Below, in pieces: positions 1 to 64,000 of a stretch of DNA of 64,000 nucleotides; the stretch's first letter is position 1; every line of letters starts with the position of its first letter. The position numbers and the translations under genes are program-made. The notes beneath the pieces were generated by a model. That model did not search any database. It was given only the letters and a program-made list of their open reading frames with translations, and had not been told where the DNA came from. The stretch lies in assembly GCA_014138725.1 (NCBI GenBank), contig JACJID010000003.1, positions 124,001-188,000 of the forward strand. Direction: 5' to 3'. Source of the DNA: Kutzneria viridogrisea (GTDB taxonomy: Bacteria > Actinomycetota > Actinomycetes > Mycobacteriales > Pseudonocardiaceae).

Positions 1-58
1 CACCGGGCAGGTCAGCGGTCGTCCAGCCCATCACCGCTGTTGGCCTATTCCAGGGCGC

Positions 59-976
59 TCAGGGGCGCACGCGAATGACGGTCTTGCCCTTGCGCCGCTC
101 GGTCGGGTTGAGCGCAGGGACGGCGTCGTCGAGGGTCGCGACGGTTCCGATGTGCGTGCGAAGGCGCCCGTCCCGCACCCGGTCGACGATCTCCACCAGC
201 TGACTCGGAACGGACTCGACGACGAAGTCGACCGCCAAGCCGTCGACAGGGCGAGCCTCAACAGGCCCGACCACCGACACCAGCGTCCCGCCAGGCCGGA
301 TGATGCTCGCCGAGCGCCTTTGGATGTCAGCGCCGATGACATCGAAGACCACGTCGACCCCGCCGATGTCGTCGAGATCCCCGGTGGCGAGGTCGAGGAA
401 CTCGTTCGCGCCGAAGTCCAGCGCCGCCTGGCGGTCCGCCGCCCGCCCGGTACCGATGACGTAGGCGCCGAACTCCCGGGCGAGCTGCGTCACCACAGAC
501 CCGACCGCGCCGGCGGCGCCGTGTACGAGGACGCTCTGCCCCGCCTGAAGACGACCGTGCTGGAACAGGCCTTGCCACGCGGTCAGACCGGAGATCGGCA
601 GGCTCGCACCCACTGTGAAGTCGACGTTCCCCGGCAGCGGCGCAAGGTTGCGTGCCTCCACGGCCGCGTACTCGGCCAGGGTTCCATCGCGGTGCCAGTC
701 CGTGATCCCGAACACCCGCTGTCCCAGCGAGAGTCCCGTCGTGCCGTAGCCGAGGGAGGTGACCACTCCGGCGAACTCGTGGCCGATGATCGCCTGGGCT
801 CGATCGTGACCGGCGCGATCGACCCACGTCGAGGGCCACTCCCACTCCGCGGGGACGAAGCCCGACGCATGGACTTCAACGACGACGTCGTTGATCGCCG
901 GCGTCGGCTCAGGCCGCTCCGCGAGTGTGATCCCGGCTGCTTCCGCGGCCTGATCCGTCGCGACGATTGCCTTCAC
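59..976 (-). CDS. MDR-family NAD(P)H quinone oxidoreductase-like protein
   Basis: A 305-residue zinc-independent medium-chain dehydrogenase/reductase. The GroES-like N-terminal half has GHEFAGVV at about residues 65-72. The Rossmann half has the nucleotide-binding loop GAAGAVG at about 153-159 and ends at RKGKTVIRVRP, typical of quinone oxidoreductases that accept NADPH. The open frame extends far upstream, but GTG at 976 follows a GGAGGT ribosome site by four bases and is the family-like N-terminus (MKAIVATDQ), so the longer frame is rejected. The structural zinc lobe is absent. The substrate cannot be told. It is a single gene with a transposase remnant just upstream. Confidence 0.88.
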   Translation of the reverse strand: MKAIVATDQAAEAAGITLAERPEPTPAINDVVVEVHASGFVPAEWEWPSTWVDRAGHDRAQAIIGHEFAGVVTSLGYGTTGLSLGQRVFGITDWHRDGTLAEYAAVEARNLAPLPGNVDFTVGASLPISGLTAWQGLFQHGRLQAGQSVLVHGAAGAVGSVVTQLAREFGAYVIGTGRAADRQAALDFGANEFLDLATGDLDDIGGVDVVFDVIGADIQRRSASIIRPGGTLVSVVGPVEARPVDGLAVDFVVESVPSQLVEIVDRVRDGRLRTHIGTVATLDDAVPALNPTERRKGKTVIRVRP

Positions 977-1073
977 TGGTACCTCCGTGTATCTCGTGCT
1001 CGTCGAGCTCCGGATGGACTCGACGCGTTTCAGTGGCCCATCCGTCTGTGGTGACGGATCTTGTTGCCGTTCC

Positions 1074-1099
1074 TGGAGTGGGCTAATCAGCCCACTCCA
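1074..1099. repeat. Perfect 11-bp inverted repeat with 4-nt loop
   Basis: TGGAGTGGGCT and its exact reverse complement are separated by AATC. The repeat covers the stop codon of the Tn3-like transposase remnant and lies about 98 bases upstream of the oxidoreductase start. It could be a terminator stem without a U-tract, or an operator; neither is proved. Confidence 0.6.
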
Positions 1100-1220
1100 T
1101 GGCTTGGGCGCAGAAGTCCGCAGCCAGGGGCTGGGCTTGCAGGTTGGCGTAGGAGTCCGACCCGGCGACTGCGATGTCCCCGGTGCGCAGCTCGGCGGCC
1201 AGGTAGGAGAACACGCGGAC
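1083..1220 (-). pseudogene. Tn3-family transposase C-terminal remnant
   Basis: Read on the minus strand, this stretch encodes VRVFSYLAAELRTGDIAV, then GSDSYANLQAQPLAADF, then a stop. The AAELRxGDIAVxGSDSYAN block is the signature I know from the catalytic C-terminus of Tn3-family TnpA. Only about 45 codons remain, the upstream part is not recognisable, and no terminal repeats were found. It is not in the frame of the neighbouring oxidoreductase. Confidence 0.65.
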
Positions 1221-1696
1221 CTGCCCCTAGGTGACGTCAACGCGCTGCTACCTCCACAGCTACATCGTCGACGGCAAGAAGGACGAGACCAGCACCGGCG
1301 AGTCGGCGACACCACACGAACGGCCCAGGACAGCAACACCCACCACGCGCTGGTGTCCGTTCTCATTCATCTTGTCCCGCAAGCATCCTGCTGAGCTGTG
1401 CGATGACAACTTCGCTGAGACGAAGTGACCGACAGGGACGCGAGCCGGCACCAAGATCCGGGTTCTCACGGAGGACCGTCTCAACGATCATGTCGGTGCG
1501 GACCAGCTCTGACCAGCGGCGTGACACGTTGGCCGAGACCGAGTGCGCCGGATTCTCACCGAAGCTGTCATATTTTCGTGAGCGCTGAGCACTCCCGCGG
1601 TCAACTTCCGGTCCGCGGCACAAGCCTGCGTCGGCTCCGGTCCGAAGTGACGAGCCCTGTCGTGCGTGCCCGCGTTCGGACTGACGTGGTGGGTGG
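1221..1696. other. Intergenic stretch, no gene recognised
   Basis: Short frames on both strands lack ribosome sites and recognisable motifs. It probably belongs to the decayed Tn3-like region. Confidence 0.5.
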
Positions 1697-2623
1697 TCAT
1701 CCCGTCCATCCGGTGTGGTGCAGCCAATCCTCGAAGGTCATCAAGTCGGGATGCAGGCGCCGCAGGAGGTTGATGTCCCGGTCCCGGGCGTAGAGATCAC
1801 GGTCGGCGAAGAACTGGAACATCGCTGCGTAGTCATGGCCGAAGTCGGGGAAGGCGGCGCGCAGGTCGTCGTGCGGCATCGGGCTGTAGGTGGTGGGAGT
1901 GCCCGTGACCCGAGCGAAGGTAGCGGCGATCTCGTCGCCGGTGAGGCTGTCGCCGATCACCGCGAGGTCGCGGGTGCCCCAGGACTGCCAGTTGTCGAAC
2001 ATGTGGCAGGCGAACCACGCGATGTCGTCGAGGGCGACGAGCGGGTAGTGGGCGGTACCGAGGGGGAGCCGGAAGGTCAGGCCGCCCCGGCCGTCCGGTC
2101 GGGGGGTGAGTCGGTCTCGCAGGTTCTCGAAGTACGGCGCCGTGGTCAGTACCGAGACGTGCTCGGTGTACCAGCCGTCGGTCTCCTTGCGGAGCATTTC
2201 CTCCGACCGCATCAGGTCGATGTGGGCGGCGACGGCGGCCTTGCTGTCGAAGTGCGGGACGGGTCGGCCGGTCAGGGACACCGCGCTGTCCAACGAGGAC
2301 CAGATGAATCGCTCCACTCCGGCCCGCTCCGCGGCGGCCAGCAAGTGCAGCCCTTGCCGATACTCACCCACGGCGCTGCCCGTCGCGAAGAAGTCGGTGT
2401 TGGCGAACACGCGGTCGGCCTGCCCGATCAGGACCTCGGGTGTCGCCGAGCCGGAGCGGACCAGTCGCACGCGGTCGGGCGCGGTGGCGGCGAGTTCGGT
2501 GGCGTGGGCGGACTCCGGGTGGCGGCTGGGGACGGTGATGGTGGCGTCGGTGGTGGCCAACAGGTGCTGGATCACCTGGCTGCCCATGGCTCCGGTGCCG
2601 CCGACGACGAGGACGTGGGTCAT
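1697..2623 (-). CDS. NmrA-like NAD(P)-binding family protein
   Basis: This 308-residue atypical short-chain dehydrogenase of the NmrA/isoflavone-reductase type has the N-terminal dinucleotide-binding motif GGTGAMG at residues 8-14. The NTDFFATGSAVGEYRQG and FIWSSLDS segments are typical of redox-sensing NmrA-like proteins. The active-site YxxxK of classical SDRs is not evident, so it may be a sensor rather than an enzyme. The ATG at 2623 is preceded by AGGAAGGA and overlaps the stop of the upstream deacetylase by four bases, so the two are translationally coupled. The divergent HxlR regulator upstream of the operon is the likely controller. Confidence 0.88.
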   Translation of the reverse strand: MTHVLVVGGTGAMGSQVIQHLLATTDATITVPSRHPESAHATELAATAPDRVRLVRSGSATPEVLIGQADRVFANTDFFATGSAVGEYRQGLHLLAAAERAGVERFIWSSLDSAVSLTGRPVPHFDSKAAVAAHIDLMRSEEMLRKETDGWYTEHVSVLTTAPYFENLRDRLTPRPDGRGGLTFRLPLGTAHYPLVALDDIAWFACHMFDNWQSWGTRDLAVIGDSLTGDEIAATFARVTGTPTTYSPMPHDDLRAAFPDFGHDYAAMFQFFADRDLYARDRDINLLRRLHPDLMTFEDWLHHTGWTG

Positions 2624-3444
2624 AGCGTTCCTTCCTGGTGTGTCAGGACGTGTTCGGCCAACTGGGTGTGGGTGGCAACCCAGACGTCGCCGGACTCACG
2701 GATGTGGTCGAGGATCTGGCCGACCATGCCCGCGAGGAGCGGTCGGCCTCCGACGTGGGCGTGGACCGTGAGGTGGAAGACACCCGGGCCGGGTGCGGCG
2801 AGCAGTTGATCCAGCAGCGCACGGTGCAGGTCGCGGTAGGCGTACGGGCCGGCCGCAGCGTCGCGGACGTCGGAGTAGTCGCTGTGCATGAGGGAGACCA
2901 GAGGGCCGTGAGCGGTGGACAGGACCTGTGGGAGGTCGTGGTCGCCGTGGTCGCCGGTCCAGCGGTAACCGGCCTCGGCGAGCAACTCGACAGTGTGCTT
3001 CGAACCAGTGGCGCGTGGGCTCATCCACCCCGTCGGGCGAACGCCGGTGACTTGGCGAAGGATGTCGGTGCAGCGACGAATATTGGTCCGCTCGGCATCG
3101 ACATCGAGCAGCGCGGGCACCACGTCCTGGGCCCAGGAGTGTGCGGCGACTTCATGACCCGCCTTGTGCACGGCCCGGACGGTCTCGGGGTGCCGCTCGG
3201 CCACCAGTCCATTCACACCGACGGTGGCGGGCAGGTCACCGAGGACGTCGAGCAGCCGCCAGATGCCGGTGGTGACGCCGTAGTCCGCCCAGGAGGTGCT
3301 GTGCGTGTCGTCAATGCCGGACAGCGGCCACGCCGCGGCCATCGGCGCGTAGGCGGGCCAGTGCCCTGGTGACCACAGCTCCAACGCGACTGTGACCAGC
3401 GCGACCACCTTCCGCCCGCCCGGCCAGTCGATCTCTGCTCTCAT
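2620..3444 (-). CDS. Polysaccharide deacetylase (NodB/PuuE-like) family protein
   Basis: A 274-residue carbohydrate esterase 4/allantoinase-like (PuuE) protein. Family features are EVAAHSWAQD (motif 2 type), the GWMSPRATGSKHTVELL and YRWTGDHGDHDLP segments, and a C-terminal FHLTVHAHVGGRPLL that carries a metal-binding-type histidine. There is no signal peptide, so it is cytoplasmic and more like PuuE/allantoinase than chitin deacetylase. It is the first gene of a two-gene operon with the NmrA protein and is divergent from HxlR. Likely substrates are small amides or N-acetyl compounds; this is inference. Confidence 0.85.
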   Translation of the reverse strand: MRAEIDWPGGRKVVALVTVALELWSPGHWPAYAPMAAAWPLSGIDDTHSTSWADYGVTTGIWRLLDVLGDLPATVGVNGLVAERHPETVRAVHKAGHEVAAHSWAQDVVPALLDVDAERTNIRRCTDILRQVTGVRPTGWMSPRATGSKHTVELLAEAGYRWTGDHGDHDLPQVLSTAHGPLVSLMHSDYSDVRDAAAGPYAYRDLHRALLDQLLAAPGPGVFHLTVHAHVGGRPLLAGMVGQILDHIRESGDVWVATHTQLAEHVLTHQEGTL

Positions 3445-3532
3445 TCGGTTCCCCTGTTCGGTAGCTTCCGCCGTGGACGCTAGTGAGGCGGCAGGTACCT
3501 CCAGGTTCCTGGCGGCGGGCTACCGTCGGGGC
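3445..3532. promoter_or_regulatory. Divergent promoter region between deacetylase operon and hxlR-type gene
   Basis: This 88-base gap must carry both promoters. It contains the 8-bp palindrome AGGTACCT at 3493-3500, about 33 bases before the regulator start, which is a candidate operator half. No clear -10/-35 pair could be assigned by eye. Confidence 0.45.
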
Positions 3533-3883
3533 ATGCGTGAGTACTCCGGCAGCGTCTTCCTCGCCGACTGCCCGGCTCGGCTGGCGATCGAGATCATCGC
3601 CGACAAGTGGGCGGTGGTCGTGCTGTTCGCGTTGAGCCGGAAACCGTGCAGGCACGGTGAGTTGGTCGGCCTGATCGGCGGAATCTCGCGGAAAGTGCTG
3701 ACCCAGACGCTGCGGCGGTTGCGGGGGTACGGCCTGGTCGACCGCCACGCCGAGGCCGGGAAGATCGAGTACGTGCTGACAGACTTGGGCCGGACGCTAG
3801 TGAAGCCGATCGCCGTGCTGACTGAGTGGGCTCACGAGCACGGCGCGGCCGTGGCGGGATTCCAGGAGTCCACAACGGACTAA
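3533..3883 (+). CDS. HxlR-family winged-helix transcriptional regulator
   Basis: A 116-residue HxlR/MarR-type DNA-binding protein. It shows the canonical IIADKWAVVVLFALS N-terminal helix, the winged-helix segment RKVLTQTLRRLRGYGLV, and the wing YVLTDLGRTL followed by AVLTEWAHEHG. The Cys near the N-terminus (LADCPARLAIE) is in the position used for electrophile sensing in some HxlR proteins. I chose the ATG at 3533, giving MREYSGSVFLADCPA, because the longer open frame has no ribosome site and an atypical N-terminus. Its place opposite an NmrA operon matches known regulator-target layouts. Confidence 0.88.
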   Translation: MREYSGSVFLADCPARLAIEIIADKWAVVVLFALSRKPCRHGELVGLIGGISRKVLTQTLRRLRGYGLVDRHAEAGKIEYVLTDLGRTLVKPIAVLTEWAHEHGAAVAGFQESTTD

Positions 3884-4170
3884 GTATATTCGGCCTCTCC
3901 CCCAATCCGACAGCAGGAATCTCATCCACACGGCGCGCATGCCAAACGGATGCCAAAATCACTGAGAATATGCCACGCAGAATGAGAACCTACACGCCTG
4001 TAGGGTCTTACTGCCGATGACATACCGATCTTCCCTGAGGTCCGCCGCGGCACCGCGGCGCGTAAGGTCTCGATGCCAACGTCGGCCCAGGACGACACAT
4101 GTTCCGATGTCTGCCCCGATAACGGACACGGACTGACGTCCCGGGGCCGCCTGGTGCAGTCGCCATGGTA
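3884..4170. other. Intergenic stretch, no gene recognised
   Basis: Noncoding by eye. It separates the regulator from the left end of an IS remnant. Confidence 0.5.
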
Positions 4171-5124
4171 TGGGGTTCCAGAAGTCGGCCCACGCATCCA
4201 ACCTGCGACGACAGGCACGGTCAACGGACACGGCGCGGTATTCGCCACGCTGGTCCGCCTGCTGCCCAAGGCGCTGCGAACGCACCGGCTGGTCACTCCG
4301 GAAACGGTCCTGCGCTGGCACCGACGCCTGGTAGCCGCGAAGTGGACCTACCCACACCGCCACGGACAACCACAACTGGGGTTACACAAGGACTCAGGGC
4401 GAGCTGCTCAAGCTCGGACACCAGGTCAGTGCCTCCACCATCCGGCGGATCCTGAAACGGGCGCGCATACCTCCCGCGCCGGACCGGAACACCGACACGA
4501 CCTGGCGGCAGTTCCTGCGCACGCAGGCCTCGACGAGGCTGGCATGCAATTTCTTCCCTGTCGACTGCGCGCTCACCCTCCAGCGGATCTCCGTGTTCTT
4601 CGTGCTGGAAGTCGGCAGCCGCTACGCCCACATCCTCGGCACGACCACCAATCCGGACGGCGGGCGGACCACCCAGCAGATCCGCAACCTCGTGATGGAC
4701 CTCGGTGACCGAGTCGACGAGTTCAGGTTTCTCATCCGCGACCGGGCTGGCCAGTTCGCGGCCTCATTCGACGCCGTCCTGACTGACGTGGCCATCAAGC
4801 CGGTCAAGATCCCACCACGTTGCCCACAGGCAAACTGCTACGCCGAACGCTTCGAACTCACCGCCAGATCCGAACTCACCGACCGCATGCTGATCCTGAG
4901 CCAGCGGCATCTGCACACCGTGCTCGCCGAATACGTCCAGCACTACAACGGTCGACGGCCGCACCGGTCCCGCAGGCTTCGACCACCCCGGCCGACCTAC
5001 CCAGTGGCGAACCTCAACACCCAGCGGATCAAGCGACAGCGGCTCCTCGGAGGCCTGATCAACGAATACGAACGCGCCGCGTAAAACTACTGGTCAGAGC
5101 CGGTGACTGACTTTTGGAACCCCA
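4171..5124. mobile_element. Decayed IS (copy A), DDE-integrase type, ends TGGGGTTCCA
   Basis: Both ends carry the same inverted sequence: TGGGGTTCC at 4171-4179 and GGAACCCCA at 5116-5124, and the match continues imperfectly inward (AAGTC near both ends). The 954-bp unit holds one decayed transposase. No target duplication is apparent. Confidence 0.7.
4212..5084 (+). pseudogene. Integrase-core IS transposase, frameshifted and internally deleted
   Basis: Residue blocks of one transposase lie in two frames. FATLVRLLPKALRTHRLVTP and [17 protein letters not shown] are in one; GYTRTQGELLKLGHQVSAS, RRILKRARIPPAPDR and VFFVLEVGSRYAHILGTTTN are in the next, continuing to LLGGLINEYERAA. The first is truncated at its N-terminus, and about 25 residues appear missing near 4370-4385, where the frame changes. 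The catalytic block FRFLIRDRAGQF is present. The family is the very common actinobacterial IS3/IS481-like integrase type. It is inactive as it stands. Confidence 0.8.
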
Positions 5125-5477
5125 CACGTCAGGTGGAGCTTGACCGTGGGCCAGGCTCGCAGGTCGTTCACCTCGCGGCGCAACACATCCCGTTCGGTGC
5201 GGGCCTCATCAACGTCTGCCTGTCGTCTCACACATCACGAGGACAGAACACCAACCCACTGAGGTCGAGCAGCTGCAGACGACGTGAGGTGGCGACGTGT
5301 ACCAGCGTGGACAGCTCGTGGAAGCCGCGCGCACGGACAGGTCGGGGTGGCAGGTTCGAGCCCCGTGACACTGCGGAGCGTTGTCCGAGCGAACGGTCCA
5401 CTCGGGCCGTCCCCGACCTGTGGACGGGGACGGTGATCCCGGTTGACGCTACGCCACGATGGCGCGTGCCTCTCACC
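5125..5477. other. Gene-free stretch
   Basis: No frame with a ribosome site or recognisable motif is present. It lies between the right IS end and the stop of the KAS III gene. Confidence 0.5.
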
Positions 5478-6500
5478 TCATCCGTGTCGCAAGCACAGGG
5501 ATCCCCATTGGAATCCCGCGCCGATGGCGGACATGACGTAGGTGTCGCCGCGCCGGACCAGCTGCTGGCTGAAGGACTGGTGCAGTGCGGTGAACACGCC
5601 GGCCGACCCGGTGTTGCCGAGTCGGTCGACGGTGATCGGTGCCCGGTGCCCGGGGACACCAAGCTTGTCCATCGTGGCGGTGATGATGTTCAGATTCGCT
5701 TGGTGGACAAAGAAGTGGGTGATCTCGCCGACCGGTAGCCCGGCCCGGTCGACCGCGTTGAGAATGCTTTCGGGCAGGCGCCTGGTCGCGGTGTCCCACA
5801 CGGCCCGGCCGTCCATCTTCAGAAAGTGTTTCCTGTCCGTGACCGTCTGTGCTGTGACGGGGAGCCGGGAACCGCCGGCCGGGATCTGCACGCCGTAGGA
5901 CAGCTCCGACCCGAAGTCCCAGCCGAGCAGGCCGGCACCGGGGGTCGACGATCTGGTCAGCACGACCGCTGCCGCCGCGTCACCGAAGAACACCCGCGTG
6001 GTGCGCTCCTGAGGATCCGTCACCCGTGAGGCACAGTCCGCGGCGATGACCAGGACCACCTCCGCCGCAGCGGTCTGCAACAGGTGCACGCCGAGCAGCA
6101 TCGCCTGAACGCCGTTGGCGCACGCGGCCTGGGTGATGTCGAGGGTGAGCGCCCGGTGCGCGCCCAACCCGTCCTTGACGATCAACGCGGTGGCGGGCAG
6201 CGGTTGGTCGTTGGTATAGGTGGCGACGATGATCACGTCGACGTCCTCGGCGGTCAGCCCGGCCGCGGTCAGCGCGGATCGCGCCGCGGATCCGCACATG
6301 TCCGAGGTGGCCTGGTCGGGTGCCAGCCAGCGACGCTCGCGGATGCCTGTCCTGCTGACGATCCACTCGTCTGAGGTGTCCACCATCTCGGCGAGCTGGT
6401 GGTTGGTCACGGTCGCAGCGGGCAGGTGCAGCCCGGTACCGGCGACCGTGACGGGCACGGACAGGCCCGAGCCGGCCAGGCGGTCGATCAGCGCGGTCAC
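5478..6500 (-). CDS. 3-oxoacyl-ACP synthase III (KAS III/FabH-like)
   Basis: This 340-residue thiolase-fold condensing enzyme of the KAS III family has all three catalytic residues: Cys127 in ITQAACANGVQA, His266 in FFVHQANLNI and Asn296 in RLGNTGSAGV. The early TSDEWIVSRTGIRERR block is diagnostic of FabH-type enzymes. KAS III enzymes condense an acyl-CoA starter with malonyl-ACP, and many actinomycete homologues instead make ester or amide bonds in secondary metabolism. No ACP, ketoreductase or acyltransferase of fatty-acid synthesis lies near, so a housekeeping role is unlikely. Its start overlaps the stop of the upstream GNAT-ThiF gene by four bases (ATGA), implying a dedicated two-gene cassette. 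Confidence 0.93.
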   Translation of the reverse strand: MTALIDRLAGSGLSVPVTVAGTGLHLPAATVTNHQLAEMVDTSDEWIVSRTGIRERRWLAPDQATSDMCGSAARSALTAAGLTAEDVDVIIVATYTNDQPLPATALIVKDGLGAHRALTLDITQAACANGVQAMLLGVHLLQTAAAEVVLVIAADCASRVTDPQERTTRVFFGDAAAAVVLTRSSTPGAGLLGWDFGSELSYGVQIPAGGSRLPVTAQTVTDRKHFLKMDGRAVWDTATRRLPESILNAVDRAGLPVGEITHFFVHQANLNIITATMDKLGVPGHRAPITVDRLGNTGSAGVFTALHQSFSQQLVRRGDTYVMSAIGAGFQWGSLCLRHG

Positions 6501-8386
6501 CGGGCGCTCCCGGCTGCCGTGTTGCGTTCCGGCCTGAGTTGCAGTTCCAGGTCGGTGTAGAAACGGCCAGACCCGCAGGGCAGACCGAGCAGGATGCGGC
6601 GGGCCGCTTCACCGGTCAGCGCACCGCCCAGAGCGACACCTGAGGCCAGCTGCGGCCAACTGCTCAGGGTGCGGCCGATCTGTCCGAAGGACGCGGCGAG
6701 TTCCGGGCTGATCCGGTCCGCGTCGACCATGGCCAGGATCAGGTTGACCCTGTCCTCGCGGCTCAGCTCCAGCATGTCCACGGACTTCACGTCGCCGAGC
6801 AGCCCGTGCAGCAGGGGCCGGTCGGGCTCGTGGTCGAATCTTTCGATGTCGAGCATGCCTCGGTCGTTGCAGTCCATCACGACTGGGATGCCCAGCTCAC
6901 GCGCGTGTTCCCTGGCCGCGATCTTCACCCACGGCGTGTCGCACTCCTCAACGAGCAGGTCGATCGGCCCGTTGCCGCCGGTGAAGAAGTCCGCGATGTT
7001 GTGCTCGGTCAGGCCGTCCCGGTAGATCTCGATGTCCAGGTACGGATCGATCTCGAACATTTGCCGGGCGGAGATCACCGCCTTGTTCACGCCCAGGTGG
7101 TGCACGCCCGCGCGCAGCCGGTTGAGGTTGGACAGGCTGAACTCGTCGAAGTCGGCGAGCTTGTACGCGCCGCCGATGCCCTCCAGCGCGAAGGTGACGG
7201 CGGCGCTGTTGCCGACCGACAGCCCGATGATCCCGATCGTGTTGCCCAGCAGACGGCGCTGTTCAGGGCGTTCGATCTTGCCGCGGTTGCGGTCGGTGCG
7301 TACCAAGCGGAACTCCTCGCGTGGCAGCACGTGCACGAGCCGCTGCGACCACGGGTACCAGGCCCAGGTGCCGTACTCCCACGCGTCGAGCCCGGCCAGT
7401 TGGTCGTTCTTCTTGCGCTGGATCTCAATCGGGTCGGTACAGGCCGGTTCACGGCTGCGGACCAGTTCGGTGAGCTGCTCGTCGATCGTGTCGTGGACCT
7501 CGCGCACGTCACCGGAGGCCAGCAGCGCGGTCAGCGCGTCGACATCGGACGTCCGGCGGGGCTCGAACAGCACCGGCTGCCACACGCCGCGGTCGGCGCA
7601 GTCCGCGTTGGCGAGGCCCACCGGGGCAGGGCGGCCCGACGACAAGTCGGACACCAGCCGCGCGTGGCCCGCGGCGGCGATGGCGGGGAACTCCTCACGA
7701 AGCTGGTCGACGAGTTCGGCGTACTGGCCCGCGCCGTCGGCGACGCGGTGGAACATCACCACCACGTCCTCGGTGTACTGCTCGACGTAGGCGCGGGTGC
7801 CCGGCATGCTGCGGAAGCCGAACCTTTCATGGAAGCGGTCCTGACCGTCCCTGGTGCCTGAGGTGCCGATCATCGCCTTCGCGCCGAGATGGTGTGCCGC
7901 CGCGATCGCCAGCCCGTTCAGGTACAGACCCAGCCCCAGTTTGCGAGCCCGGTGCTCGACAACGAGTCTGCTGTGCTCGAACGCGTCCCCGACCGCGACG
8001 CCCTCGGACCGCAGCAGTTCCTCGTATCGCGATGCGCCCAGGTAGGCGCGGGACTGGAAAAGGTCGCCGGTCGCCGGCGTGGACAGCCTGATGTAGCCCA
8101 GTGGTGGCCCGTCCGGCTCCCGCCGGGCGATGAAGTGCCAGGCGCCGAAATCCAGGTTCTGGTCGTCGAGGTGTGTGCCGTCGGTACGCGCGAAGGCCGG
8201 TCGGCGGCCGTGGTCGAAAAGGATCCGTGCCCTGAGTTCGCGCATCGACTCAAGCAGGGCCGGGTCACCGTTGCGGTCGCACGACGCGAGATAGGCCGTG
8301 ACGTGCCACTGCGGCGTTCCGACTAATTGCTGCCCTATCTGCTGTGACATCGATTCCCCGGTGCCATAGTGGTTGGTGTCCGTCAC
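6497..8386 (-). CDS. Two-domain protein: N-acyl-amino-acid-synthase-like GNAT + ThiF/MoeB E1-like domain
   Basis: A 629-residue protein. Residues of about 25-215 look like a GNAT/autoinducer-synthase fold of the N-acyl amino acid synthase (FeeM) type (GAWHFIARREPDG, FEHSRLVVEHRARKLGLGLY, RFHERFGFRSMPGTRAYVEQ). Residues of about 370-620 are a ThiF/HesA/MoeB adenylating domain, with the nucleotide loop GIIGLSVGNSAAV (385-397) and LADFDEFSLSNLNRL (410-424), where the Asp and Arg match E1 catalytic positions. The zinc-binding CxxC pairs of MoeB/ThiF are not seen. The order resembles the mycobacterial Rv1355c/MoeY-like family as I remember it, but without a nitroreductase-like C-terminus. GTG at 8386 with AAGG upstream is the likely start; ATG 36 bases downstream is possible. 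It is coupled to the KAS III gene. Confidence 0.82.
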   Translation of the reverse strand: MTDTNHYGTGESMSQQIGQQLVGTPQWHVTAYLASCDRNGDPALLESMRELRARILFDHGRRPAFARTDGTHLDDQNLDFGAWHFIARREPDGPPLGYIRLSTPATGDLFQSRAYLGASRYEELLRSEGVAVGDAFEHSRLVVEHRARKLGLGLYLNGLAIAAAHHLGAKAMIGTSGTRDGQDRFHERFGFRSMPGTRAYVEQYTEDVVVMFHRVADGAGQYAELVDQLREEFPAIAAAGHARLVSDLSSGRPAPVGLANADCADRGVWQPVLFEPRRTSDVDALTALLASGDVREVHDTIDEQLTELVRSREPACTDPIEIQRKKNDQLAGLDAWEYGTWAWYPWSQRLVHVLPREEFRLVRTDRNRGKIERPEQRRLLGNTIGIIGLSVGNSAAVTFALEGIGGAYKLADFDEFSLSNLNRLRAGVHHLGVNKAVISARQMFEIDPYLDIEIYRDGLTEHNIADFFTGGNGPIDLLVEECDTPWVKIAAREHARELGIPVVMDCNDRGMLDIERFDHEPDRPLLHGLLGDVKSVDMLELSREDRVNLILAMVDADRISPELAASFGQIGRTLSSWPQLASGVALGGALTGEAARRILLGLPCGSGRFYTDLELQLRPERNTAAGSAR

Positions 8387-9136
8387 GGATCGCCTTTTCT
8401 GATGATGCGATCGCTCGCCGGAAGGTTCTCAGGGGTAGCGCGAACCAACCGATCGAGCGACAGGAGGTTCCGGTGGCCTGTTGAAATCACAGTCCGAATC
8501 GGGTCGACCGGAAGGGTAGCAGCAGTTGAACCGCACTACCCAAAAAAGGCTGGATGGAGGTTGGTCTTTCACTCGCACGGGCAAGAAAGTGCACCAATTC
8601 CCGACTTGATCAACTCTTGGTTGCGTCAATGTCAGGCAGAAGCGATGATGATCACTCGAACGGGTACTCGATCGAATGTGATGCATGCCGCACGAGTTAC
8701 TGCTCGTCACGGTGATTGCGTCCACAACCAGCGAGGCACGTGATGTGTGGTTGTCCATCACGGTCGCATGTGGACATGACGGACGACACGCGAAGCGAGA
8801 TGGCAGCGTGTGGGCCGGGTTGTGATCATCCGATGACCTGATGACCATCACTGGTGGTTGCGCCGCTGCAACCGTCGGATCGCTCGACCGTCCGACAAGA
8901 TCGCCGGTTTACGCCGCTCGCCATTCGGCATGTGGAACGCTCTGTCATCAGTCCTGCCCGTTACTGTTTGGCGTGTCAGGGAGCGACGCTCTGACCTGCG
9001 ACATGACATTCCCTTTGGGAAACAAGGGGTGCGTGGCCCGTTCAGTGGCTCTCTGGGGTGTGCGGCCAGCCGTCGCTTTCTCGATGATCATGTCAAGGTA
9101 TGCGTCGACGAAGAACTCCATCAATTTCAGTCCGCA
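8387..9136. other. Long upstream region, no gene supported
   Basis: About 750 bases with lower GC than the neighbours lie upstream of the GNAT-ThiF/KAS III cassette and presumably hold its promoter. Short frames have no motif. One minus-strand stretch directly after the TnsA fragment reads without a recognisable family. Confidence 0.45.
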
Positions 9137-9424
9137 TCAAAACGGTTGGGATGCAATATGCCGCACCGATTTATCGAAATCAGCGAACAACAATCGAGCC
9201 AACTCCAGCCGGGACTCGTAGATCACATGATCGGACGTGGGGACACACCAGTAACTGCCTGAATGGCGCCTCTGTCCGTGGTACCAGCGGAAAGTCCTCC
9301 ATTGGACCGCTGAGCGAAACATCTCGATGTCGATGTCGGCCCACGCTCGATCACCGTCGACGGTGCCGTCCCCGAAGCGGACAGCGACCAACACCGACTC
9401 GGTGGCGATCTCGTCGCTGGGCAT
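9137..9424 (-). pseudogene. TnsA-like endonuclease N-terminal fragment
   Basis: About 95 residues on the minus strand match the opening of actinobacterial TnsA-like heteromeric transposase endonuclease subunits: VQWRTFRWYHGQRRHSGSYW, then VIYESRLELARLLFADFD and RHIASQPF. The catalytic core that should follow is replaced by a stop and unrelated sequence, so this is a truncated remnant of a Tn7-like element. ATG at 9424 is preceded by a GGGGGCG ribosome-site-like stretch; GTG one codon earlier is possible. Confidence 0.75.
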
Positions 9425-9507
9425 CACCGCCCCCTACATCATGTTCGTAGCGTCACCACCATGACACGTGGCCGCGCTGCCGTGACCACTCCAAACGAGC
9501 GAAAAGA

Positions 9508-9803
9508 TCACGCCTGCCCAATTCCCGTGGCCCATGAGCCAGACAAGGGCCACCGAAGGTGAGAAAGGGTCATCAGAAATGGGGCCCTACAATAAATCCT
9601 ATTTAGCCGGGTGCGTAGCCCCCCGGAATAGTCGTCTCCGCTGTACCTGTAGGGCTGAATTTTGACTACCTGTCCGAAGTCCGGCGCGTCGATCATCATC
9701 TCGCCGCCGATGTAGAGCCCGAGGTGGCGAATGTACGCGCTGGTGCCGTAAAAGACGAGAGCGCCCGGCAGAAGTGGCTGCCCGTCCGACACGCGCGGCC
9801 CCT
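9508..9803 (-). pseudogene. NlpC/P60 peptidoglycan hydrolase C-terminal fragment
   Basis: The frame running out of the left IS end encodes PLLPGALVFYGTSAYIRHLG, then LYIGGEMMIDAPDFGQVV. This is the GDLVFY...HLGIYIGGGxMIHAP block of NlpC/P60 endopeptidases, including the catalytic-type His. The 5' part, with the catalytic Cys, is missing beyond the IS boundary at 9804, so it is a remnant. Confidence 0.7.
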
Positions 9804-11080
<1,277 letters not shown>

Positions 11081-11148
11081 CGGCAGGGTAGCTACCACTT
11101 CAGCTACCGACCCGAAGAAACCCCGACATTCCCGGCGTGCCCGAAATA

Positions 11149-11189
11149 GAGAAGTGGCCCCCGACCTGCATGGTCGGAGGCCACTTCTC
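11149..11189 (+). terminator. Two-tier hairpin after the integrase fragment
   Basis: GAGAAGTGGCC (11149-11159) pairs perfectly with GGCCACTTCTC (11179-11189), with an inner CCGACC/GGTCGG stem. There is no U-tract. It lies between integrase end and att site. Confidence 0.65.
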
Positions 11190-11195
11190 GTGAGA

Positions 11196-11239
11196 GTGGG
11201 CGATACAGGGATCGAACCTGTGACCTCTTCGGTGTGAAC
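11196..11239 (-). other. Attachment site: 3' half of tRNA-Val (anticodon CAC)
   Basis: The minus strand reads TTCACAC (anticodon loop with CAC), CGAAG, GGTCA, then a T-arm with GGTTCGATCC and the 3' acceptor CGCCCAC. The 5' half of a tRNA does not follow, so this is not a functional gene but the identity segment left by integration into tRNA-Val. CCA is not encoded. It sits about 115 bases past the stop of the integrase remnant. Confidence 0.78.
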
Positions 11240-11254
11240 CAAGGACGACATAGT

Positions 11255-11293
11255 GCGCCGACCTGCGGAAACGCAACTTTCGCAGGTCGGCGC
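11255..11293. repeat. Perfect 13-bp inverted repeat beside the att site
   Basis: GCGCCGACCTGCG (11255-11267) and its exact reverse complement (11281-11293) are separated by 13 bases. Three copies of TGCTCCCC follow at about 11345-11375. The group could be integrase arm or excision sites, or a terminator. Confidence 0.6.
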
Positions 11294-11632
11294 GGATCCG
11301 TTCAGAGCCGTTGAATGCGGTTTAGGGCCGTTGAGCGAGCCTGTCTGCTCCCCATTTGCTCCCCGTGCTGCTCCCCAACCCGTGAAGCCGCCGCCGGTGA
11401 CTACCAACCTCTGCGGCTCCGGCCTCAGCTTCTTGGAACTGATCGAATTGAAGAGCCTACGATACGCCGGCCGGACCGGCCGGCGGCGTGCTCCGCGAGT
11501 ATCGACATGCCACTTGACCTGTGCGGACGTTGTTCTCGGCACGCGCAGTGTCTCAATCTGGTCAGACGCTCGTTCTGTGACACCTGGCAAGGGGCGATCC
11601 ATACGTGCGACCGGCGGTGCGGGTTTAGGCGG
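11294..11632. other. Gene-free stretch beyond the att site
   Basis: Apart from the TGCTCCCC repeats, nothing is recognised. Confidence 0.45.
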
Positions 11633-11736
11633 TCAGCGCAATACCTGCCGTAGTGCTTCGTAGGGTGTCTGGAAGCCGAGGGTTTGTCGAGGCCGTCCGT
11701 TGAGTTAGGCAGGCGATGGCGTCGAAGTCGGCTTGA
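11633..11736 (-). pseudogene. IS30-family transposase C-terminal remnant
   Basis: On the minus strand the final codons read LNGRPRQTLGFQTPYEALRQ and end VLR-stop, the typical IS30 transposase C-terminus. The preceding ADFDAIA is in another frame, indicating a small deletion. The fragment is cut by the IS5-type insertion at 11737. Confidence 0.7.
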
Positions 11737-12677
11737 CTGAACCTTTTTCATCCTGCGGCGCGCTCGCGGTCCTGTAGGACGTGAATGGCCTTGGCCAGGC
11801 GGCCGGCGCGGTGCGGGCTGCACCGTAGCTTGCGGAGCACGCGCCAGGTCTTGAGCTGAGCGTTGGCCCGTTCGCCGGGTCCACGCAGGCGGGCGTGGGC
11901 ACGGTTGGCGTCTTTCTGGGACTCGGGTTTGTTGCGGCCTTTGTGCGGGGTGCGGACTTGTTGGCCGGTCTGGTCGTATCCGTGGTAGCCCTTGTCGCCC
12001 AGCGCGATCAGGTCGGCATCGCGCAGCGCGGCCAGGCTATTCCAGATCCGGGCGGCGGCGGTGTCATGCGTGCTGCCGGACAACTGGCCGGACACCCACA
12101 GGATCGTGCCGTCCAGGGAGGTGATTACCTGCAGGTTCACTCCGTGCCTGCGGTGCTTGCCCGAGTAGAAGGGCCGGTCTGCTGCGACGCGGTCGATGGG
12201 GATCAGCGTGCCGTCGATGATCACGTAGTCCATGCCCTCGCGGGTGGCCTTCGCGGTGCCGCCCGCAGCTTCGGCGCCCGCTGGGCACGCAGTTCGACGG
12301 TCTCGTTGACATACCGCCAGCACGTCGCGGTCGACACCGCGAACCCAGCGCCGACCTCGGCGAACGGCTCACCCTTGCGCAGATACACCAGCACCAGCAG
12401 CACCTGCTGCCCGGGGTTGAGCCTGCGCCATACCGAGCCGAGTCGCTTGCGGTGCGCGCGGATGAGGTCGGACACGAAGGTCAGGGTCTGATGTGACAAC
12501 GGCAGCGCGGCACCGTAGAACAGCATGCGAAGCCTTCGGTGGTACGGACTGATCTTGGTCGACAGCCCTCCTACCGGAGGCTTCATCCGTTGTCACGCTG
12601 GCACTCCGGCGATCCTCAGTTCGTGATCTACATCCCGTGCCCACCAACACATCCAGGCCAAGATGAAAAAGGTTCAG
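11737..12677. mobile_element. IS5-type element with TIRs and TGA target duplication
   Basis: The ends are CTGAACCTTTTTCATC (11737-11752) and its exact reverse complement (12662-12677), a 16-bp perfect terminal inverted repeat. TGA flanks both sides (11734-11736 and 12678-12680) as a 3-bp target duplication. The 941-bp unit carries one transposase on the minus strand. Confidence 0.88.
11748..12526 (-). pseudogene. IS5-family transposase (HTH + DDE_Tnp_4), one frameshift
   Basis: The N-terminal part starts MLFYGAALPLSHQTL and has the HTH block GFAVSTATCWRYVNETVEL. The C-terminal part, in another frame, has the DDE_Tnp_4-like YVIIDGTLIPIDRV, DLIALGDKGYHGY and RGPGERANAQLKTWRVLRKL blocks. The frames meet near 12250, where one base seems missing from a GC-rich run. 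The site does not look like a classical slippery heptamer, so decay (or a sequence error) is more likely than programmed frameshifting. Confidence 0.8.
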
Positions 12678-13054
12678 TGAAATTCCTGATCCACGACCGC
12701 GACGCGAAGTTCCCCGCCCTCATCGACGAGATCCTCGCCGACGCCGGCATCCAGACCGTCCTCACCGGCATCCGCGTCCCCAGAATGAACTCCATCATGG
12801 AGCGCTGGGTACAAAGCTGCCGCCACGAGCTTCTGGACCGAACTCTCATCTGGAACGAGCACCACCTGCGCCACGCCCTGCGCGAGTACGAGAAGTTCTA
12901 CAACTCCCATCGCGCCAACCCGGCCAAGCGTCAGGCAGCTCCACTGCGCCCGGTGCCAGCGCCCATCACCGATCCAGACCGAATCGCCCACCTGAACATA
13001 CGCCGACACGACCGACTCGGCGGCGTCCTCCACGAATACCTGCATGCCGCCTGA
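12678..13054 (+). pseudogene. DDE-integrase IS transposase C-terminal fragment
   Basis: Starting right at the IS5 boundary, the frame encodes VKFLIHDRDAKFPALIDEIL, then RVPRMNSIMERWVQSCRHEL and LREYEKFYNSHR, ending LGGVLHEYLHAA-stop. These are the second Asp and the Glu regions of an integrase-core transposase of the same broad type as copies A-C but a different group. The 5' two-thirds are missing. Confidence 0.8.
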
Positions 13055-13134
13055 GCTGCATGGACGAGATTATCGGCAGGCGCAGTGTCGAGCTGCTGCC
13101 CGACCTTCCGGTCCGCGGACATCAGCAGAGCCCA

Positions 13135-13524
13135 CTACTTCTTTGAGACCATCGAAATCCCGCCCAATGCGAGGGAGAACATCCGGGCAAGCGCCTTCCG
13201 AACATCCGGGTCTCGATCGAGTCGCTCTAGCGATTCAAACCTCGTCGGATCAAGATCGATCGTGGCAATTCCACCAGCATCCTTGCCGCCCGCGGTCGAG
13301 AACAGCACGAGGCATCGATAGGCCCGAACAGCCCCTCCTCGCTCCTCGCGCATAAGCGACTGGAGGACGACGACTTCTTCCCTGACCTGGCTGCGGAGTG
13401 CATCTACGGAAGTCCACCGAGTCGCCAAGCCTCGGTCCTCCGCCTCCAACTGGATCTCGAGCAGCGTATCAAAACCGATCTGACACACACGGAAGTCGGG
13501 GTCAGTCGAATGAATCATAGACAT
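13135..13524 (-). CDS. Probable immunity protein for the Rhs toxin
   Basis: A 129-residue protein without a recognised domain, placed directly downstream of the Rhs gene as expected for a polymorphic-toxin immunity gene. Likely start is ATG at 13524, eight bases past the Rhs stop, with GGGGAG about ten bases upstream inside the Rhs 3' end. An ATG at 13551 overlapping the Rhs gene is possible. The protein is acidic and rich in helix-favouring residues (DALRSQVREEVVVLQSLMRE) and has no signal peptide, so it would act in the cytosol. The role is inferred from position only. Confidence 0.7.
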   Translation of the reverse strand: MSMIHSTDPDFRVCQIGFDTLLEIQLEAEDRGLATRWTSVDALRSQVREEVVVLQSLMREERGGAVRAYRCLVLFSTAGGKDAGGIATIDLDPTRFESLERLDRDPDVRKALARMFSLALGGISMVSKK

Positions 13525-13531
13525 CAGAACA

Positions 13532-16500
13532 CTACTCCCCGCCGTAGACATCGATACGAATTGACGTGTCAGGGTTAATACGGCCGTCGTTGATCCTTAC
13601 TTGGAGTTCGTCCCAGCGGTGATGACCTCCAAGAATCGTCCCGTTACGTGAGACGACAATTCCGTCTCCCTCTGCGGCATTGTTGATCCCGTGCAAAAGT
13701 TCGTCGTTGCCCAGTTCTTCGTGGTACCACTGCGATGCTGGATCCCGAGTCGACTGTCCCTCGGTGTACCTCTTAGCGAGATCGCCAGCCCTCTCGTAAC
13801 GTGTCGACCAACAGCCGGTGTTGTGGACCAGGACCGGGGTGTCCCCAGCCAGCACATAGTACGTGTGTACGCCGTCGATGGTGAGGTTGTAGGTGCGGAT
13901 GGTTGTGGCGTAACGGCGTAGGGAGGTGATTGTAACGTGGCCGTTTCCTGGGGTGTCGAGCTGCTGCCCGACCTTCAGGTCTCCCGCATCTGTCCATGTG
14001 TGAGTGGTGGTGTCCCAGAACAGGTGGTGCGTGGTCGAGGTGATCGTTCGGGGGCCGTCAGCGGTAGCAAGGGTGACATCGGTGAAGTCATGGTCGGTGT
14101 CGGTAATGTGAACGGCAGTGACGGTGTGCCGTTGCACCGTCGGGCTGTCGGGTTCGGCGTTGCTGATCTGGTCACCGACCTTGACCTGGTCGATCGGCTT
14201 GTTCGTGCCGTCGGCCATCAAGACCGGCGTGTCACCCGCGAAGCTGTTCGGCCCAGCGCAACCGAGCTCGCCCCTCAAGAACCCGCCTCCGACCGCCAGC
14301 GTGACCGCTTCGCTGACCAGGGTGTTCACCGTCGTGCTGACCCTGGCCTCAGTCGCGCATTGCTGAAGGTGGTCGATGCAGTACATCGCGGCTATCCGCT
14401 TCGCGCCCTCGACATCGTCAGGGTGCTCAAGCAGATAGTCATACGCCTCCTGACAGCCCCTCCGCCCGAAACACGCATTCGTACCCGCACCGCGCCCGTC
14501 TCCCACCGGGGCGGTCCAGTAGTCGCCACTGCCATCACCCGCGTAGTGGTAGAGCTGGGTTTGCAGCCTGCCGTTGTCGGTGGTAGCAGGTGAATGCTGG
14601 TCGATCCAGTTCTGGTCCCGCGCCTGCCGCGATCGCTGCCGCTCACCGGCACGTTCGCTGGTCCACCAGTTGTTCCTCTCCTCCGCCGTCGGCGGCGGGT
14701 CACCAAGGATGCCACCACAGCCGACGTTGTCGGGGCCGCAGTTCACCAGCAACCCCGTCGGGTCGCTGAGTGTGGTCGGGTTGTCGTTCGCGTAGGTGTA
14801 ACCGTTGAGTTGGCCGGGACGGGCCGGATCAAGCACTGGGTCGACAGAGATGAACCGACCGATCATCGGGTCGTAGTTTCGGGCACCAATCTCGGTCAGG
14901 CCGCTGGTCTGGTCCACCGGCTTGTTCAGGAAGCCATGAGTGTCCGGCCAGGTCCCGACGCCGGATCCGAGCGGGTTGCCGTAAGGGTCGAACGCGCGGC
15001 GAGTGACCTCACCGGTCTCGGGCTGGTAGGCGATTTGGTTGGTGCCGTGGGAATCACCGGCCAGGACGGTCGGGTTGGCCCCACCGACGCGCATCGCGAT
15101 GGTGTTGCCGCCGAAGCTGTAGTAGCGGGTGCCGGTGACCGTCGCGAGCGTGGCGTTGTAGGTCAACTCCTCGCCGGGCAGGAACAGCGTCGTGCTGCCC
15201 TTGTCGTGGCGGATCAGCAGGTTGCCGTCGGCGTCGTAGACATACGTGCTGGTGCCGTTGCTGGTCTGGTCGGATGCCAACCTGTTTTCCTGGTCCCAGC
15301 TCAAGGTCTGCCGGTCCGCGACCAGGTTGCGGGTGCTGGTGTTACCGGCCGCGTCGTAGCCGTAGCTGGTGGCGGTGTTCCCGCCTGGGCCGCTGGTGGC
15401 GGTCGAGGTCAGGGTGTGTGCCTGGGGGTTACCCGGTGCCGGGTAGGTGTAGGTCGTGGTGGTGTCGCCACTGGCTCCGGGCAGGGCGTGGCGGACCTGG
15501 GTGGCGCGCAGTCCGCTGGGCTGGAAGCTCCAGGAGGTCCAGTACGGGGTGATGCCCCCGACGTTGGTGCTGCCCGCGGCGGTGGAGGGTGGGGCAGCGC
15601 ATTTGTCGGTGGCTGTCCATGCCTGGTTGAGGCGATCCAGCGCGTCGTAGCCGAAGCACTGGGTCTGGGTAGCCGCCCCGGGCGGGCCTTGCACGTCGGT
15701 GCTGGAGGTCAGGTTGCCCGCTGGGTCGTAGGTGTAGGAGGTGTCGTCGATCTGCGGTGGCGCCTGTTTGCCCGACAGGGTGACGTCCGTGACCCGCCGG
15801 GTCTGCTTGTCGTGGTCGTAGGACAACCAGCCGTTCCCGCCGACCGTGGCGAACTGGGCGATTTCACCGTAGGGGGTGTAGATCGCGCCGGAGGCATAGG
15901 AGTTGTAGCCGAGCGCCCCCTTGGGCTTGCCCAATGCGTCGTAGGAGGTGACGATCTGCTCCGGTGACAGGCCGCCGCCGCTCGCGGGCTGCACGACATC
16001 GGGCAGGCCGGTCGTGGTGTAGGACGTCGAGGTGGTGTAGTCGCCGGCCAGTCCGGTCTCGCTGGCGGGGATGCGGAGGATGGTGCCGTTGGGCAGGCCC
16101 ATGCCGTCATAGCCGGTGACCCCGGACAGGTAGTTGCCGCCAGGGGTGTAGCGGGTGGAGTAGCTCAACTTGCCGGTCTGGACGGTGTCGTACACCCAGG
16201 AGGCCAGCTCCGGGCCGGTGATCGATCCGGCGTGCTCCTCGAGTTTGCGGCCCAGCTCGTCATACTTGAAGGCCAGCGTCTGGCCACGGTTGTCCGTTGT
16301 GGATGTCAACTGGCCGGCGTCGTCATAGCCGTAGGTCGTGCTGCCCGCGTCCGGGTCGCTCTGGGTCCGCCTGCGGCCCAGCAGGTCGTAGGTGTAGGTC
16401 CACTTGTTACCCTCGGCGTCGGTGATCTGGTCCTGCTGTCCGAGCGGGGTGTAGTGGTACAGCGTCGACTGGATGGCGTTCCCAGTGATGGTGTTGCCCG

Positions 16501-19500
16501 AGATCGTGGGCGGGGTCGTGTACTGGCGCAGCTCGGTGACCTTGCCCCGGCTGTCGGTCAGCGTCGTGCTGGTGACACCGCCGGGCGGCGGGATGGTGGT
16601 GGTGCGGTCGCCACCATAGACGGTCTGGGTGGCCCACGTCGCGGTCAGCCCGTTGTAGGCGGTGGCCTTCACCGGCCGCCCGTCGCCGTCGAAGGTGGTG
16701 ACCGTGCGGTCGTTGACGTCGGCGTCTGCCACCGAGATCAACGTCGTCCCCGGCGCGCCATCGGTGTGGTAGCGGTTGTTGGTGCGTACCACCCAGCCGT
16801 GCGAGTCGTAGACGGTGTCCGATCCGATCCGACCGCCGCCCTCGGCGTCTGATTGGGTTTGCAGCACATGGCCGAGACCGTCGTAGAGCGTGACGCTGGT
16901 CGTGTAGTTCGTCCCGTTCCCGTAGTCGATCAGGGTCTTGCTGGTGACCGCCGAGGCACCGTCACGCCGCAGGAGATAGCTGTAGGTACTGGAGGGCTGT
17001 TGGTTGCCGCTCTTGCTGTGACCTGGTAGCCACATCGCGGTGAGCCGGCCCAGGGCGTCGTAGCTGGCATCGGTGGCGTGTCCGGCGACGTCGGTGATGT
17101 CCAGGGTGGAACCGCGGCCGGGATCGACGAGGGTCTTGGTGGTCTGTTTCTTCGGGTTGGTAGTGACGATCTGGGTGACCACTCCACCGTCGGTCGGGGT
17201 GTAAGCCGTGGTCGACGTCCGGTTGAGCGCGTCGGTGCGTGACAGCGGACGACCGGACCCGTCAAAGGTCGCCGTGCCGGTCGTGATGAAGGTCAGTATG
17301 CCGTTGTCGTTCTTGCTGGAACTGTCGGTGCGGGTCGGATCACCGGCTCCCGGTACCACGCCGAGGTTGGTCTGGTTGTCGTAGAAGGTGCGGACATCGG
17401 ACAGGATCGGCGACGGCGTCGTGCCCGGTGTGGGGCAGCTCTGTTGGGAGGTGATGACCTCCGCGACCCGGTTACGGATCCACGAGGTCGTATTGTCAGC
17501 GTAGCTGGTGGTCGTGCACACATCCGGTACGCCGTCACCGGAGGAGGTCTGCTGGGTCACCCGGCCAGCGCTGTCATAAGCGGTGGTTGCCGAGGTCGTG
17601 CGGGCACCGCCGGCGGCCAGCGCCGTCAGCGTCCGAGACTTGGTGGTGGCGACGATGGTCGCGGTGAGCGCGGGCAATCCATCGCGGGCTCGTGAGGCGG
17701 TGGAGGCGACCGTGCCGACATCGGTGATGGCAGTGGAGACCTGTGCTGGACTGTCGCCGTCGAAGGTCGTCACCTCGCGAGGCGTGCCGGCGAATTGGTT
17801 GCTGTCGGGGACGGACTCCCCAAGCGAGTCCGCGATGGTGACCGGTGTCCGGATCTTCCCGCCGGGCAGGGTGTCACCATCCATGCCCCGGTAGTAGGTG
17901 GTCCGGGTCAGTGTCTGCCGGTCAGCCACACCGTTGCTGCTGTGCTGGGGGTCGCCGGTGCGGACTTCGACCTGTTGGTAGCCGCGGAACTGGCCGTAGG
18001 TGCGATTGGCGGGCTTGGTCACCTCGTTGTCGTCGAAGTGCCACGCCGGGGATCCCAGGTACCGGTAGGTGGTCTTCTGCGTGGGCGAGAGCGCGTTGGC
18101 GTCCTGGACGTCGACCTCGGTGGTGACATACATGTGGAAGTAGTCCAGCACCGGGTCGGTGTTGTAGGGCAACACCCACCGGACTGGGAAACACCGCATC
18201 GTGTCGTTGGCCGGATCAGCGGGGACAGTGGTCTGGGTGCATTCCGGATCGCTGTAGGAGATCGAGATGACCTGGCCGGTCTCGGTGGTGATGGTGGCCA
18301 GCCGCCATCGGATCATGGCCGGCTGGTTGTTGTAGTTGACCACCCGGTTGTCGTGCACCTGTCCGGTGAACGTCATCGCCGGCAGGGCGATCGAGGTTCC
18401 GTCCGGGCTGTATCCGGTGTGGGTGATCGAGGCCAGCCACATGGAAGCGTCGATCGCGGCGTAGAACTGGTGGCCCAGTTCGTAGGTGTCGACCTTGGTG
18501 TAGCCGGTGCCGGTGTAGTACTGGGTGGTGATGGTGGTCAGCCGTTTGGTCGACCAGATCGACGGTGCGTGATTGTCACAACTGGCGCCCTGGACGCAGT
18601 GCTGGTCCTGTGGGGTGTCCGGCCAGGAGGCGGCGTTGTTGGTGGTGAACTGCGACGGGTCGCACGTGATCGTCCCCGAGGGCAGGCAGCGCTCGGAGAC
18701 AGTGAAGACCACCTGATCCGCGGCGGCGCTGGCATAGACGGTGCCGTTCTCATCGCGTAGGCCGTAGTCGATCCGGGACAGGTAGCCGCCCCGGGTGTAG
18801 GCCACACCGGTGGTGGAGTTGTTGGCACCGTAGTAGTTGGTTTCCGGGGTGTAGTAGTACATCGTGGCGTTGCCATGGGGGTCCTCGACGTAGTCCAGGT
18901 TCCACCGCCACGCCTGCGCACAGGACGACGCGGCGAACCCCGCCGGGTTGTTACACGGGTCACCGGGGTGGGCCCCGTAGACGGGCTCGGTCCAGGTCGA
19001 GTTCGTGGTCGCTTGGTCGCGATGGCCGGGTCCGCTGTTGCGGCCGAAGAAGTACTGAGTCCCGTTCGGCGTGGTGATCTTCCAGTACTCGCCGCCCAGG
19101 GCGCCGTTTGCGCTGCCGGTGAGGAGTTCGACCCGGTCACCTGTGTCCGTGGAGGTGTGCCAGGTCTTGCTGAGGTCATCGAGCACCAGGGAGACCGAGT
19201 GGCCGTCGAGGTTCATTGTCAGGATCTGACCGGACCAGCAGGCGTCGTAGACCTTCGGTGCGGTACCGGCCGGGTCGTCCGCGCATGAGCGGTAGGTGCG
19301 TTCGATGTAGCCGGGTGAGTAGTCCCAGCCCTCACCGATCCACGAGGTCTGGTTGTTGGTCGATGCGGTATGTCCATCCACTCGGGATGAGTCGTAGGAC
19401 AGCGCGACCTTCGGCGTGGCGTCGCCGCCTGCCGCGGACGGTGGGGTGGCGATGGGGTAGGACCAGGTAAACGCGCCCGAGCTGCCGCCCACTGACCAAC

Positions 19501-20332
19501 TCCCCGATGGGGCCAGGGAACTGGCGGTGAAGCTTCCGTTGGGGCCAGCCGATCCCGCTGTGGCAGCCAGTACCAACGGGGTCGTCGAGGCATGGATGGC
19601 CTTGGATTGCGCTGCCGTGAACGTCACCGGAGCGGAGACGATCCCGGCCTTGGAGTCGTTGGTCGATGAGCCGATCGGGGTCTGGGTGTGGCACTCCGGC
19701 TTGTCCGGTGTGGACAATGCGCAGGCTGGCAACTGGACCAGGTGCAGGCGAGTGCCGAAGTCGGCGCCGACGGCGTTGCGGAAGCCGGAGTAGTCCACGC
19801 CCACCGAAGCCGTGTGCCCAGTATCCTCCGGGGTGACGGCGAACAGCACACCGGCGACTCCGGCCTTGACCGCGGTGTTGTGGTCGGCGAGGTGGACGTG
19901 GAACTTCGGCGGCGTCGTGGCAACGGTGTCCGGCTTTGCCTTACCCGTGGTCTCGGAGCGGATCAGGATCGGCAGGGTGCCCGCACGATGCGGAGCATCG
20001 GCTTGCGCGTTGGGCGTAGCTCCCACTGGCCTGCCCAGGGTGAGGTCGGCGTCGCCCGGCGCCGGCCATGACGTCGCCGTTGGCTGACCGGTAGGCGGGC
20101 CCTGAGCGGCCTTGGTTGGTTTCAGCGGCACAGTCGTGTGCGGGATGGGTTTCTCGATCGACACTGGTGGCCGGTTGTCCGCGCTGGCCTGGGCGGCGGG
20201 CACCACGACCGCGCTGAGCATTGAGGCGATCAGCGCACCGACGACGGTGACCAGTACCGGCGTCCGGCGTCGCCGGGCCAGCACCCAATGAAATCTATAC
20301 GCAGGCGTAACTGTCCCACCGACGCGGCTCAT
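13532..20332 (-). CDS. Secreted Rhs/YD-repeat polymorphic toxin with Hint domain and variable tip
   Basis: A 2266-residue protein. ATG at 20332 follows an AGGGGGGA ribosome site; a 36-residue longer frame is rejected. The N-terminus has basic residues then a hydrophobic segment (VLVTVVGALIASMLSAVVV) and PAAQASA, a Sec signal. A SpvB-like/TcdB-like N-terminal region (GAFTWSYPIATPPSAAGG, VALSYDSSRVDG) leads into dozens of YD repeats such as YGYDDAGQLTSTTDNRGQTL. The Rhs core end reads RAFDPYGNPLGS and YDPMIGRFISVDPV. A Hint pre-toxin domain (about 2025-2172) starts NSFAGDTPVLMADG and ends HTYYVLAGDTPVLVHN, so autoproteolysis is likely. The last about 94 residues are the variable tip, with IVVSRNGTILGGHHRWDEL resembling ParB-type DGHHR motifs. 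The toxic activity is not established. Confidence 0.92.
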   Translation of the reverse strand: MSRVGGTVTPAYRFHWVLARRRRTPVLVTVVGALIASMLSAVVVPAAQASADNRPPVSIEKPIPHTTVPLKPTKAAQGPPTGQPTATSWPAPGDADLTLGRPVGATPNAQADAPHRAGTLPILIRSETTGKAKPDTVATTPPKFHVHLADHNTAVKAGVAGVLFAVTPEDTGHTASVGVDYSGFRNAVGADFGTRLHLVQLPACALSTPDKPECHTQTPIGSSTNDSKAGIVSAPVTFTAAQSKAIHASTTPLVLAATAGSAGPNGSFTASSLAPSGSWSVGGSSGAFTWSYPIATPPSAAGGDATPKVALSYDSSRVDGHTASTNNQTSWIGEGWDYSPGYIERTYRSCADDPAGTAPKVYDACWSGQILTMNLDGHSVSLVLDDLSKTWHTSTDTGDRVELLTGSANGALGGEYWKITTPNGTQYFFGRNSGPGHRDQATTNSTWTEPVYGAHPGDPCNNPAGFAASSCAQAWRWNLDYVEDPHGNATMYYYTPETNYYGANNSTTGVAYTRGGYLSRIDYGLRDENGTVYASAAADQVVFTVSERCLPSGTITCDPSQFTTNNAASWPDTPQDQHCVQGASCDNHAPSIWSTKRLTTITTQYYTGTGYTKVDTYELGHQFYAAIDASMWLASITHTGYSPDGTSIALPAMTFTGQVHDNRVVNYNNQPAMIRWRLATITTETGQVISISYSDPECTQTTVPADPANDTMRCFPVRWVLPYNTDPVLDYFHMYVTTEVDVQDANALSPTQKTTYRYLGSPAWHFDDNEVTKPANRTYGQFRGYQQVEVRTGDPQHSSNGVADRQTLTRTTYYRGMDGDTLPGGKIRTPVTIADSLGESVPDSNQFAGTPREVTTFDGDSPAQVSTAITDVGTVASTASRARDGLPALTATIVATTKSRTLTALAAGGARTTSATTAYDSAGRVTQQTSSGDGVPDVCTTTSYADNTTSWIRNRVAEVITSQQSCPTPGTTPSPILSDVRTFYDNQTNLGVVPGAGDPTRTDSSSKNDNGILTFITTGTATFDGSGRPLSRTDALNRTSTTAYTPTDGGVVTQIVTTNPKKQTTKTLVDPGRGSTLDITDVAGHATDASYDALGRLTAMWLPGHSKSGNQQPSSTYSYLLRRDGASAVTSKTLIDYGNGTNYTTSVTLYDGLGHVLQTQSDAEGGGRIGSDTVYDSHGWVVRTNNRYHTDGAPGTTLISVADADVNDRTVTTFDGDGRPVKATAYNGLTATWATQTVYGGDRTTTIPPPGGVTSTTLTDSRGKVTELRQYTTPPTISGNTITGNAIQSTLYHYTPLGQQDQITDAEGNKWTYTYDLLGRRRTQSDPDAGSTTYGYDDAGQLTSTTDNRGQTLAFKYDELGRKLEEHAGSITGPELASWVYDTVQTGKLSYSTRYTPGGNYLSGVTGYDGMGLPNGTILRIPASETGLAGDYTTSTSYTTTGLPDVVQPASGGGLSPEQIVTSYDALGKPKGALGYNSYASGAIYTPYGEIAQFATVGGNGWLSYDHDKQTRRVTDVTLSGKQAPPQIDDTSYTYDPAGNLTSSTDVQGPPGAATQTQCFGYDALDRLNQAWTATDKCAAPPSTAAGSTNVGGITPYWTSWSFQPSGLRATQVRHALPGASGDTTTTYTYPAPGNPQAHTLTSTATSGPGGNTATSYGYDAAGNTSTRNLVADRQTLSWDQENRLASDQTSNGTSTYVYDADGNLLIRHDKGSTTLFLPGEELTYNATLATVTGTRYYSFGGNTIAMRVGGANPTVLAGDSHGTNQIAYQPETGEVTRRAFDPYGNPLGSGVGTWPDTHGFLNKPVDQTSGLTEIGARNYDPMIGRFISVDPVLDPARPGQLNGYTYANDNPTTLSDPTGLLVNCGPDNVGCGGILGDPPPTAEERNNWWTSERAGERQRSRQARDQNWIDQHSPATTDNGRLQTQLYHYAGDGSGDYWTAPVGDGRGAGTNACFGRRGCQEAYDYLLEHPDDVEGAKRIAAMYCIDHLQQCATEARVSTTVNTLVSEAVTLAVGGGFLRGELGCAGPNSFAGDTPVLMADGTNKPIDQVKVGDQISNAEPDSPTVQRHTVTAVHITDTDHDFTDVTLATADGPRTITSTTHHLFWDTTTHTWTDAGDLKVGQQLDTPGNGHVTITSLRRYATTIRTYNLTIDGVHTYYVLAGDTPVLVHNTGCWSTRYERAGDLAKRYTEGQSTRDPASQWYHEELGNDELLHGINNAAEGDGIVVSRNGTILGGHHRWDELQVRINDGRINPDTSIRIDVYGGE

Positions 20333-20625
20333 CGCCGTCCCCCCTCGGAAAACCCGAACCCGTAGCGTGCGAACCGTACACACGTGCCACTCACCGGGGA
20401 AGACGTTGACCCATTTACAGCAATCCCACGCCAGATACATGATCTGGGTGACAACTCGCGTGTTTCGTCGGCTACATCCGAATAGCTGTACCAGGTGCGG
20501 CTAAACGGTCGACAGAGGCCACGCAGTTTCATTGCTTGCTTGCTGGCATCTGGTCGGGCGGCTAACGTCCCGAGCCGCCGTTCAACTGGCCATCGGCCAC
20601 ACATCACGGGGGAGGCGGCACCAGT
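20333..20625. promoter_or_regulatory. Divergent promoter region of the Rhs and LamG/SGNH genes
   Basis: A 293-base gap between two divergent genes, both starting with strong GGAGG/AGGGGG ribosome sites, must carry both promoters and suggests joint control. No operator was recognised. Confidence 0.5.
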
Positions 20626-23600
20626 ATGCGCGCGACCACAACACGGTTCGGTTTGTCTGGTTCCAGACGGTTTCGGCGTGTTTGCACGATAGCCGTGATC
20701 GGGGCAGTGGCCCTGGGAGTCACCGGCCACACCGCGAGCGCCGCACCACCATCCCCCCGATCGAACACCCCGGCCGCTGCCGTGTCGACCCCGGCGAACC
20801 CCACCGGCCCGAAGGCGGAAGCCAACGCCTCCCAGCGCGCCCATGACACCGGCACCGCGGTGGAGGTCGCCGACCAGACCACCCAGACCCGGCAGGTGAT
20901 GGCCAACCCCGATGGCACCTTCACCCTGCACTCGACGCTCAGCCCGGTACGAGTCAAACGCGGCACAGGCTGGATTCCGATCGACACCACGCTCGCCTCG
21001 ACATCAGACGGGCGGATCGCACCGTCCGCGGCGGCGGTCGACGTGTCATTCTCCGGTGGCGGCACGGGCCCACTGGTCACACTGCGCAATGGCGCCAAGG
21101 CCGTGTCGCTATCCTGGCCGACCGCGCTCCCCACCCCGACGATCGCGAAGGACACCGCGCTCTATCCGGCCGTACTCCCTGGTGTGGATCTTCAGGTCAC
21201 CGCGCACGCCGACAGCTACAGCGAAGTCCTCATCGTGCATGACGCCACCGCCGCGGCCAACCCCGCACTCAAGGCCATCCACCTGACCGCCACCGGTACC
21301 GGCCTGACCCTGGCCACCAAGAACGGCGGCCTGTCCGCTCAGGACTCCACCGGCACCGAGGTCTTCCACGGCCCGGTCCCCCGGATGTGGGACTCCACCA
21401 CGACGGCCCAGTCCCCGAACCCGCCCTCGGCGACCGACCCCAGCGGCGGCCACGTCACCCCGTTGACAATCACCGGCGACACCCCGGCCGCAGCAGCACG
21501 GACCGCACCTACCGCAGGCATGTCCACGGTGAGCACCGCGCTGACCATCACCGCCCCCGCCGCGGCGTTGACCGGTACCGGCGTGAACTACCCACTGTTC
21601 CTGGACCCCTCGATGTCCGGCGGCACCCAGCATTGGCTGGTGGTCTCCTCCGGGCCCACTAGCGAGAGGATCTTCGACGACCCGACCTGGCCGATGCAGG
21701 TCGGCAACTGTGCCTCCAGCGGCTGCAACAGCATCGGCACCGCCCGCTCGTACTTCCAGGTCGACACCTCGCCCCTGATGGCGCGCAATGGCAAGACCGC
21801 CCAGATCCACTCCGCCTACTTCTACGCCAACGAGATCCATCAAGCCGTCGGCTGTGTGAACGAGCCAGTCAGGTTGTTCGAGGGTGGCGCTATCGGCAGC
21901 GGTACCGCGTGGCCAGGTCCGCTGGGTGACTACGTCGACACGCAGTCCTCTCAGGCCGGTAACGGCTGCGGCGGAGCGAACAACGTCGTGTTCAACGCCT
22001 ACTCCGCTGCCCAATGGGCGGCGGCCAACAGTTGGACTGGCACCACCCTGGCGCTGGTCGCCGGTGATGAGAGCAAAGGGGAGCAGTGGAAGAAGTTCGA
22101 CCACAACGCCAGGTTGGACGTGGTGTTCAACTTCCCGCCCAACGCCCCGACCGGCCTGCACGTGTCCAACACCGTCACCTGCACCGGTACTCCCATCACC
22201 CCTGACGCCCACCCCACTCTGTACGCCAGCGCGACCGACAACAACAACCCACCGCTGAACATCGGCCTGGCGTTCGAGGTCTACGACAACACCGGTACGA
22301 CCCCGATCGCCGGATCAGGCGGCTCCGCCTCCGCGATCAACATCGCCTCCGGCAGCGAGGGCGCCTGGACCGACACCACCGACCTTGGCGACGGCAAATA
22401 CGCCATGCGCGTGGCCGACCTCAACTATCCCGCCGACGACTCCGGGTCGAAGTACTCGGGATATTCCTACTGGTACAACTTCGACGCGCACTCCAGACCC
22501 ATCACCCAGACCCCGACCGCCACCAGCTTCGACTACCCGGCCAACTACTGGGGTGCCGCGCAGGGCGCACCGGGTATGGTCACATTGCACGCCAACGGCG
22601 CGGCGAACATCGTCGGGTTCGCCTACACCTTCACCGGATCGGGCACCGAAGCCGTCCCGAACACCGGTGACTGCGACTACAACAAGACCTTCACCACCAC
22701 CGGCGGCTGGGCCGCCACCACCACCGGTGACGCCACCGTCGCCATCCCCTCAGGACTCACACCCGGCTATCACACCCTGCACGTGCGTAGCTTCGACGAC
22801 GCCCACAAACTCTCCCCCGAATCGCCGGCCTACACCTTCTACATCTCCCCCAACACCGGTGTGGCCATGACCCGGCTGGAAGCCGAGAACACCACCCAGG
22901 TCACAGCGACCCAACCCACCGGGCAGACCGTCACACTGGGCAAACAGGACTGCGCCTCGTGGTGCTCGGGCGATGCCCAGCTGTACTTCCAGGGCAACGC
23001 CGCAGGCCAGTCGTTCACGATGACCGTCACCGCTCCCATCGAGGCCGACTACGCCCTGGGCGCGCAGCTGACCAAGTCCTTCAGCTACGGCCAGTACACC
23101 TACACCCTCGACAAGACCACAGTGCTGGGCCACACCGACACAGCCCCGTTCGACGGCTACAACCCGACGGTGATCTCCACCTATCAGCCCTTCGGTGGAG
23201 TCCACCTGACCAAGGGAACCCACACCATCACCGCGACCGCCGTGGGACACAACTCGGCAGCCACCGGCACCAACACTTTCGAGGCCGGCATCGACTCGCT
23301 CACCCTGGCCCCGATCAACAACGTCACCTCCACCAGCATGACCGACGCGATGAACAACCACGGCATCGCCGAGGACAACACCACCCCGGCCAACGCCGAC
23401 TTCATCGGCCAAGCACTGTCGGCCCAGTCACTAGCCGAGGCCGGACTTGCGCCGGGCAACACCAAGACCATCAGCGGCGCCACCTTCACGATGCCCGCTA
23501 AGAACACCGCCACCGGCAGCGACAATGTCATCGCCGCGAGCCAAACCATCACCCTGCCCTCCGCGCAGCGGGGCAAAGCCACCGCAGTGGGGTTCCTCGC

Positions 23601-24513
23601 CGTCAGTACCTGCGGCACCAGTCCCACGGTGACCACCACCCTGACGTATGCCGACGGCACCTACTCCAACCCCCTTGTCCCCGCAGTCCCGGACTGGCTC
23701 ACCGGCCCCGCCGACTCCGCCGCCTCAGTGCTCTCGCACGCAGACGCCGGCGCCACCCCCGGCACCGGCCGACCCAAGGTCTACGCGATCTTCCTGCCCG
23801 CGGACCCGAGCAAGACACTGGCCTCGGTCACCCTGCCCAACATCGGAACCACCTTCCTTCCCAACACCTGCACCACAGCGCTGCACGTCCTGGCCATCGC
23901 CCCAAGGCCGGTACAGGCAGGCTGGCTGGGCGCCTGGGCAGCACCAACGGACATGGCCGTCGCCGCCACGCAGGCCAACAAGACCGTGCGCCTGATCGCC
24001 CACCCCACCACCACCGGCGACACCACGCGGATCCACCTGTCCAACGCCGGAGTCACCACGCCGACCACCATCGACGACACCACCATCGCTGGGCAAAGCG
24101 GTACTGGCCCGGCCGCCCTGACCGTACCGGTGCAGTTGTCGTTCTGCACCGCGACAGGCAGAGCCCTCGGCTGCGGTGTCCACGCGGTGACCCTCCCGCC
24201 GGGCGGCGAGGCCTACTCCGACCCCGTCGCCTTCCCCGCAACCACCAACGCCAGCAACAACAACCTCGTCGTCAGCCTCCATCTACCCTCCGCACCCGGC
24301 CTGATGCCCGTGCACTACGGCGCCACCACCATCGGCTACACCGCCGACACCGACGTCACCGCCAACAGCGACGGCACGCCGTTCACCGCGGGGCAGAACG
24401 TCGACTGCTACCTCACCGGCATCGACGTGTCCACGAACGACAACTCCCAAGGCACCGTGGCGATCCTGGGCGACCAAACCTCCGCCGCGGGAACTGTCAA
24501 GTACCGGGTTTGA
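20626..24513 (+). pseudogene. 5' part of large secreted SGNH-like protein, cut by IS3 element
   Basis: The N-terminus has a signal peptide (RRFRRVCTIAVIGAVALGV, cleavage near GHTASAAPP). GGGGGAGG precedes ATG 20626. Domains in order: a bacteriocin/DNRLRE-like beta region with YFQVDTSPLMARNGKTAQ, Ig-like segments, a CBM6-like block from about residue 745 (RLEAENTTQVTATQPTG), and from about residue 1100 an SGNH-hydrolase N-terminal module (GWLGAWAAPTDMAVAA, VSLHLPSAPGLMPVHYGATT). Block I should be GDS, but it reads ILGDQTSAAG, so the catalytic Ser is a Gln. The frame stops at TGA 24511-24513 inside the IS; without the insertion it joins the 3' part in frame. The divergent Rhs gene makes it a likely partner in surface display or delivery. 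Confidence 0.85.
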
Positions 24514-24525
24514 TGGAGGGTCTGA

Positions 24526-25458
24526 TCATCCGCTCGGTGTCGACGCGGGTGTGCTTACGCGGTGATGGTTGGCTTCGTGTTCCACCGGTGGAATCAGGCC
24601 GAGTTCGCCGTGGAGCCGGCGGTGGTTGTACCAGTCGATGTACTCCGCGACGGCGATCTCGACATCGTCGATGCCGCGCCAGGGGCCCATGTTGCGGATC
24701 AACTCGGCCTTGAAGATCGAGTTGAACGCCTCGGCCAGGGCGTTGTCGTAGCTGTCGCCCACGGATCCGACCGAGGCCACCGCGCCGGCGGCGGCCAGCC
24801 GTTGGGTGTAGCGCACCGCCCCGTATTGCGCGCCGCGGTCGGAGTGGTGGACCAGGGCGCGGGTGTCCTGTCGGTCCCGTCGACGGGTCCACAGGCCCAT
24901 CTCCAGCGCGTCGAGCGCCAGGCCGGTGCGCAGGCTGGTGGAGACCTGCCAGCCGACCACACGGCGGGAGAACACGTCCAGCACGAACGCGGCATACACC
25001 CAGCCGGTGAACGTGCGGATGTAGGTGATGTCGGCGACCCACAGCCGGTTGGGCGCCGGGGCGGTGAAGGTCCGTTTGACCAAGTCCGGGCGCGAGTCGT
25101 TCCCTTTGCCCGGTCGGGTGGTGCGTGGTGTCCTCAGTCGGGAAACCCCTTGCAGGCCACCCGTTCTCATCAGTCGAGCGACGGTGCAGCGGGCGACTGT
25201 TCGGCCGTGGACCCCGCCCTGGCGGACCAGTTCGGCGTGGACCTTGCGGACCCCGTAGACGCCGTAGTTGTCCTGGTGGATCTGGGTGATCTTCGCGGTG
25301 ATGGCGATATCGCGGACCGCGCGGGCTGACGGCGGGCGGGACCGGGCGGCATAGTAGGTGCTCGGAGCGATCTTCATGCCGGCCTGGGTGAGCACGGTGC
25401 AGATCGGCTCGACTCCGAACTGGTGCTTGTGGGTGTCGATGTAGTCGACGATCAGCGG
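24526..25458 (-). CDS. IS3-family transposase OrfB (integrase core)
   Basis: About 310 residues. HTH_21-like N-terminus with IAPSTYYAARSRPPS and QDNYGVYGVRKVHAEL, then the rve core with the DDE triad in RLWVADITYIRTF, LVHHSDRGAQY and NALAEAFNSIFKAELI, ending WYNHRRLHGELGLIPPVE. The first ATG is at about 25377, but the frame continues upstream as PLIVDYIDTHKHQFGVEP to overlap OrfA. As usual for IS3, expression should need a -1 frameshift from OrfA. No lesion is seen. Confidence 0.88.
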   Translation of the reverse strand, partial: PLIVDYIDTHKHQFGVEPICTVLTQAGMKIAPSTYYAARSRPPSARAVRDIAITAKITQIHQDNYGVYGVRKVHAELVRQGGVHGRTVARCTVARLMRTGGLQGVSRLRTPRTTRPGKGNDSRPDLVKRTFTAPAPNRLWVADITYIRTFTGWVYAAFVLDVFSRRVVGWQVSTSLRTGLALDALEMGLWTRRRDRQDTRALVHHSDRGAQYGAVRYTQRLAAAGAVASVGSVGDSYDNALAEAFNSIFKAELIRNMGPWRGIDDVEIAVAEYIDWYNHRRLHGELGLIPPVEHEANHHRVSTPASTPSG

Positions 25459-25769
25459 GAGGGGCGGTCTAGCTCCGCCGCGAAGAAAGCCGACGCGGAC
25501 TTGAGGATCGCATTGGCTCGACGCAGCTCCTGGTTCTCGCGTTCCAGCTGGGCGATGCGCTCGGCGTCGCTGGTGGTGGTGCCCGACCGGTCCCCACTGT
25601 CGATCTCGGCTTGTTTGACCCAGGTCCGTAGCGATTCGGGGTGGATGCCCAGTTGGTCGGCGATCCGTTTGATCGCGCCTGGCGCGGTGGCGGGGTCCCG
25701 GCGGGCGTCCACGGCCATCCGGGTCGCGCGTTCACGCAACTCGTCGGGGTACTTCTTCGGCGCGGGCAT
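25452..25769 (-). CDS. IS3-family transposase OrfA (HTH)
   Basis: A 105-residue HTH_Tnp_1-type protein: MPAPKKYPDELRERATRMAV, IADQLGIHPESLRTWVKQAE, then a leucine-zipper segment RIAQLERENQELRRANAILK and the terminal SASAFFAAELDRPSR. It overlaps the extended OrfB frame. A GGAAGG ribosome site lies just upstream of ATG 25769. Confidence 0.9.
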   Translation of the reverse strand: MPAPKKYPDELRERATRMAVDARRDPATAPGAIKRIADQLGIHPESLRTWVKQAEIDSGDRSGTTTSDAERIAQLERENQELRRANAILKSASAFFAAELDRPSR

Positions 25770-25814
25770 CGTGATGGTTCCTTCCAGGTTTCGATGTCTC
25801 CATCAAACCCGATA

Positions 25815-27029
25815 CGGAACAGAACCGCTGGTGGTACCTGGGTGGACAAACTCCCCACCAAACTTGGCAACCTCCTGCCCGGCAGTGTCGTCAACACCAG
25901 CATGACCGGCGCTGCGCCGCTGGGGCAGTGGACGCTGGCCGACGCTACCGGCACCACCCCACATGGCGCTGTCGCCTTCAGCGGTGACCACGGTGGATCC
26001 GTTGCCCTCGACGGTCATACGGGCATGCTCACCACCGGGTCCACTGTGGACACCACGGCCAGTTACACCGTGTCCGCCTGGGTAAACCTCAAGTCGACCG
26101 ACGGCTTCTACACTGCGGCCGCTCAGGCCGGAACCAACGCAGGCAGCTTCTACCTCCAGTACAACAAGACCTGGAACTGCTGGGCCTTCCTCGGCTTCAG
26201 CAACGACGCCAGCCAACCCACCAGCTACCCGGCTGCCCGCGCCTCAACCCCGCCCGCACTCAACACCTGGACCCACCTGGTCGGCGTCTACGACTCCGCC
26301 ACCCATGCGATGCGTCTGTATGTCAACGGTACCCTCGCCGGCACCGGCACCAATCCCAGCGCCTGGAAAGCCACCGGCCCAGTCACCATCGGTGCCATCG
26401 CCTACGGCAACGGCACCACCACCGACTACTTCAACGGATCCATCTCGGATGTCCGCGTCTACCAACAAGCACTGACCGACACCGACGTCGCCCTGCTCAC
26501 CGGCAGCGCCCTGATCACCGGCCCCCAGCCCGGACTCAAGGCACCCGCCACCACCAGCGCCACCACCACGCTCAACAAGACCATCGGGTCCGAACCCAAC
26601 CTCCGCACGGTTATCGTCTCCCTCGGTACCAACGACATCCTCACAGGCACCAACGCCGACACCATCGGCCAAAACCTCACCACGATGATAAAGGCCAACG
26701 GCCCCAACGGAATCAAGCGGACCTATCGGGCAGATGGATCAGGCCCAGTGCATGTCATCCTCGCCACCGTGCCCCCACTCGGCCTCGACGCCAACGACAA
26801 ACGCGAGCAACAGCGCCAACTGCTGAACACCAACATCCGTACCTTCTTCAAGGACTACGGAGCCGACAGTGTCATCGACTTCGACAACGCCGTCCGAGAC
26901 AGCGCCAACGCGAACAAGATCGACGCCAAGTACCTCAACGGCAACACGCCCAATGACGGCTACTACGACACTCTCGCACAAACCCTCAGCGACGCCGTCA
27001 CACACTTCCCACCACAGGCACAACTCTGA
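25815..27029 (+). pseudogene. 3' part of the SGNH-like protein: LamG inserted in a degenerate SGNH domain
   Basis: The frame resumes as RNRTAGGTWVDKLPTKLG. From about WTLADATGTTPHGAVAFSGD to ISDVRVYQQALTDTDVALL it is a LamG/concanavalin-like domain (SYTVSAWVNLKS, THLVGVYDSATHAMRLYVNG). The SGNH fold then continues: TVIVSLGTNDILTGTNADTI is block III with Asn, and ILATVPPLGLDAND follows. Block V, normally DGxHPN, reads LNGNTPNDGYYDTLAQ, lacking Asp and His. With GDQ in block I the enzyme core appears dead. It has no start of its own, so it is translated only if the IS is lost. Confidence 0.85.
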
Positions 27030-27038
27030 AGCCCACGA

Positions 27039-27069
27039 TGCTGGGGTTGCCCTACGGCCAACCCCAGCA
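27039..27069 (+). terminator. Hairpin after the SGNH-like gene
   Basis: TGCTGGGGTTG pairs perfectly with CAACCCCAGCA around a nine-base loop, ten bases past the stop codon. There is a weak T run (GGGTTGCTTTCG) downstream. Confidence 0.75.
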
Positions 27070-27196
27070 CGGGTTGCTTTCGTTGGTGAGGAAAATGGTC
27101 ACCACGCTCAGGTGTTGCCCTGGGGGCTCGTAAAATCGTCGTCGCAGGTGGTAGCTGGGTTCCCCGCCCGTCAGTAGTAGCTGGAATGCTGCCCTA

Positions 27197-27397
27197 ATGA
27201 TCGTCTCGCTGCTGTACCGAGCAACTCGTGCGCTGCTGTCCGTGCCAGCGGCACTACTACGCCGGAACACAGCCAAGCACGCCGAACTGCTCGTGCTCCA
27301 GCACGAGAACACGGTGCTGCGATGACAAGTCAACGGTCGCGTCCACTATGAGCCCGCAGACCGGTTCTAGTTGGCCGCGCTGTCGTCGTTGCTTCCT
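27197..27397 (+). pseudogene. N-terminal fragment of a third IS transposase
   Basis: MIVSLLYRATRALLSVPAAL, then NTAKHAELLVLQHENTVLR-stop, and LAALSSLLP form the N-terminus of a common actinobacterial integrase-type transposase. Two in-frame stops occur, and it is cut by the left end of copy C. Confidence 0.7.
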
Positions 27398-27460
27398 GTC
27401 CTGGTCGAAAACTTGGTCGCTAACCTTGACCTGCTGTTTGTGGTGTTCATTGATCGGTGA

Positions 27461-29531
<2,071 letters not shown>

Positions 29532-29772
29532 TACGAGCACCCGATGACGACTCGAACGTGATCCCATTGCCCACCCCAGTGGACCGGATCACTTACGCCG
29601 TTCGGCGTTGAGATCCTCGTACTCACGCAAGGCGTCACCACGTGACCTTGCCTTGCCAGGCAATCGCCGCTGGCCCGCCCGGTTGCGCTTGACTGGAGAT
29701 GCCTCCCATTCCAACAGGTTTATCCATCTTGGAGGATCCACCTCCACCGGTAACAGAAGTCGACCTACCGCT

Positions 29773-30006
29773 TTACGGAGGGACTGAATCGTCGTCTGCC
29801 CCCATACAGCGTTCGGAAGATTTTTGCTCGTATAGCTCGACGATAATCCGCAGTAGTATCCGGGACACCTCGGGCGTCAGGGGAGGAGGATCGTCAGGTA
29901 CTCGTACAACAATGCCCTCTGTTGGTTGCCTGCGGGCACGGTTTCGCTCTGTTGCAGACATTGAAACCTCGTCAGTGAATGTCGGTACATCGTGCTGGTC
30001 TGCCAC
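29773..30006 (-). CDS. Small protein downstream of the serine recombinase
   Basis: A 77-residue protein starting at GTG 30006, nine bases past the recombinase stop, so probably translated with it. It has a basic centre (MSATERNRARRQPTEGIVVR) and a conserved-looking VPDDPPPLTPEVSRILLRII segment followed by VELYEQK. I recall similar short partners next to actinomycete serine recombinases, but cannot assign a function. Confidence 0.6.
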   Translation of the reverse strand: MADQHDVPTFTDEVSMSATERNRARRQPTEGIVVRVPDDPPPLTPEVSRILLRIIVELYEQKSSERCMGADDDSVPP

Positions 30007-30015
30007 CGGACCTGG

Positions 30016-31863
30016 TCAGTCCGCAGTTGACCGTGTTGACGGCAGAGCAAACTGGGCAGGTACGACGATGTGGAGATCGGCAAACCTGCCGTCATGATGC
30101 AGCTGAACAGCGAGCCTGGTGGCCTCGAACAAACGACGGAGTAACGCAGCGGGCGCGCGGCGCAGGCACGCGCCACAGACATGGGTCGTGCCGTCGGTCT
30201 CGGTCTCGGTCTCGGATCTGCACGTACAGAATCGGCTGGCCGTGTTGGGTTCCGGTGGGTTGATCGTGGCCATACCGTCCCGATCTACGGCGTTAGTGAT
30301 CCCCTGCAACGCCACGGCACACGCATCTGTCGATTCGCCGCCGTGGGTGTAACGCAGGAGGTTGTGCTCGCGGCGCCGCGGGGCCCCGATGTGCTGTCTG
30401 AACATGGGAGCCTGCCCATGCCGGTCGTGGCCTCCTTGCGTCAGGCTGTCGGGCTGTGCGTGGTCGAGACTGCTACGCGCCGGGGTGATCACATAGGCGT
30501 GGAGTAGCTCGGTTGCCGCCGTGAGGATCAGGTCTTCGCGGATGTGAATCCCCTTCGTAGACGATCCGGGGACGCGTGGCTGGGCGATGCTGGGGGCACT
30601 GCCGTGCGAGCAGCTGTAGTACACGCGCCTGCCCCTCTGCTTGCCGGCCATCCGTCGGCCGCACGCACAGAACACCATGCCCCGCAGAACATAGGTTCGT
30701 TTCGTCTGGGGATGCCGGTTCATGTCGTTGCGCCACCGTGAGCCGCGCCGCGCGCCACGGGAGGCGGCCAGCTCGTCGAACATCCACTTGGGAATCAACG
30801 GCTCGTGTGCCGGTGCGGGCGACCACACCCACAACTCCGGGTCGTTGACCTTGCCCTTCTTGGAACGGCTCGCACGCCGGTTGAAGACCTGGAAGCCCGT
30901 GTACTTCGGGTTACGCAGAACCTCGTACACGCTGTGCTTGCCGCAGCACCCCGCAGCGCGCCGCTTGCCGGGCGGCTCAGGTGGCGGATAGCAGACTGGA
31001 TCGGCGTTGAGGCGCTGCGCGATCGTCTCGTAGGGCAGGCCCTCAAAGTAGCGCCACGCCGCGATCTGCGTCACCGCCTGCGCGCGGACCCCATCTGGCT
31101 CCAGCCGGGTCTTGGTGATCCCCTTGTCGGCCTTGCCCGGGTTGGGATGCCGGTAGGTCCTGCCGGTGTAGCCGTAGGGTGGCTTGCCGATGTTCCAGCC
31201 TTCCTTGACGTGGGTGCACAGCCCGCCCCACGACTGCTCGAGCGTGTTGAGCACCTCGTACTCGGCTACGGCCTGATTGATCCGACGCTGCAGCATCTGC
31301 TGGGCTCGACCGCCGTCGAGCTTGATCGGCTCATTCCACGCGAACAACGGCACACCCGCTCGCTCGAGTTCACGCTCGACCGACATTCCCTCGTACATAC
31401 GTCGCGCGACTCGTGCCGTGGACTCACAGATCACCACGTCGAAGGGCTTGTTTCGTGTCCGCGCGTGGTCAAGCAGGTCGGCAATGCCGCCGGCGCGGGC
31501 GATCGGGATGCCACACCGCTCATGGTCACTGCCCCGGCCCCGCTGGTCGAGTTCCATCCGGCCCGACTCCACGTCGTAGAAGTGGGCCACGATCGCCCAG
31601 GAGGCCGGGAGCGCCGCTCGGCATCGGTCGAGTTGGCGCACCAGCGACTGTCGCGGGTCCTGCCGCTCCTGAGTCGAGGTCCGACCGATCCACGCGACCC
31701 GTACTTCTCCGCGTAACAGGACAATGGGCAGCGCGAACGGCGACACGGCCAGATCAGACAACTTCCCTTGCACGGCAGGCGAGACCAGCCCAGCCGCATC
31801 ACCCGAAGGGATGCCTGCTACCGGCGCTGTCGTGGACGTGGCATCACACACGGGGCGGGTCAC
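30016..31863 (-). CDS. Large serine recombinase
   Basis: 615 residues. The resolvase N-terminal domain begins at about residue 55 with VAWIGRTSTQERQDPRQS, where Ser63 is the likely nucleophile; IVAHFYDVESGRMELDQRG and VVICESTARVARRMYEGMSV follow. The Recombinase domain (about 235-350) has GWNIGKPPYGYTGRTYRHPN and SVYEVLRNPKYTGFQVFNRR. A zinc-ribbon element reads GMVFCACGRRMAGKQRGR then YYSCSHG. The C-terminal 170 residues are not typical and contain a second cysteine cluster (RFCTCRSE, HVCGACLRRAP). Its ATG overlaps the stop of the small upstream gene by four bases, so it is co-translated in the recombination operon. Confidence 0.9.
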   Translation of the reverse strand: MTRPVCDATSTTAPVAGIPSGDAAGLVSPAVQGKLSDLAVSPFALPIVLLRGEVRVAWIGRTSTQERQDPRQSLVRQLDRCRAALPASWAIVAHFYDVESGRMELDQRGRGSDHERCGIPIARAGGIADLLDHARTRNKPFDVVICESTARVARRMYEGMSVERELERAGVPLFAWNEPIKLDGGRAQQMLQRRINQAVAEYEVLNTLEQSWGGLCTHVKEGWNIGKPPYGYTGRTYRHPNPGKADKGITKTRLEPDGVRAQAVTQIAAWRYFEGLPYETIAQRLNADPVCYPPPEPPGKRRAAGCCGKHSVYEVLRNPKYTGFQVFNRRASRSKKGKVNDPELWVWSPAPAHEPLIPKWMFDELAASRGARRGSRWRNDMNRHPQTKRTYVLRGMVFCACGRRMAGKQRGRRVYYSCSHGSAPSIAQPRVPGSSTKGIHIREDLILTAATELLHAYVITPARSSLDHAQPDSLTQGGHDRHGQAPMFRQHIGAPRRREHNLLRYTHGGESTDACAVALQGITNAVDRDGMATINPPEPNTASRFCTCRSETETETDGTTHVCGACLRRAPAALLRRLFEATRLAVQLHHDGRFADLHIVVPAQFALPSTRSTAD

Positions 31864-32150
31864 CTGACCTCCTCACCAGCAGCCAATACAGCCTTGCCGC
31901 CCTGCACCCAGGCCACCGCGTCATTCACTACCGTCACCAGTTCCTGACGGCGCCGCTCTCCCTCAGCACCACAGACTTGCCGCACTGTGGCTGTGAACCG
32001 GACAGCCGCCGGAGTTTCCCGTGACGGAAACGACCAGTCTGACTTCCCGATGTCCTCCGTTGCTGCGTTATGAGGGCCCTGTTCGGGGCGGTCCGGGACA
32101 AATCCGTTCTCCTCGCGCTTCTCCCGCGAGACTGGGTTGTTCTCCGACAT
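31860..32150 (-). CDS. Small protein between integrase and serine recombinase
   Basis: 96 residues from ATG 32150 (MSENNPVSREKREENGF), with GGAG eight bases upstream. An ATG-equivalent six codons earlier has no site. Its stop overlaps the serine recombinase start (ATGA). Its 5' end overlaps the integrase 3' end by 83 bases. The C-terminal half (FTATVRQVCGAEGERRRQEL, VVNDAVAWVQGGKAVLAAG) looks helical. No family recognised; possibly a recombination directionality or accessory factor. Confidence 0.6.
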   Translation of the reverse strand: MSENNPVSREKREENGFVPDRPEQGPHNAATEDIGKSDWSFPSRETPAAVRFTATVRQVCGAEGERRRQELVTVVNDAVAWVQGGKAVLAAGEEVR

Positions 32151-33480
32151 AGGAGCCACTCCGATCACAGGCTTGTGTGCGTTGGTACGGCATGCGGCTC
32201 ACATACCGGGACACGTATGCCGTGGGAAGAGACAGCAGGTAGGGACAGCGTCGTGTGCTGCCGTTGCAGGGTGCGCCACCACGGAGGGACAGTGCAGGGT
32301 CTCGCCACGTGGTGTCGCAACCTGCAGCGGTCAGGCACACGGCGCTGTCCCACCGGCGCTGCAGATGTTCCAGTAATCGGTTCTCGACTTCCGAGGCCAC
32401 GTGGGAATAGGCCTGCTGGACCTTGTCCGAGAGGACATGGCCGAGCCGGCGGGACTGAGCAATGTCAGGGATGGCGTCGGCGATCATCCACGTCTTGTGG
32501 CTGTGCCGCAGTCCTTTGAAGGTCAGTCCGTACTTGACCGTGTGCAGACCGCGGACTGTGGTGGTGGCGTGGCGGCCATCGGCGGCGGGACGCATGGCAC
32601 GGCGAGCGAAGTTGCTGCGGCGGTGCAGGTCACCGTTGGGTGTGGTGAACACATGCCGGTGGTCGTGGTGCTCGAGATGGGCGCGCAGCAGCCGCACCAG
32701 GAAGGGAGGAAGGGCGATGATGCGGGCGGACTCGGTCGTCTTGGGCGGTCCGAGCCATAGCCGGCCTGAGCAGGATTCGTGCAGCGCGCCGATGTCCGGG
32801 TCGATGGCGATGTAGCCCGTGTCATCGTCGAACAGGCGCAGATTCGGGCGCTGGAGGCCGACCAGCTCGCCCCAGCGGGCTCCGCTCCAGGCCGCGGTCA
32901 CCACGAGGAGGGCACCCTCCGGGCCGTAGCAGGCCGCAATCTGGTCAGCGACGTGGAGAGCTTCTGCCGGTTGCGCCCAGATCACCTCTGTTCGGCGAGC
33001 GACCGGACGGCGGCGACCGCGTCGGTGTGGGCGGAGCGGGTTGGCCGCGATGCGGCGGTCCTCCGCGGCGTCGGTGAGTATGAGGGACAACAACTTCATG
33101 ATGCTCTCGACGGTGGTCGGTGCGAGCCCGGTGGCATTCAGTTGGTGGGCCCACCGGTGGGCGTCCGGGTTGCTGATGTCGGCCAGTGCGGTCGCGCCCC
33201 AGCGCGGGAGGATGTGGATGCGCAGGATGCTGCGATAGTTGTCCTCGGTGCGAGGGTCGACATCCAGTGCCGCAAGCCAGTCGGTGCTCCACACGGCGAG
33301 GGTGGTGCGGCCGCCCATGGGGTCCAGCCACGTGCCGCGGCGTTGATCAGAGGCGATGTCGTCAGCGTGGTCTTGGGCAGTTCTCTTGGTAGGGAAACCA
33401 CTGACCGAGTCAGTGGTTCCATCCGGACGGCGGTAGCGCACGCGCCAGGAGTGGCTTCCACACTGTTCGATCCACGGCAT
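32068..33480 (-). CDS. Tyrosine recombinase/phage-type integrase
   Basis: 470 residues. N-terminal arm-binding region (HSWRVRYRRPDGTTDSVSGF), SAM-like core-binding domain (ALDVDPRTEDNYRSILRIHI, PTTVESIMKLLSLILTDAAE), then the catalytic domain with Arg202 (SGARWGELVGL), Lys247 (GPPKTTESARI), box II KGLRHSHKTWM with Arg325 (Lys replaces the usual His), RRLGH with His348, and AYSHVASEVENRLLEHLQRR with Tyr358. Such proteins usually end near LLEHLQRRW; here about 90 more residues run over the start of the next gene, which suggests an altered C-terminus. It follows an excisionase-like gene in the same operon. Confidence 0.9.
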   Translation of the reverse strand: MPWIEQCGSHSWRVRYRRPDGTTDSVSGFPTKRTAQDHADDIASDQRRGTWLDPMGGRTTLAVWSTDWLAALDVDPRTEDNYRSILRIHILPRWGATALADISNPDAHRWAHQLNATGLAPTTVESIMKLLSLILTDAAEDRRIAANPLRPHRRGRRRPVARRTEVIWAQPAEALHVADQIAACYGPEGALLVVTAAWSGARWGELVGLQRPNLRLFDDDTGYIAIDPDIGALHESCSGRLWLGPPKTTESARIIALPPFLVRLLRAHLEHHDHRHVFTTPNGDLHRRSNFARRAMRPAADGRHATTTVRGLHTVKYGLTFKGLRHSHKTWMIADAIPDIAQSRRLGHVLSDKVQQAYSHVASEVENRLLEHLQRRWDSAVCLTAAGCDTTWRDPALSLRGGAPCNGSTRRCPYLLSLPTAYVSRYVSRMPYQRTQACDRSGSYVGEQPSLAGEARGERICPGPPRTGPS

Positions 33481-33612
33481 GGCGACGGCTCCTCTTTCGC
33501 GAGGCTATCTCACTTTTACTTGCATCGAGAGGTACTGCACCGCTGCGACGGTGTGCACGGGTGGCGCGGCAGCCCTTGAGCAGGTACCGGTCGTTAGCGC
33601 GATTCCCTCGCG

Positions 33613-33927
33613 TTACCTGCGGTAGCGTGCTGGGCGTGCCCCTGAGGCAATGATGGAGTGCAGGTCCGCGTCGGAAAACCGTAAGTGCTTACCCAGTAGG
33701 GTGCATGGCACAGCGCGTACCCCCGCTTGCCGTCGTAGCCAGGACTCACGGACTGTCAGAAGCTGCGCTGCTTCAGCTGGAGTATGCAGATGTGGACGGC
33801 TGCTGGTGTCGTGGGCCGACGAGGGCATGTCGAGGGCCGATGCGGCGGGCTTGGGAGAGTTCCTCGGAATATTCGTCGACAGCGCCGCAATGTTCTGGCG
33901 GGGGTGAAACCCTTTGCTGGCAGGCAT
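33613..33927 (-). CDS. Excisionase-like HTH DNA-binding protein
   Basis: 104 residues. A C-terminal HTH_17/AlpA-like winged helix is visible: LHTPAEAAQLLTVRESWLRR, then RAVPCTLLGKHLRFSDADLH and SIIASGA. The N-terminal 45 residues are low-complexity. ATG at 33927 is preceded by GGGAGGT at ideal spacing. Its place ahead of the tyrosine integrase is the classical xis-int order. Fairly sure of the fold, less sure of the role. Confidence 0.82.
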   Translation of the reverse strand: MPASKGFHPRQNIAALSTNIPRNSPKPAASALDMPSSAHDTSSRPHLHTPAEAAQLLTVRESWLRRQAGVRAVPCTLLGKHLRFSDADLHSIIASGARPARYRR

Positions 33928-34326
33928 GGTACCTCCCGGTCATCGGTCAACCCGAACGGCGACATCCGGAGCCCTGCGTATGCCGGTCTGCCGTTCGATC
34001 AAAGATCATTAGTCGGGCGGGCGGCCACGGAAGGCCAGCGGCGTTGGCGCGCGCCGTCGTTCGCACGCTCTGGGTTGGCGCGCGGTGGCACCATTGGCCC
34101 CTTGACCCCTGCTTGCCGCATCAATCAGCCTCGACACGCTCGCCCAGAAGCAGAATAACCACGCCACGCATGGGCCGCGGCGAAACGGAGCGTGGCCAGT
34201 CGCCGACACGTCCACGACTGGCCGCAACGAGCGGCTGCTACCACCTAATGCGGACTCTGTCAGGGCATGGCTTGGCCGACAGCGTCGGTGCAAATCCTGA
34301 CCGCAGATCTTCAGCTGGAGTGACTG
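33928..34326. promoter_or_regulatory. Divergent non-coding region upstream of the recombination operon
   Basis: A 400-base stretch between divergent genes. It must carry the promoter of the excisionase-integrase operon and may include its att sequence. No gene or clear repeat was seen. Confidence 0.4.
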
Positions 34327-34710
34327 ATGAACCCACCAGCACGCAACCGGAGAAGCGACACCAGGATCTGTCGATCCCAGTGTGCACCCTCATCCTCCCG
34401 TCGCCCTGCCTTTGTTACCGAGGCAGCCGCACTCAGTGGTCCTCGAGCGCCGTCTGACTCCGCGGACAGCGCCCGGCAGTCCTCCGGTGCCGACGCCACG
34501 TCACCGGTCAGGGCTCAGGCAGCTTCAGGTCGTCGTGGGCACGACTGGACTTTCAGCGGACACGTCGACTACGTCACGGGCGCTCACGGAGAGTGGGTCC
34601 GCCGCGAGTTGGCCGGTGTGCTCTGCGGCCTCCTCGCGTGGGCCGCGTCCGAAGTTTCCCGGCCCTCAGCCCTCATCGCTGACGGCGGGCAGAACGGCGC
34701 GCACCGGTGA
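34327..34710 (+). CDS. Hypothetical protein
   Basis: 127 residues from ATG 34327, which has GGAG eight bases upstream. The N-terminal 75 residues are Arg/Ser/Ala-rich and probably disordered. The C-terminal part (WTFSGHVDYVTGAHGEWVRR, ELAGVLCGLLAWAASEV) looks folded. No family recognised. It starts a rightward group of unknown island genes. Confidence 0.5.
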   Translation: MNPPARNRRSDTRICRSQCAPSSSRRPAFVTEAAALSGPRAPSDSADSARQSSGADATSPVRAQAASGRRGHDWTFSGHVDYVTGAHGEWVRRELAGVLCGLLAWAASEVSRPSALIADGGQNGAHR

Positions 34711-34813
34711 CGCGCCGGCTCCGTCGCCGAGGTGGCTGCGGCATGCCGTTACCGGTTCCGGGTAGAAACCTCGGTGTCGCGTCGGCGATGCGTCGTGAGC
34801 GTGGCTGAGTGCG

Positions 34814-36280
34814 ATGCGTCTGACCGCGCCACTCAGCGACTGGCAACGGCAGGTCCTCGGTTGGATTGCCGATGGCTGCCCTGCCGGGGTCATGACCGGT
34901 CACACCTACAAGACCACGGCCAGGGCGCTACAAAGCCGCCGTTTGGTCAAGATCAGCACCAGTGGCGGAGTGTGGTCGGCGACCGTGACCGACGCCGGCA
35001 CCTACTACCTCCAGCACCGGTCCTTCCCCCCGAAGCCCCCAGTATCCCCATCGTCTTCATCCCCGCCTGCTGACGCCGGGCGTCGTGCCGCGGCACGGCC
35101 CTGCGCGCGGTCCACCACGCCAGCCCGGGAGCCCACGCTCTCCCCCACGGCGAAGCTGGTGGCCGATGTTCTCGCTTCGGGCGGCACGCTGACGGTGCCG
35201 CGAGACGGTCACCGCACCGGGCAGCAGCGGCTCGCGGACCTCGCCCGCAAGGCTAATCTCCACCGCAAGACACCCCCGGGTACCCGCCTGGTCCACGACG
35301 TCGTCTACGACGGTGACAGCTGGACATCCAAGCGGTACGACGTGCTGACGTTGGAGGAGGGGCCCGCGGGGACCGACGCTCCGCTGCTCCCCGTCCCAGT
35401 ACCTGAGGAGATCAGCCGTTACCACCCAGCGGTCTCCGCTCTCCGGAAGTCCACCCACGTCGCAAGCACGCAGGCACGGACGCGGGCCCTGCGCATTCTG
35501 CACGCCCTCGCCGTCGAGAGCGAACGCCGCGGGTACACCGTCACGGTCCCCACCCCGCGGGCCGACAGCCGCCACAAGGCCACGCAGGTCTGGCATCTGC
35601 TGCTGACCGTCGCCGGCGAGGTCGTGCCGCTGTGCATCAGCGAGGAGGACGACCGAGTCGAACACGTGCCCACCGCACGGGAACTTGCCGCGCACGAACG
35701 CCAGCCGTGGATCCGTATCCCGAGCCATGACGAGGTGCCCAGCGGTCGGCTCCGCATCGACGTCGGTGGCCTCGCGCGGTCGGAGTGTCGGTCGTTCTGG
35801 GCTGACCGCAGATCCTGGCGCCTAGAGGACAAGCTGCCCGAGCTGTTGCGTGAGGTCGCGGTCCGCGCCGATGAACTCCGGCTCAAGCGCGAGGCGCAAG
35901 TCCGAGCGGAACAGGAATACCGGCAGGCGGTCGAGCGCGAACGACTGCGCGCCCGGGCCCGTGCGGCCGACGCTCACCGTCGGGCTGTCCTGGACGACCA
36001 GCTGACGCAGTGGCGCCGGGTGCGCGAATTGCGGCAGTATGCGACGGCGATCGAGGAACGGATCGCAGTAGCCGAGGCCGGTGAGCATGCGGACAGCGAG
36101 GCCGCTGGGGAGGCGCGTCGCTGGCTCGCCTGGGTCACCGAACGCGCCGAACAGCAGGATCCGCTGCGGGACCTGCCGCGCTGGCCCAGCGCACCGGACC
36201 TGCCGCCCTACAAGCTCGCCGAGTTCATGAACCGCGTCCCCCAGCCGCCGGAGATGGGGTACCACCCGGAAACGTACTGA
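34814..36280 (+). CDS. Hypothetical protein with N-terminal winged-helix-like and C-terminal coiled-coil region
   Basis: 488 residues. The start (PLSDWQRQVLGWIADGCPAG, TYKTTARALQSRRLVKIS, VTDAGTYYLQHR) reads like a winged-helix module. A Pro/Ser/Ala-rich linker follows (about 75-110), then a conserved-looking middle (TLTVPRDGHRTGQQRLADLA, WTSKRYDVLTLEEGP, TQVWHLLLTVAGEVVPLCIS), and a long charged helix (RADELRLKREAQVRAEQEYR, ERLRARARAADAHRRAV) predicted as coiled coil. Similar proteins occur in actinomycete integrative elements, often called hypothetical. The ribosome site is weak. No enzymatic motif. Confidence 0.75.
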   Translation: MRLTAPLSDWQRQVLGWIADGCPAGVMTGHTYKTTARALQSRRLVKISTSGGVWSATVTDAGTYYLQHRSFPPKPPVSPSSSSPPADAGRRAAARPCARSTTPAREPTLSPTAKLVADVLASGGTLTVPRDGHRTGQQRLADLARKANLHRKTPPGTRLVHDVVYDGDSWTSKRYDVLTLEEGPAGTDAPLLPVPVPEEISRYHPAVSALRKSTHVASTQARTRALRILHALAVESERRGYTVTVPTPRADSRHKATQVWHLLLTVAGEVVPLCISEEDDRVEHVPTARELAAHERQPWIRIPSHDEVPSGRLRIDVGGLARSECRSFWADRRSWRLEDKLPELLREVAVRADELRLKREAQVRAEQEYRQAVERERLRARARAADAHRRAVLDDQLTQWRRVRELRQYATAIEERIAVAEAGEHADSEAAGEARRWLAWVTERAEQQDPLRDLPRWPSAPDLPPYKLAEFMNRVPQPPEMGYHPETY

Positions 36281-36603
36281 CACCGGGCGGTGAAACCGCG
36301 CTCCGCACGATGTCGTCTGGGATGCTCGATACTCCCACCAGACCCCGCAGCACTCTGTGACACGACCCCCATCCCCTCCCCATGAGGAGGCGGCGACGGG
36401 GCAGAGTTAGGTACGGCTTCGGGGAGATGACCGGCCACACCGGCGCTCGGACACCCGGTGCCGCATCGACCGTCCTCACCGCGTCGGTGGCCACCTCAGG
36501 CCGCCGTGTAGCTGCCTCTGCTGGCGGCTTCGCTGTCTCCAGCCCCGCTGGTGGAGGCATGGTGGCGGCGGTGCGGATGGTTCACCGGACTTACGCTGGT
36601 GCC
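36281..36603. other. Intergenic stretch
   Basis: Nothing is recognised. The frame of the next gene is open leftward to about 36382, but without coding character. Confidence 0.4.
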
Positions 36604-36882
36604 ATGGCGGGCGTGAAGGAGATCGCGCGGCGGCTTGCGGCACTGGAGCGGCAGCTGGCCGAGGTCCGGCAGGATGCCGCGGCGGCCCGGGTGCTCGCGG
36701 GTGCCGCTGACCGTGCCCTCTCCGAGGCCATGCGGGCACTGGCCGCTCAGACCCGGGCCCTCTCCGCACTGCGTGAGACACAGCGGGAGCACCAGCAGCA
36801 GACGCAGGACGGGTTCGCCAAGGCCACCGCCGGCATGGCTGAGATCACCGCGTGCCTGCAACCGGTGATCAACCGGAGCTGA
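36604..36882 (+). CDS. Small coiled-coil protein
   Basis: 92 residues from ATG 36604 (MAGVKEIARRLAALERQL); the longer open frame upstream is low-complexity and rejected. Nearly the whole chain is an Ala/Leu/Gln-rich heptad pattern (LAALERQLAEVRQDAAAARV, ALAAQTRALSALRETQREHQ), so it likely oligomerises. No ribosome site is obvious. Function unknown. Confidence 0.5.
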   Translation: MAGVKEIARRLAALERQLAEVRQDAAAARVLAGAADRALSEAMRALAAQTRALSALRETQREHQQQTQDGFAKATAGMAEITACLQPVINRS

Positions 36883-37047
36883 TCCAGGCTTCCGCCCTGC
36901 GAGTCCTCAACACGCTGGCCACGGCGCGCGGCCTCGACCACCCTGGCCGCCCTGCTGAGGGTGGAGCCTGATCTCGGTCAGGCGGGAGCCCGGTGCCGTC
37001 GGTCGTGCCGCGCGGAGGAGCCTGGTGTGTGGCGCTGGCGGCGGGCG

Positions 37048-37144
37048 TGACATAAAAGACGTTATCGGCGCACCGCGCCGATCACACGGAGCTGACCAGC
37101 ACAAACGCCGCGCCCGAGCAGTGTCGCCCAGCACGCGACAGACC
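37048..37144. repeat. Direct repeat R1, left copy
   Basis: About 97 bases, with AAAGACGTTATCGGCGC and ACACGGAGCTGACCAGCAC as invariant cores, recur at 55808-55904 in the same orientation with roughly 80 percent identity by eye. It overlaps the end of the methyltransferase remnant. Confidence 0.8.
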
Positions 37145-37363
37145 CAAAAATCGATGGCCGTTGACAATGCGGCCGCGGCGGCAAACGGCGATCGCTGTGA
37201 GTCGCTGCCGGGACACCTCGGCATAGTGCGCGTTGGCCTCGATCCCGATGAAGTTCCCACCCGACTGGACCGCGGCCTCTCCCGTCACCCCCGAGCCAGC
37301 GAAGGAATCGAGAACGGTCCCCGCGTCCGGAGCGTTCCACTGGGTTGCCGCGGCAGCCGACAA
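37082..37363 (-). pseudogene. C-terminal fragment of a DNA methyltransferase (N4/N6, beta class)
   Basis: The minus-strand frame reads WNAPDAGTVLDSFAGSGVTG, then EAAVQSGGNFIGIEANAHYA and EVSRQRL. This is the FxGxG SAM-binding motif I and following strand that lie near the C-terminus of N6_N4_Mtase (PF01555) proteins. The catalytic DPPY/SPPY and recognition regions are absent upstream, where a different gene on the other strand begins. It is a remnant. Confidence 0.75.
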
Positions 37364-37536
37364 CGAGCGCGGTCGGTCTACTCGGCCACCCCGACACGAT
37401 CCGCCTCACCGTGGCCCCCGCCAACGACCAGGCCCTGGTGCTGGCCGTCGACGGCGAGGTGGTGCACCTGCCCATGGACCTCGCCACGCTGGTCCTGCAC
37501 TGGTACCGAACCCATGCCGCCGAGGGGTGCGAGTAG
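37345..37536 (+). CDS. Small hypothetical protein, possibly 5'-truncated
   Basis: The last 48 codons have very strong actinobacterial codon bias and read HPDTIRLTVAPANDQALVLA, VDGEVVHLPMDLATLVLHWY and RTHAAEGCE. The true start is unclear (TTG 37345 or a lost upstream part), because it abuts the methyltransferase remnant head to head. No family recognised. Confidence 0.5.
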   Translation: MPRQPTTSAVGLLGHPDTIRLTVAPANDQALVLAVDGEVVHLPMDLATLVLHWYRTHAAEGCE

Positions 37537-37704
37537 GCCAGGCCACCACCGGTCGCGGTCGAGCCGGTCCACCGGTTTGGCCGCGTGTCCCACGCTCCAC
37601 GGCTAGCCCCCTCCAACCACTATCTCGGCCGGTCAGGAAGAACCGGCCGTTACCGGAAGTCAGGACCTCTGTTGCACCTTGACGCCAGGTACAACACTAG
37701 GGGT

Positions 37705-37962
37705 ATGCCCACCGCCCGGCCCCGCCACATGATCACCGAGGACGACGCGGTGCACGCCGCGCTCGACGACGCCGCCCGCCGCTGGCCCGAGGCCGCCGAC
37801 CGGCCCACCCGGCTGCTGGCGCTGCTCATCGCCGAGGGCCACCGCGCCCTGCGCGAGCGCGGCGAGTCCCGCGCGGCCGCGGTCGCCGAGACCGCCGGGG
37901 CCCTGACCGGCCTCTACGGCGAGCACTACCTCGCCGAGCTGCGCGAGGAGTGGCCCGCGTGA
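37705..37962 (+). CDS. Antitoxin-like partner of a PIN toxin
   Basis: 85 residues (MPTARPRHMITEDDAVHAAL, ARRWPEAADRPTRLLALLIA, GALTGLYGEHYLAELREEWP). The pattern suits a small ribbon-helix-helix or helical VapB-like antitoxin, though the exact family is not recognised. AGGGG sits only a base or two before the ATG, so translation may be leaderless or weakly initiated. Its stop overlaps the GTG of the PIN gene by four bases, the standard antitoxin-toxin coupling. Confidence 0.72.
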   Translation: MPTARPRHMITEDDAVHAALDDAARRWPEAADRPTRLLALLIAEGHRALRERGESRAAAVAETAGALTGLYGEHYLAELREEWPA

Positions 37963-38371
37963 CCGTCGTGCTCGACGCCTGCGTGCTCATCGCCCAGCTC
38001 AACGGCCGCGACGCTCACCACGCCCGCGCGGCCACGCTGCTGGCGGGCACCGGCGAGCAGCCGCTGCGCACCAGCGCGCTGACGCTGGCCGAGGTCCTGG
38101 TCGCCCGGCCCGCGCCGGGCTGATCCCCCAGGCCCAGGCCCTCCTGGACCGGCTCGGCGTGCACGCGGTTGACCTGGCCGCCGCGCACGCCGGGCGCCTG
38201 GCCGCACTGCGCGCGAGCACCGGGCTGAAGATGCCCGACGCGGTGGTGCTGCTGACCGCCGAGGTCAGCGGCGCCGCGCTGGCGACCTTCGACGAGCGCC
38301 TGGCCGCTGCTGCTGTGGGGCAGGGCGTGCTGCTCTACCCCACAGCAGCGGGCCCCCCTACCGTTGATTAG
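37959..38371 (+). pseudogene. PIN-domain (VapC-like) toxin with a frameshift
   Basis: The first frame gives VTVVLDACVLIAQLNGRDAH and SALTLAEVLVARPAPG, then TGA at about 38121. The next frame continues LIPQAQALLDRLGVHAVDLA, GLKMPDAVVLLTAEVSGAAL and ATFDERLAAAAVG. Together they supply the four PIN acidic positions (Asp in VLDA, Glu in LAEV, Asp in MPDA, Asp in TFDE). The break is in the GC run GCCCGGCCCGCGCCGGGC, so either a real inactivating frameshift or a base-calling error. RNase activity is expected only if the frame is intact. Confidence 0.78.
38309..38349 (+). terminator. 12-bp perfect hairpin over the toxin 3' end
   Basis: GCTGCTGTGGGG and its exact reverse complement flank a 17-base loop within the last codons of the PIN gene. 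It could terminate or stabilise the toxin-antitoxin mRNA. Confidence 0.55.
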
Positions 38372-38577
38372 GCCTGGGACCTGGCGTTTCGGGTAGCCGA
38401 GGAGGCCAGGTATGGCTGTCAGGCCCCTGCCGTGTGGCTGCCGCTGGCGTGTTCGAGGTTGATCCGATCTTGGCCGACGAGCCGCCCAGCACCGGGCGGT
38501 TCGAACTGGACATGAGTACCCATCTCTGGATGTCCTCGACACCTGTACCGCATCAGAACTTGGTCGCAGTGTGCTGA

Positions 38578-38744
38578 GCCGGAAACCACGGGCCACGCCG
38601 CGACCGCAGCACCGGCAGGCACACCCGATGAGGTGACACCTGCCCTGGCCGGCCCCCTGCTCCTGCTCTGCACTGGGCGGGGACGCACACCACGCCAGTG
38701 TCGGAGAGGTGACCAGTGAGCACAGACAAGCGCACGGTGCCCGC
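38578..38744. repeat. Direct repeat R2, left copy
   Basis: A 167-base sequence ending nine codons into the 38716 gene recurs at 56439-56606 with about five differences (near 97 percent identity by eye), in the same orientation. Confidence 0.92.
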
Positions 38745-38976
38745 TGAGCTTGTCCAGGGCCCAGAAGACGGCCGGATCCTCAGACTGTCGCTCGGCCCTG
38801 ACGGGCCGATCACCGAGCTCGTGATCACAGCTCGGATCGGATACGACCAGACCCTGCCTGTCGGCCAACTCCCCCCGATGCTGCACTACCGGCGCGCCCA
38901 CCAACGCCGGAGAGGAGGATGGGTCTACCTCTTCGCTGGCATCCGTCACCTCACCGCAGGCGATGCCACGCACTGA
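38716..38976 (+). CDS. Small hypothetical protein
   Basis: 86 residues from GTG 38716 with GGAGAGG upstream (MSTDKRTVPAELVQGPEDGR, ILRLSLGPDGPITELVITAR, GGWVYLFAGIRHL). It has a beta-rich pattern with no known domain. Its leader and first nine codons are duplicated at 56.4-56.6 kb, where the gene body is missing. Confidence 0.65.
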   Translation: MSTDKRTVPAELVQGPEDGRILRLSLGPDGPITELVITARIGYDQTLPVGQLPPMLHYRRAHQRRRGGWVYLFAGIRHLTAGDATH

Positions 38977-39026
38977 ACGGACCGACGCCACCGGGGAGCG
39001 GTAGCGCGGTTGGACGTCACCCTAGC

Positions 39027-39119
39027 GTGGCTGAGCGGCTGGTGTGCCCCGGCTGTAGCGATGAAGAATGCGCTGATCACGGTGGCTGGCAACCTCAGAG
39101 ATTCGGTGGCTTGCGCTGA
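39027..39119 (+). CDS. Possible 30-residue zinc-finger-like peptide
   Basis: From GTG 39027 the frame reads VAERLVCPGCSDEECADHGG then WQPQRFGGLR-stop. The spacing of three Cys and one His (CPGC...C...H) suggests a small zinc site. It overlaps the 3' end of the membrane gene on the other strand by 25 bases. Speculative. Confidence 0.3.
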   Translation: MAERLVCPGCSDEECADHGGWQPQRFGGLR

Positions 39120-39481
39120 GTGCGGACCATCAGGAGAACTCCGCCACCCACGACCAGCACAAGACCGAACACCAGCACGGTGATGCCCAAGGACCCAGAC
39201 AGCCCAACCACGGTGGTGCAGTCCGCGTCCCAGGCATTGGCCGCGATCTCGCGCATCTCGACTGGGTAGGACTGCAGGGCGGCAAGAACCTCAGGGTGCC
39301 ACCGCAGAGCTGAGATGTGCCCTGGAGGCCAGGGAGTGCCGCAGTTGATGACCGCGGGGCCCAGTGGGGTGTCCACGGTGCGGGAGATCGCGGTGAGCTC
39401 CACCACCCCGCCCGCCGCAAGCGCCAGTACCCCAGTTGCGAGCAGGGACCAGGCCAGGACGGCCAGGGTTCGTGGTGACAC
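39095..39481 (-). CDS. Two-TM membrane protein, last gene of the type VII-like operon
   Basis: 128 residues. Hydrophobic segments at about 5-27 (LAVLAWSLLATGVLALAAGG) and 95-119 (LGITVLVFGLVLVVGGGVLL) flank an extracytoplasmic loop with two Cys (VINCGTPWPP, WDADCTTV) that could form a disulphide. It starts at GTG 39481 after AAGGAG. Function unknown; it is the sixth gene of the leftward operon beginning at 41613. Confidence 0.78.
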   Translation of the reverse strand: MSPRTLAVLAWSLLATGVLALAAGGVVELTAISRTVDTPLGPAVINCGTPWPPGHISALRWHPEVLAALQSYPVEMREIAANAWDADCTTVVGLSGSLGITVLVFGLVLVVGGGVLLMVRTQRKPPNL

Positions 39482-39500
39482 GGTCGATCTCCTTCGGGAT

Positions 39501-39746
39501 CTAGGGGCGCCCGAAGTAGTCCGGTCCCGGGGGCGGCGGATAGGGCGGATCCAGGGGCGGCTGTGAGGGCGGGCCGGGCTCGATCGGGCGGTAGTACCAC
39601 TGGCCGTCAGGTCCCTGATGCGCCCGCAGGCCCTCCTCGGCCATTCGCCGCCGCCATCGCAGCATCGCCCACACCGCCAAGGCGACTAGGCCTGCGATGA
39701 CACCCAGGCACAGCAGACCGAAAATGAGTACCGCGACAGCCACCAC
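39501..39746 (-). CDS. Single-TM protein with proline-rich tail
   Basis: 81 residues. A transmembrane helix at about 1-28 (VAVLIFGLLCLGVIAGLVAL), then WAMLRWRRRMAEEGL and a cytoplasmic DGQWYYRPIEPGPPSQPP tail rich in Pro and Tyr. GTG at 39746 follows GGAGG. The tail resembles SHOCT/DUF2510-like short membrane proteins only loosely. Fifth gene of the operon. Confidence 0.72.
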   Translation of the reverse strand: MVAVAVLIFGLLCLGVIAGLVALAVWAMLRWRRRMAEEGLRAHQGPDGQWYYRPIEPGPPSQPPLDPPYPPPPGPDYFGRP

Positions 39747-39759
39747 TGGGCCTCCGGCG

Positions 39760-40440
39760 CTACTTGTTGGGGGTGACGTGCCAGTCGCGGGCGTTGCCGA
39801 TCACCGAGCCTGTCGCGGATCCGGCGATGGCCTCGGGCACCTTGAACGCGGTGGCGTTGGCGGCGAAGGAGATCCCGCTGGAGCGGTAGGTGCCGATCTG
39901 GTTGTAGGCATCAGCGATCAGGGTGGTCACGTTCTTGACGAAGTCCTCGAGCTTGTCCATGGCCTTCACCACGAGCACCGGAGTGGTTATCAGGTCCACC
40001 CCGGGGATGAACAGCGATGCGGTGAGGCCGCCGAGGTTGATCAGGGCTCCGGCACATTGGCCGATGAACTTGATTGCGCTGGCGTAGGTGGCCTGCACGA
40101 CTTGGGCGCAGTTGCCGAGGGTCGTGGCGAAGTTGGCCATCACGGTCTGGTTGGCGTCCAGGGTGGTGATGATGTTGGTGGTGTAGGAGTTGAACTGGGT
40201 GTAGGCCGCGCCCTGCCAGTAGCTGCCCAGGACGTCCTTGACGGTCTGGAGTTCGGTGCGGGTGTCGCTGATGGCGGTGTTCTGCGCCCATTGGTGGGCC
40301 ATCGCGGCGACCTTGTCGGCGTCGCCGAACAGCTGGTCGCGGATCAGGTCGAGTAGCGAGATCACCTCAGTTTTGAACGCGAGGCGGGCGATGGGGCGGA
40401 TCACGTTGTCCGCGTCCTGAGGGTAGGGGGAAGGGGTCAC
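39760..40440 (-). CDS. WXG-like type VII secretion-associated protein
   Basis: 226 residues, GTG at 40440 with GAAGGA upstream. An N-terminal helical half (LLDLIRDQLFGDADKVAAMA, HQWAQNTAISDTRTELQTV) is followed by VLGSYWQGAAYTQFNSYTTN, a helix-WxG-helix turn as in WXG100 proteins. A hydrophobic middle stretch comes next (GGLTASLFIPGVDLITTPVL) and a variable end (WHVTPNK). It fits an ESX/type VII substrate or chaperone. Operon neighbours (EspC-like and YbaB-like) support this. No secretion ATPase lies in the window, so export would rely on another locus. Confidence 0.75.
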   Translation of the reverse strand: MTPSPYPQDADNVIRPIARLAFKTEVISLLDLIRDQLFGDADKVAAMAHQWAQNTAISDTRTELQTVKDVLGSYWQGAAYTQFNSYTTNIITTLDANQTVMANFATTLGNCAQVVQATYASAIKFIGQCAGALINLGGLTASLFIPGVDLITTPVLVVKAMDKLEDFVKNVTTLIADAYNQIGTYRSSGISFAANATAFKVPEAIAGSATGSVIGNARDWHVTPNK

Positions 40441-40465
40441 AGCGGCAGAGTCCTTCGGGAAGCAG

Positions 40466-40813
40466 TTACTTGGAGGGCTGGTACGGGCCGTCGAGGCTCT
40501 GGGCGAGCCACCCGAACTGCTTGTAGTACTCCTCGTCTTGGGCCTCGTAGACCTTCGCGGCGGTGTTGAGCGCGTCGCTGACCGCGCTGAAGTTCTGCGC
40601 GGCGCTGCGGGACTTCTCCCGCACGGTCTCCAACGCCTGGTTGTAGTCGACGACCACTCCGGCGTTCCTGCCCAGCAGACCCAGATCGCCATCGCCGAGG
40701 TGCCACGTGGGCATCTCGTTGAGGGTGAGCCCGGCGAATCGGTCGTTGGCGTCCTCAAAGGAGCGCTGCGCGTTGCGCAGAGCCTGGGGAACCACCTGAT
40801 AGCCCTCAGCCAC
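40466..40813 (-). CDS. EspC-like ESX secretion-associated protein
   Basis: 115 residues from GTG 40813 after AGGAGGG. It has the helical layout of ESX-1 secretion-associated EspC/DUF2580 proteins: VPQALRNAQRSFEDANDRFA, then MPTWHLGDGDLGLLGRNAGV, VVDYNQALETVREKSRSAAQ, and a YxxxD/E-like stretch VYEAQDEEYYKQFGWL. It likely pairs with the WXG-like protein encoded next. Cytosolic before export. Confidence 0.78.
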   Translation of the reverse strand: MAEGYQVVPQALRNAQRSFEDANDRFAGLTLNEMPTWHLGDGDLGLLGRNAGVVVDYNQALETVREKSRSAAQNFSAVSDALNTAAKVYEAQDEEYYKQFGWLAQSLDGPYQPSK

Positions 40814-40846
40814 GGGGCCCTCCTGTCCTGGTCATCGGGTGCACGG

Positions 40847-41152
40847 TCAGGTGACGATGGTCGTGGCGGCCGCGGTCTCCTGCGCGGCCGCGGCGCGAGC
40901 GGCGTTCTCCGCGTGATGGATCGCGGCCATGACCTGCGCGCCCAGCGCCCTGCTGTTGCTGGTGGCCAGGGCCCGGGGATCGAGCGCGACCGCGAGCAGT
41001 TCACCGGCCCCGTTGGCGGTCACGGTGCCCAGGCCGGGCTCGATGGGCACCGTGTGTGGGCGCCGAGCCGCGGCCACGGCGGCCTCACGCGCGGTGCGGA
41101 TGGCGGCGTCGATCTCTGCGGCCAGCGCGTACATCTGGTCATAGCCGGTCAC
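40847..41152 (-). CDS. YbaB/EbfC-like protein (second of two)
   Basis: 101 residues. The chain YALAAEIDAAIRTAREAAVA, GTVTANGAGELLAVALDPRA and RALGAQVMAAIHHAENAARA has the helix-strand-helix of YbaB/EbfC nucleoid-associated proteins. GTG at 41152 overlaps the stop of the upstream YbaB-like gene by four bases and has GAGGAG upstream. Such YbaB-like proteins recur in actinomycete ESX-type operons. Confidence 0.75.
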   Translation of the reverse strand: MTGYDQMYALAAEIDAAIRTAREAAVAAARRPHTVPIEPGLGTVTANGAGELLAVALDPRALATSNSRALGAQVMAAIHHAENAARAAAAQETAAATTIVT

Positions 41153-41613
41153 CAGGCTCGCTCCTCGTCGGGGTCGGTGTCCAGGAAGTCGATCTCCTCG
41201 AAGCTGGTCTCGTCCTCCGCCGGCGGCGGCGCGTGATGGTGGTGCTCGTGCTCGGCCAGTGCGTGCGGCACGGGTAGCGTCTCATTGGTGATGGGGGACG
41301 CCGCGGGAGCGGCCAGCGCTGCGGTGACCTGTTCCTGTGTGACCGCTGCTGCCTGCACGCGGGCACCGCGAACCGCTTCGAGGATCGCAGTGTTGAGCGT
41401 GTCGGCGTCCCCGGGGCCGCGTTGCCGCTCGGCGATCTCCAAGCGCAGCAGCGTGCCGTTGCCATCGACCGTGGCCTGAACCTGCCCGTCCTGAGAGTGG
41501 TGGGTCAGGCGTGCCTGGGTGAGCACCTGGCCTGCTTCCGCCAGCAGCTGACGCTGTTGTGACAGGTCGGTGCTGGCGATCCCCAGCGATGCCAGGACGT
41601 CCTCGCCTGTCAT
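41149..41613 (-). CDS. YbaB/EbfC-like protein with acidic tail (first gene of operon)
   Basis: 154 residues from ATG 41613 after GGGAGCG (an 11-residue longer frame is rejected). YbaB-type core: LAEAGQVLTQARLTHHSQDG, VQATVDGNGTLLRLEIAERQ and TLNTAILEAVRGARVQAAA. The tail is His-rich (AEHEHHHHAPPPAEDE) and strongly acidic (EEIDFLDTDPDEE). It opens the six-gene leftward operon that ends at 39095. Confidence 0.78.
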   Translation of the reverse strand: MTGEDVLASLGIASTDLSQQRQLLAEAGQVLTQARLTHHSQDGQVQATVDGNGTLLRLEIAERQRGPGDADTLNTAILEAVRGARVQAAAVTQEQVTAALAAPAASPITNETLPVPHALAEHEHHHHAPPPAEDETSFEEIDFLDTDPDEERAW

Positions 41614-41966
41614 CTCGCTCCCGTCTGCTTCGCGTGGCCTGACCACAGTATTGGTGACACGTGGTGATGGTAGGGCATCACTCCGTACGCACGGTGCCGT
41701 TTTCGCAGTTCAATCGGCACCGTCGCGGCAGGACGGCTCGGCGCCCCGGCCCGCACGAGGAATTCGTGCAGAATTTATTCGCGGGAGTCGATTGCTGCGC
41801 AGGGCAAACCTAGGATGACTCGGTGGACGTCGAGCCGTCGCTCGGTGTGGTGAGCTGCCCCGGTTTTGATGGGGACCGGGTTGTGCGTGGCCGTAGACAG
41901 CCTGAACGCGGGTTGGTGGTGTGGGTTGTAGCCCCGAACACAGCTATACGGCACCCGGCGCGCGCC
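41614..41966. other. Gene-free stretch, likely promoter of the YbaB operon
   Basis: A 353-base gap. An A/T-richer patch occurs near 41760-41790. No gene recognised. Confidence 0.4.
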
Positions 41967-42188
41967 TTACAGGAGAGCGAGAAATTCGGCGGGGGTTAGG
42001 CCAGCTTGCCGGACGATCGACGCCAGCGTGCCTCGCTTGACGGTGCCGTGCTGGGGAACGACGACCGTTCGCCCATCCTTGTGTCGGTACACCGCATGGC
42101 TGCCCTTGGTGCGCACGTGCTCGAAGCCAATCGATTCCAACACTCGGACAACCTTGCGGACGGCAAGGTCGAACAGGGTGGGACTCAC
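41967..42188 (-). CDS. hicA: HicA-type mRNA interferase toxin
   Basis: 73 residues. dsRBD-like fold with KVVRVLESIGFEHVRTKGSH (the catalytic His region), AVYRHKDGRTVVVPQHG, and KRGTLASIVRQAGLTPAEFL, which is the standard HicA sequence pattern. It begins at GTG 42188, overlapping the hicB stop by four bases. HicA cleaves mRNA when free of HicB. Confidence 0.92.
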   Translation of the reverse strand: MSPTLFDLAVRKVVRVLESIGFEHVRTKGSHAVYRHKDGRTVVVPQHGTVKRGTLASIVRQAGLTPAEFLALL

Positions 42189-42412
42189 GCAGCGCTGCTG
42201 GGGACCTGGAATGAGGTCACGAGCGGGGTCGCGGTTCGTCGCAGGTGTTGCTCGTCGGTCTCGTCGAGGTACAGCTCAACTGCCTCGGCCAGGTTGCTCA
42301 GGGCCTCCTGGATGCTGAGCCCCTGACTGGCTACGTCAAGCTCCAGACATTGGGCGACATACCAGTCCTCTTCCTGATGCACCGCTGCGGTGAACGTCTG
42401 TGCTGCCTCCAT
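42185..42412 (-). CDS. hicB: HicB-type antitoxin
   Basis: 75 residues. The partial RNase H-like fold of HicB is evident: FTAAVHQEEDWYVAQCLELD, VASQGLSIQEALSNLAEAVE, LYLDETDE. No C-terminal DNA-binding domain, so this is the short HicB form. ATG at 42412 with GAGGTC just upstream. The order antitoxin-toxin is the less common HicBA arrangement. Confidence 0.92.
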   Translation of the reverse strand: MEAAQTFTAAVHQEEDWYVAQCLELDVASQGLSIQEALSNLAEAVELYLDETDEQHLRRTATPLVTSFQVPSSAA

Positions 42413-42764
42413 GACCTCAGTGTCGCACTTCTCACCCCGGGTCGGCTCTTGGTCAAGTGGTGATTGCGAGTCGGGTGGCTCGTCTGCGCTGGCCCGTATC
42501 GACGCCCTCAGAGACCTGATCCGGACTCGCCCTGCGCCCTACTAGCGCCCTCAGAGGACACACCTTGCTGCATCGCGATGTGGTTCCTGCACATCGAGCG
42601 TCCGAGGGGCTGGGCGCGGTGAGCCGCTCGACTGCCAGAGGCGCCGACGACTCGTGACGGCTGTCCCAGGCATCGGTCCGCCCCGTACGAGCACGGAGAG
42701 CTCGGTACGCACCGTCCCGATGCTGGGTCAGCGGTGGCCTGTCACCGCCAGGTGTGTCCGGTAG
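42413..42764. other. Gene-free stretch
   Basis: Nothing recognised upstream of hicB. Confidence 0.4.
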
Positions 42765-43418
42765 TTACGGCGTCGGAGGCGGCGTCACTGCCTCACGTGG
42801 CATGGGGAACAGTTTGCGTTGGCGCCACATCGCCGCGTGCTCGAGGTCGGCGTGCATGGCCTCGTGGAAGGCCGCGCGCAGTTGGCTGATAGTCGACGGG
42901 GCACCAGCCGTTGCAACAAGCAGTATCTGCTCGATCGGTTCCACTAGGATGCTTGCTTGCGCTGCGCAGTAGATGGCCACATGCGTCACATGCAGCGCAT
43001 TCCACCGGTCCAGCAGCACGTACCCCAGTGCCTGATCAAGCCAGCACTGCAGATACGGCGCCGGATCCAGGTAGTTTTTGATCTCGACCAGCGTGAGCCC
43101 GACGATGAGATCAGCAGTCGCGAACCCGGGAGCGAGCACCGGGCTCACGATCACACGGTCACCAAGCTTTCGTAGGAGTGCGCGACCCTACTGCAGGTAT
43201 CCCTGCCAGTCGTGACGGAGCACGAGAAGCGCTGGGTCGTCGATGGGCCGCGGCTCGCAGTGCTCGTACATCGCGAGGAACAACGCTCGACGAAGCTGCA
43301 CCGAGTGACGGGCGCCGAAGCGGTGGGCCATCTGGTCCACGCCACTCACGTCCAGCAGGTAAGTCAGGGTGGTGAGTTCAACGTCATCGGCGTGCTGGTG
43401 GGCACCTGCTGTTCGCGC
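42765..43418 (-). pseudogene. PD-(D/E)XK-like nuclease family gene with an in-frame stop
   Basis: The open frame on the minus strand reads ELTTLTYLLDVSGVDQMAHR, AHRFGARHSVQLRRALFLAM and VLRHDWQGYLQ, then TAG (43188-43190). In the same frame it continues GRALLRKLGDRVIVSPVLAP, ATADLIVGLTLVEIKNYLDP and CWLDQALGYVLLDRWNAL. DLIVG...LVEIK fits the Asp-x(n)-ExK motif of PD-(D/E)XK nucleases, followed by the usual Gln/Tyr helix. Either a nonsense-inactivated gene, or restart at GTG 43154. A fragment of a homologue recurs at 46.5 kb. Family membership is an inference. Confidence 0.6.
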
Positions 43419-43853
43419 TCACGCTTGCAGCACGGGATCGGTGGTCTGCGTATCCGGTAGATGGGTCAGATCACGGATGGCGAATCCGCACCCCTCCAGC
43501 ACTGCGGAGCACGCCGACGGTGGCAGAAACCCTAACAGGTCAAGGCATCCTGGTTGCGCGGCGAGGTCAAGCCCGATGCGGGCCTCCAGTGCCTTGCCCA
43601 CGTTCGCGCGGTCGCACGGCATGACGTTGGGGCTCCACGTTGCGGACCGCAGCTGCTGGTGCCACCGCTCGGTAATCGCGCCACGTTGAGGCAACCAGTG
43701 ATCGAGAAACCGGCATAAGGTGCTGTGCGTATCTCGCGACTGTCGCTCAAGTGACACCCTGCCCCGCACGCGCCGAGAACCCAGCACCGCACACCCACAG
43801 TGACAGAACGTGACCGCAACGACAAGGGGCTCGGCAGCCGGCGGCCTGCGCAC
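43419..43853 (-). CDS. Hypothetical protein with an N-terminal Cys/His cluster
   Basis: 144 residues. VVAVTFCHCGCAVLGSRR carries three Cys and one His. The rest (RFLDHWLPQRGAITERWHQQ, GKALEARIGLDLAAQPGCLD, FAIRDLTHLPDTQTTD) looks helical. Its stop is in the same frame as, and immediately before, the nuclease-like pseudogene, so the two could be read-through partners or one decayed gene. No family recognised. Confidence 0.5.
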   Translation of the reverse strand: MRRPPAAEPLVVAVTFCHCGCAVLGSRRVRGRVSLERQSRDTHSTLCRFLDHWLPQRGAITERWHQQLRSATWSPNVMPCDRANVGKALEARIGLDLAAQPGCLDLLGFLPPSACSAVLEGCGFAIRDLTHLPDTQTTDPVLQA

Positions 43854-44027
43854 TCATCCGTTGCGCCCGGTCAGCCGCGGAGAGCACCTCCCGTGTCGGG
43901 GCACTCCTGACCTCGTCGCCGGCCCGCGGCTTGGACTCCTCTGCTCGCGCTGCTTACGCCGGACTACGCTCACCCCTGCGGATAGTTTACCCTTAGAAAG
44001 AGACCTAAACTGGAAGGCTTAACTGCG

Positions 44028-44963
44028 ATGCTTCCTGGCCTGACGCCCGGTGATCAACTCCCCCGCCGCGAAGTCCACGCCCGCTATGGCGGTCGTCAGC
44101 AAGGCGGCATCGGCCCCTCTACCCGCACCAACGTCGTGCTGTTCTTCACCGACCCCGCCAAGGGACACCGCCACGGCTACTACGACGGCTGGGCCACCGA
44201 CGGCCTCTTCCACTACGTCGGCGAAGGGCAACACGGCGACCAGCAACTCACCCAGGGCAACAAAGCGATCCTCAACCACCGCGCCGAGGGACGCACCCTG
44301 GAAGGCTTCCGCAGCCAGGGCACGACCGCCACCTACCTTGGCGAGTTCGAACTCGTCGGGCACTACTTCACCGACGCCCACGAAACCGGCGACCCCACCA
44401 CACTCCGCCAAGTCGTCGTGTTCAAGCTCCGCCCGCTCACCACCATCACGGTCGACCTCCCAAACCTCCCCATCAGCCCCCCAGCACAGCCACAGGTCGA
44501 AGTCGTGCCCGTCGAAGAACAACACACCGAGCGCGCTTTCGTCAGCCCCGACCGCGAACCCTACGAACTCGAACGACGCGAAGCCGCACTCGTGCACCGC
44601 TACCGCCAGCACCTCCAACACCAAGGCCACATTGTCAACCGGCTCCGCGTCATACCTCCCGGCGAAACCCAGCCTCTCTACAGCGACCTGTGGGACGAGA
44701 CCACCGCCGAACTCATCGAAGCCAAAGGCACCGTCACCCGCGACAGCCTGCGCACCGCCCTCGGGCAACTGTTGGACTACGGCCGCTTCGCCGGCGCCAC
44801 CACCCTGGGCGTGCTGGTCCCCTCCCGCCCTCGCCCCGACCTGGTTTCCTACCTCCATCACGCCGGCGTCCACGTCATCTACCCACACCAACATGACTGG
44901 ATCCGCGAGGCTGCACCTGCGTCTGCGACACGAAACGGTCTCCAACACCACAATGCACACTGA
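44028..44963 (+). CDS. SRA-like domain fused to PD-(D/E)XK nuclease (putative type IV restriction enzyme)
   Basis: 311 residues. The first 140 resemble the ScoMcrA-type SRA/YDG-like domain: GDQLPRREVHARYGGRQQGG, NVVLFFTDPAKGHRHGYYDG, FHYVGEGQHGDQQLTQGNKA and ILNHRAEGRTLEGFR. The C-terminal part has a PD-(D/E)XK nuclease core, with PLYSDLWDETTAELIEAKGT supplying Asp220 and Glu231-x-Lys233, followed by ALGQLLDYGRF. Such proteins bind modified DNA (5-methylcytosine or phosphorothioate) and cut it. The fused PD-(D/E)XK replaces the HNH of ScoMcrA. ATG at 44028 has GGAAGG about ten bases upstream. It stands alone beside other island genes. Confidence 0.82.
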   Translation: MLPGLTPGDQLPRREVHARYGGRQQGGIGPSTRTNVVLFFTDPAKGHRHGYYDGWATDGLFHYVGEGQHGDQQLTQGNKAILNHRAEGRTLEGFRSQGTTATYLGEFELVGHYFTDAHETGDPTTLRQVVVFKLRPLTTITVDLPNLPISPPAQPQVEVVPVEEQHTERAFVSPDREPYELERREAALVHRYRQHLQHQGHIVNRLRVIPPGETQPLYSDLWDETTAELIEAKGTVTRDSLRTALGQLLDYGRFAGATTLGVLVPSRPRPDLVSYLHHAGVHVIYPHQHDWIREAAPASATRNGLQHHNAH

Positions 44964-45319
44964 GCCGCAGGCACGGCGGCCTGCCGCCTCGGCGTCAGCA
45001 CCGGGCAGCGTCTCCTCTATCTGTCTGCTCGATACATGCTGCTGCTTTCGACTGCACTCAAGTCGGCCTGCGCGACGCATAGGCGAACCCCACGCGGTGT
45101 CAGCGACAGCGAGCGTGGTGCCCGACTTCAGGGGGCTCACTCACCACGACCACCTGGTTCCGGCAGGTTCAGGACCACCAGGCAGCCGACTCCAACCACT
45201 GGGGGCCCGATCGCAGGCGTGACGTCCGTCGCGAGCGTCCCAGCCGCCTTCACGACACGCAATTAGCCTAGACGCACGAAACGAACACTGTTACGTTGTA
45301 TGCGTACGGAGGAGGAGCT
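44964..45319. other. Gene-free stretch
   Basis: Contains the promoter of the HTH-PIN pair. Nothing else recognised. Confidence 0.4.
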
Positions 45320-45844
45320 ATGACGCAGGCACTGCGACAGGAGACCTACCTACCCGAACCAGACAACCCCCAGGTCGCCAAGGTCTACGACTTCCTCACC
45401 GCGCACGAGGAGACTGGCCGCGGCACGCCCGAGGTGACCTGCTTCCTCAGTGGACCAGCAGCAGGCGATCGCGTCGAGTTGCCCACAGAGCTCTACCACG
45501 TGCTGCGCCAGGTCGTCGAGGCACTGCGCAGTGGGCTGGGGGTGACGATCAGGCCCGAGAACGCCACGCTGACCACCCAACAGGCAGCAGACCTGTTGGG
45601 CGTGAGCCGCCCCACGTTGATCAGGCTGCTTGATCAAGGGGTTATCCCCTATGAGCGCGTCAACAGCCATCGCAAGATCACGCTTCGCGAGTTGCTCAAC
45701 TACCGCAATCGACGCCGCGCGGAGCAGTACGCCGCCTTGGAGGCGACCGCCATGGACGACGAGGACATCGACGCCATGTTGACTCGCGTTCGGGACGCGC
45801 GGGCCGCGGTCGGCCGCAGGCGTCGCGGCCACGGGACAGACTGA
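45320..45844 (+). CDS. Excisionase-type HTH antitoxin
   Basis: 174 residues from ATG 45320 behind GGAGGAG. N-terminal region (VAKVYDFLTAHEETGRGTPE, LPTELYHVLRQVVEALRSGL), then a HTH_17 winged helix LTTQQAADLLGVSRPTLIRL, LDQGVIPYERVNSHRKITLR, and a C-terminal helix RRRAEQYAALEATAMDDEDI. This is the DNA-binding antitoxin known from excisionase/PIN pairs. The toxin gene starts 37 bases downstream. Confidence 0.88.
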   Translation: MTQALRQETYLPEPDNPQVAKVYDFLTAHEETGRGTPEVTCFLSGPAAGDRVELPTELYHVLRQVVEALRSGLGVTIRPENATLTTQQAADLLGVSRPTLIRLLDQGVIPYERVNSHRKITLRELLNYRNRRRAEQYAALEATAMDDEDIDAMLTRVRDARAAVGRRRRGHGTD

Positions 45845-45881
45845 CCTGTTCGGTGCTGGAGCGGCGTGGCACGATGCCGGG

Positions 45882-46460
45882 ATGTTCACGGCGCTGCTCG
45901 ACACGTGCACTCTGTGGCCCAGTCTTCGCCGAGACTTCCTGCTGTCGCTGGCCATCGAAGGTTTGTACCGCCCGGTCTGGAGCACAGTGATCCTCGAGGA
46001 GCTGGAGTACGAGGAAGCCCGCAAGCTCGTCAGCCGCGGCAGCACACCGGAGGACGCGGAGCAGCGTGCCCGTTACCTGATCACCCGGATGCACACTGCG
46101 TTCAATGACGCCCTCGTTGAGGGGTGGGAAGCGCTGGAAGGCTCCTACGGCCTTCCTGACCCCAATGACGAGCACGTCCTGGCCGCAGCCGTGGTGGCTA
46201 ACGCCGGCGCGATCGTCACCGAAAACCTCACAGACTTCCCGGTAGACAAGGTCCCGTCCACGATCGACGTGATTCCGCCCCATGTGTTCGCGGCAAACAC
46301 CGTCGAGGTCAGCCCAGGCCACGCATTCGCTGCGGTCAAGGAGATCGCTCAGCGGTCAGGTCGGTCTGGCCCGCCGCTGACACCAGCCGACATCGTGACC
46401 AGGCTGGAGAGCCGCTACCGCATGTACGACGCCGCGAACCTCCTCCGTCCGCTGCTCTAG
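45882..46460 (+). CDS. PIN-domain toxin (partner of HTH antitoxin)
   Basis: 192 residues. FTALLDTCTLWPSLRRDFLL gives the first catalytic Asp, STVILEELEYEEARK the Glu, LPDPNDEHVLAAAVVANAGA the next acidic cluster, and AIVTENLTDFP the last Asp. A C-terminal helical extension (HAFAAVKEIAQRSGRSGPPL, DIVTRLESRYRMYDAANLLR) is usual for this PIN subgroup. Intact, unlike the PIN gene at 38 kb. Confidence 0.88.
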   Translation: MFTALLDTCTLWPSLRRDFLLSLAIEGLYRPVWSTVILEELEYEEARKLVSRGSTPEDAEQRARYLITRMHTAFNDALVEGWEALEGSYGLPDPNDEHVLAAAVVANAGAIVTENLTDFPVDKVPSTIDVIPPHVFAANTVEVSPGHAFAAVKEIAQRSGRSGPPLTPADIVTRLESRYRMYDAANLLRPLL

Positions 46461-46512
46461 CCACTCCCCCGGCTCGCGGAGGAAGTGCGCGGGACCTGTT
46501 GGTGTTCGGCGA

Positions 46513-46590
46513 GTTCCACCAGGATGCTTGCGGGCGCCGCGCAGTAGATGCCCGCATGCGTTACGTGCAGCACATTCCACCGGTCCAGCA
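46513..46590 (-). pseudogene. Fragment homologous to the 42.8-kb nuclease-like gene
   Basis: The minus strand encodes LLDRWNVLHVTHAGIYCAAP then ASILVE, matching the middle of the 42765-43418 gene (about 78 bases, roughly 85 percent identical by eye to 42939-43016). Nothing of the gene follows on either side. Confidence 0.75.
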
Positions 46591-47156
46591 ACAGGTGGGG
46601 CGTCTTTGACATGGACTGGTCGATGTCGGTGGACTGCGCGATCGCGCGTGTTCCTCAGCAGGCCACGGCCATCACCCGGGACAGGAGGGGCTGGGTCGAA
46701 CTACACGAAGCTTCCGGGGGAGCCGACTGATCACGCGGAGGGGCACGGCCATCCGATGGCGCCCTTGGTCAGTGCCCAGGCAGGCTGGTGACACACCGGT
46801 GTTCGCGCACCTGATGGGATGGCTGCGTGTGCCGCAAGTAGGAGACGGCCGGCCACACACCGGGCCGGACCGGTGCGTGATGATCTCAGGTGGTGGTCAG
46901 TAACGCCCGGCCGGTCGCCAGGTCGGCACGGGCGACGAGCGCGTGCGCGGATAACGTTTGGCGCCTGGCGTCAGATGTACCGATGGCGCTGACCGAACAC
47001 AGAGACGGTCAGATCACAGACCAGATCGGCGCGGCCTCGGCGACGCGACCCGCATAACTGCGGCCCCCCACGCCGGAGGCGGGGTTGCGCATGATGCTGC
47101 AGACCATCGACCGCGGATAGTCGACCACCGCCGGTCGTGCCACAGGAGGGGGACAG
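46591..47156. other. Gene-free stretch upstream of the DUF262 gene
   Basis: No frame with motif or ribosome site. It presumably carries the promoter of the DUF262 gene. Confidence 0.4.
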
Positions 47157-49004
47157 GTGGGGTTCCAGACGCCGCTCTATGAATTGTCCGATTACCTGAA
47201 GTGGACCACGAGCGGCAAGATCCAGCTGCCCGACTTCCAGCGTGGCTACAAGTGGGACGACGAGCGCATCCGTCAGCTGCTCGTCACCATTCTGCGTGGC
47301 CACCCGCTCGGGGTCGTGATGTTGCTGAAGACCGGCAACAGCCAGGTGCGCTTCAAGCCCAAGCCGCTCGAGGGCGCGAACCCGGCTCCGGACGCCGTGC
47401 CCGAGCAGCTGTTGCTCGATGGCCAGCAGCGACTGACCTCGCTCACCCAGGCGCTGACCGGCACCGGCGTGGTGGCGACGATGGACAGCCGTGGCAAGTT
47501 GCTCAGTCGGCGCTACTACATCGACATGCCGCTGGCGCTGGCAGGGGAAGACCGCATCGACGAGGCGGTCGTCTCGATCCCCGGAGACGGTGTCGTGCGC
47601 GCCAACTTCGGCAAGGACATCGTCCTCGATCTGTCCAGCCCCGAGAAGGAGCGGGCCAACGGCTACTTTCCCCTCCGTCTGCTCTTCGGCGGAGCGGAGA
47701 CGGTGACCTGGCTGTTCGCCCTCGACGACAAGGAGCAGGCCAGCCAGTTCCACGCCCAGGTGGTCCAACCCGCCACGACCTACAACATCCCCGCGATCGA
47801 GCTGGACAACTCGACCAGCAAAGCCGCCGTCGCGACCGTGTTCGAGAAGGTCAACACCGGAGGTCTGCCACTGAACGTCTTCGAGCTGCTGACCGCGACC
47901 TTCGCCGGCGATAAGGACTACTTCGACGCGAATGGGACCGACTTCCGGCTCAACGACGACTGGAAAGAGACCGAAGCTAAGTTCGCCGCCTACCCCGTGC
48001 TGGCGGGACTGGAGAACACAGACTTCCTCCAAGCCGTCACACTGCTGGCGACCCGCAAGCGCAACCGAGCCGACACCAGCGCTCGCCGGTCCGCGGTCTC
48101 CGCCAAGCGTGAGGACGTCCTCAAGCTCACGCTGGCCGACTACCTCGAATGGGTCGGGGCACTGCGCGAAGCGTTCATCTGGGCGGCCGACTTCCTGGCT
48201 GACCGCCACATCTTCGATGTCCGGTTTCTGCCCTACCCCAAGCAGCTGGTGCCGCTGGCCGCGATCAGGGTGGTGATGGGTGCGGACGCCGACCTCATCG
48301 GTCCCCGCGAGTGGATCACTCGCTGGTTCTGGTGCGGCATCCTGGGTGAGCTCTATGGCGGCGCCATCGAGACCCGCTTCGTCCGCGACGTCGAACAGGT
48401 GCCGGACTGGGCCCGTCGCCTCGAGGGAGCCGCCACCCCCAACACCGTGCAGGACGCGACGTTCGTCGAGTCGAGGCTGCACTCGCTGCGCACCCGCGGC
48501 GCGGCGGCCTACAAGGGCCTCTACGCGCTACTGCTGGGCAACCAGGCTCGAGACTGGATGGAGGACAAGGCGCTGGACAAGGTCCAATACACCAACCTCG
48601 CCATTGACATCCACCACGTCTTCCCGCAGAAGTGGTGCACCGAGCACGCCATCGACGACGAGCGCCGCGAGAGCATCATCAACAAGACCGCGATCTCAGC
48701 GCGCACGAACCGCACCATCGGCGGGGCGGCGCCGTCAAAGTATCTGCAGGTGATCGAGGAGAAGGCCCAGATCGCGGGCACACGGCTGGATACGCTGCTC
48801 GACTCCCATCTGGTCCCCGCGCAGCAGCTGCGGACCGACGACTTCGACGGCTACTTCACGATCCGGCGGGAATCCCTGTGCCGGCTCGTCGAAGAGGCCA
48901 TGGGCAAGCCCGTGCCCCGCGATATCGCCAGCGGACACGCTGAGGAGGACTCGGCCCAGTTCGCCATCGCCGAAGTCACCGAAGCACCGGACGAAGCGAA
49001 CTGA
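47157..49004 (+). CDS. DUF262-DUF1524 (GmrSD-like) putative type IV restriction/defence protein
   Basis: 615 residues from GTG 47157 after GGAGGGGGA. The N-terminal DUF262 domain has LPDFQRGYKWDDERIRQLL (24-42) and QLLLDGQQRLTSL with DGQQR at 88-92, the ParB-like NTP-binding motif. The C-terminal DUF1524 HNH domain has LAIDIHHVFPQKWC (about 482-495) and NKTAISARTNRTIGG (about 509-523), the His-Asn core of the nuclease. Single-chain fusions of GmrS- and GmrD-like parts are known to cut modified DNA (glucosylated cytosine, or phosphorothioate for SspE relatives). All key motifs look intact. It is likely a phage-defence gene. Confidence 0.9.
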   Translation: MGFQTPLYELSDYLKWTTSGKIQLPDFQRGYKWDDERIRQLLVTILRGHPLGVVMLLKTGNSQVRFKPKPLEGANPAPDAVPEQLLLDGQQRLTSLTQALTGTGVVATMDSRGKLLSRRYYIDMPLALAGEDRIDEAVVSIPGDGVVRANFGKDIVLDLSSPEKERANGYFPLRLLFGGAETVTWLFALDDKEQASQFHAQVVQPATTYNIPAIELDNSTSKAAVATVFEKVNTGGLPLNVFELLTATFAGDKDYFDANGTDFRLNDDWKETEAKFAAYPVLAGLENTDFLQAVTLLATRKRNRADTSARRSAVSAKREDVLKLTLADYLEWVGALREAFIWAADFLADRHIFDVRFLPYPKQLVPLAAIRVVMGADADLIGPREWITRWFWCGILGELYGGAIETRFVRDVEQVPDWARRLEGAATPNTVQDATFVESRLHSLRTRGAAAYKGLYALLLGNQARDWMEDKALDKVQYTNLAIDIHHVFPQKWCTEHAIDDERRESIINKTAISARTNRTIGGAAPSKYLQVIEEKAQIAGTRLDTLLDSHLVPAQQLRTDDFDGYFTIRRESLCRLVEEAMGKPVPRDIASGHAEEDSAQFAIAEVTEAPDEAN

Positions 49005-49171
49005 GGACGACGCTCGTGCCAGACCTGGGCACACGGACGCCGTGTCGAGGCGCCAGGTCACGCCGACCGGTGCGGATGGCCGGCGGCCGGTTGGCGATCC
49101 CGGCCGCCGCACCTCCTCAGCGACGGGTGCGCTTGTTTCACATCTGTGCAGCCTGGCTGAGACTGAGGTGT

Positions 49172-49450
49172 TCAGGTATGCGTATTCTCAGTCAGCTTTG
49201 CCGAAGCGGCGTGAGCGTTGGGCCTCCCATATGGGGTAGTCGAGACTCCTCTCGCATGCCGGCGCGAGAGCATCCACGCAGTCACGGCGCTCACACCAGC
49301 TAATGACCAGCCCGCCACGGCGATCAAGGCAAGCGCAAACACTCCTGCGAGCACCACTAGGGTCAACATCCTTCGGAACCGCCGACGGTCTCGCAAGCAT
49401 CTATCCAGGAACTCCAACCACGAGTGAGGATTGCAATGTGTGCGGTTCAT
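49172..49450 (-). CDS. Small single-/double-TM protein
   Basis: 92 residues from ATG 49450 (MNRTHCNPHSWLEFLDRCLR) with GAGGG five bases upstream. One long hydrophobic stretch (MLTLVVLAGVFALALIAVAG, SLAGVSAVTAWML) is flanked by a basic RDRRRFRR. Its start overlaps the stop of the 317-residue gene by four bases, so it is co-translated. The function is probably tied to that gene. Confidence 0.72.
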   Translation of the reverse strand: MNRTHCNPHSWLEFLDRCLRDRRRFRRMLTLVVLAGVFALALIAVAGWSLAGVSAVTAWMLSRRHARGVSTTPYGRPNAHAASAKLTENTHT

Positions 49451-50400
49451 CGTGCCCTCGACCACCGTCCGAAGAGGTCCGAGTACTCGGTTCGGGGTCG
49501 TTCCAGAACGAGTCTGGCCTTGCCGAACCGGACCTCGGACTGGTTCGCACCCTTGACCACTGCCCTCGCACCTTTGAGGCCGACGATCTCGTGTGTGAGG
49601 GCGTGAGCCACATCCGCTGGCGGTACCGAACCAAGGCCACCCCAGCGAAGAACCCATTCGGTGCCCTCGCCCCACAGGTGCAGGAATGGCCAGTAGTCTT
49701 TGTCGCGACCCCTATGAGCGATGTCGTCGTGGACGAGTCGGCTGACTGCCCAGCCCTCCTGCTTATGCCAGCAGGTGAGGCGCGCCGTCACTCCCGCGAG
49801 CAGATATTCGGCGTCGGCGTGTATCGGCGGGACAGCGTCAAGCACGGCCCTCTCTCGGGGACCGATCGCACAGTCACGACGCATGGCGGCGAAGTGCGTG
49901 TCGAAGAACCATGATGGCTTGCGGCGTCGGTGGTTGTAGTACTCGAAATACCTAAACCGCAATAGTGCACCAGTAGGTACATGCCGCAGAACCAGAGCCT
50001 CGCCGTCGTTTTCCACGGCCTCTGCGCGCAGACCCGGTACGCCGTGAGTGGAGTCCCCTGGGCTGTCGGCAACGCACTGTACGAGATGGTCGGGGGTTGG
50101 AGTCAAGATGCTCAGGTCGTCATACTGTGCTGAGAGGATGACCGGGTTCCAGGTCAAGTGCGATACGCCGCTGTAGGCCACTCGGCGATCCGTGTCGCCG
50201 AGCCTGAATTCGTCCGGGACGTCTAGGGTGTTGAGCAAGAGCACTGCCATCAGCGCGCGGAACTGTCGTTGAGCGGGCAAGCACTCATCCAGACCAATAC
50301 GGGTCCGCGCTATACCTCGGCCGGCCAGCCAACGTGGCTCTTCGGTGTACTCGGAGCGGGCGGCGCCCAGCTTGCGGCGTGGTGAGCTACCTCGTGACAT
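49447..50400 (-). CDS. Hypothetical protein, unknown family
   Basis: 317 residues from ATG 50400 with GGGAG upstream; the 62 residues before it are rejected. No membrane segments or signal. Distinct stretches: RQFRALMAVLLLNTLDVPDE, VSHLTWNPVILSAQYDDLSI, FRYFEYYNHRRRKPSWFFDT, CWHKQEGWAVSRLVHDDIAH, DYWPFLHLWGEGTEWVLRWG. The abundance of Trp and Tyr and the lone operon with a membrane protein suggest a sensor-effector pair, but no catalytic motif is recognised. Confidence 0.72.
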   Translation of the reverse strand: MSRGSSPRRKLGAARSEYTEEPRWLAGRGIARTRIGLDECLPAQRQFRALMAVLLLNTLDVPDEFRLGDTDRRVAYSGVSHLTWNPVILSAQYDDLSILTPTPDHLVQCVADSPGDSTHGVPGLRAEAVENDGEALVLRHVPTGALLRFRYFEYYNHRRRKPSWFFDTHFAAMRRDCAIGPRERAVLDAVPPIHADAEYLLAGVTARLTCWHKQEGWAVSRLVHDDIAHRGRDKDYWPFLHLWGEGTEWVLRWGGLGSVPPADVAHALTHEIVGLKGARAVVKGANQSEVRFGKARLVLERPRTEYSDLFGRWSRAR

Positions 50401-50789
50401 CGTGCGTCTCCCTGCTGCCCAGACCCAGCCACAGACACACACGCCAGTCCTACTGACGACAAGCCGACGCGGAAGCGCAAGGCGGATGCCCCACATCCTC
50501 TTGCTGCTGATCGAGTCGTCTGGGAGACCCGTCGCAGCCCCGGACCCTTGCGTGCCGAGTGAGGTCACTCTACACCGCTGGCGCATCGAGATACTGCGCC
50601 CAACCCTCGAACGTCACGACTACTCGAAAGCCCGGTTCAGCGTCAGTTCCTACCGCTGAGATCTGCCCAGCAAAGAAACACCACAGAACTGAGACTGATC
50701 TTGAACGTCGCCGCCTGAGACTGACGAGAAGCCGCAAGCTGCAGAAGCTCGACATCTCATTGGCGGCGGGATGCTACAACCCTGCGGGT
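50401..50789. other. Gene-free stretch
   Basis: Promoter region of the leftward unknown pair. Nothing recognised. Confidence 0.4.
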
Positions 50790-51143
50790 TCAGGCGGGCA
50801 CCCTGGCGGTGCCCGGTGCGATCATGCCCCGGGTTTGGCCCGGAGGCGGGACCAGCCCTGGGCCTCCAGCCAGCCCCACATCCACTCCACCTCCGCCACG
50901 ATCGACCAGGCCGCGCTCCCAACTCCCCCACCGGCCACGCCCGAAACCGTGGACAAGGCCATGCAGGCCGTGCACGGCCTGGACGACCGCGTTCCGGTGA
51001 GCGAGCAGCTCGTCCAGCACCGCGGTGTCCTCCCCGGCCTGGCGGCGGTGCTCGCGCGCAGCGAGCGTCCTGGTCACCATCACGGTCAGGCCGACGGTCA
51101 CCCCGTTGATCGCCTGCGCCAGGTCCTCCTGGGCCAGATCCAC
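50790..51143 (-). CDS. Doubtful small hypothetical protein
   Basis: About 117 residues from a GTG at 51143. DLAQEDLAQAINGVTVGLTV, TAVLDELLAHRNAVVQAVHG and a Gly-rich tail are protein-like, but the ribosome site is poor and the plus strand is also open. Kept at low confidence. Confidence 0.35.
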   Translation of the reverse strand: MDLAQEDLAQAINGVTVGLTVMVTRTLAAREHRRQAGEDTAVLDELLAHRNAVVQAVHGLHGLVHGFGRGRWGSWERGLVDRGGGGVDVGLAGGPGLVPPPGQTRGMIAPGTARVPA

Positions 51144-51265
51144 GCACGCAACCTGGCCCCGCGCGCCGGGGCCTGCCCAGGGTCGAAGGACCGCACCGGA
51201 CGCAGCCCGACAGGCACCCGACTGCAGGAGTCGACACGGCAACCTTGGGCACTAGCGTCGAGCAG

Positions 51266-52042
51266 GTGAGCGATGATCACGATGAATCGGCCGACGCTGC
51301 ACCAGGGACCGATGCGCACCGGGCCGGTGAGTGGTGGATCTACGCCGACTATCAACTCCTAGCCGACGGCCTGACCGAGGGCCTGGACGAGACCGAACTG
51401 GCCCGGCGGCTGGGCCGCACCATCGACGCGGTGCGCTCCCGGCTGCCCTGGCTGGTCGACCCCGACGCAGCCGTCCCCAGCACCCAAGCGCTGGACTGGT
51501 TACGCGCAGCCTTCGACGACGATGAGCACTACAACTGGCCCGGCGCGCTGCGCGAGCACCATGCCAGGAAGAACAGGCCCTACTTCGACCACCGCGCCGA
51601 CCGCGCCCTGCACCAGGCCTGGGACGCCCGGCAGCCAATGCCGCAGCTCGTGGCCGCGCTCGGGATCGACGACGACCTGGTCATCGCCCAGCATCTGATG
51701 GCCCTGGGCCTGGCGGGCACCGCGCTGGAGATCGCCGGCTGGCTCGGCACCGTCCCCGGCGGCAGGCTGGAGCGCCGCGTCCGGCTGATGCGCGAACGGG
51801 CGGGCACCGCGGTGTGGATCCTGGTCGCCGACGGCCTGGCCACGGGTCGGCACATCTCGGTGCACGACACCCAGGACGACGCCCAGCAGGCGGTAACCGA
51901 GCTGCTACAGCAGCACCGCCACCCTGACACCACGGTCAGCCAGCTGACGTGGACCATCGCCGAGCGCATGCTGGGCTGCGGGGCCACCGGCCCGACCTGG
52001 CACGACAAGCTCCTGCCGCTGCAGGCCTACCCCGGCGATTGA
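51266..52042 (+). CDS. Hypothetical protein with N-terminal HTH-like segment
   Basis: 258 residues from GTG 51266 (TTG 51245 possible). YQLLADGLTEGLDETELARR then LGRTIDAVRSRLPWL looks like a Myb/HTH DNA-binding turn. The rest is helical (VAALGIDDDLVIAQHLMALG, SQLTWTIAERMLG) with no known domain. Codon bias is strongly coding. A regulator is possible. Confidence 0.68.
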   Translation: MSDDHDESADAAPGTDAHRAGEWWIYADYQLLADGLTEGLDETELARRLGRTIDAVRSRLPWLVDPDAAVPSTQALDWLRAAFDDDEHYNWPGALREHHARKNRPYFDHRADRALHQAWDARQPMPQLVAALGIDDDLVIAQHLMALGLAGTALEIAGWLGTVPGGRLERRVRLMRERAGTAVWILVADGLATGRHISVHDTQDDAQQAVTELLQQHRHPDTTVSQLTWTIAERMLGCGATGPTWHDKLLPLQAYPGD

Positions 52043-52158
52043 TCACCCCTGTCGCGACCAGGAACCGGCCACGGAGCGGACTGGCGGAGGGTACGGCAAA
52101 CAGCTGTTAGCGGTATCTGAGGCGCATCCAGGCAGGCAACCGCACGCATGGGCCCCGG

Positions 52159-52536
52159 CTAGGCGTACTGCGTGAGCTCAAACATCTTCTCGATCACGCG
52201 AGCTGGGATCACATCGTCGTCCTCGACCATGTCCCGGGCGATCAGCTCGTCAACGCAGTTGATCACGCCGCCGTTCGGGGTGTCCAGATGCGTCGCGATC
52301 AGCTCCACCAGCACCGACAACAGGTCCATCTCGATGTCCTCGTGGCTGCCCCGGCACAGGGCAACCGTGGTGCCGCCATCCCCCGCTGCGGGGCACCGCG
52401 TCACCACCTCCACCTGCCAGCGGATGCTGCTGGTCGCACTGGAAGCGGCCGCAGGGACGACACGGATCGTGACGATCTGGTCCGCGCGGACAGCGGTCCG
52501 CGTCCAGTTGTCCTGCACCCACAGCTTGCACGTCAT
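52159..52536 (-). CDS. Hypothetical protein
   Basis: 125 residues from ATG 52536 (MTCKLWVQDNWTRTAVRADQ). A beta-rich first half (VTIRVVPAAASSATSSIRWQ) is followed by helices (MDLLSVLVELIATHLDTPNG, VINCVDELIARDMVEDDDVI). The ribosome site GGAGG is rather far (16 bases). Convergent with the HTH-like gene. No family recognised. Confidence 0.5.
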   Translation of the reverse strand: MTCKLWVQDNWTRTAVRADQIVTIRVVPAAASSATSSIRWQVEVVTRCPAAGDGGTTVALCRGSHEDIEMDLLSVLVELIATHLDTPNGGVINCVDELIARDMVEDDDVIPARVIEKMFELTQYA

Positions 52537-52945
52537 CCGGTGACCGTAGCGACCTCCGTGCTCATCGACCGGTGGTGGGAGCTGGTACCTCCAGCACTGC
52601 GAACACCAGCTCCCCGTCCACGGCGCTGCGCCGGGTGCGCACCGGCTGGAGGTCCCCGGCGTCGAGCGGTCACAGGCCCAGGCCATAACCGAGTTGCTGC
52701 TGGATGCCGTGCTGGTGGCTGTACCCGCTGTCCAGGTGGGGTGAGCGCTCGGCCCGGCGCTGCGCGGCCGGCCGTCCTGGGGGCCTGCTGCTCGTGCTGC
52801 CCCGTCATGCGCAGGCCCGCTTCCTAGGTCGCCTGGGCGGTGGCCATCCTGATCCGCAGGCCTTGCTTCTCGTTGGGACTCCCCGGCGGGTCAAGGAGGG
52901 CATGGCGCATGTCACGCCAGGGTTTGTATCCAGCGGGCTGACGAG
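52537..52945. other. Gene-free stretch
   Basis: Nothing recognised. Confidence 0.4.
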
Positions 52946-53494
52946 GTGAGCATGCGAACACTGCAAAGCTTCTTCAGCGTGCTGGGTCTGCGGCTCAGTG
53001 CCGGTGCCACAACCGTGGCGGAGGCAGCGTTCCAAGACCGGCTGTGGCGGCCCGGCTTGGCGACGCTGCACGGCCTCACACAAATCCGCATCGTCCACTG
53101 GATGGCCGCCCCGGATGTCGCGCTGGCGCGGAGACTGCGCAGCGGGGATGAGGATCCTCTACGCCGGGCACATGCGGACTCCCAGGCGCACAAACGCGGC
53201 GGCGCACGCACGGGACCACGCCGCGGTCGACCGCGTCTCGGTAGACACCTCACGGATCGAGGTCGATACCATCCAATGGCCATATCCCTGCGCTCGACGA
53301 GATCGTGGCGTTCCTCAACGGCCGAGGCCGCGGAGCAGGCCGACCGTAGTCGGATCCGCATGCCTGCCGCCAAGAGTGACCTCACAACTGACCGCACCCC
53401 GGGACGTTCCAACTGGCCGCCAACAGCCGGGTGCCACCGCGGCATGCTCCTGAGCAGGGGCCACGTGATCAATCACGACCTCGTGCCTGTATAG
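52946..53494 (+). CDS. Doubtful frame, partly protein-like
   Basis: The first 70 codons (MRTLQSFFSVLGLRLSAGAT, QIRIVHWMAAPDVALARRLR) look coding. The rest is Arg/Ser-rich as in a shifted frame, so this may be a frameshifted remnant. No family recognised. Confidence 0.3.
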   Translation: MSMRTLQSFFSVLGLRLSAGATTVAEAAFQDRLWRPGLATLHGLTQIRIVHWMAAPDVALARRLRSGDEDPLRRAHADSQAHKRGGARTGPRRGRPRLGRHLTDRGRYHPMAISLRSTRSWRSSTAEAAEQADRSRIRMPAAKSDLTTDRTPGRSNWPPTAGCHRGMLLSRGHVINHDLVPV

Positions 53495-53688
53495 CCAGAC
53501 GAGCAGGGACGCAGGCTGGCGTCGCTCCCGCGCTGGACCATCCACATTGCGACTCTGCGAGCCCAGCAAGACTCGGTGATCATCACACCGACGCCGAATA
53601 GTTGATGGAGCAAGCCACGCCTCACCGGTTGAAGTCCCACCACAGCCCGAACAAACGTTCTACCGTGGAGCTCTACCTGGAGGACGTG

Positions 53689-54468
53689 ATGAGCACAAGG
53701 TCGCGCATCGAGTGGACCGAGACGACCTGGAACCCGACCACCGGGTGCGATCAGGTATCCCCAGGCTGCGACAACTGCTACGCGCTGGCTTTGGCCAAGC
53801 GGCTCAAGGCGATGGGCTCAGCGAAGTACCAACTTGATGGCAACCCGCGCACCTCAGGCCCTGGGTTTGGTGTGGCCGTGCACGAGGACGCGCTCGCGCA
53901 GCCCTACCGATGGCATCAGCCGCGCCTGGTGTTCGTCAACTCCATGAGCGACTTGTTCCACGCCCGAGTGCCCACGGCCTTCGTGCAGCGAGTCTTCACG
54001 GTGATCAGTGAGACGCCGCAGCACACCTACCAGGTGTTGACCAAACGCCCCTCCCGCGTGCGCAAGCTTGCGAACCGGCTGGACTGGCCCGCCAATCTGT
54101 GGCTCGGGGTCAGCGTCGAGAGCCACGACCAACTGTCCCGCGTGGATGCTCTGCGGCAGGCGCCTGCCGCGGTGCGGTTCTTGTCCTGCGAACCGCTACT
54201 CGGCCCGCTCGATGCGCTTGATCTGGATGGGATCGGATGGGTGATCACGGGCGGGGAGTCGGGGCCAGGCGCACGGCCGTGCGCACCGCAGTGGGTGCGC
54301 CACATTCGCGACACGTGCCAGGCCGCGGGGGTGCCGTTCTTCCATAAGCAGTGGGGCGGACTGCATGCGAAGTCGCAGGGGCGTGAACTCGATGGACGCG
54401 AGCACAACGACATGCCCCTACGCCCTGTCCCAGCGGCCACCGCGGCCATTGAGACTGCCGTGCTCTAA
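53689..54468 (+). CDS. DUF5131/phage Gp37-Gp68 family three-Cys-motif protein
   Basis: 259 residues from ATG 53689 with GGAGG five bases upstream. The N-terminal IEWTETTWNPTTGCDQVSPG then CDNCYALALAKRL holds Cys20, Cys27 and Cys30 (CX6CX2C), the three-Cys motif of the Gp37/Gp68 family, thought to be radical-SAM-like. VFVNSMSDLFHARVPTAF, TYQVLTKRPSRVRKLA, LWLGVSVESHD, FLSCEPLLGPLDALDLDGIG and WVITGGESGPGARPCAPQWV are its family blocks, ending FFHKQWGG. The reaction is unknown. It is paired tail to tail with TcmP, its usual partner, overlapping by four bases. Confidence 0.92.
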   Translation: MSTRSRIEWTETTWNPTTGCDQVSPGCDNCYALALAKRLKAMGSAKYQLDGNPRTSGPGFGVAVHEDALAQPYRWHQPRLVFVNSMSDLFHARVPTAFVQRVFTVISETPQHTYQVLTKRPSRVRKLANRLDWPANLWLGVSVESHDQLSRVDALRQAPAAVRFLSCEPLLGPLDALDLDGIGWVITGGESGPGARPCAPQWVRHIRDTCQAAGVPFFHKQWGGLHAKSQGRELDGREHNDMPLRPVPAATAAIETAVL

Positions 54469-55592
54469 CGCTCCGCAGCCGCGCGCACCATTGTCTTGAT
54501 GCGGATCGCGCCGGGTGTGTCGGCCTGTATGGATCCCTGGTCACGCAGAGGGGTCAACGCTCTGATGACATGCTCGGGACGGAACGCTGTCTGGTGGAGT
54601 GCGAACTGCCGCAGGTCGTGCACGCGCGCCCCCTGCGCTGGTCCGCGTTGGATCTCCCGGAGCAGAAGCCGGCTCAGCGGTGCCAGATGCGGATCAGTGA
54701 AGTTGAACAGTGCCTCGGACTGCTCGTCACGTGGGTCACGGAACCCGACCCCGTACACGGGATCGACTTCCCAGAGCGCGTCTTTCATCTTCTCCAGTCC
54801 ACGCACGTGGTTGGTTCCGAAGACCAGGTACAGCGACTCCCCACGCCGGTCGATGAGTTCGAAGTCCAGGAGGAACGTGAACCCGGCCGTCGCCAGCGTC
54901 TGCCGATAGCAGGTCAGGACATGCTGCCGTTTGGCTGCGCCATCGGTCATGTGCTCGATCTGCCGCCAGGTGGCCGCTCCCCCGAAGACGTCGTCCGCTG
55001 CCGGCCCGAGCGTGGACACGAAGCGGATGAACGACTGAGGTCCGAGGGTCACTATGACCTCGGTCGCCGGGTTGCCCGCCAACCGCTTCAACAGTTGGTA
55101 GGAGATGGGGACGTTGCCCCAGGAGTCCAGCACCGCCAGGATGGGCTGGCCCCAGGCTCCGATCTTGTCGAGCTGCGGCTCGAGTTGATCAGTACATGTT
55201 CCGTCAACAATCACCACGGGTGTTGTGTCATGGGCCCGGGGACGCGTAGGGAAGGCCGCGACGAACTGCTCGTTGAGAGACCGGATACAACGTGGGTCGT
55301 CATCGACGAACAGGAACCGCACCACAGGGCTCTCGCTGGATACCGTTTGGAGCAAGGTCTGCATCGCGATGATGGGCGATCCAGGCTCACCCCCTGCATA
55401 GACACCGGGCCCCGCAAAGCCCTCGGCGTAGGTTGCCGACGGGTAAGCGTTGCGCGCGCCGCCAAGCAGGATGGGGAACCAGCGCTTGAGGTACCGCCGG
55501 TAGATGTCGTGCTTCGCCCCCGTGTGTTCAGCGCGTTCCCACGGCACTGGCCCATCAACCGGCACACTGACCACCCCCCGCTGAGTGGACAC
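54465..55592 (-). CDS. tcmP: Three-Cys-motif partner protein TcmP
   Basis: 375 residues. The N-terminal HTGAKHDIYRRYLKRWFPIL and YAEGFAGPGVYAGGEPGSPI (a methyltransferase-like loop) are hallmarks of TcmP. FLFVDDDPRCIRSLNEQFVA, ILAVLDSWGNVPISYQLLKR and LLDFELIDRRGESLYLVFGT follow. The C-terminal winged-helix-like end is RVHDLRQFALHQTAFRPEHV. GTG at 55592 is the first start; GTG at 55565 with a GGGGGG run upstream is an alternative. TcmP is defined by adjacency to the Gp37/Gp68-like gene, as here, though the genes usually are not convergent in my memory. Function is unestablished. Confidence 0.9.
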   Translation of the reverse strand: MSTQRGVVSVPVDGPVPWERAEHTGAKHDIYRRYLKRWFPILLGGARNAYPSATYAEGFAGPGVYAGGEPGSPIIAMQTLLQTVSSESPVVRFLFVDDDPRCIRSLNEQFVAAFPTRPRAHDTTPVVIVDGTCTDQLEPQLDKIGAWGQPILAVLDSWGNVPISYQLLKRLAGNPATEVIVTLGPQSFIRFVSTLGPAADDVFGGAATWRQIEHMTDGAAKRQHVLTCYRQTLATAGFTFLLDFELIDRRGESLYLVFGTNHVRGLEKMKDALWEVDPVYGVGFRDPRDEQSEALFNFTDPHLAPLSRLLLREIQRGPAQGARVHDLRQFALHQTAFRPEHVIRALTPLRDQGSIQADTPGAIRIKTMVRAAAER

Positions 55593-55807
55593 CCGACTCT
55601 CAGCACGCTACCGGCGGAAGGCACAGCACACAGCAAGCGCGCACCAGACCACACGAATGGAGTGCCCTGCCGGCCGAGCCCGTGAGGGGGCAAGTAAGTC
55701 AGCATCTGCCGCCAGGGCACTGGCACCGTCGAAGACCGCGGGTCCCGCCCGAGTGCCGGTTGCCTCAGCGGGCAGGCGGGTCATGCAGCGCGCAACGAGC
55801 GGCATGC

Positions 55808-55904
55808 TGATATGAAAGACGTTATCGGCGCCCCGCGCGGACCACACGGAGCTGACCAGCACGAACGCTGCGCCCCGCGCACTGTCACCAGGCACGTGAC
55901 TGAC
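55808..55904. repeat. Direct repeat R1, right copy
   Basis: Matches 37048-37144 over about 97 bases with AAAGACGTTATCGGCGC intact. Here the plus strand opens a 42-codon frame starting MKDVIGAPRGPHGADQHE at 55812, which may be a fortuitous frame. Confidence 0.8.
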
Positions 55905-55978
55905 CATCTGGGAGGGGGACCGATCCTTCGTACCTGAAGTAGTCCGGATCTGGCTCGTGGCGGAGTCCGCGCCGCCGA

Positions 55979-56200
55979 GTGTCGGCCGTTCCCTGCGACA
56001 ACAGCGGACAGGCCCTCCAGTTGGTCGCCCTGGTGTGCAGTGCCGACGGCCTGGGGGCGTCAAGCCTCGGCCTCAGCCAACTTGGGTCCGCTCTGCGTCA
56101 CAAGCCGACCGCGCTCATCCTCCGGCACCAGACGGAGGAGTGGCTGACAGACGAGTGGTCCACCAGCCGACTCCGAATAGCGCCAGATGAGATTCGGTAG
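55979..56200 (+). CDS. Small hypothetical protein, low support
   Basis: 73 residues (ALQLVALVCSADGLGASSLG, QLGSALRHKPTALILRHQTE) from GTG 55979. It is protein-like in composition, but lacks a good ribosome site or known family. Confidence 0.35.
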   Translation: MSAVPCDNSGQALQLVALVCSADGLGASSLGLSQLGSALRHKPTALILRHQTEEWLTDEWSTSRLRIAPDEIR

Positions 56201-56212
56201 GCTCGCGGACCG

Positions 56213-56386
56213 TGTCCGCTCCTCGGCCGGAGGCTCAGCCCTCCAACATCGTCCACCAGCTGCCGCAGTGCCCGCAGTGTGAAGGCGACGACCTGCGCCC
56301 CTACGGCAACGGCTCGAAGTGGATCTGTCCCACCTGCAGGTTCCTCGCCCCATGCTGTGAACCTGACACCACCTGCCGGTGGTAGC
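56213..56386 (+). CDS. 57-residue zinc-ribbon-like protein
   Basis: From GTG 56213 the frame encodes PSNIVHQLPQCPQCEGDDLR then PYGNGSKWICPTCRFLAPCC and EPDTTCRW-stop. The CPxC...CPTC spacing (16 residues) is a classical zinc ribbon. A second Cys pair (APCC) and one more Cys follow. Third positions are strongly G/C. Too short for ordinary gene finders. Ribosome site weak. Possibly DNA- or RNA-binding. Confidence 0.5.
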
Positions 56387-56438
56387 ACCCACTGAAGGCC
56401 ACCCTGGGACCGCCCTGTTCCCCGGACGCCACGACATT

Positions 56439-56606
56439 GCCGGAAACCATGGGCCACGCCGCGACCGCAGCACCTGGCAGGCACACCCGATGAGGTGACA
56501 CCTGTCCTGGCCGGACCCCTGCTCCTGCTCTGCACTGAGCGGGGACGCACACCACGCCAGTGTCGGAGAGGTGACCAGTGAGCACAGACAAGCGCACGGT
56601 GCCCGC
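56439..56606. repeat. Direct repeat R2, right copy
   Basis: Matches 38578-38744 with about five differences over 168 bases. The copy carries the ribosome site and first nine codons of the 38716 gene, then breaks abruptly at 56607. Confidence 0.92.
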
Positions 56607-56665
56607 AGGCGCTTGGTGATCGACAGTCCGAGCCCGTTGCCAGCACCAGCTCTCGGGACTCGCTG
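56607..56665 (-). pseudogene. Histidine-kinase ATPase fragment
   Basis: The minus strand reads QQRVPRAGAGNGLGLSITKR-L. GAGNGLGLSI is the G-box of HATPase_c in sensor kinases. Only about 20 codons survive, cut by repeat R2. Confidence 0.6.
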
Positions 56666-57203
56666 CTGTACACGTTGATCGACGCTCCCTGCTTCTCGCG
56701 CCGTGTGGGCTGACGCCATCCCGCATTCTGTCTGTCGTGTCGCCGTCCTCAGGACCGCCAACTGCGACGCAGATCTGGCGGGTGTGCGCAACTCCTCGAC
56801 GGCAACCGGTGAACCACCTCGCTCAGTATCCCACCGTGTACAGGCCGTCGTCATACCGTTAGCCGACCACAAAGATTTGCACTGTGACACGGACGCACAC
56901 GAAGGTGAACCCGGACTGTCGCCCCAGGTCAGATACCCAGAACGACGCCCTCGTCCTTTAGCCGCATCCCGAGGCAGCTTGCCAAGGTGGCGGGCTAGGA
57001 AGGCCGAAAGGACTGTTTCTGTACGCTTTGCGCGCATAGCTCCGACATGCCTGTACCTAGAGTAGCGATAATTCAGCTCGAAGGATGGGCAGATCGTTTC
57101 CCAACCCGCTGTGCCATGATGTATCAGTGATCATCACTTATCGCTCGTACAACGACCGCGCCAGTCCTAGGAACCGACCGCCACGTAGGATAGTGGGGGC
57201 GCG
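56666..57203. other. Gene-free stretch
   Basis: Frames on both strands lack motifs. The last 150 bases are A/T-richer and contain the promoter of the next gene. Confidence 0.4.
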
Positions 57204-57494
57204 ATGACCGAACCGGCCATGCCACCCACCGATGCTCGCAAGTCAGGCAAGTCCCCTGGCCGTACTGGACGCGCCGCCCCCTCGCCGAGTGGCACCACAC
57301 GGCTCACCGCGAACCTCAATCAGCCCACCATGCGGGCCATTCAGCGTCTCGCTGACACCGAGGGCGTGACCCTCACCGAGGCACTGCGCAGGTTGGTTGG
57401 CTACGGTGACCTGCTTTACCAGGCAATCCGGTTGGACGGTGACGATGTCCTGATCCGACGCGGCGAAGAACACGAGCGGATCGTCATCATCTGA
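57204..57494 (+). CDS. Ribbon-helix-helix-like small protein
   Basis: 96 residues from ATG 57204 with GTGGGGGC upstream. A disordered basic N-terminus is followed by TTRLTANLNQPTMRAIQRLA, then DTEGVTLTEALRRLVGYGDL, an RHH/CopG-like strand-helix-helix, and a short tail (DDVLIRRGEEHERIVII). It resembles antitoxins or small regulators found singly in actinomycetes. No toxin gene adjoins it. Confidence 0.72.
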   Translation: MTEPAMPPTDARKSGKSPGRTGRAAPSPSGTTRLTANLNQPTMRAIQRLADTEGVTLTEALRRLVGYGDLLYQAIRLDGDDVLIRRGEEHERIVII

Positions 57495-58791
57495 CCGGTC
57501 CGCACGCTCGAGCCACGAGGCTTGACCACATTCTGGCGCCTTGGTGCACCGCTTGACACCCCCGGCGTGAGCCCGAGGCGATGCAAGGCCATAAGGCGCG
57601 GCCGTGACGGTGAGCCCTGGAGCGGCGGATGCCGCTTTGGACGACGCCCGTCACGGCCGCTGTCTGGTCTCAGCTTCAACTCACTGAGTGCGCCTTGTCG
57701 TTGAGGTTCAGCGAGATGGCCTCGCTCATCAGCGGTCAGCCGCCGTCCTCGACGCCCGCGGCACTCCTGTCTGACGCCGCACGGTGGCGAAGCGGTTCAC
57801 CGATGGAAAGCACTGTCGTGGTATTCCTTCCGTGTCCTTTGCCGCAACCTCGCCTGATGGCGAGGCGATCGATGGCCGGACGGTGCCGACGCCCCTGAAG
57901 CGGCGTCGCGGTCCGGTTCAGTAGGACAGCGGGAGAGGTTCCGCTGTCCCTTCCTGTGGTGAGTAGGCAGTGGCCACCGACGGCGACGTCGGTGGAATCG
58001 CCGCGGTCGAGGCGTCGTGGTCGGCCCGGCGAACGTCCGCGGCAACGGATTGGTGCCTCGGGACCGTCGTGCCCGACCGCCCGAGGACGTGCCGCGCGCC
58101 GGTGTGTCCAAAGTATGAGGACAGCGCGGGGCCGCTGCCGATGACGCCGCCCACGAGCTGGGAATGCCCGTGCGGCAGTGGTCGCGTCGCACTGCGGCGC
58201 GACTCGTGTGCCACACCAACGGAACGTGAAGAATAGTCGTTTCCACGTCGGCCTCTCGTGCGACACGAGGACGAAGGAGGGCACCTCACAGCTGGTCGCA
58301 CCTCGTGGACTGTCGGACGGCGGTGGCCGCGGGAACAGGGCTCTACTCGATCGTAGGGGTACAAGATGCGCACTAGCGACACAAAATTGGAGACAAATCA
58401 CTGTGCACTTGTGTGACTCTGGTACGCATCAACGATGTATGAGATGGCAGCCGAGGGGGCCATCCGACTGCGCGCCGCACCGCGCGCAACCAACGGCCGT
58501 TGACAAGCCCGGACGGGATCACCGCTCGGTCAACAACGAGACCATATCCTATGCCCATCTCAACATAGGGTCGCGTGTCGCCATGTCACCCGAATTAGCG
58601 ACAAGCCGCGAACCTGCCGACATCCTCCGAGGGGTCGACTCCCACGCCGATCTTGCGAGGCAGATTCCATCGATTCGCCCATTCGTACGAACCAACCGAT
58701 CAGCCAGACGATGTCCCTGCGCCCCAACTATGGGGTGGTTCAGCACACACATGTCAGGCCAGCAGCGGTGTTCAGGGTTAAGCTCTTTCGG
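57495..58791. other. 1.3-kb stretch without a supported gene
   Basis: Overlapping frames on both strands have no motif, ribosome site or consistent codon bias. No repeats were noticed. Confidence 0.4.
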
Positions 58792-59121
58792 GTGAGCAGG
58801 CCGCGAATGACCGTGCAAACGCAGGCAGTGCTTCACGCTCTTCTGGCCGCGCCAGATACGGAACTCTACGGTCTCAAAATTGCTGAGCTAACAAACCTGC
58901 TCCCCGGCACCACCTACCCCATCCTGGTGCGTCTGCAGCGAGCAGGGTGGATCGCTGACCGTTGGGAGACGATCAACCCGCATGACGAACAGCGGCCACG
59001 ACGACGCTATTACAAGCTGACCGACGACGGTGCCAAACAGGCACGCGCCGCGCTCAGCGCCTCCCGCAGCCAACTCGGCCAGACCGTGCGGCGATGGGGA
59101 ACCATCGAGGGCGTCGTCTAG
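58792..59121 (+). CDS. PadR-family transcriptional regulator
   Basis: 109 residues. MTVQTQAVLHALLAAPDTEL, YGLKIAELTNLLPGTTYPIL, VRLQRAGWIADRWETINPHD and RRRYYKLTDDGAKQARAAL form a PadR winged helix; the long dimerisation helix at the C-terminus is short. GTG at 58792 gives the family-like start VSRPRMTVQ; ATG 58807 is possible. Convergent with the membrane-protein gene. Confidence 0.85.
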   Translation: MSRPRMTVQTQAVLHALLAAPDTELYGLKIAELTNLLPGTTYPILVRLQRAGWIADRWETINPHDEQRPRRRYYKLTDDGAKQARAALSASRSQLGQTVRRWGTIEGVV

Positions 59122-59155
59122 GTTCGACACCGACATCGAGGGCGTCGAGCCGTGC

Positions 59156-59920
59156 CTACTCACGGTGCACCAGCCGTTGGCCACGCAGGTGCTCCAGTTC
59201 GGCGATGAGTTCCAGCAAGTGCTGGATGATCTCCATCAACAGGGCAGCCTCGTACGATCGCCGCCGCTGCGGCGCGCGGCGCTCCTCCCGGAGGCCGCGA
59301 TGCCGCTGGACGATCGTCTCGGCCAGTGCAGCCACCGACCTGCTGCGGCGACCGTCAAACAGCATCCGCACCAGCCGGGCCAGAAAGCCGGTGTGCCGCA
59401 GAACCCGAGCATGCTGGCGACACTCGAGCGTGTCACGGGGCAGTATGTAGGGCACCAGCCGCAGGGCCGCGCAGACCGACACCAACTGTCGCTCCAGGCT
59501 CGTGAGCACCAGCATTCCCAAGCAGTGCCGCAGATCCTCGCCCCTGTCCCCGCACAACGCCCACCAAGTCGACGCGATGACCTTGGGGGCGGCCATCGTC
59601 ATGTTGGACAACAGCGCGCGGCGACGCGGACCCGTTTGCGTAGCAAGCAAACCGTCCATCTCCGGCAGCCAGGCAGACCATTCGCGCACAGGCAGCAGTA
59701 CCGCGATCCCGATCAGAACCGGGGACTGGACGTGGGCGTGCCAGTGCCAGCTCAGGAGGATGAGCCTCAACAGGTACAGGGTGCACACGACCAACGCCCC
59801 CGCGACCAGGCCGGCTCCCACGGCACCGGTCGTGATCGGCACCAGCGCTGCGGCCGCTCCACCGATCACCGTCGCGGGAGCGCTCAAGGCGATGTACCGC
59901 CACGACAACGGGACGCTCAC
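59156..59920 (-). CDS. Hypothetical membrane protein
   Basis: 254 residues. Two strong hydrophobic segments near the N-terminus (IALSAPATVIGGAAAALVPI; GAGLVAGALVVCTLYLLRLI) and a third (SPVLIGIAVLLPVREW), then a soluble, Arg- and Leu-rich C-terminal half (HTGFLARLVRMLFDGRRSRS, YEAALLMEIIQHLLELIAEL) likely helical and cytoplasmic. No domain recognised. Start GTG 59920, ribosome site weak. The converging PadR gene may regulate it or be unrelated. Confidence 0.7.
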   Translation of the reverse strand: MSVPLSWRYIALSAPATVIGGAAAALVPITTGAVGAGLVAGALVVCTLYLLRLILLSWHWHAHVQSPVLIGIAVLLPVREWSAWLPEMDGLLATQTGPRRRALLSNMTMAAPKVIASTWWALCGDRGEDLRHCLGMLVLTSLERQLVSVCAALRLVPYILPRDTLECRQHARVLRHTGFLARLVRMLFDGRRSRSVAALAETIVQRHRGLREERRAPQRRRSYEAALLMEIIQHLLELIAELEHLRGQRLVHRE

Positions 59921-61269
59921 CCGCGGCGCCGAGAACTAAGCCGTCCCTCCCCTGTCCTGGCCGCTGTTGATGTCGGCCGCGATGTCGCCGACGCGGGGTC
60001 CTGGCCGCGGGCACCCTCCGGGATACCCACCGTGCCCAGTGGCCGCTCCCCGCGCCCGGAGAATCTGCGGTGGACGTACCGGTACGTTCTCACCAGTGCG
60101 CGCCACGCGACGCCCATCCGCTTCATGGCACCGGACGGCAGAGCTCCCGACGGGGTCGGTCGACGGACCTCCATTGTTGAATTCTATCTAGGGGCTGAAG
60201 CGGGAGAACCCGCCTCGGATCGCGTTCACGCGAACGGGTTGTTGATAGAACACTCAACATCACGGGACCGTGCCGACGATCAGCCGGAAAGATCATCAGC
60301 CTGACATCCCACTTCAGGCCTCGCGCGCGGGAAACGCCGCCAGTTCGCGGCGCGCCGTCCACGTCAGAGCGCGAATCGGTATCGACACCGCTCGTCCGCG
60401 AACGGAAACTCATCGGGAACGGATATTTCCGGGAGACACCCCAGAGCTGTCGGACGTGCGGCGGCGTCGATGGCGAATCCCGCGCCCTCGCGTTCACCGC
60501 TGAAGCGGCGGGGCGCGGCAAGGCGCACATAGCACGCATCGCCCTATTGCCACACGACAACGTGACTCGTCGCCACTCCCGGACTGCACGGCAGCGGTGG
60601 CCAGACCCGGGTGGGCGTCGCGCTTGTTCAGCGGCCAGCAGACCGAAGCCGCCCGTGTCGAGCGCTGGCGCAGGCCGGCTACCGACAGCGCTCGCACCCG
60701 TCGCACCACAGTTGGGCAGACCCACTATCGGAGGCAGGCGTTGTCGTAAGTGACCACACGTCACGCCGGAGCACGGCCACCGAACAAAGAGCCAACACGA
60801 ACGATTACACCGAGTGACCAGCAAGGCCGTATAGGGCCACCCTCAACTGCGTGAATCGCCGGCGGCGTCACGTTTGCGATAACAGAACGTCATCCCCTAA
60901 AAATCGGGACACTGGCCCCCTCCCCGACCAGATCGCGGCATGATAAAACTCTCAACCATGATCGCCAGCAGGAGGGAAGCGACACGCGGAGCATCACGTT
61001 CATCCACGCGACCCGCTGGCCAGCCTTGTCAACACCGGAGCAAGAATTTGTTCACGGAGTGCACGATCACACGCACAAACGGCGCGACGCTCACGTGATC
61101 GACCTAAGCAAGGGGCAACACGCCGTAGTGTTACTCCCCCCACTGACACGATCCACTAACACTCATCAGAGTGCCGTCACTCGATCGGCTCAGTTGGAAA
61201 TACTCGACCGGGGATCAGATCTCTGGCTACACTAGTAAATTCTGGAGGTACCTACCTTGGGAGGTAGGA
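59921..61269. other. 1.35-kb stretch without a supported gene
   Basis: No frame with known motif. A 69-codon frame from 61026 is unsupported. The last 250 bases lead into the next operon and have an A/T-richer patch near 61220. Confidence 0.4.
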
Positions 61270-61566
61270 GTGCAGAACACCGGTTGGCAAGCCGACCCTA
61301 CAGCCAATTTCGCTCGTCGCCTCGGCATCTCTCCCCAGACACCGGGTAGCGGTCGCAGCGGCGACGAAACGGCCACCGTCGGAGAAGGTGGCTGCCCCGA
61401 TATCTGGGAACTCGACAACGGCGACGTAGCAGTCATCGGCAGGGACCTCACCATGTCCTACCAGGACAGACTCCCCAACGGAGTCTCCGTGCGTTCCGAT
61501 GAGCGTCTCGTCGTCCTCCCTCGAGGAATGATCATCGCAGCGAAGGCGGACATACCTAATGCGTGA
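61270..61566 (+). CDS. Hypothetical protein, first gene of DUF6879/STAND operon
   Basis: 98 residues from GTG 61270 after GGGAGGT. VQNTGWQADPTANFARRLGI, GDETATVGEGGCPDIWELDN, GDVAVIGRDLTMSYQDRLP and ERLVVLPRGMIIAAKADIPN look like a small beta-rich fold. I recall similar short proteins preceding DUF6879 genes in actinomycetes, without a known function. It overlaps the DUF6879 gene by eight bases. Confidence 0.78.
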   Translation: MQNTGWQADPTANFARRLGISPQTPGSGRSGDETATVGEGGCPDIWELDNGDVAVIGRDLTMSYQDRLPNGVSVRSDERLVVLPRGMIIAAKADIPNA

Positions 61567-62170
61567 GCTTCTCCATGGAGCTTCCGGAACACAACTGCTC
61601 GGCAACGACTACTGGGACGACTTCAACGACAACTTCTGGAAGACCTCGAACGCCGGGTTCTGGAAGCTGGAGCGAATCCAAAGCTTCCGCGAGTCCGGAA
61701 ATGGCAGCTGGGGCGCATTCCTGCGAGGTGACTGGGCCGAATCATTGCGCTTGATGGAGGAGCAACGCTCCGCCTTGAGCACGTACTACAATAAGATCGA
61801 GGATCACGGATTCAGGACGCGCCGCGTTCGTGTCGTAGAAAAACCGATCTGCCCATACCTGCAATGGGAACTGCACTTCCTCAGACTCCGCGATGAACTC
61901 GGCGGCGCCACCCGAGTCGTCGATCTCCACCAGGTCGCCCAATTCGAGTCGAGTGGCATGCTCCCCGAGATCATCGTGCTCGGGTCCGAGGTGATGTACG
62001 AACTCGTCTACGACGAGACCGGCCTGCAACAAGGCGGTATCCGATTCACCGACAAGGACCTGATCAAGCGCTGGTCAACGTTCATCAGCGAGCTTTACTC
62101 ATCCAGTGAGGACATACAAACCTTCTTCGACCGGGAGGTAGCCGGCCTGGAGCCTCCACGCGGGGACTAG
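61559..62170 (+). CDS. DUF6879 family protein
   Basis: 203 residues. NDNFWKTSNAGFWKLERIQS, FRESGNGSWGAFLRGDWAES, RFRTRRVRVVEKP-type segment (FRTRRVRVVEKPICPYLQWE), LHFLRLRDELGGATRVVDLH and EIIVLGSEVMYELVYDETGL match the DUF6879 pattern, a common partner of Xre or STAND regulators. Cytoplasmic. Function unknown. Overlaps the preceding gene, and the STAND gene starts three bases after it. Confidence 0.85.
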   Translation: MRELLHGASGTQLLGNDYWDDFNDNFWKTSNAGFWKLERIQSFRESGNGSWGAFLRGDWAESLRLMEEQRSALSTYYNKIEDHGFRTRRVRVVEKPICPYLQWELHFLRLRDELGGATRVVDLHQVAQFESSGMLPEIIVLGSEVMYELVYDETGLQQGGIRFTDKDLIKRWSTFISELYSSSEDIQTFFDREVAGLEPPRGD

Positions 62171-62173
62171 CCC

Positions 62174-64000
62174 ATGTCCGCCCCCGACGCCGACGCCGAC
62201 GACAGCGACCGGCCGCCAGCACAGCACAGCCACCGTGCCGAGATGTCCGGCTCGGCGGCCGAGGTGGTCCAAGCCAGGGAAGTGCACGGAGGCGTGCACT
62301 TCCACGGCGCCCACCACGCCACCGAACCAGTTCCCCGACAACTGCCCGGCGACATCGGGGGCTTCGTCAACCGGCACGGCGAACTCGACCGCCTCAACGA
62401 GGTCGTCACCGCAGCTGGGGACAAACCCGCGGTCGTCGGCGTCTTCGTCCTGACTGGCACCGCCGGGGTGGGCAAGACCTCGCTGGCCCTGCACTGGGCC
62501 CACAGCGTCCGACACCGCTTCCCCGACGGCCAGCTCTACGTCAACCTCCGCGGCTACGACCCCGGCCCCGCGGTCTCCTCCGAGCAGGCACTGGACCGCT
62601 TCCTGCGCGCCCTGGGCACCGCACCGCAGAGCGTGCCCGCCGACGTGGAGGACAAAGCGGCCCTGTACCGGTCGCTGCTGGCCGACCGCCGGGTGCTGGT
62701 GGTCCTGGACAACGCCGCCACCGCCAAACAGGTTCGCCCGCTGCTGCCCGGCAACGGCGAATGCCTGGTCCTGGTGACCAGCCGCAGCAGGCTGTCGGGA
62801 CTGGTCGCTCGAGACGGCGCCCGCCGCCTGGCCGTGGACGTGCTGTCCGAGAACCAGGCCGTGGACCTGCTGAGCACCGTCATCACCTCCTACCGGCCGC
62901 ACGACTCCCCCGACGCCCTGCGCGAACTGGCGGCGCTGTGCGCGCGCCTGCCCCTGGCCCTGCGGATCGCCGCCGAACGAGCCTCCTCCAGGCCCCTGAT
63001 GCACCTGGACGAACTGATCGCCGACCTCCGCGACGAGTCCGCCCTGTGGGACGCGCTGACCGCCGAGGACGACGAGGAAGCCGACGCCGTGCGCACCGTG
63101 TTCGCCTGGTCCTACCGCGCCCTCCCGGCCGACGCCGCACGCCTGTTCCGACTGCTGGGCCTGCACCCAGGACCGGAGTTCGGCCTCGCCGCGGCAGCGG
63201 CACTGGCCGACACCACGCCGACCAAGGTCCGGGGCCTGCTCGACGTCCTGGTCGGCGCCCACGTCCTGGAACACCACGCACCCGGCCGCTACCAGTTCCA
63301 CGACCTGCTGCGCATCTACGCCACCGAACAGGCCACCGATCACGAGACCTTCCAGGACCGTCGCGCGGCACTACGGCGACTGCTGACCTGGTACCTGCAC
63401 GCCGCCCACGCGGCCGCCACCACCCTGGACCCCCACAGCCGACAGATCACCCTCGAACCCCCCGCAACCCCCGGCACGGTCAGCTTCGCCGACACCCCCA
63501 CCGCCCTGGCCTGGTACCTCCAGGAACGCGCCAACCTCACCGCCTCGGTACAGATAGCCTTTACCGCCGGATTCCACGACCTAGCCTGGCAGACCGCCGC
63601 CGCACTGCGCTCCATCTACGCCCACCACAACTTCTTCGACGACTGGATCACCACCACCCAGATCGGTCTGGACTCCGCCCGACAAGCCGGCAACCGCCAC
63701 GGCGAAGTCGAACTCCTCGACAGCCTGGGCAAGGCACACCTGCAAAGCCAGCAACTCGACCGCGCCGAGCACTTCCACAGCCAGGCCCTGCAACTGCGCA
63801 GACAACTACACGACCGCTTCGGCGAAGCCATCTCCATCAACGCGCTCGGGTTACTGGCCTGGCGCCGACGCCGACTCGACCAGGCCCTCACCCACTTCGA
63901 CGCCGGCCTCGCACTGTTCCGCGAACTCGGCGACCGCCGCTGGGAAGCACTGTTGCTGAGCAACCTCGGCATGACCTACTACGACCTGGCGCGACTCGAC
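62174..64000 (+). CDS. AfsR-like STAND NTPase with TPR repeats (partial, runs off window)
   Basis: At least 609 residues from ATG 62174; the right end is cut by the window. A short N-terminal segment with REVHGGVHFHG precedes the NB-ARC-type domain. FVLTGTAGVGKTSLALHWAH is the P-loop (residues 95-102), RRVLVVLDNAATAKQVRPLL the Walker B (about 175-179), LVTSRSRLSGLVARDGARR the sensor, and LCARLPLALRIAAERASSRP the GLPLA-type motif. A winged helix follows (LFRLLGLHPGPEFGLAAAAA), then TPR-like repeats (GKAHLQSQQLDRAEHFHSQA, ALGLLAWRRRRLDQALTHFD). It has no BTAD/SARP domain. Likely a signalling or regulatory NTPase co-transcribed with DUF6879. Confidence 0.9.
   Translation, partial: MSAPDADADDSDRPPAQHSHRAEMSGSAAEVVQAREVHGGVHFHGAHHATEPVPRQLPGDIGGFVNRHGELDRLNEVVTAAGDKPAVVGVFVLTGTAGVGKTSLALHWAHSVRHRFPDGQLYVNLRGYDPGPAVSSEQALDRFLRALGTAPQSVPADVEDKAALYRSLLADRRVLVVLDNAATAKQVRPLLPGNGECLVLVTSRSRLSGLVARDGARRLAVDVLSENQAVDLLSTVITSYRPHDSPDALRELAALCARLPLALRIAAERASSRPLMHLDELIADLRDESALWDALTAEDDEEADAVRTVFAWSYRALPADAARLFRLLGLHPGPEFGLAAAAALADTTPTKVRGLLDVLVGAHVLEHHAPGRYQFHDLLRIYATEQATDHETFQDRRAALRRLLTWYLHAAHAAATTLDPHSRQITLEPPATPGTVSFADTPTALAWYLQERANLTASVQIAFTAGFHDLAWQTAAALRSIYAHHNFFDDWITTTQIGLDSARQAGNRHGEVELLDSLGKAHLQSQQLDRAEHFHSQALQLRRQLHDRFGEAISINALGLLAWRRRRLDQALTHFDAGLALFRELGDRRWEALLLSNLGMTYYDLARLD

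Follow-up and report, generated by a model that had tools for sequence, protein, structure and literature searches.

We find that a two-gene cassette of the soil actinomycete Kutzneria viridogrisea, located in a 64,000-nucleotide stretch of its genome (the window), couples a beta-ketoacyl-ACP synthase III (KAS III) to a fusion of an N-acyltransferase with a ThiF domain and that, as a first-pass annotation had suggested, the two genes encode coupled biosynthetic enzymes. The cassette can tentatively be read as an offshoot of the N-acyl oxazolone pathways (OxzAB, TyzACB and TrzAS) that has no oxidase, in which KAS III has taken the oxidase's place and four steps would lead to a tetramate-type product; for this reading as a whole, we estimate a probability of about 40%. 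Oxazolone lipids have been described only recently (PMC12856293), and none of the papers listed in our literature searches describes the KAS III and fusion pair. The cassette points to a small molecule that is so far undescribed.

Organization of the cassette

Both genes are real, and the four-base overlap noted earlier holds, as the fusion stop and the KAS III start share the same GTGA (Table 1). The active sites are likewise intact, with Cys127, His266 and Asn296 present in KAS III and the E1 loop and the Asp, Asn, Arg and Lys residues present in the ThiF half of the fusion, and no further biosynthetic gene adjoins the pair within the window. When the window was compared with 19.9 kb of a Kutzneria buriramensis locus (L034), the DNA similarity was 90% over 5472–8709 and ended there.

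Table 1. Features of the cassette and their positions in the window.
Feature	Positions	Strand	Basis
Fusion gene, 629 aa: GNAT N-acyltransferase and Rv1355c/TrzS-type ThiF domain	6497..8386	-	profile matches
GNAT N-acyltransferase domain, ~residues 26-232 of fusion	7691..8311	-	homology to L080 free acyltransferase
Rv1355c-type ThiF part, ~residues 262-625 of fusion	6512..7603	-	
E1 nucleotide loop GLSVG, residues 388-392 of fusion	7211..7225	-	
LADFDEFSLSNLNR motif of fusion with Asp412, Asp414, Asn420, Arg423	7118..7159	-	
GTGA, four-base stop/start overlap of fusion and KAS III	6497..6500	-	
Beta-ketoacyl-ACP synthase III (lineage A), 340 aa	5478..6500	-	
KAS III catalytic Cys127 codon	6120..6122	-	
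KAS III catalytic His266 codon	5703..5705	-	
KAS III catalytic Asn296 codon	5613..5615	-	
Upstream stretch conserved in Kutzneria buriramensis; possible control region	8387..8709	.	

The KAS III and the fusion protein

The KAS III matched the NCBIfam model of beta-ketoacyl-ACP synthase 3 with an E-value of 3.9e-91; it passes the subfamily model NF006829 (305.4 vs. a cut-off of 249 bits) and falls below the narrower fabH model TIGR00747 (262.7 vs. 292.1 bits). Its best match among solved structures is 8vd9, listed as beta-ketoacyl-[acyl-carrier-protein] synthase III 1. The window's enzyme shares the family and the Cys-His-Asn triad with this FabH-type KAS III but belongs to a separate lineage, lineage A, that is coupled to the fusion. 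Members of lineage A are 61–100% identical to it, and its identity to three other KAS III-like proteins found in the same genome is 28–33%. The three catalytic residues are invariant in 17 KAS III proteins (alignment A3), and the triad is complete in every compared row but L114, a remote protein from elsewhere in the window's genome. The Cys-His-Asp triad given for CerJ-like KAS III acyltransferases in the available part of PMC4425429 is not matched, Asn296 being kept.

The N-terminal half of the fusion, searched as a domain alone, matched the Pfam GNAT family weakly (E 0.0022; 18.7 bits, below the cut-off of 20.7). At E ≤ 0.1, Acetyltransf_1 was matched by 17 of 20 acyltransferase domains, the window's included (best 3e-5), and FeeM, the N-acyl amino acid synthase family PF21926, by 4 of the 20 (best 5.3e-5); FeeM is a stand-alone enzyme, unlike the fused acyltransferase found here. 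Furthermore, the fusion's domain is 28–29% identical to a free acyltransferase from locus L080 (this protein, and not TrzA, was the sequence compared), and hhalign related the two with a probability of 99 and an E-value of 2.6e-18. The L080 acyltransferase, which has kin in L119 and L121, is encoded beside a ThiF-oxidase gene of the Rv1355c family. These comparisons favor a GNAT acyltransferase with a weak FeeM-like character, in agreement with the earlier suggestion, now backed by GNAT and FeeM matches among relatives, of a likeness to N-acyl amino acid synthases.

The C-terminal half matched Pfam ThiF (E 3.8e-12) and the Rv1355c family model NF005901 (E 2.4e-126), the latter below its curated cut-off (422.8 vs. 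476 bits) and over model positions 7–343 of 722 only; three ThiF-oxidase proteins scored 745–980 bits on the same model. All 16 E1 sites agree with those of the window's fusion in 39 of the 41 rows that have a KAS III (the exceptions being L058 and L097) and in 10 of 10 further rows. By its motif, read without an alignment, LADFDEFSLSNLNR would be the counterpart of the region of Asp217 in M. smegmatis TrzS, a residue that has been tested experimentally (PMC12856293). The zinc Cys pairs reported as missing from the ThiF domain are indeed absent, as no CxxC was found in the fusion. A sulfur-carrier or MoeB role was rejected because there is no zinc site; no sulfur-carrier partner stood out in a general neighbor clustering of the fusion loci.

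Relation to oxazolone loci

The first-pass annotation had regarded the fusion as a non-standard enzyme. This view has to be corrected, as the acyltransferase half and the ThiF half each have a homologous enzyme in oxazolone-type (ThiF-oxidase) loci. In the tree, the fusion clade is monophyletic (99/93) and, with midpoint rooting, is sister to a clade of stand-alone ThiF proteins, both lying among the Rv1355c-type ThiF-oxidase proteins; given this sister clade, loss of the oxidase may have preceded the joining of KAS III. The link to oxazolone pathways, which the first-pass annotation had missed, accounts for the acyltransferase and the ThiF domain alike, so that it is the missing oxidase that stands out.

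Neither the fusion nor the locus contains a flavin oxidase half. A search with one oxidase domain as the query, which can miss distant oxidases, gave no match at E ≤ 1e-8 in the window's genome (G000) or in 8 of 11 other pair-bearing genomes and only unlinked oxidase-like matches of 30–32% in the other three; among its three controls, G042 was the query's own genome and G313 was matched at only 30%.

TrzA-TrzS (Rv1356c-Rv1355c) of the tryptazolone pathway resembles the cassette in having a GNAT N-acyltransferase and an Rv1355c-type ThiF cyclase with the E1 motif kept (PMC12856293). The cassette differs in that acyltransferase and ThiF form a single protein, no flavin oxidase half is present and a KAS III, in some loci with an ACP, is coupled. 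TyzA-TyzC-TyzB (Rv2336, Rv2337c, Rv2338c) and Pseudoalteromonas rubra OxzAB also combine an acyltransferase with a ThiF cyclase but contain an oxidase, and the available text of PMC10404671 names no KAS III. Both TrzAS and TyzACB make N-acyl oxazolones (PMC12856293, PMC10404671), a class of compounds that is labile to acid (PMC12856293).

Conservation of the pair

Fusion homologues that mostly lack a KAS III neighbor had been named beforehand as an outcome that would refute the coupling. The result was the opposite: such a neighbor is present at 46 of the 53 distinct loci with a fusion, which span four actinomycete families; within the family, a KAS III at E ≤ 1e-90 adjoins the fusion in 26 of 29 genomes having one. 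At each of the 22 further lineage A junctions that were tested, the KAS III frame likewise opens with an ATG or GTG, in a four-base overlap with the TGA end of the fusion. Two loci (L099 and L147) have intact fusion motifs and no KAS III within the available stretch; a FabF-type synthase lies further down from the fusion in L147. EF-hand genes occur near three fusion loci, with no tie to the cassette established.

Exchange and loss of KAS III

In Streptomycetaceae, two further KAS III lineages occur at the fusion, each with its own ACP. They stand beside lineage A at three loci and replace it at four. These lineages are 36–39% alike, and the ACPs of one kind are 24–30% alike to those of the other. 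We considered and rejected a single gain of one "lineage B" KAS III together with an ACP, as the identities, the ACPs and the KAS III tree all show two kinds. By profile search, an ACP lies near only 7 of the 53 fusions, all in Streptomycetaceae, with many loci offering only ~1.5 kb of flank.

Five Amycolatopsis fusion loci are without KAS III and provide a natural control. E1 residues are lost in four of the five. The ratio of dN in ThiF to dN in the acyltransferase was 1.12–2.98 in 12 pairs of these loci without KAS III, compared with 0.17–1.05 in 14 pairs with KAS III, the pairs not being independent. Judged by these sequences, KAS III has been lost from one Amycolatopsis clade, in which the active site of ThiF is decaying. 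The exchanges and additions of KAS III in Streptomycetaceae, together with the decay of ThiF after KAS III loss, therefore indicate that the ketosynthase and ThiF appear to act in one pathway. The acyltransferase, too, loosens in three of the five loci, so that the order of the steps is not proven by the decay.

Discussion

Could the KAS III and the fusion make up a short, tetramate-type pathway that needs no NRPS? An acylated small molecule, as the first-pass annotation had suggested, is the likely product. In the pathway that we tentatively propose, KAS III would condense an acyl-CoA with malonyl-ACP to a 3-oxoacyl thioester, the malonyl carrier being a dedicated ACP in some Streptomycetaceae and a housekeeping ACP elsewhere. 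The GNAT domain would then move the 3-oxoacyl group onto an amino acid nitrogen, and the ThiF domain would adenylate the carboxylate of the resulting N-(3-oxoacyl) amino acid. Once activated, this intermediate would close by itself; the simplest course would be closure via its active methylene carbon, giving a 3-acyl tetramic acid, and closure via oxygen to an oxazolone would be the competing course. According to the available part of PMC4640141, activated N-acetoacetyl-isoleucine cyclizes by itself to a tetramic acid. On the other hand, the known relatives close the ring through oxygen to give oxazolones, which counts against closure through carbon (PMC12856293, PMC10404671). The small number of fusions with an ACP nearby, the two intact fusions without a KAS III in the available stretch and the possibly earlier loss of the oxidase likewise speak against the proposed pathway. 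The proposed chemistry is analogous to that of TAS1, the fungal tenuazonic acid synthetase, which, in the same part of PMC4640141, has a ketosynthase domain and closes an acetoacetyl-amino acid to a tetramic acid. TAS1 is an NRPS-PKS megaenzyme, whereas the cassette has no NRPS, and there is no homology of architecture.

The order could also be reversed, with ThiF acting before KAS III: an activated N-acyl amino acid (acyl-AMP or saturated azlactone) would be passed to Cys127, extended with malonyl-ACP to a 4-acylamino-3-oxo thioester and then cyclized. The faster loosening of ThiF than of the acyltransferase after KAS III loss is what one would predict for a KAS III that acts on the product of ThiF, and the retained condensing-enzyme triad and the ACP at 7 of 53 loci fit as well. 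However, the joint decay also agrees with KAS III acting first, and we know of no KAS III that takes an azlactone or acyl-AMP; we consider the reversed order unlikely, yet worth keeping in view. It also draws on TrzS, which accumulates a saturated cyclic intermediate in oxygen-limited M. smegmatis (PMC12856293), and the same observation bears on an enzymatic Dakin-West reaction, as without an oxidase the saturated azlactone would be the product of ThiF. Its C4 carbanion would attack the acyl-Cys of KAS III, and hydrolysis with loss of CO2 would give an alpha-acylamino ketone. A saturated azlactone has an acidic C4-H, and such a reaction needs no ACP, in keeping with the lack of an ACP match at 46 of the 53 loci. 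The two recruitments of KAS III with an ACP in Streptomycetaceae point instead to malonyl- or acyl-ACP chemistry, and a literature search found no enzyme precedent, so that this course seems improbable.

Alternatively, the cassette could simply make N-acyl oxazolones, with KAS III contributing no more than an unusual acyl chain and the oxidase being dispensable or coming from elsewhere. This would agree with the kinship of the two halves to ThiF-oxidase loci and the Rv1355c family and with the unlinked matches in 3 of 12 pair-bearing genomes. The missing oxidase, as seen with the one query in the window's genome and most of the others, lowers this reading, and the decay of ThiF after KAS III loss would be unexpected if the chain alone had changed; we regard it as rather unlikely. 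The modified protein terminus envisaged in the first-pass annotation, or a ubiquitin-like route in which the ThiF domain would serve as E1, is very improbable. It finds some support in weak PADLOC E1-E2 matches (best E 1.8e-7), but these concern the ThiF fold only, and an anti-phage E1-E2 system was rejected for the same reason. Moreover, a general neighbor clustering of 22 loci revealed no third gene that recurs beside the pair across unrelated surroundings, and the nearest characterized relatives use small N-acyl amino acids as substrates (PMC12856293, PMC10404671).

The tetramate-type pathway belongs to a broader proposal, to which we give nearly even odds: a route of two to four genes and no NRPS, by which a KAS III together with an E1-like enzyme would form a C-C bond on an N-acylated amino acid, yielding tetramic acids or alpha-acylamino ketones, with the oxidase exchanged for a ketosynthase. 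In many actinomycetes, the two core oxazolone enzymes are fused and placed with a ketosynthase, different KAS III lineages being recruited to the same fusion. With two genes in ~3 kb, the cassette is easy to express whole and gives direct experimental access to the question of whether E1-like activation can drive C-C ring closure in the absence of an NRPS. The paulomycin system, in which a KAS III gene also stands beside a ThiF-like gene, is different, as the ThiF-like protein there is, in the available part of PMC4425429, a MoeZ-like sulfur enzyme.

A Conserved Cassette of a Fusion Protein and KAS III

The cassette is a real, conserved system. It pairs a fusion gene, encoding an N-acyltransferase (GNAT) domain joined to a ThiF half of the Rv1355c/TrzS type, with a KAS III gene that it overlaps by four bases. 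The window's KAS III scored 305 bits against the beta-ketoacyl-ACP synthase 3 model (cut-off 249), and its triad (Cys127, His266 and Asn296) was unchanged across all 17 proteins of alignment A3. In a wider set of 51 rows, the sole exception to the triad was L114, a distant KAS III-like protein encoded elsewhere in the same 10.2 Mb genome.

Features of the cassette, its surroundings and related loci
Feature	Source	Position	Strand	Basis
Fusion gene, 629 residues	Window	6497-8386	minus	
KAS III gene, 340 residues	Window	5478-6500	minus	
Integrase-core ORF	Window	4593-5084		PF13683
Integrase-core ORF	Window	12539-13054		PF13683, just below cut-off
Transposase-like ORF	Window	9871-10865		By eye
Transposase-like ORF	Window	11748-12323		By eye
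RHS/YD-repeat-like ORF, 2302 residues	Window	13532-20440		By eye
EF-hand calcium-binding ORF	L036	7293-7838		Pfam
EF-hand calcium-binding ORF	L097	6040-6591		Motif only
EF-hand calcium-binding ORF	L105	6112-6738		Pfam
Stand-alone Rv1355c-type ThiF gene with overlapping GNAT gene	L127	1648-3569		
Stand-alone Rv1355c-type ThiF gene with overlapping GNAT gene	L128	8420-10194		
Stand-alone Rv1355c-type ThiF gene with overlapping GNAT gene	L134	4917-6715		

We found the fusion in 31 of 390 genomes of the family (near full-length in 30, in pieces in G409), and KAS III adjoined it in 26 of the 31; the other five form a single Amycolatopsis clade. The reverse search found KAS III at E ≤ 1e-90 in 29 of the same 390 genomes. 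The fusion adjoined it in 26 of these (KAS III 68–100% identical), and in the remaining three (G069, G173 and G230; 52–55% identical) the fusion went undetected at E ≤ 1e-40. We added fusions from named genomes (27 loci), a class sample (9 of 394 genomes matching at 1e-100, with full-length fusions in two besides the window's own) and a Streptomycetaceae sample (11 of 375 genomes matching at 1e-130); removal of rows sharing the same last 150 residues left 53 distinct fusion loci. The cassette's own KAS III kind, lineage A, stood alone at 39 of these loci and together with another KAS III and an ACP at three, another KAS III and an ACP were present without lineage A at four, and no KAS III was found in the flanking stretch examined at seven (L059, L062–L065, L099 and L147). 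Among the 46 KAS III-bearing loci, the fusion was broken at L058, L079/L108 and L100, and KAS III was short (196 residues) at L097. At all 22 lineage A junctions tested besides the window's, an ATG or GTG in a four-base overlap with the TGA of the fusion opens the KAS III frame. One of the 22 is carried by a linear Streptomyces plasmid, whose record is also that of L153.

When the 64 kb window was compared with 19.9 kb around the Kutzneria buriramensis cassette, DNA similarity (90%) covered positions 5472-8709, and the only other match was 90 bases long and lay 54 kb away; therefore, the surroundings of the cassette differ even within the genus. Integrase-core and transposase-like ORFs flank the cassette in the window, which also holds an RHS/YD-repeat-like ORF.

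An Oxazolone-Type Fusion Without the Oxidase

The C-terminal half of the fusion matched the Rv1355c family at E 2.4e-126, over model positions 7–343 of 722 only. Because the oxidase half is absent, the window's fusion (422.8 bits) stays below the cut-off of 476, which was exceeded by the ThiF-oxidase proteins (ThiF plus a flavin oxidase) of three other genomes at 745–980 bits. The N-terminal half is homologous (28–29% identity, hhalign probability 99) to a free acyltransferase encoded at L080, whose gene adjoins a ThiF-oxidase gene and which has 38–39% relatives adjoining ThiF-oxidase genes in L119 and L121. Of these two relatives, the one in L119 was matched by the window's domain at 30%, and the one in L121 was not matched at E ≤ 1e-4. 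Among 20 such N-terminal domains, Acetyltransf_1 (GNAT) matched 17 and FeeM four at E ≤ 0.1, the window domain's own matches being below the Pfam cut-offs. An L080-type acyltransferase half with an Rv1355c-type ThiF half marks the fusion as a predicted oxazolone-type acyltransferase and cyclase on one chain, without the oxidase.

Using one oxidase domain as the query at E ≤ 1e-8, we searched 12 pair-bearing genomes and three controls. This one-domain query found no oxidase in the window's genome or in eight of the 11 other pair-bearing genomes, and gave matches of 30–32%, away from the cassette, in the other three (G155, G189 and G219). All three controls were detected. However, the query came from one of them, G042, and the match in G313 reached just 30%, so such a query could overlook a distant oxidase.

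N-acyl tryptazolones are described as products of Rv1355c (TrzS) and the N-acyltransferase TrzA (PMC12856293), and TyzACB as a pathway similar to TrzAS (PMC10404671). The NAS-ThiF-nitroreductase sets described in the stieleriacine paper likewise include an oxidase-type gene (PMC12479983). Judged from sequence, the cassette is a variant of the oxazolone-type pathway, new in that a ketosynthase appears to replace the oxidase. No publication describing the pair was found among titles and opening abstracts, a search outside which most subscription papers lie and which leaves novelty unproven. The terms ketosynthase, ketoacyl and KAS were absent from the tryptazolone paper (PMC12856293), as were KAS and FabH from the tyrazolone paper (PMC10404671), and a review of ThiF-like enzymes does not mention oxazolone, acyltransferase or ketosynthase (PMC12250964).

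In the midpoint-rooted ThiF tree, the fusion clade (99/93) has a stand-alone ThiF clade as its sister (join 94/92), and both are nested within the ThiF-oxidase proteins; the oxidase may therefore have been lost first, before the acyltransferase fusion and the joining of KAS III. The stand-alone ThiF genes of L127, L128 and L134 each overlap a different GNAT gene by four bases (Acetyltransf_3 in L127, annotated GNAT in L134), and a P450 gene (PF00067) lies upstream of the ThiF gene at L037. In the L123 and L124 clusters, an AfsA-type ORF is accompanied by a P450-like ORF, genes for a zinc dehydrogenase and an ACP, and a pair of KAS III genes, which includes the nearest fusion-less relative of the cassette's KAS III.

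Decay of ThiF After Loss of KAS III

An Amycolatopsis clade (L059 and L062, L063, L064 and L065; 100/97), nested among KAS III-bearing fusions in the ThiF tree, has lost KAS III and is now losing the ThiF active site. In four of its five fusions, Asp414 was gone along with other E1 residues, and the fifth, L059, had two changes; the acyltransferase motif was intact in L059 and L065 and changed at 2–3 of 17 sites in the other three. The ThiF/acyltransferase dN ratio was 1.12–2.98 in 12 pairs involving these KAS III-less loci and 0.17–1.05 in a selection of 14 KAS III-bearing pairs; the pairs share branches. No KAS III of the cassette's kind was found elsewhere in the five genomes at E ≤ 1e-90, and the clade serves as a natural control. 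Counter-examples are L099 (a Nocardia MAG) and L147, which retain intact motifs with no KAS III in the stretch examined. At L147, a FabF-type synthase lies further down on the same strand, with a divergent ORF, TetR-like by eye, between it and the fusion.

Proposed Chemistry

Could the pair make a 3-acyl tetramic acid? If the enzymes act as their relatives do, KAS III would provide a 3-oxoacyl thioester, the GNAT domain would pass the 3-oxoacyl group to an amino acid, and ThiF would then activate the amino acid carboxylate; by analogy, the activated N-(3-oxoacyl) amino acid could ring-close to a 3-acyl tetramic acid. This course is the most likely one, with substrate, product and order as we infer them. 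In the TAS1 study, an N-acetoacetyl-isoleucine thioester is reported to have undergone spontaneous cyclisation (PMC4640141). L123 offers a parallel: its AfsA-domain protein (PF03756) is accompanied by an ACP and two KAS III proteins, one of them related to the cassette's. AfsA uses 3-oxoacyl donors.

Alternatively, the ThiF step may precede the KAS III step, or the chemistry may be Dakin-West-like. The missing oxidase, and the decay of ThiF once KAS III is lost, make a plain oxazolone product less likely. The chemistry of the cassette, for which we favor closure to a 3-acyl tetramic acid, is easily tested.

Other KAS III Kinds at the Fusion

At the fusions of some Streptomycetaceae, we found two further KAS III kinds, B1 and B2. 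The B1 loci (L100, L105, L116/L131 and L097, with its short B1) have the order fusion, ACP, B1 and no lineage A, whereas at the B2 loci (L098, L109 and L152), B2 and an ACP lie beside a fusion that retains lineage A. Because B1 and B2 (36–39% alike) are hardly closer to each other than either is to lineage A (33–37%), and the ACPs of the two sets of loci are 24–30% alike, B1 with its ACP and B2 with its ACP look like two separate recruitments. In the ThiF tree, which does not include L152, the B loci lie inside the Streptomycetaceae; the family's outer members, L094 and L096, carry no KAS III other than lineage A.

The ACPs of L097, L098, L109 and L131 matched PF00550, and those of L100, L105 and L152 were recognised from translation or similarity. 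The ACP profile placed ACPs near seven of the 53 fusions and none near the others, with only ~1.5 kb of flank covered at many loci. EF-hand calcium-binding ORFs lie ~1 kb or less from the cassette at L036, L097 and L105.
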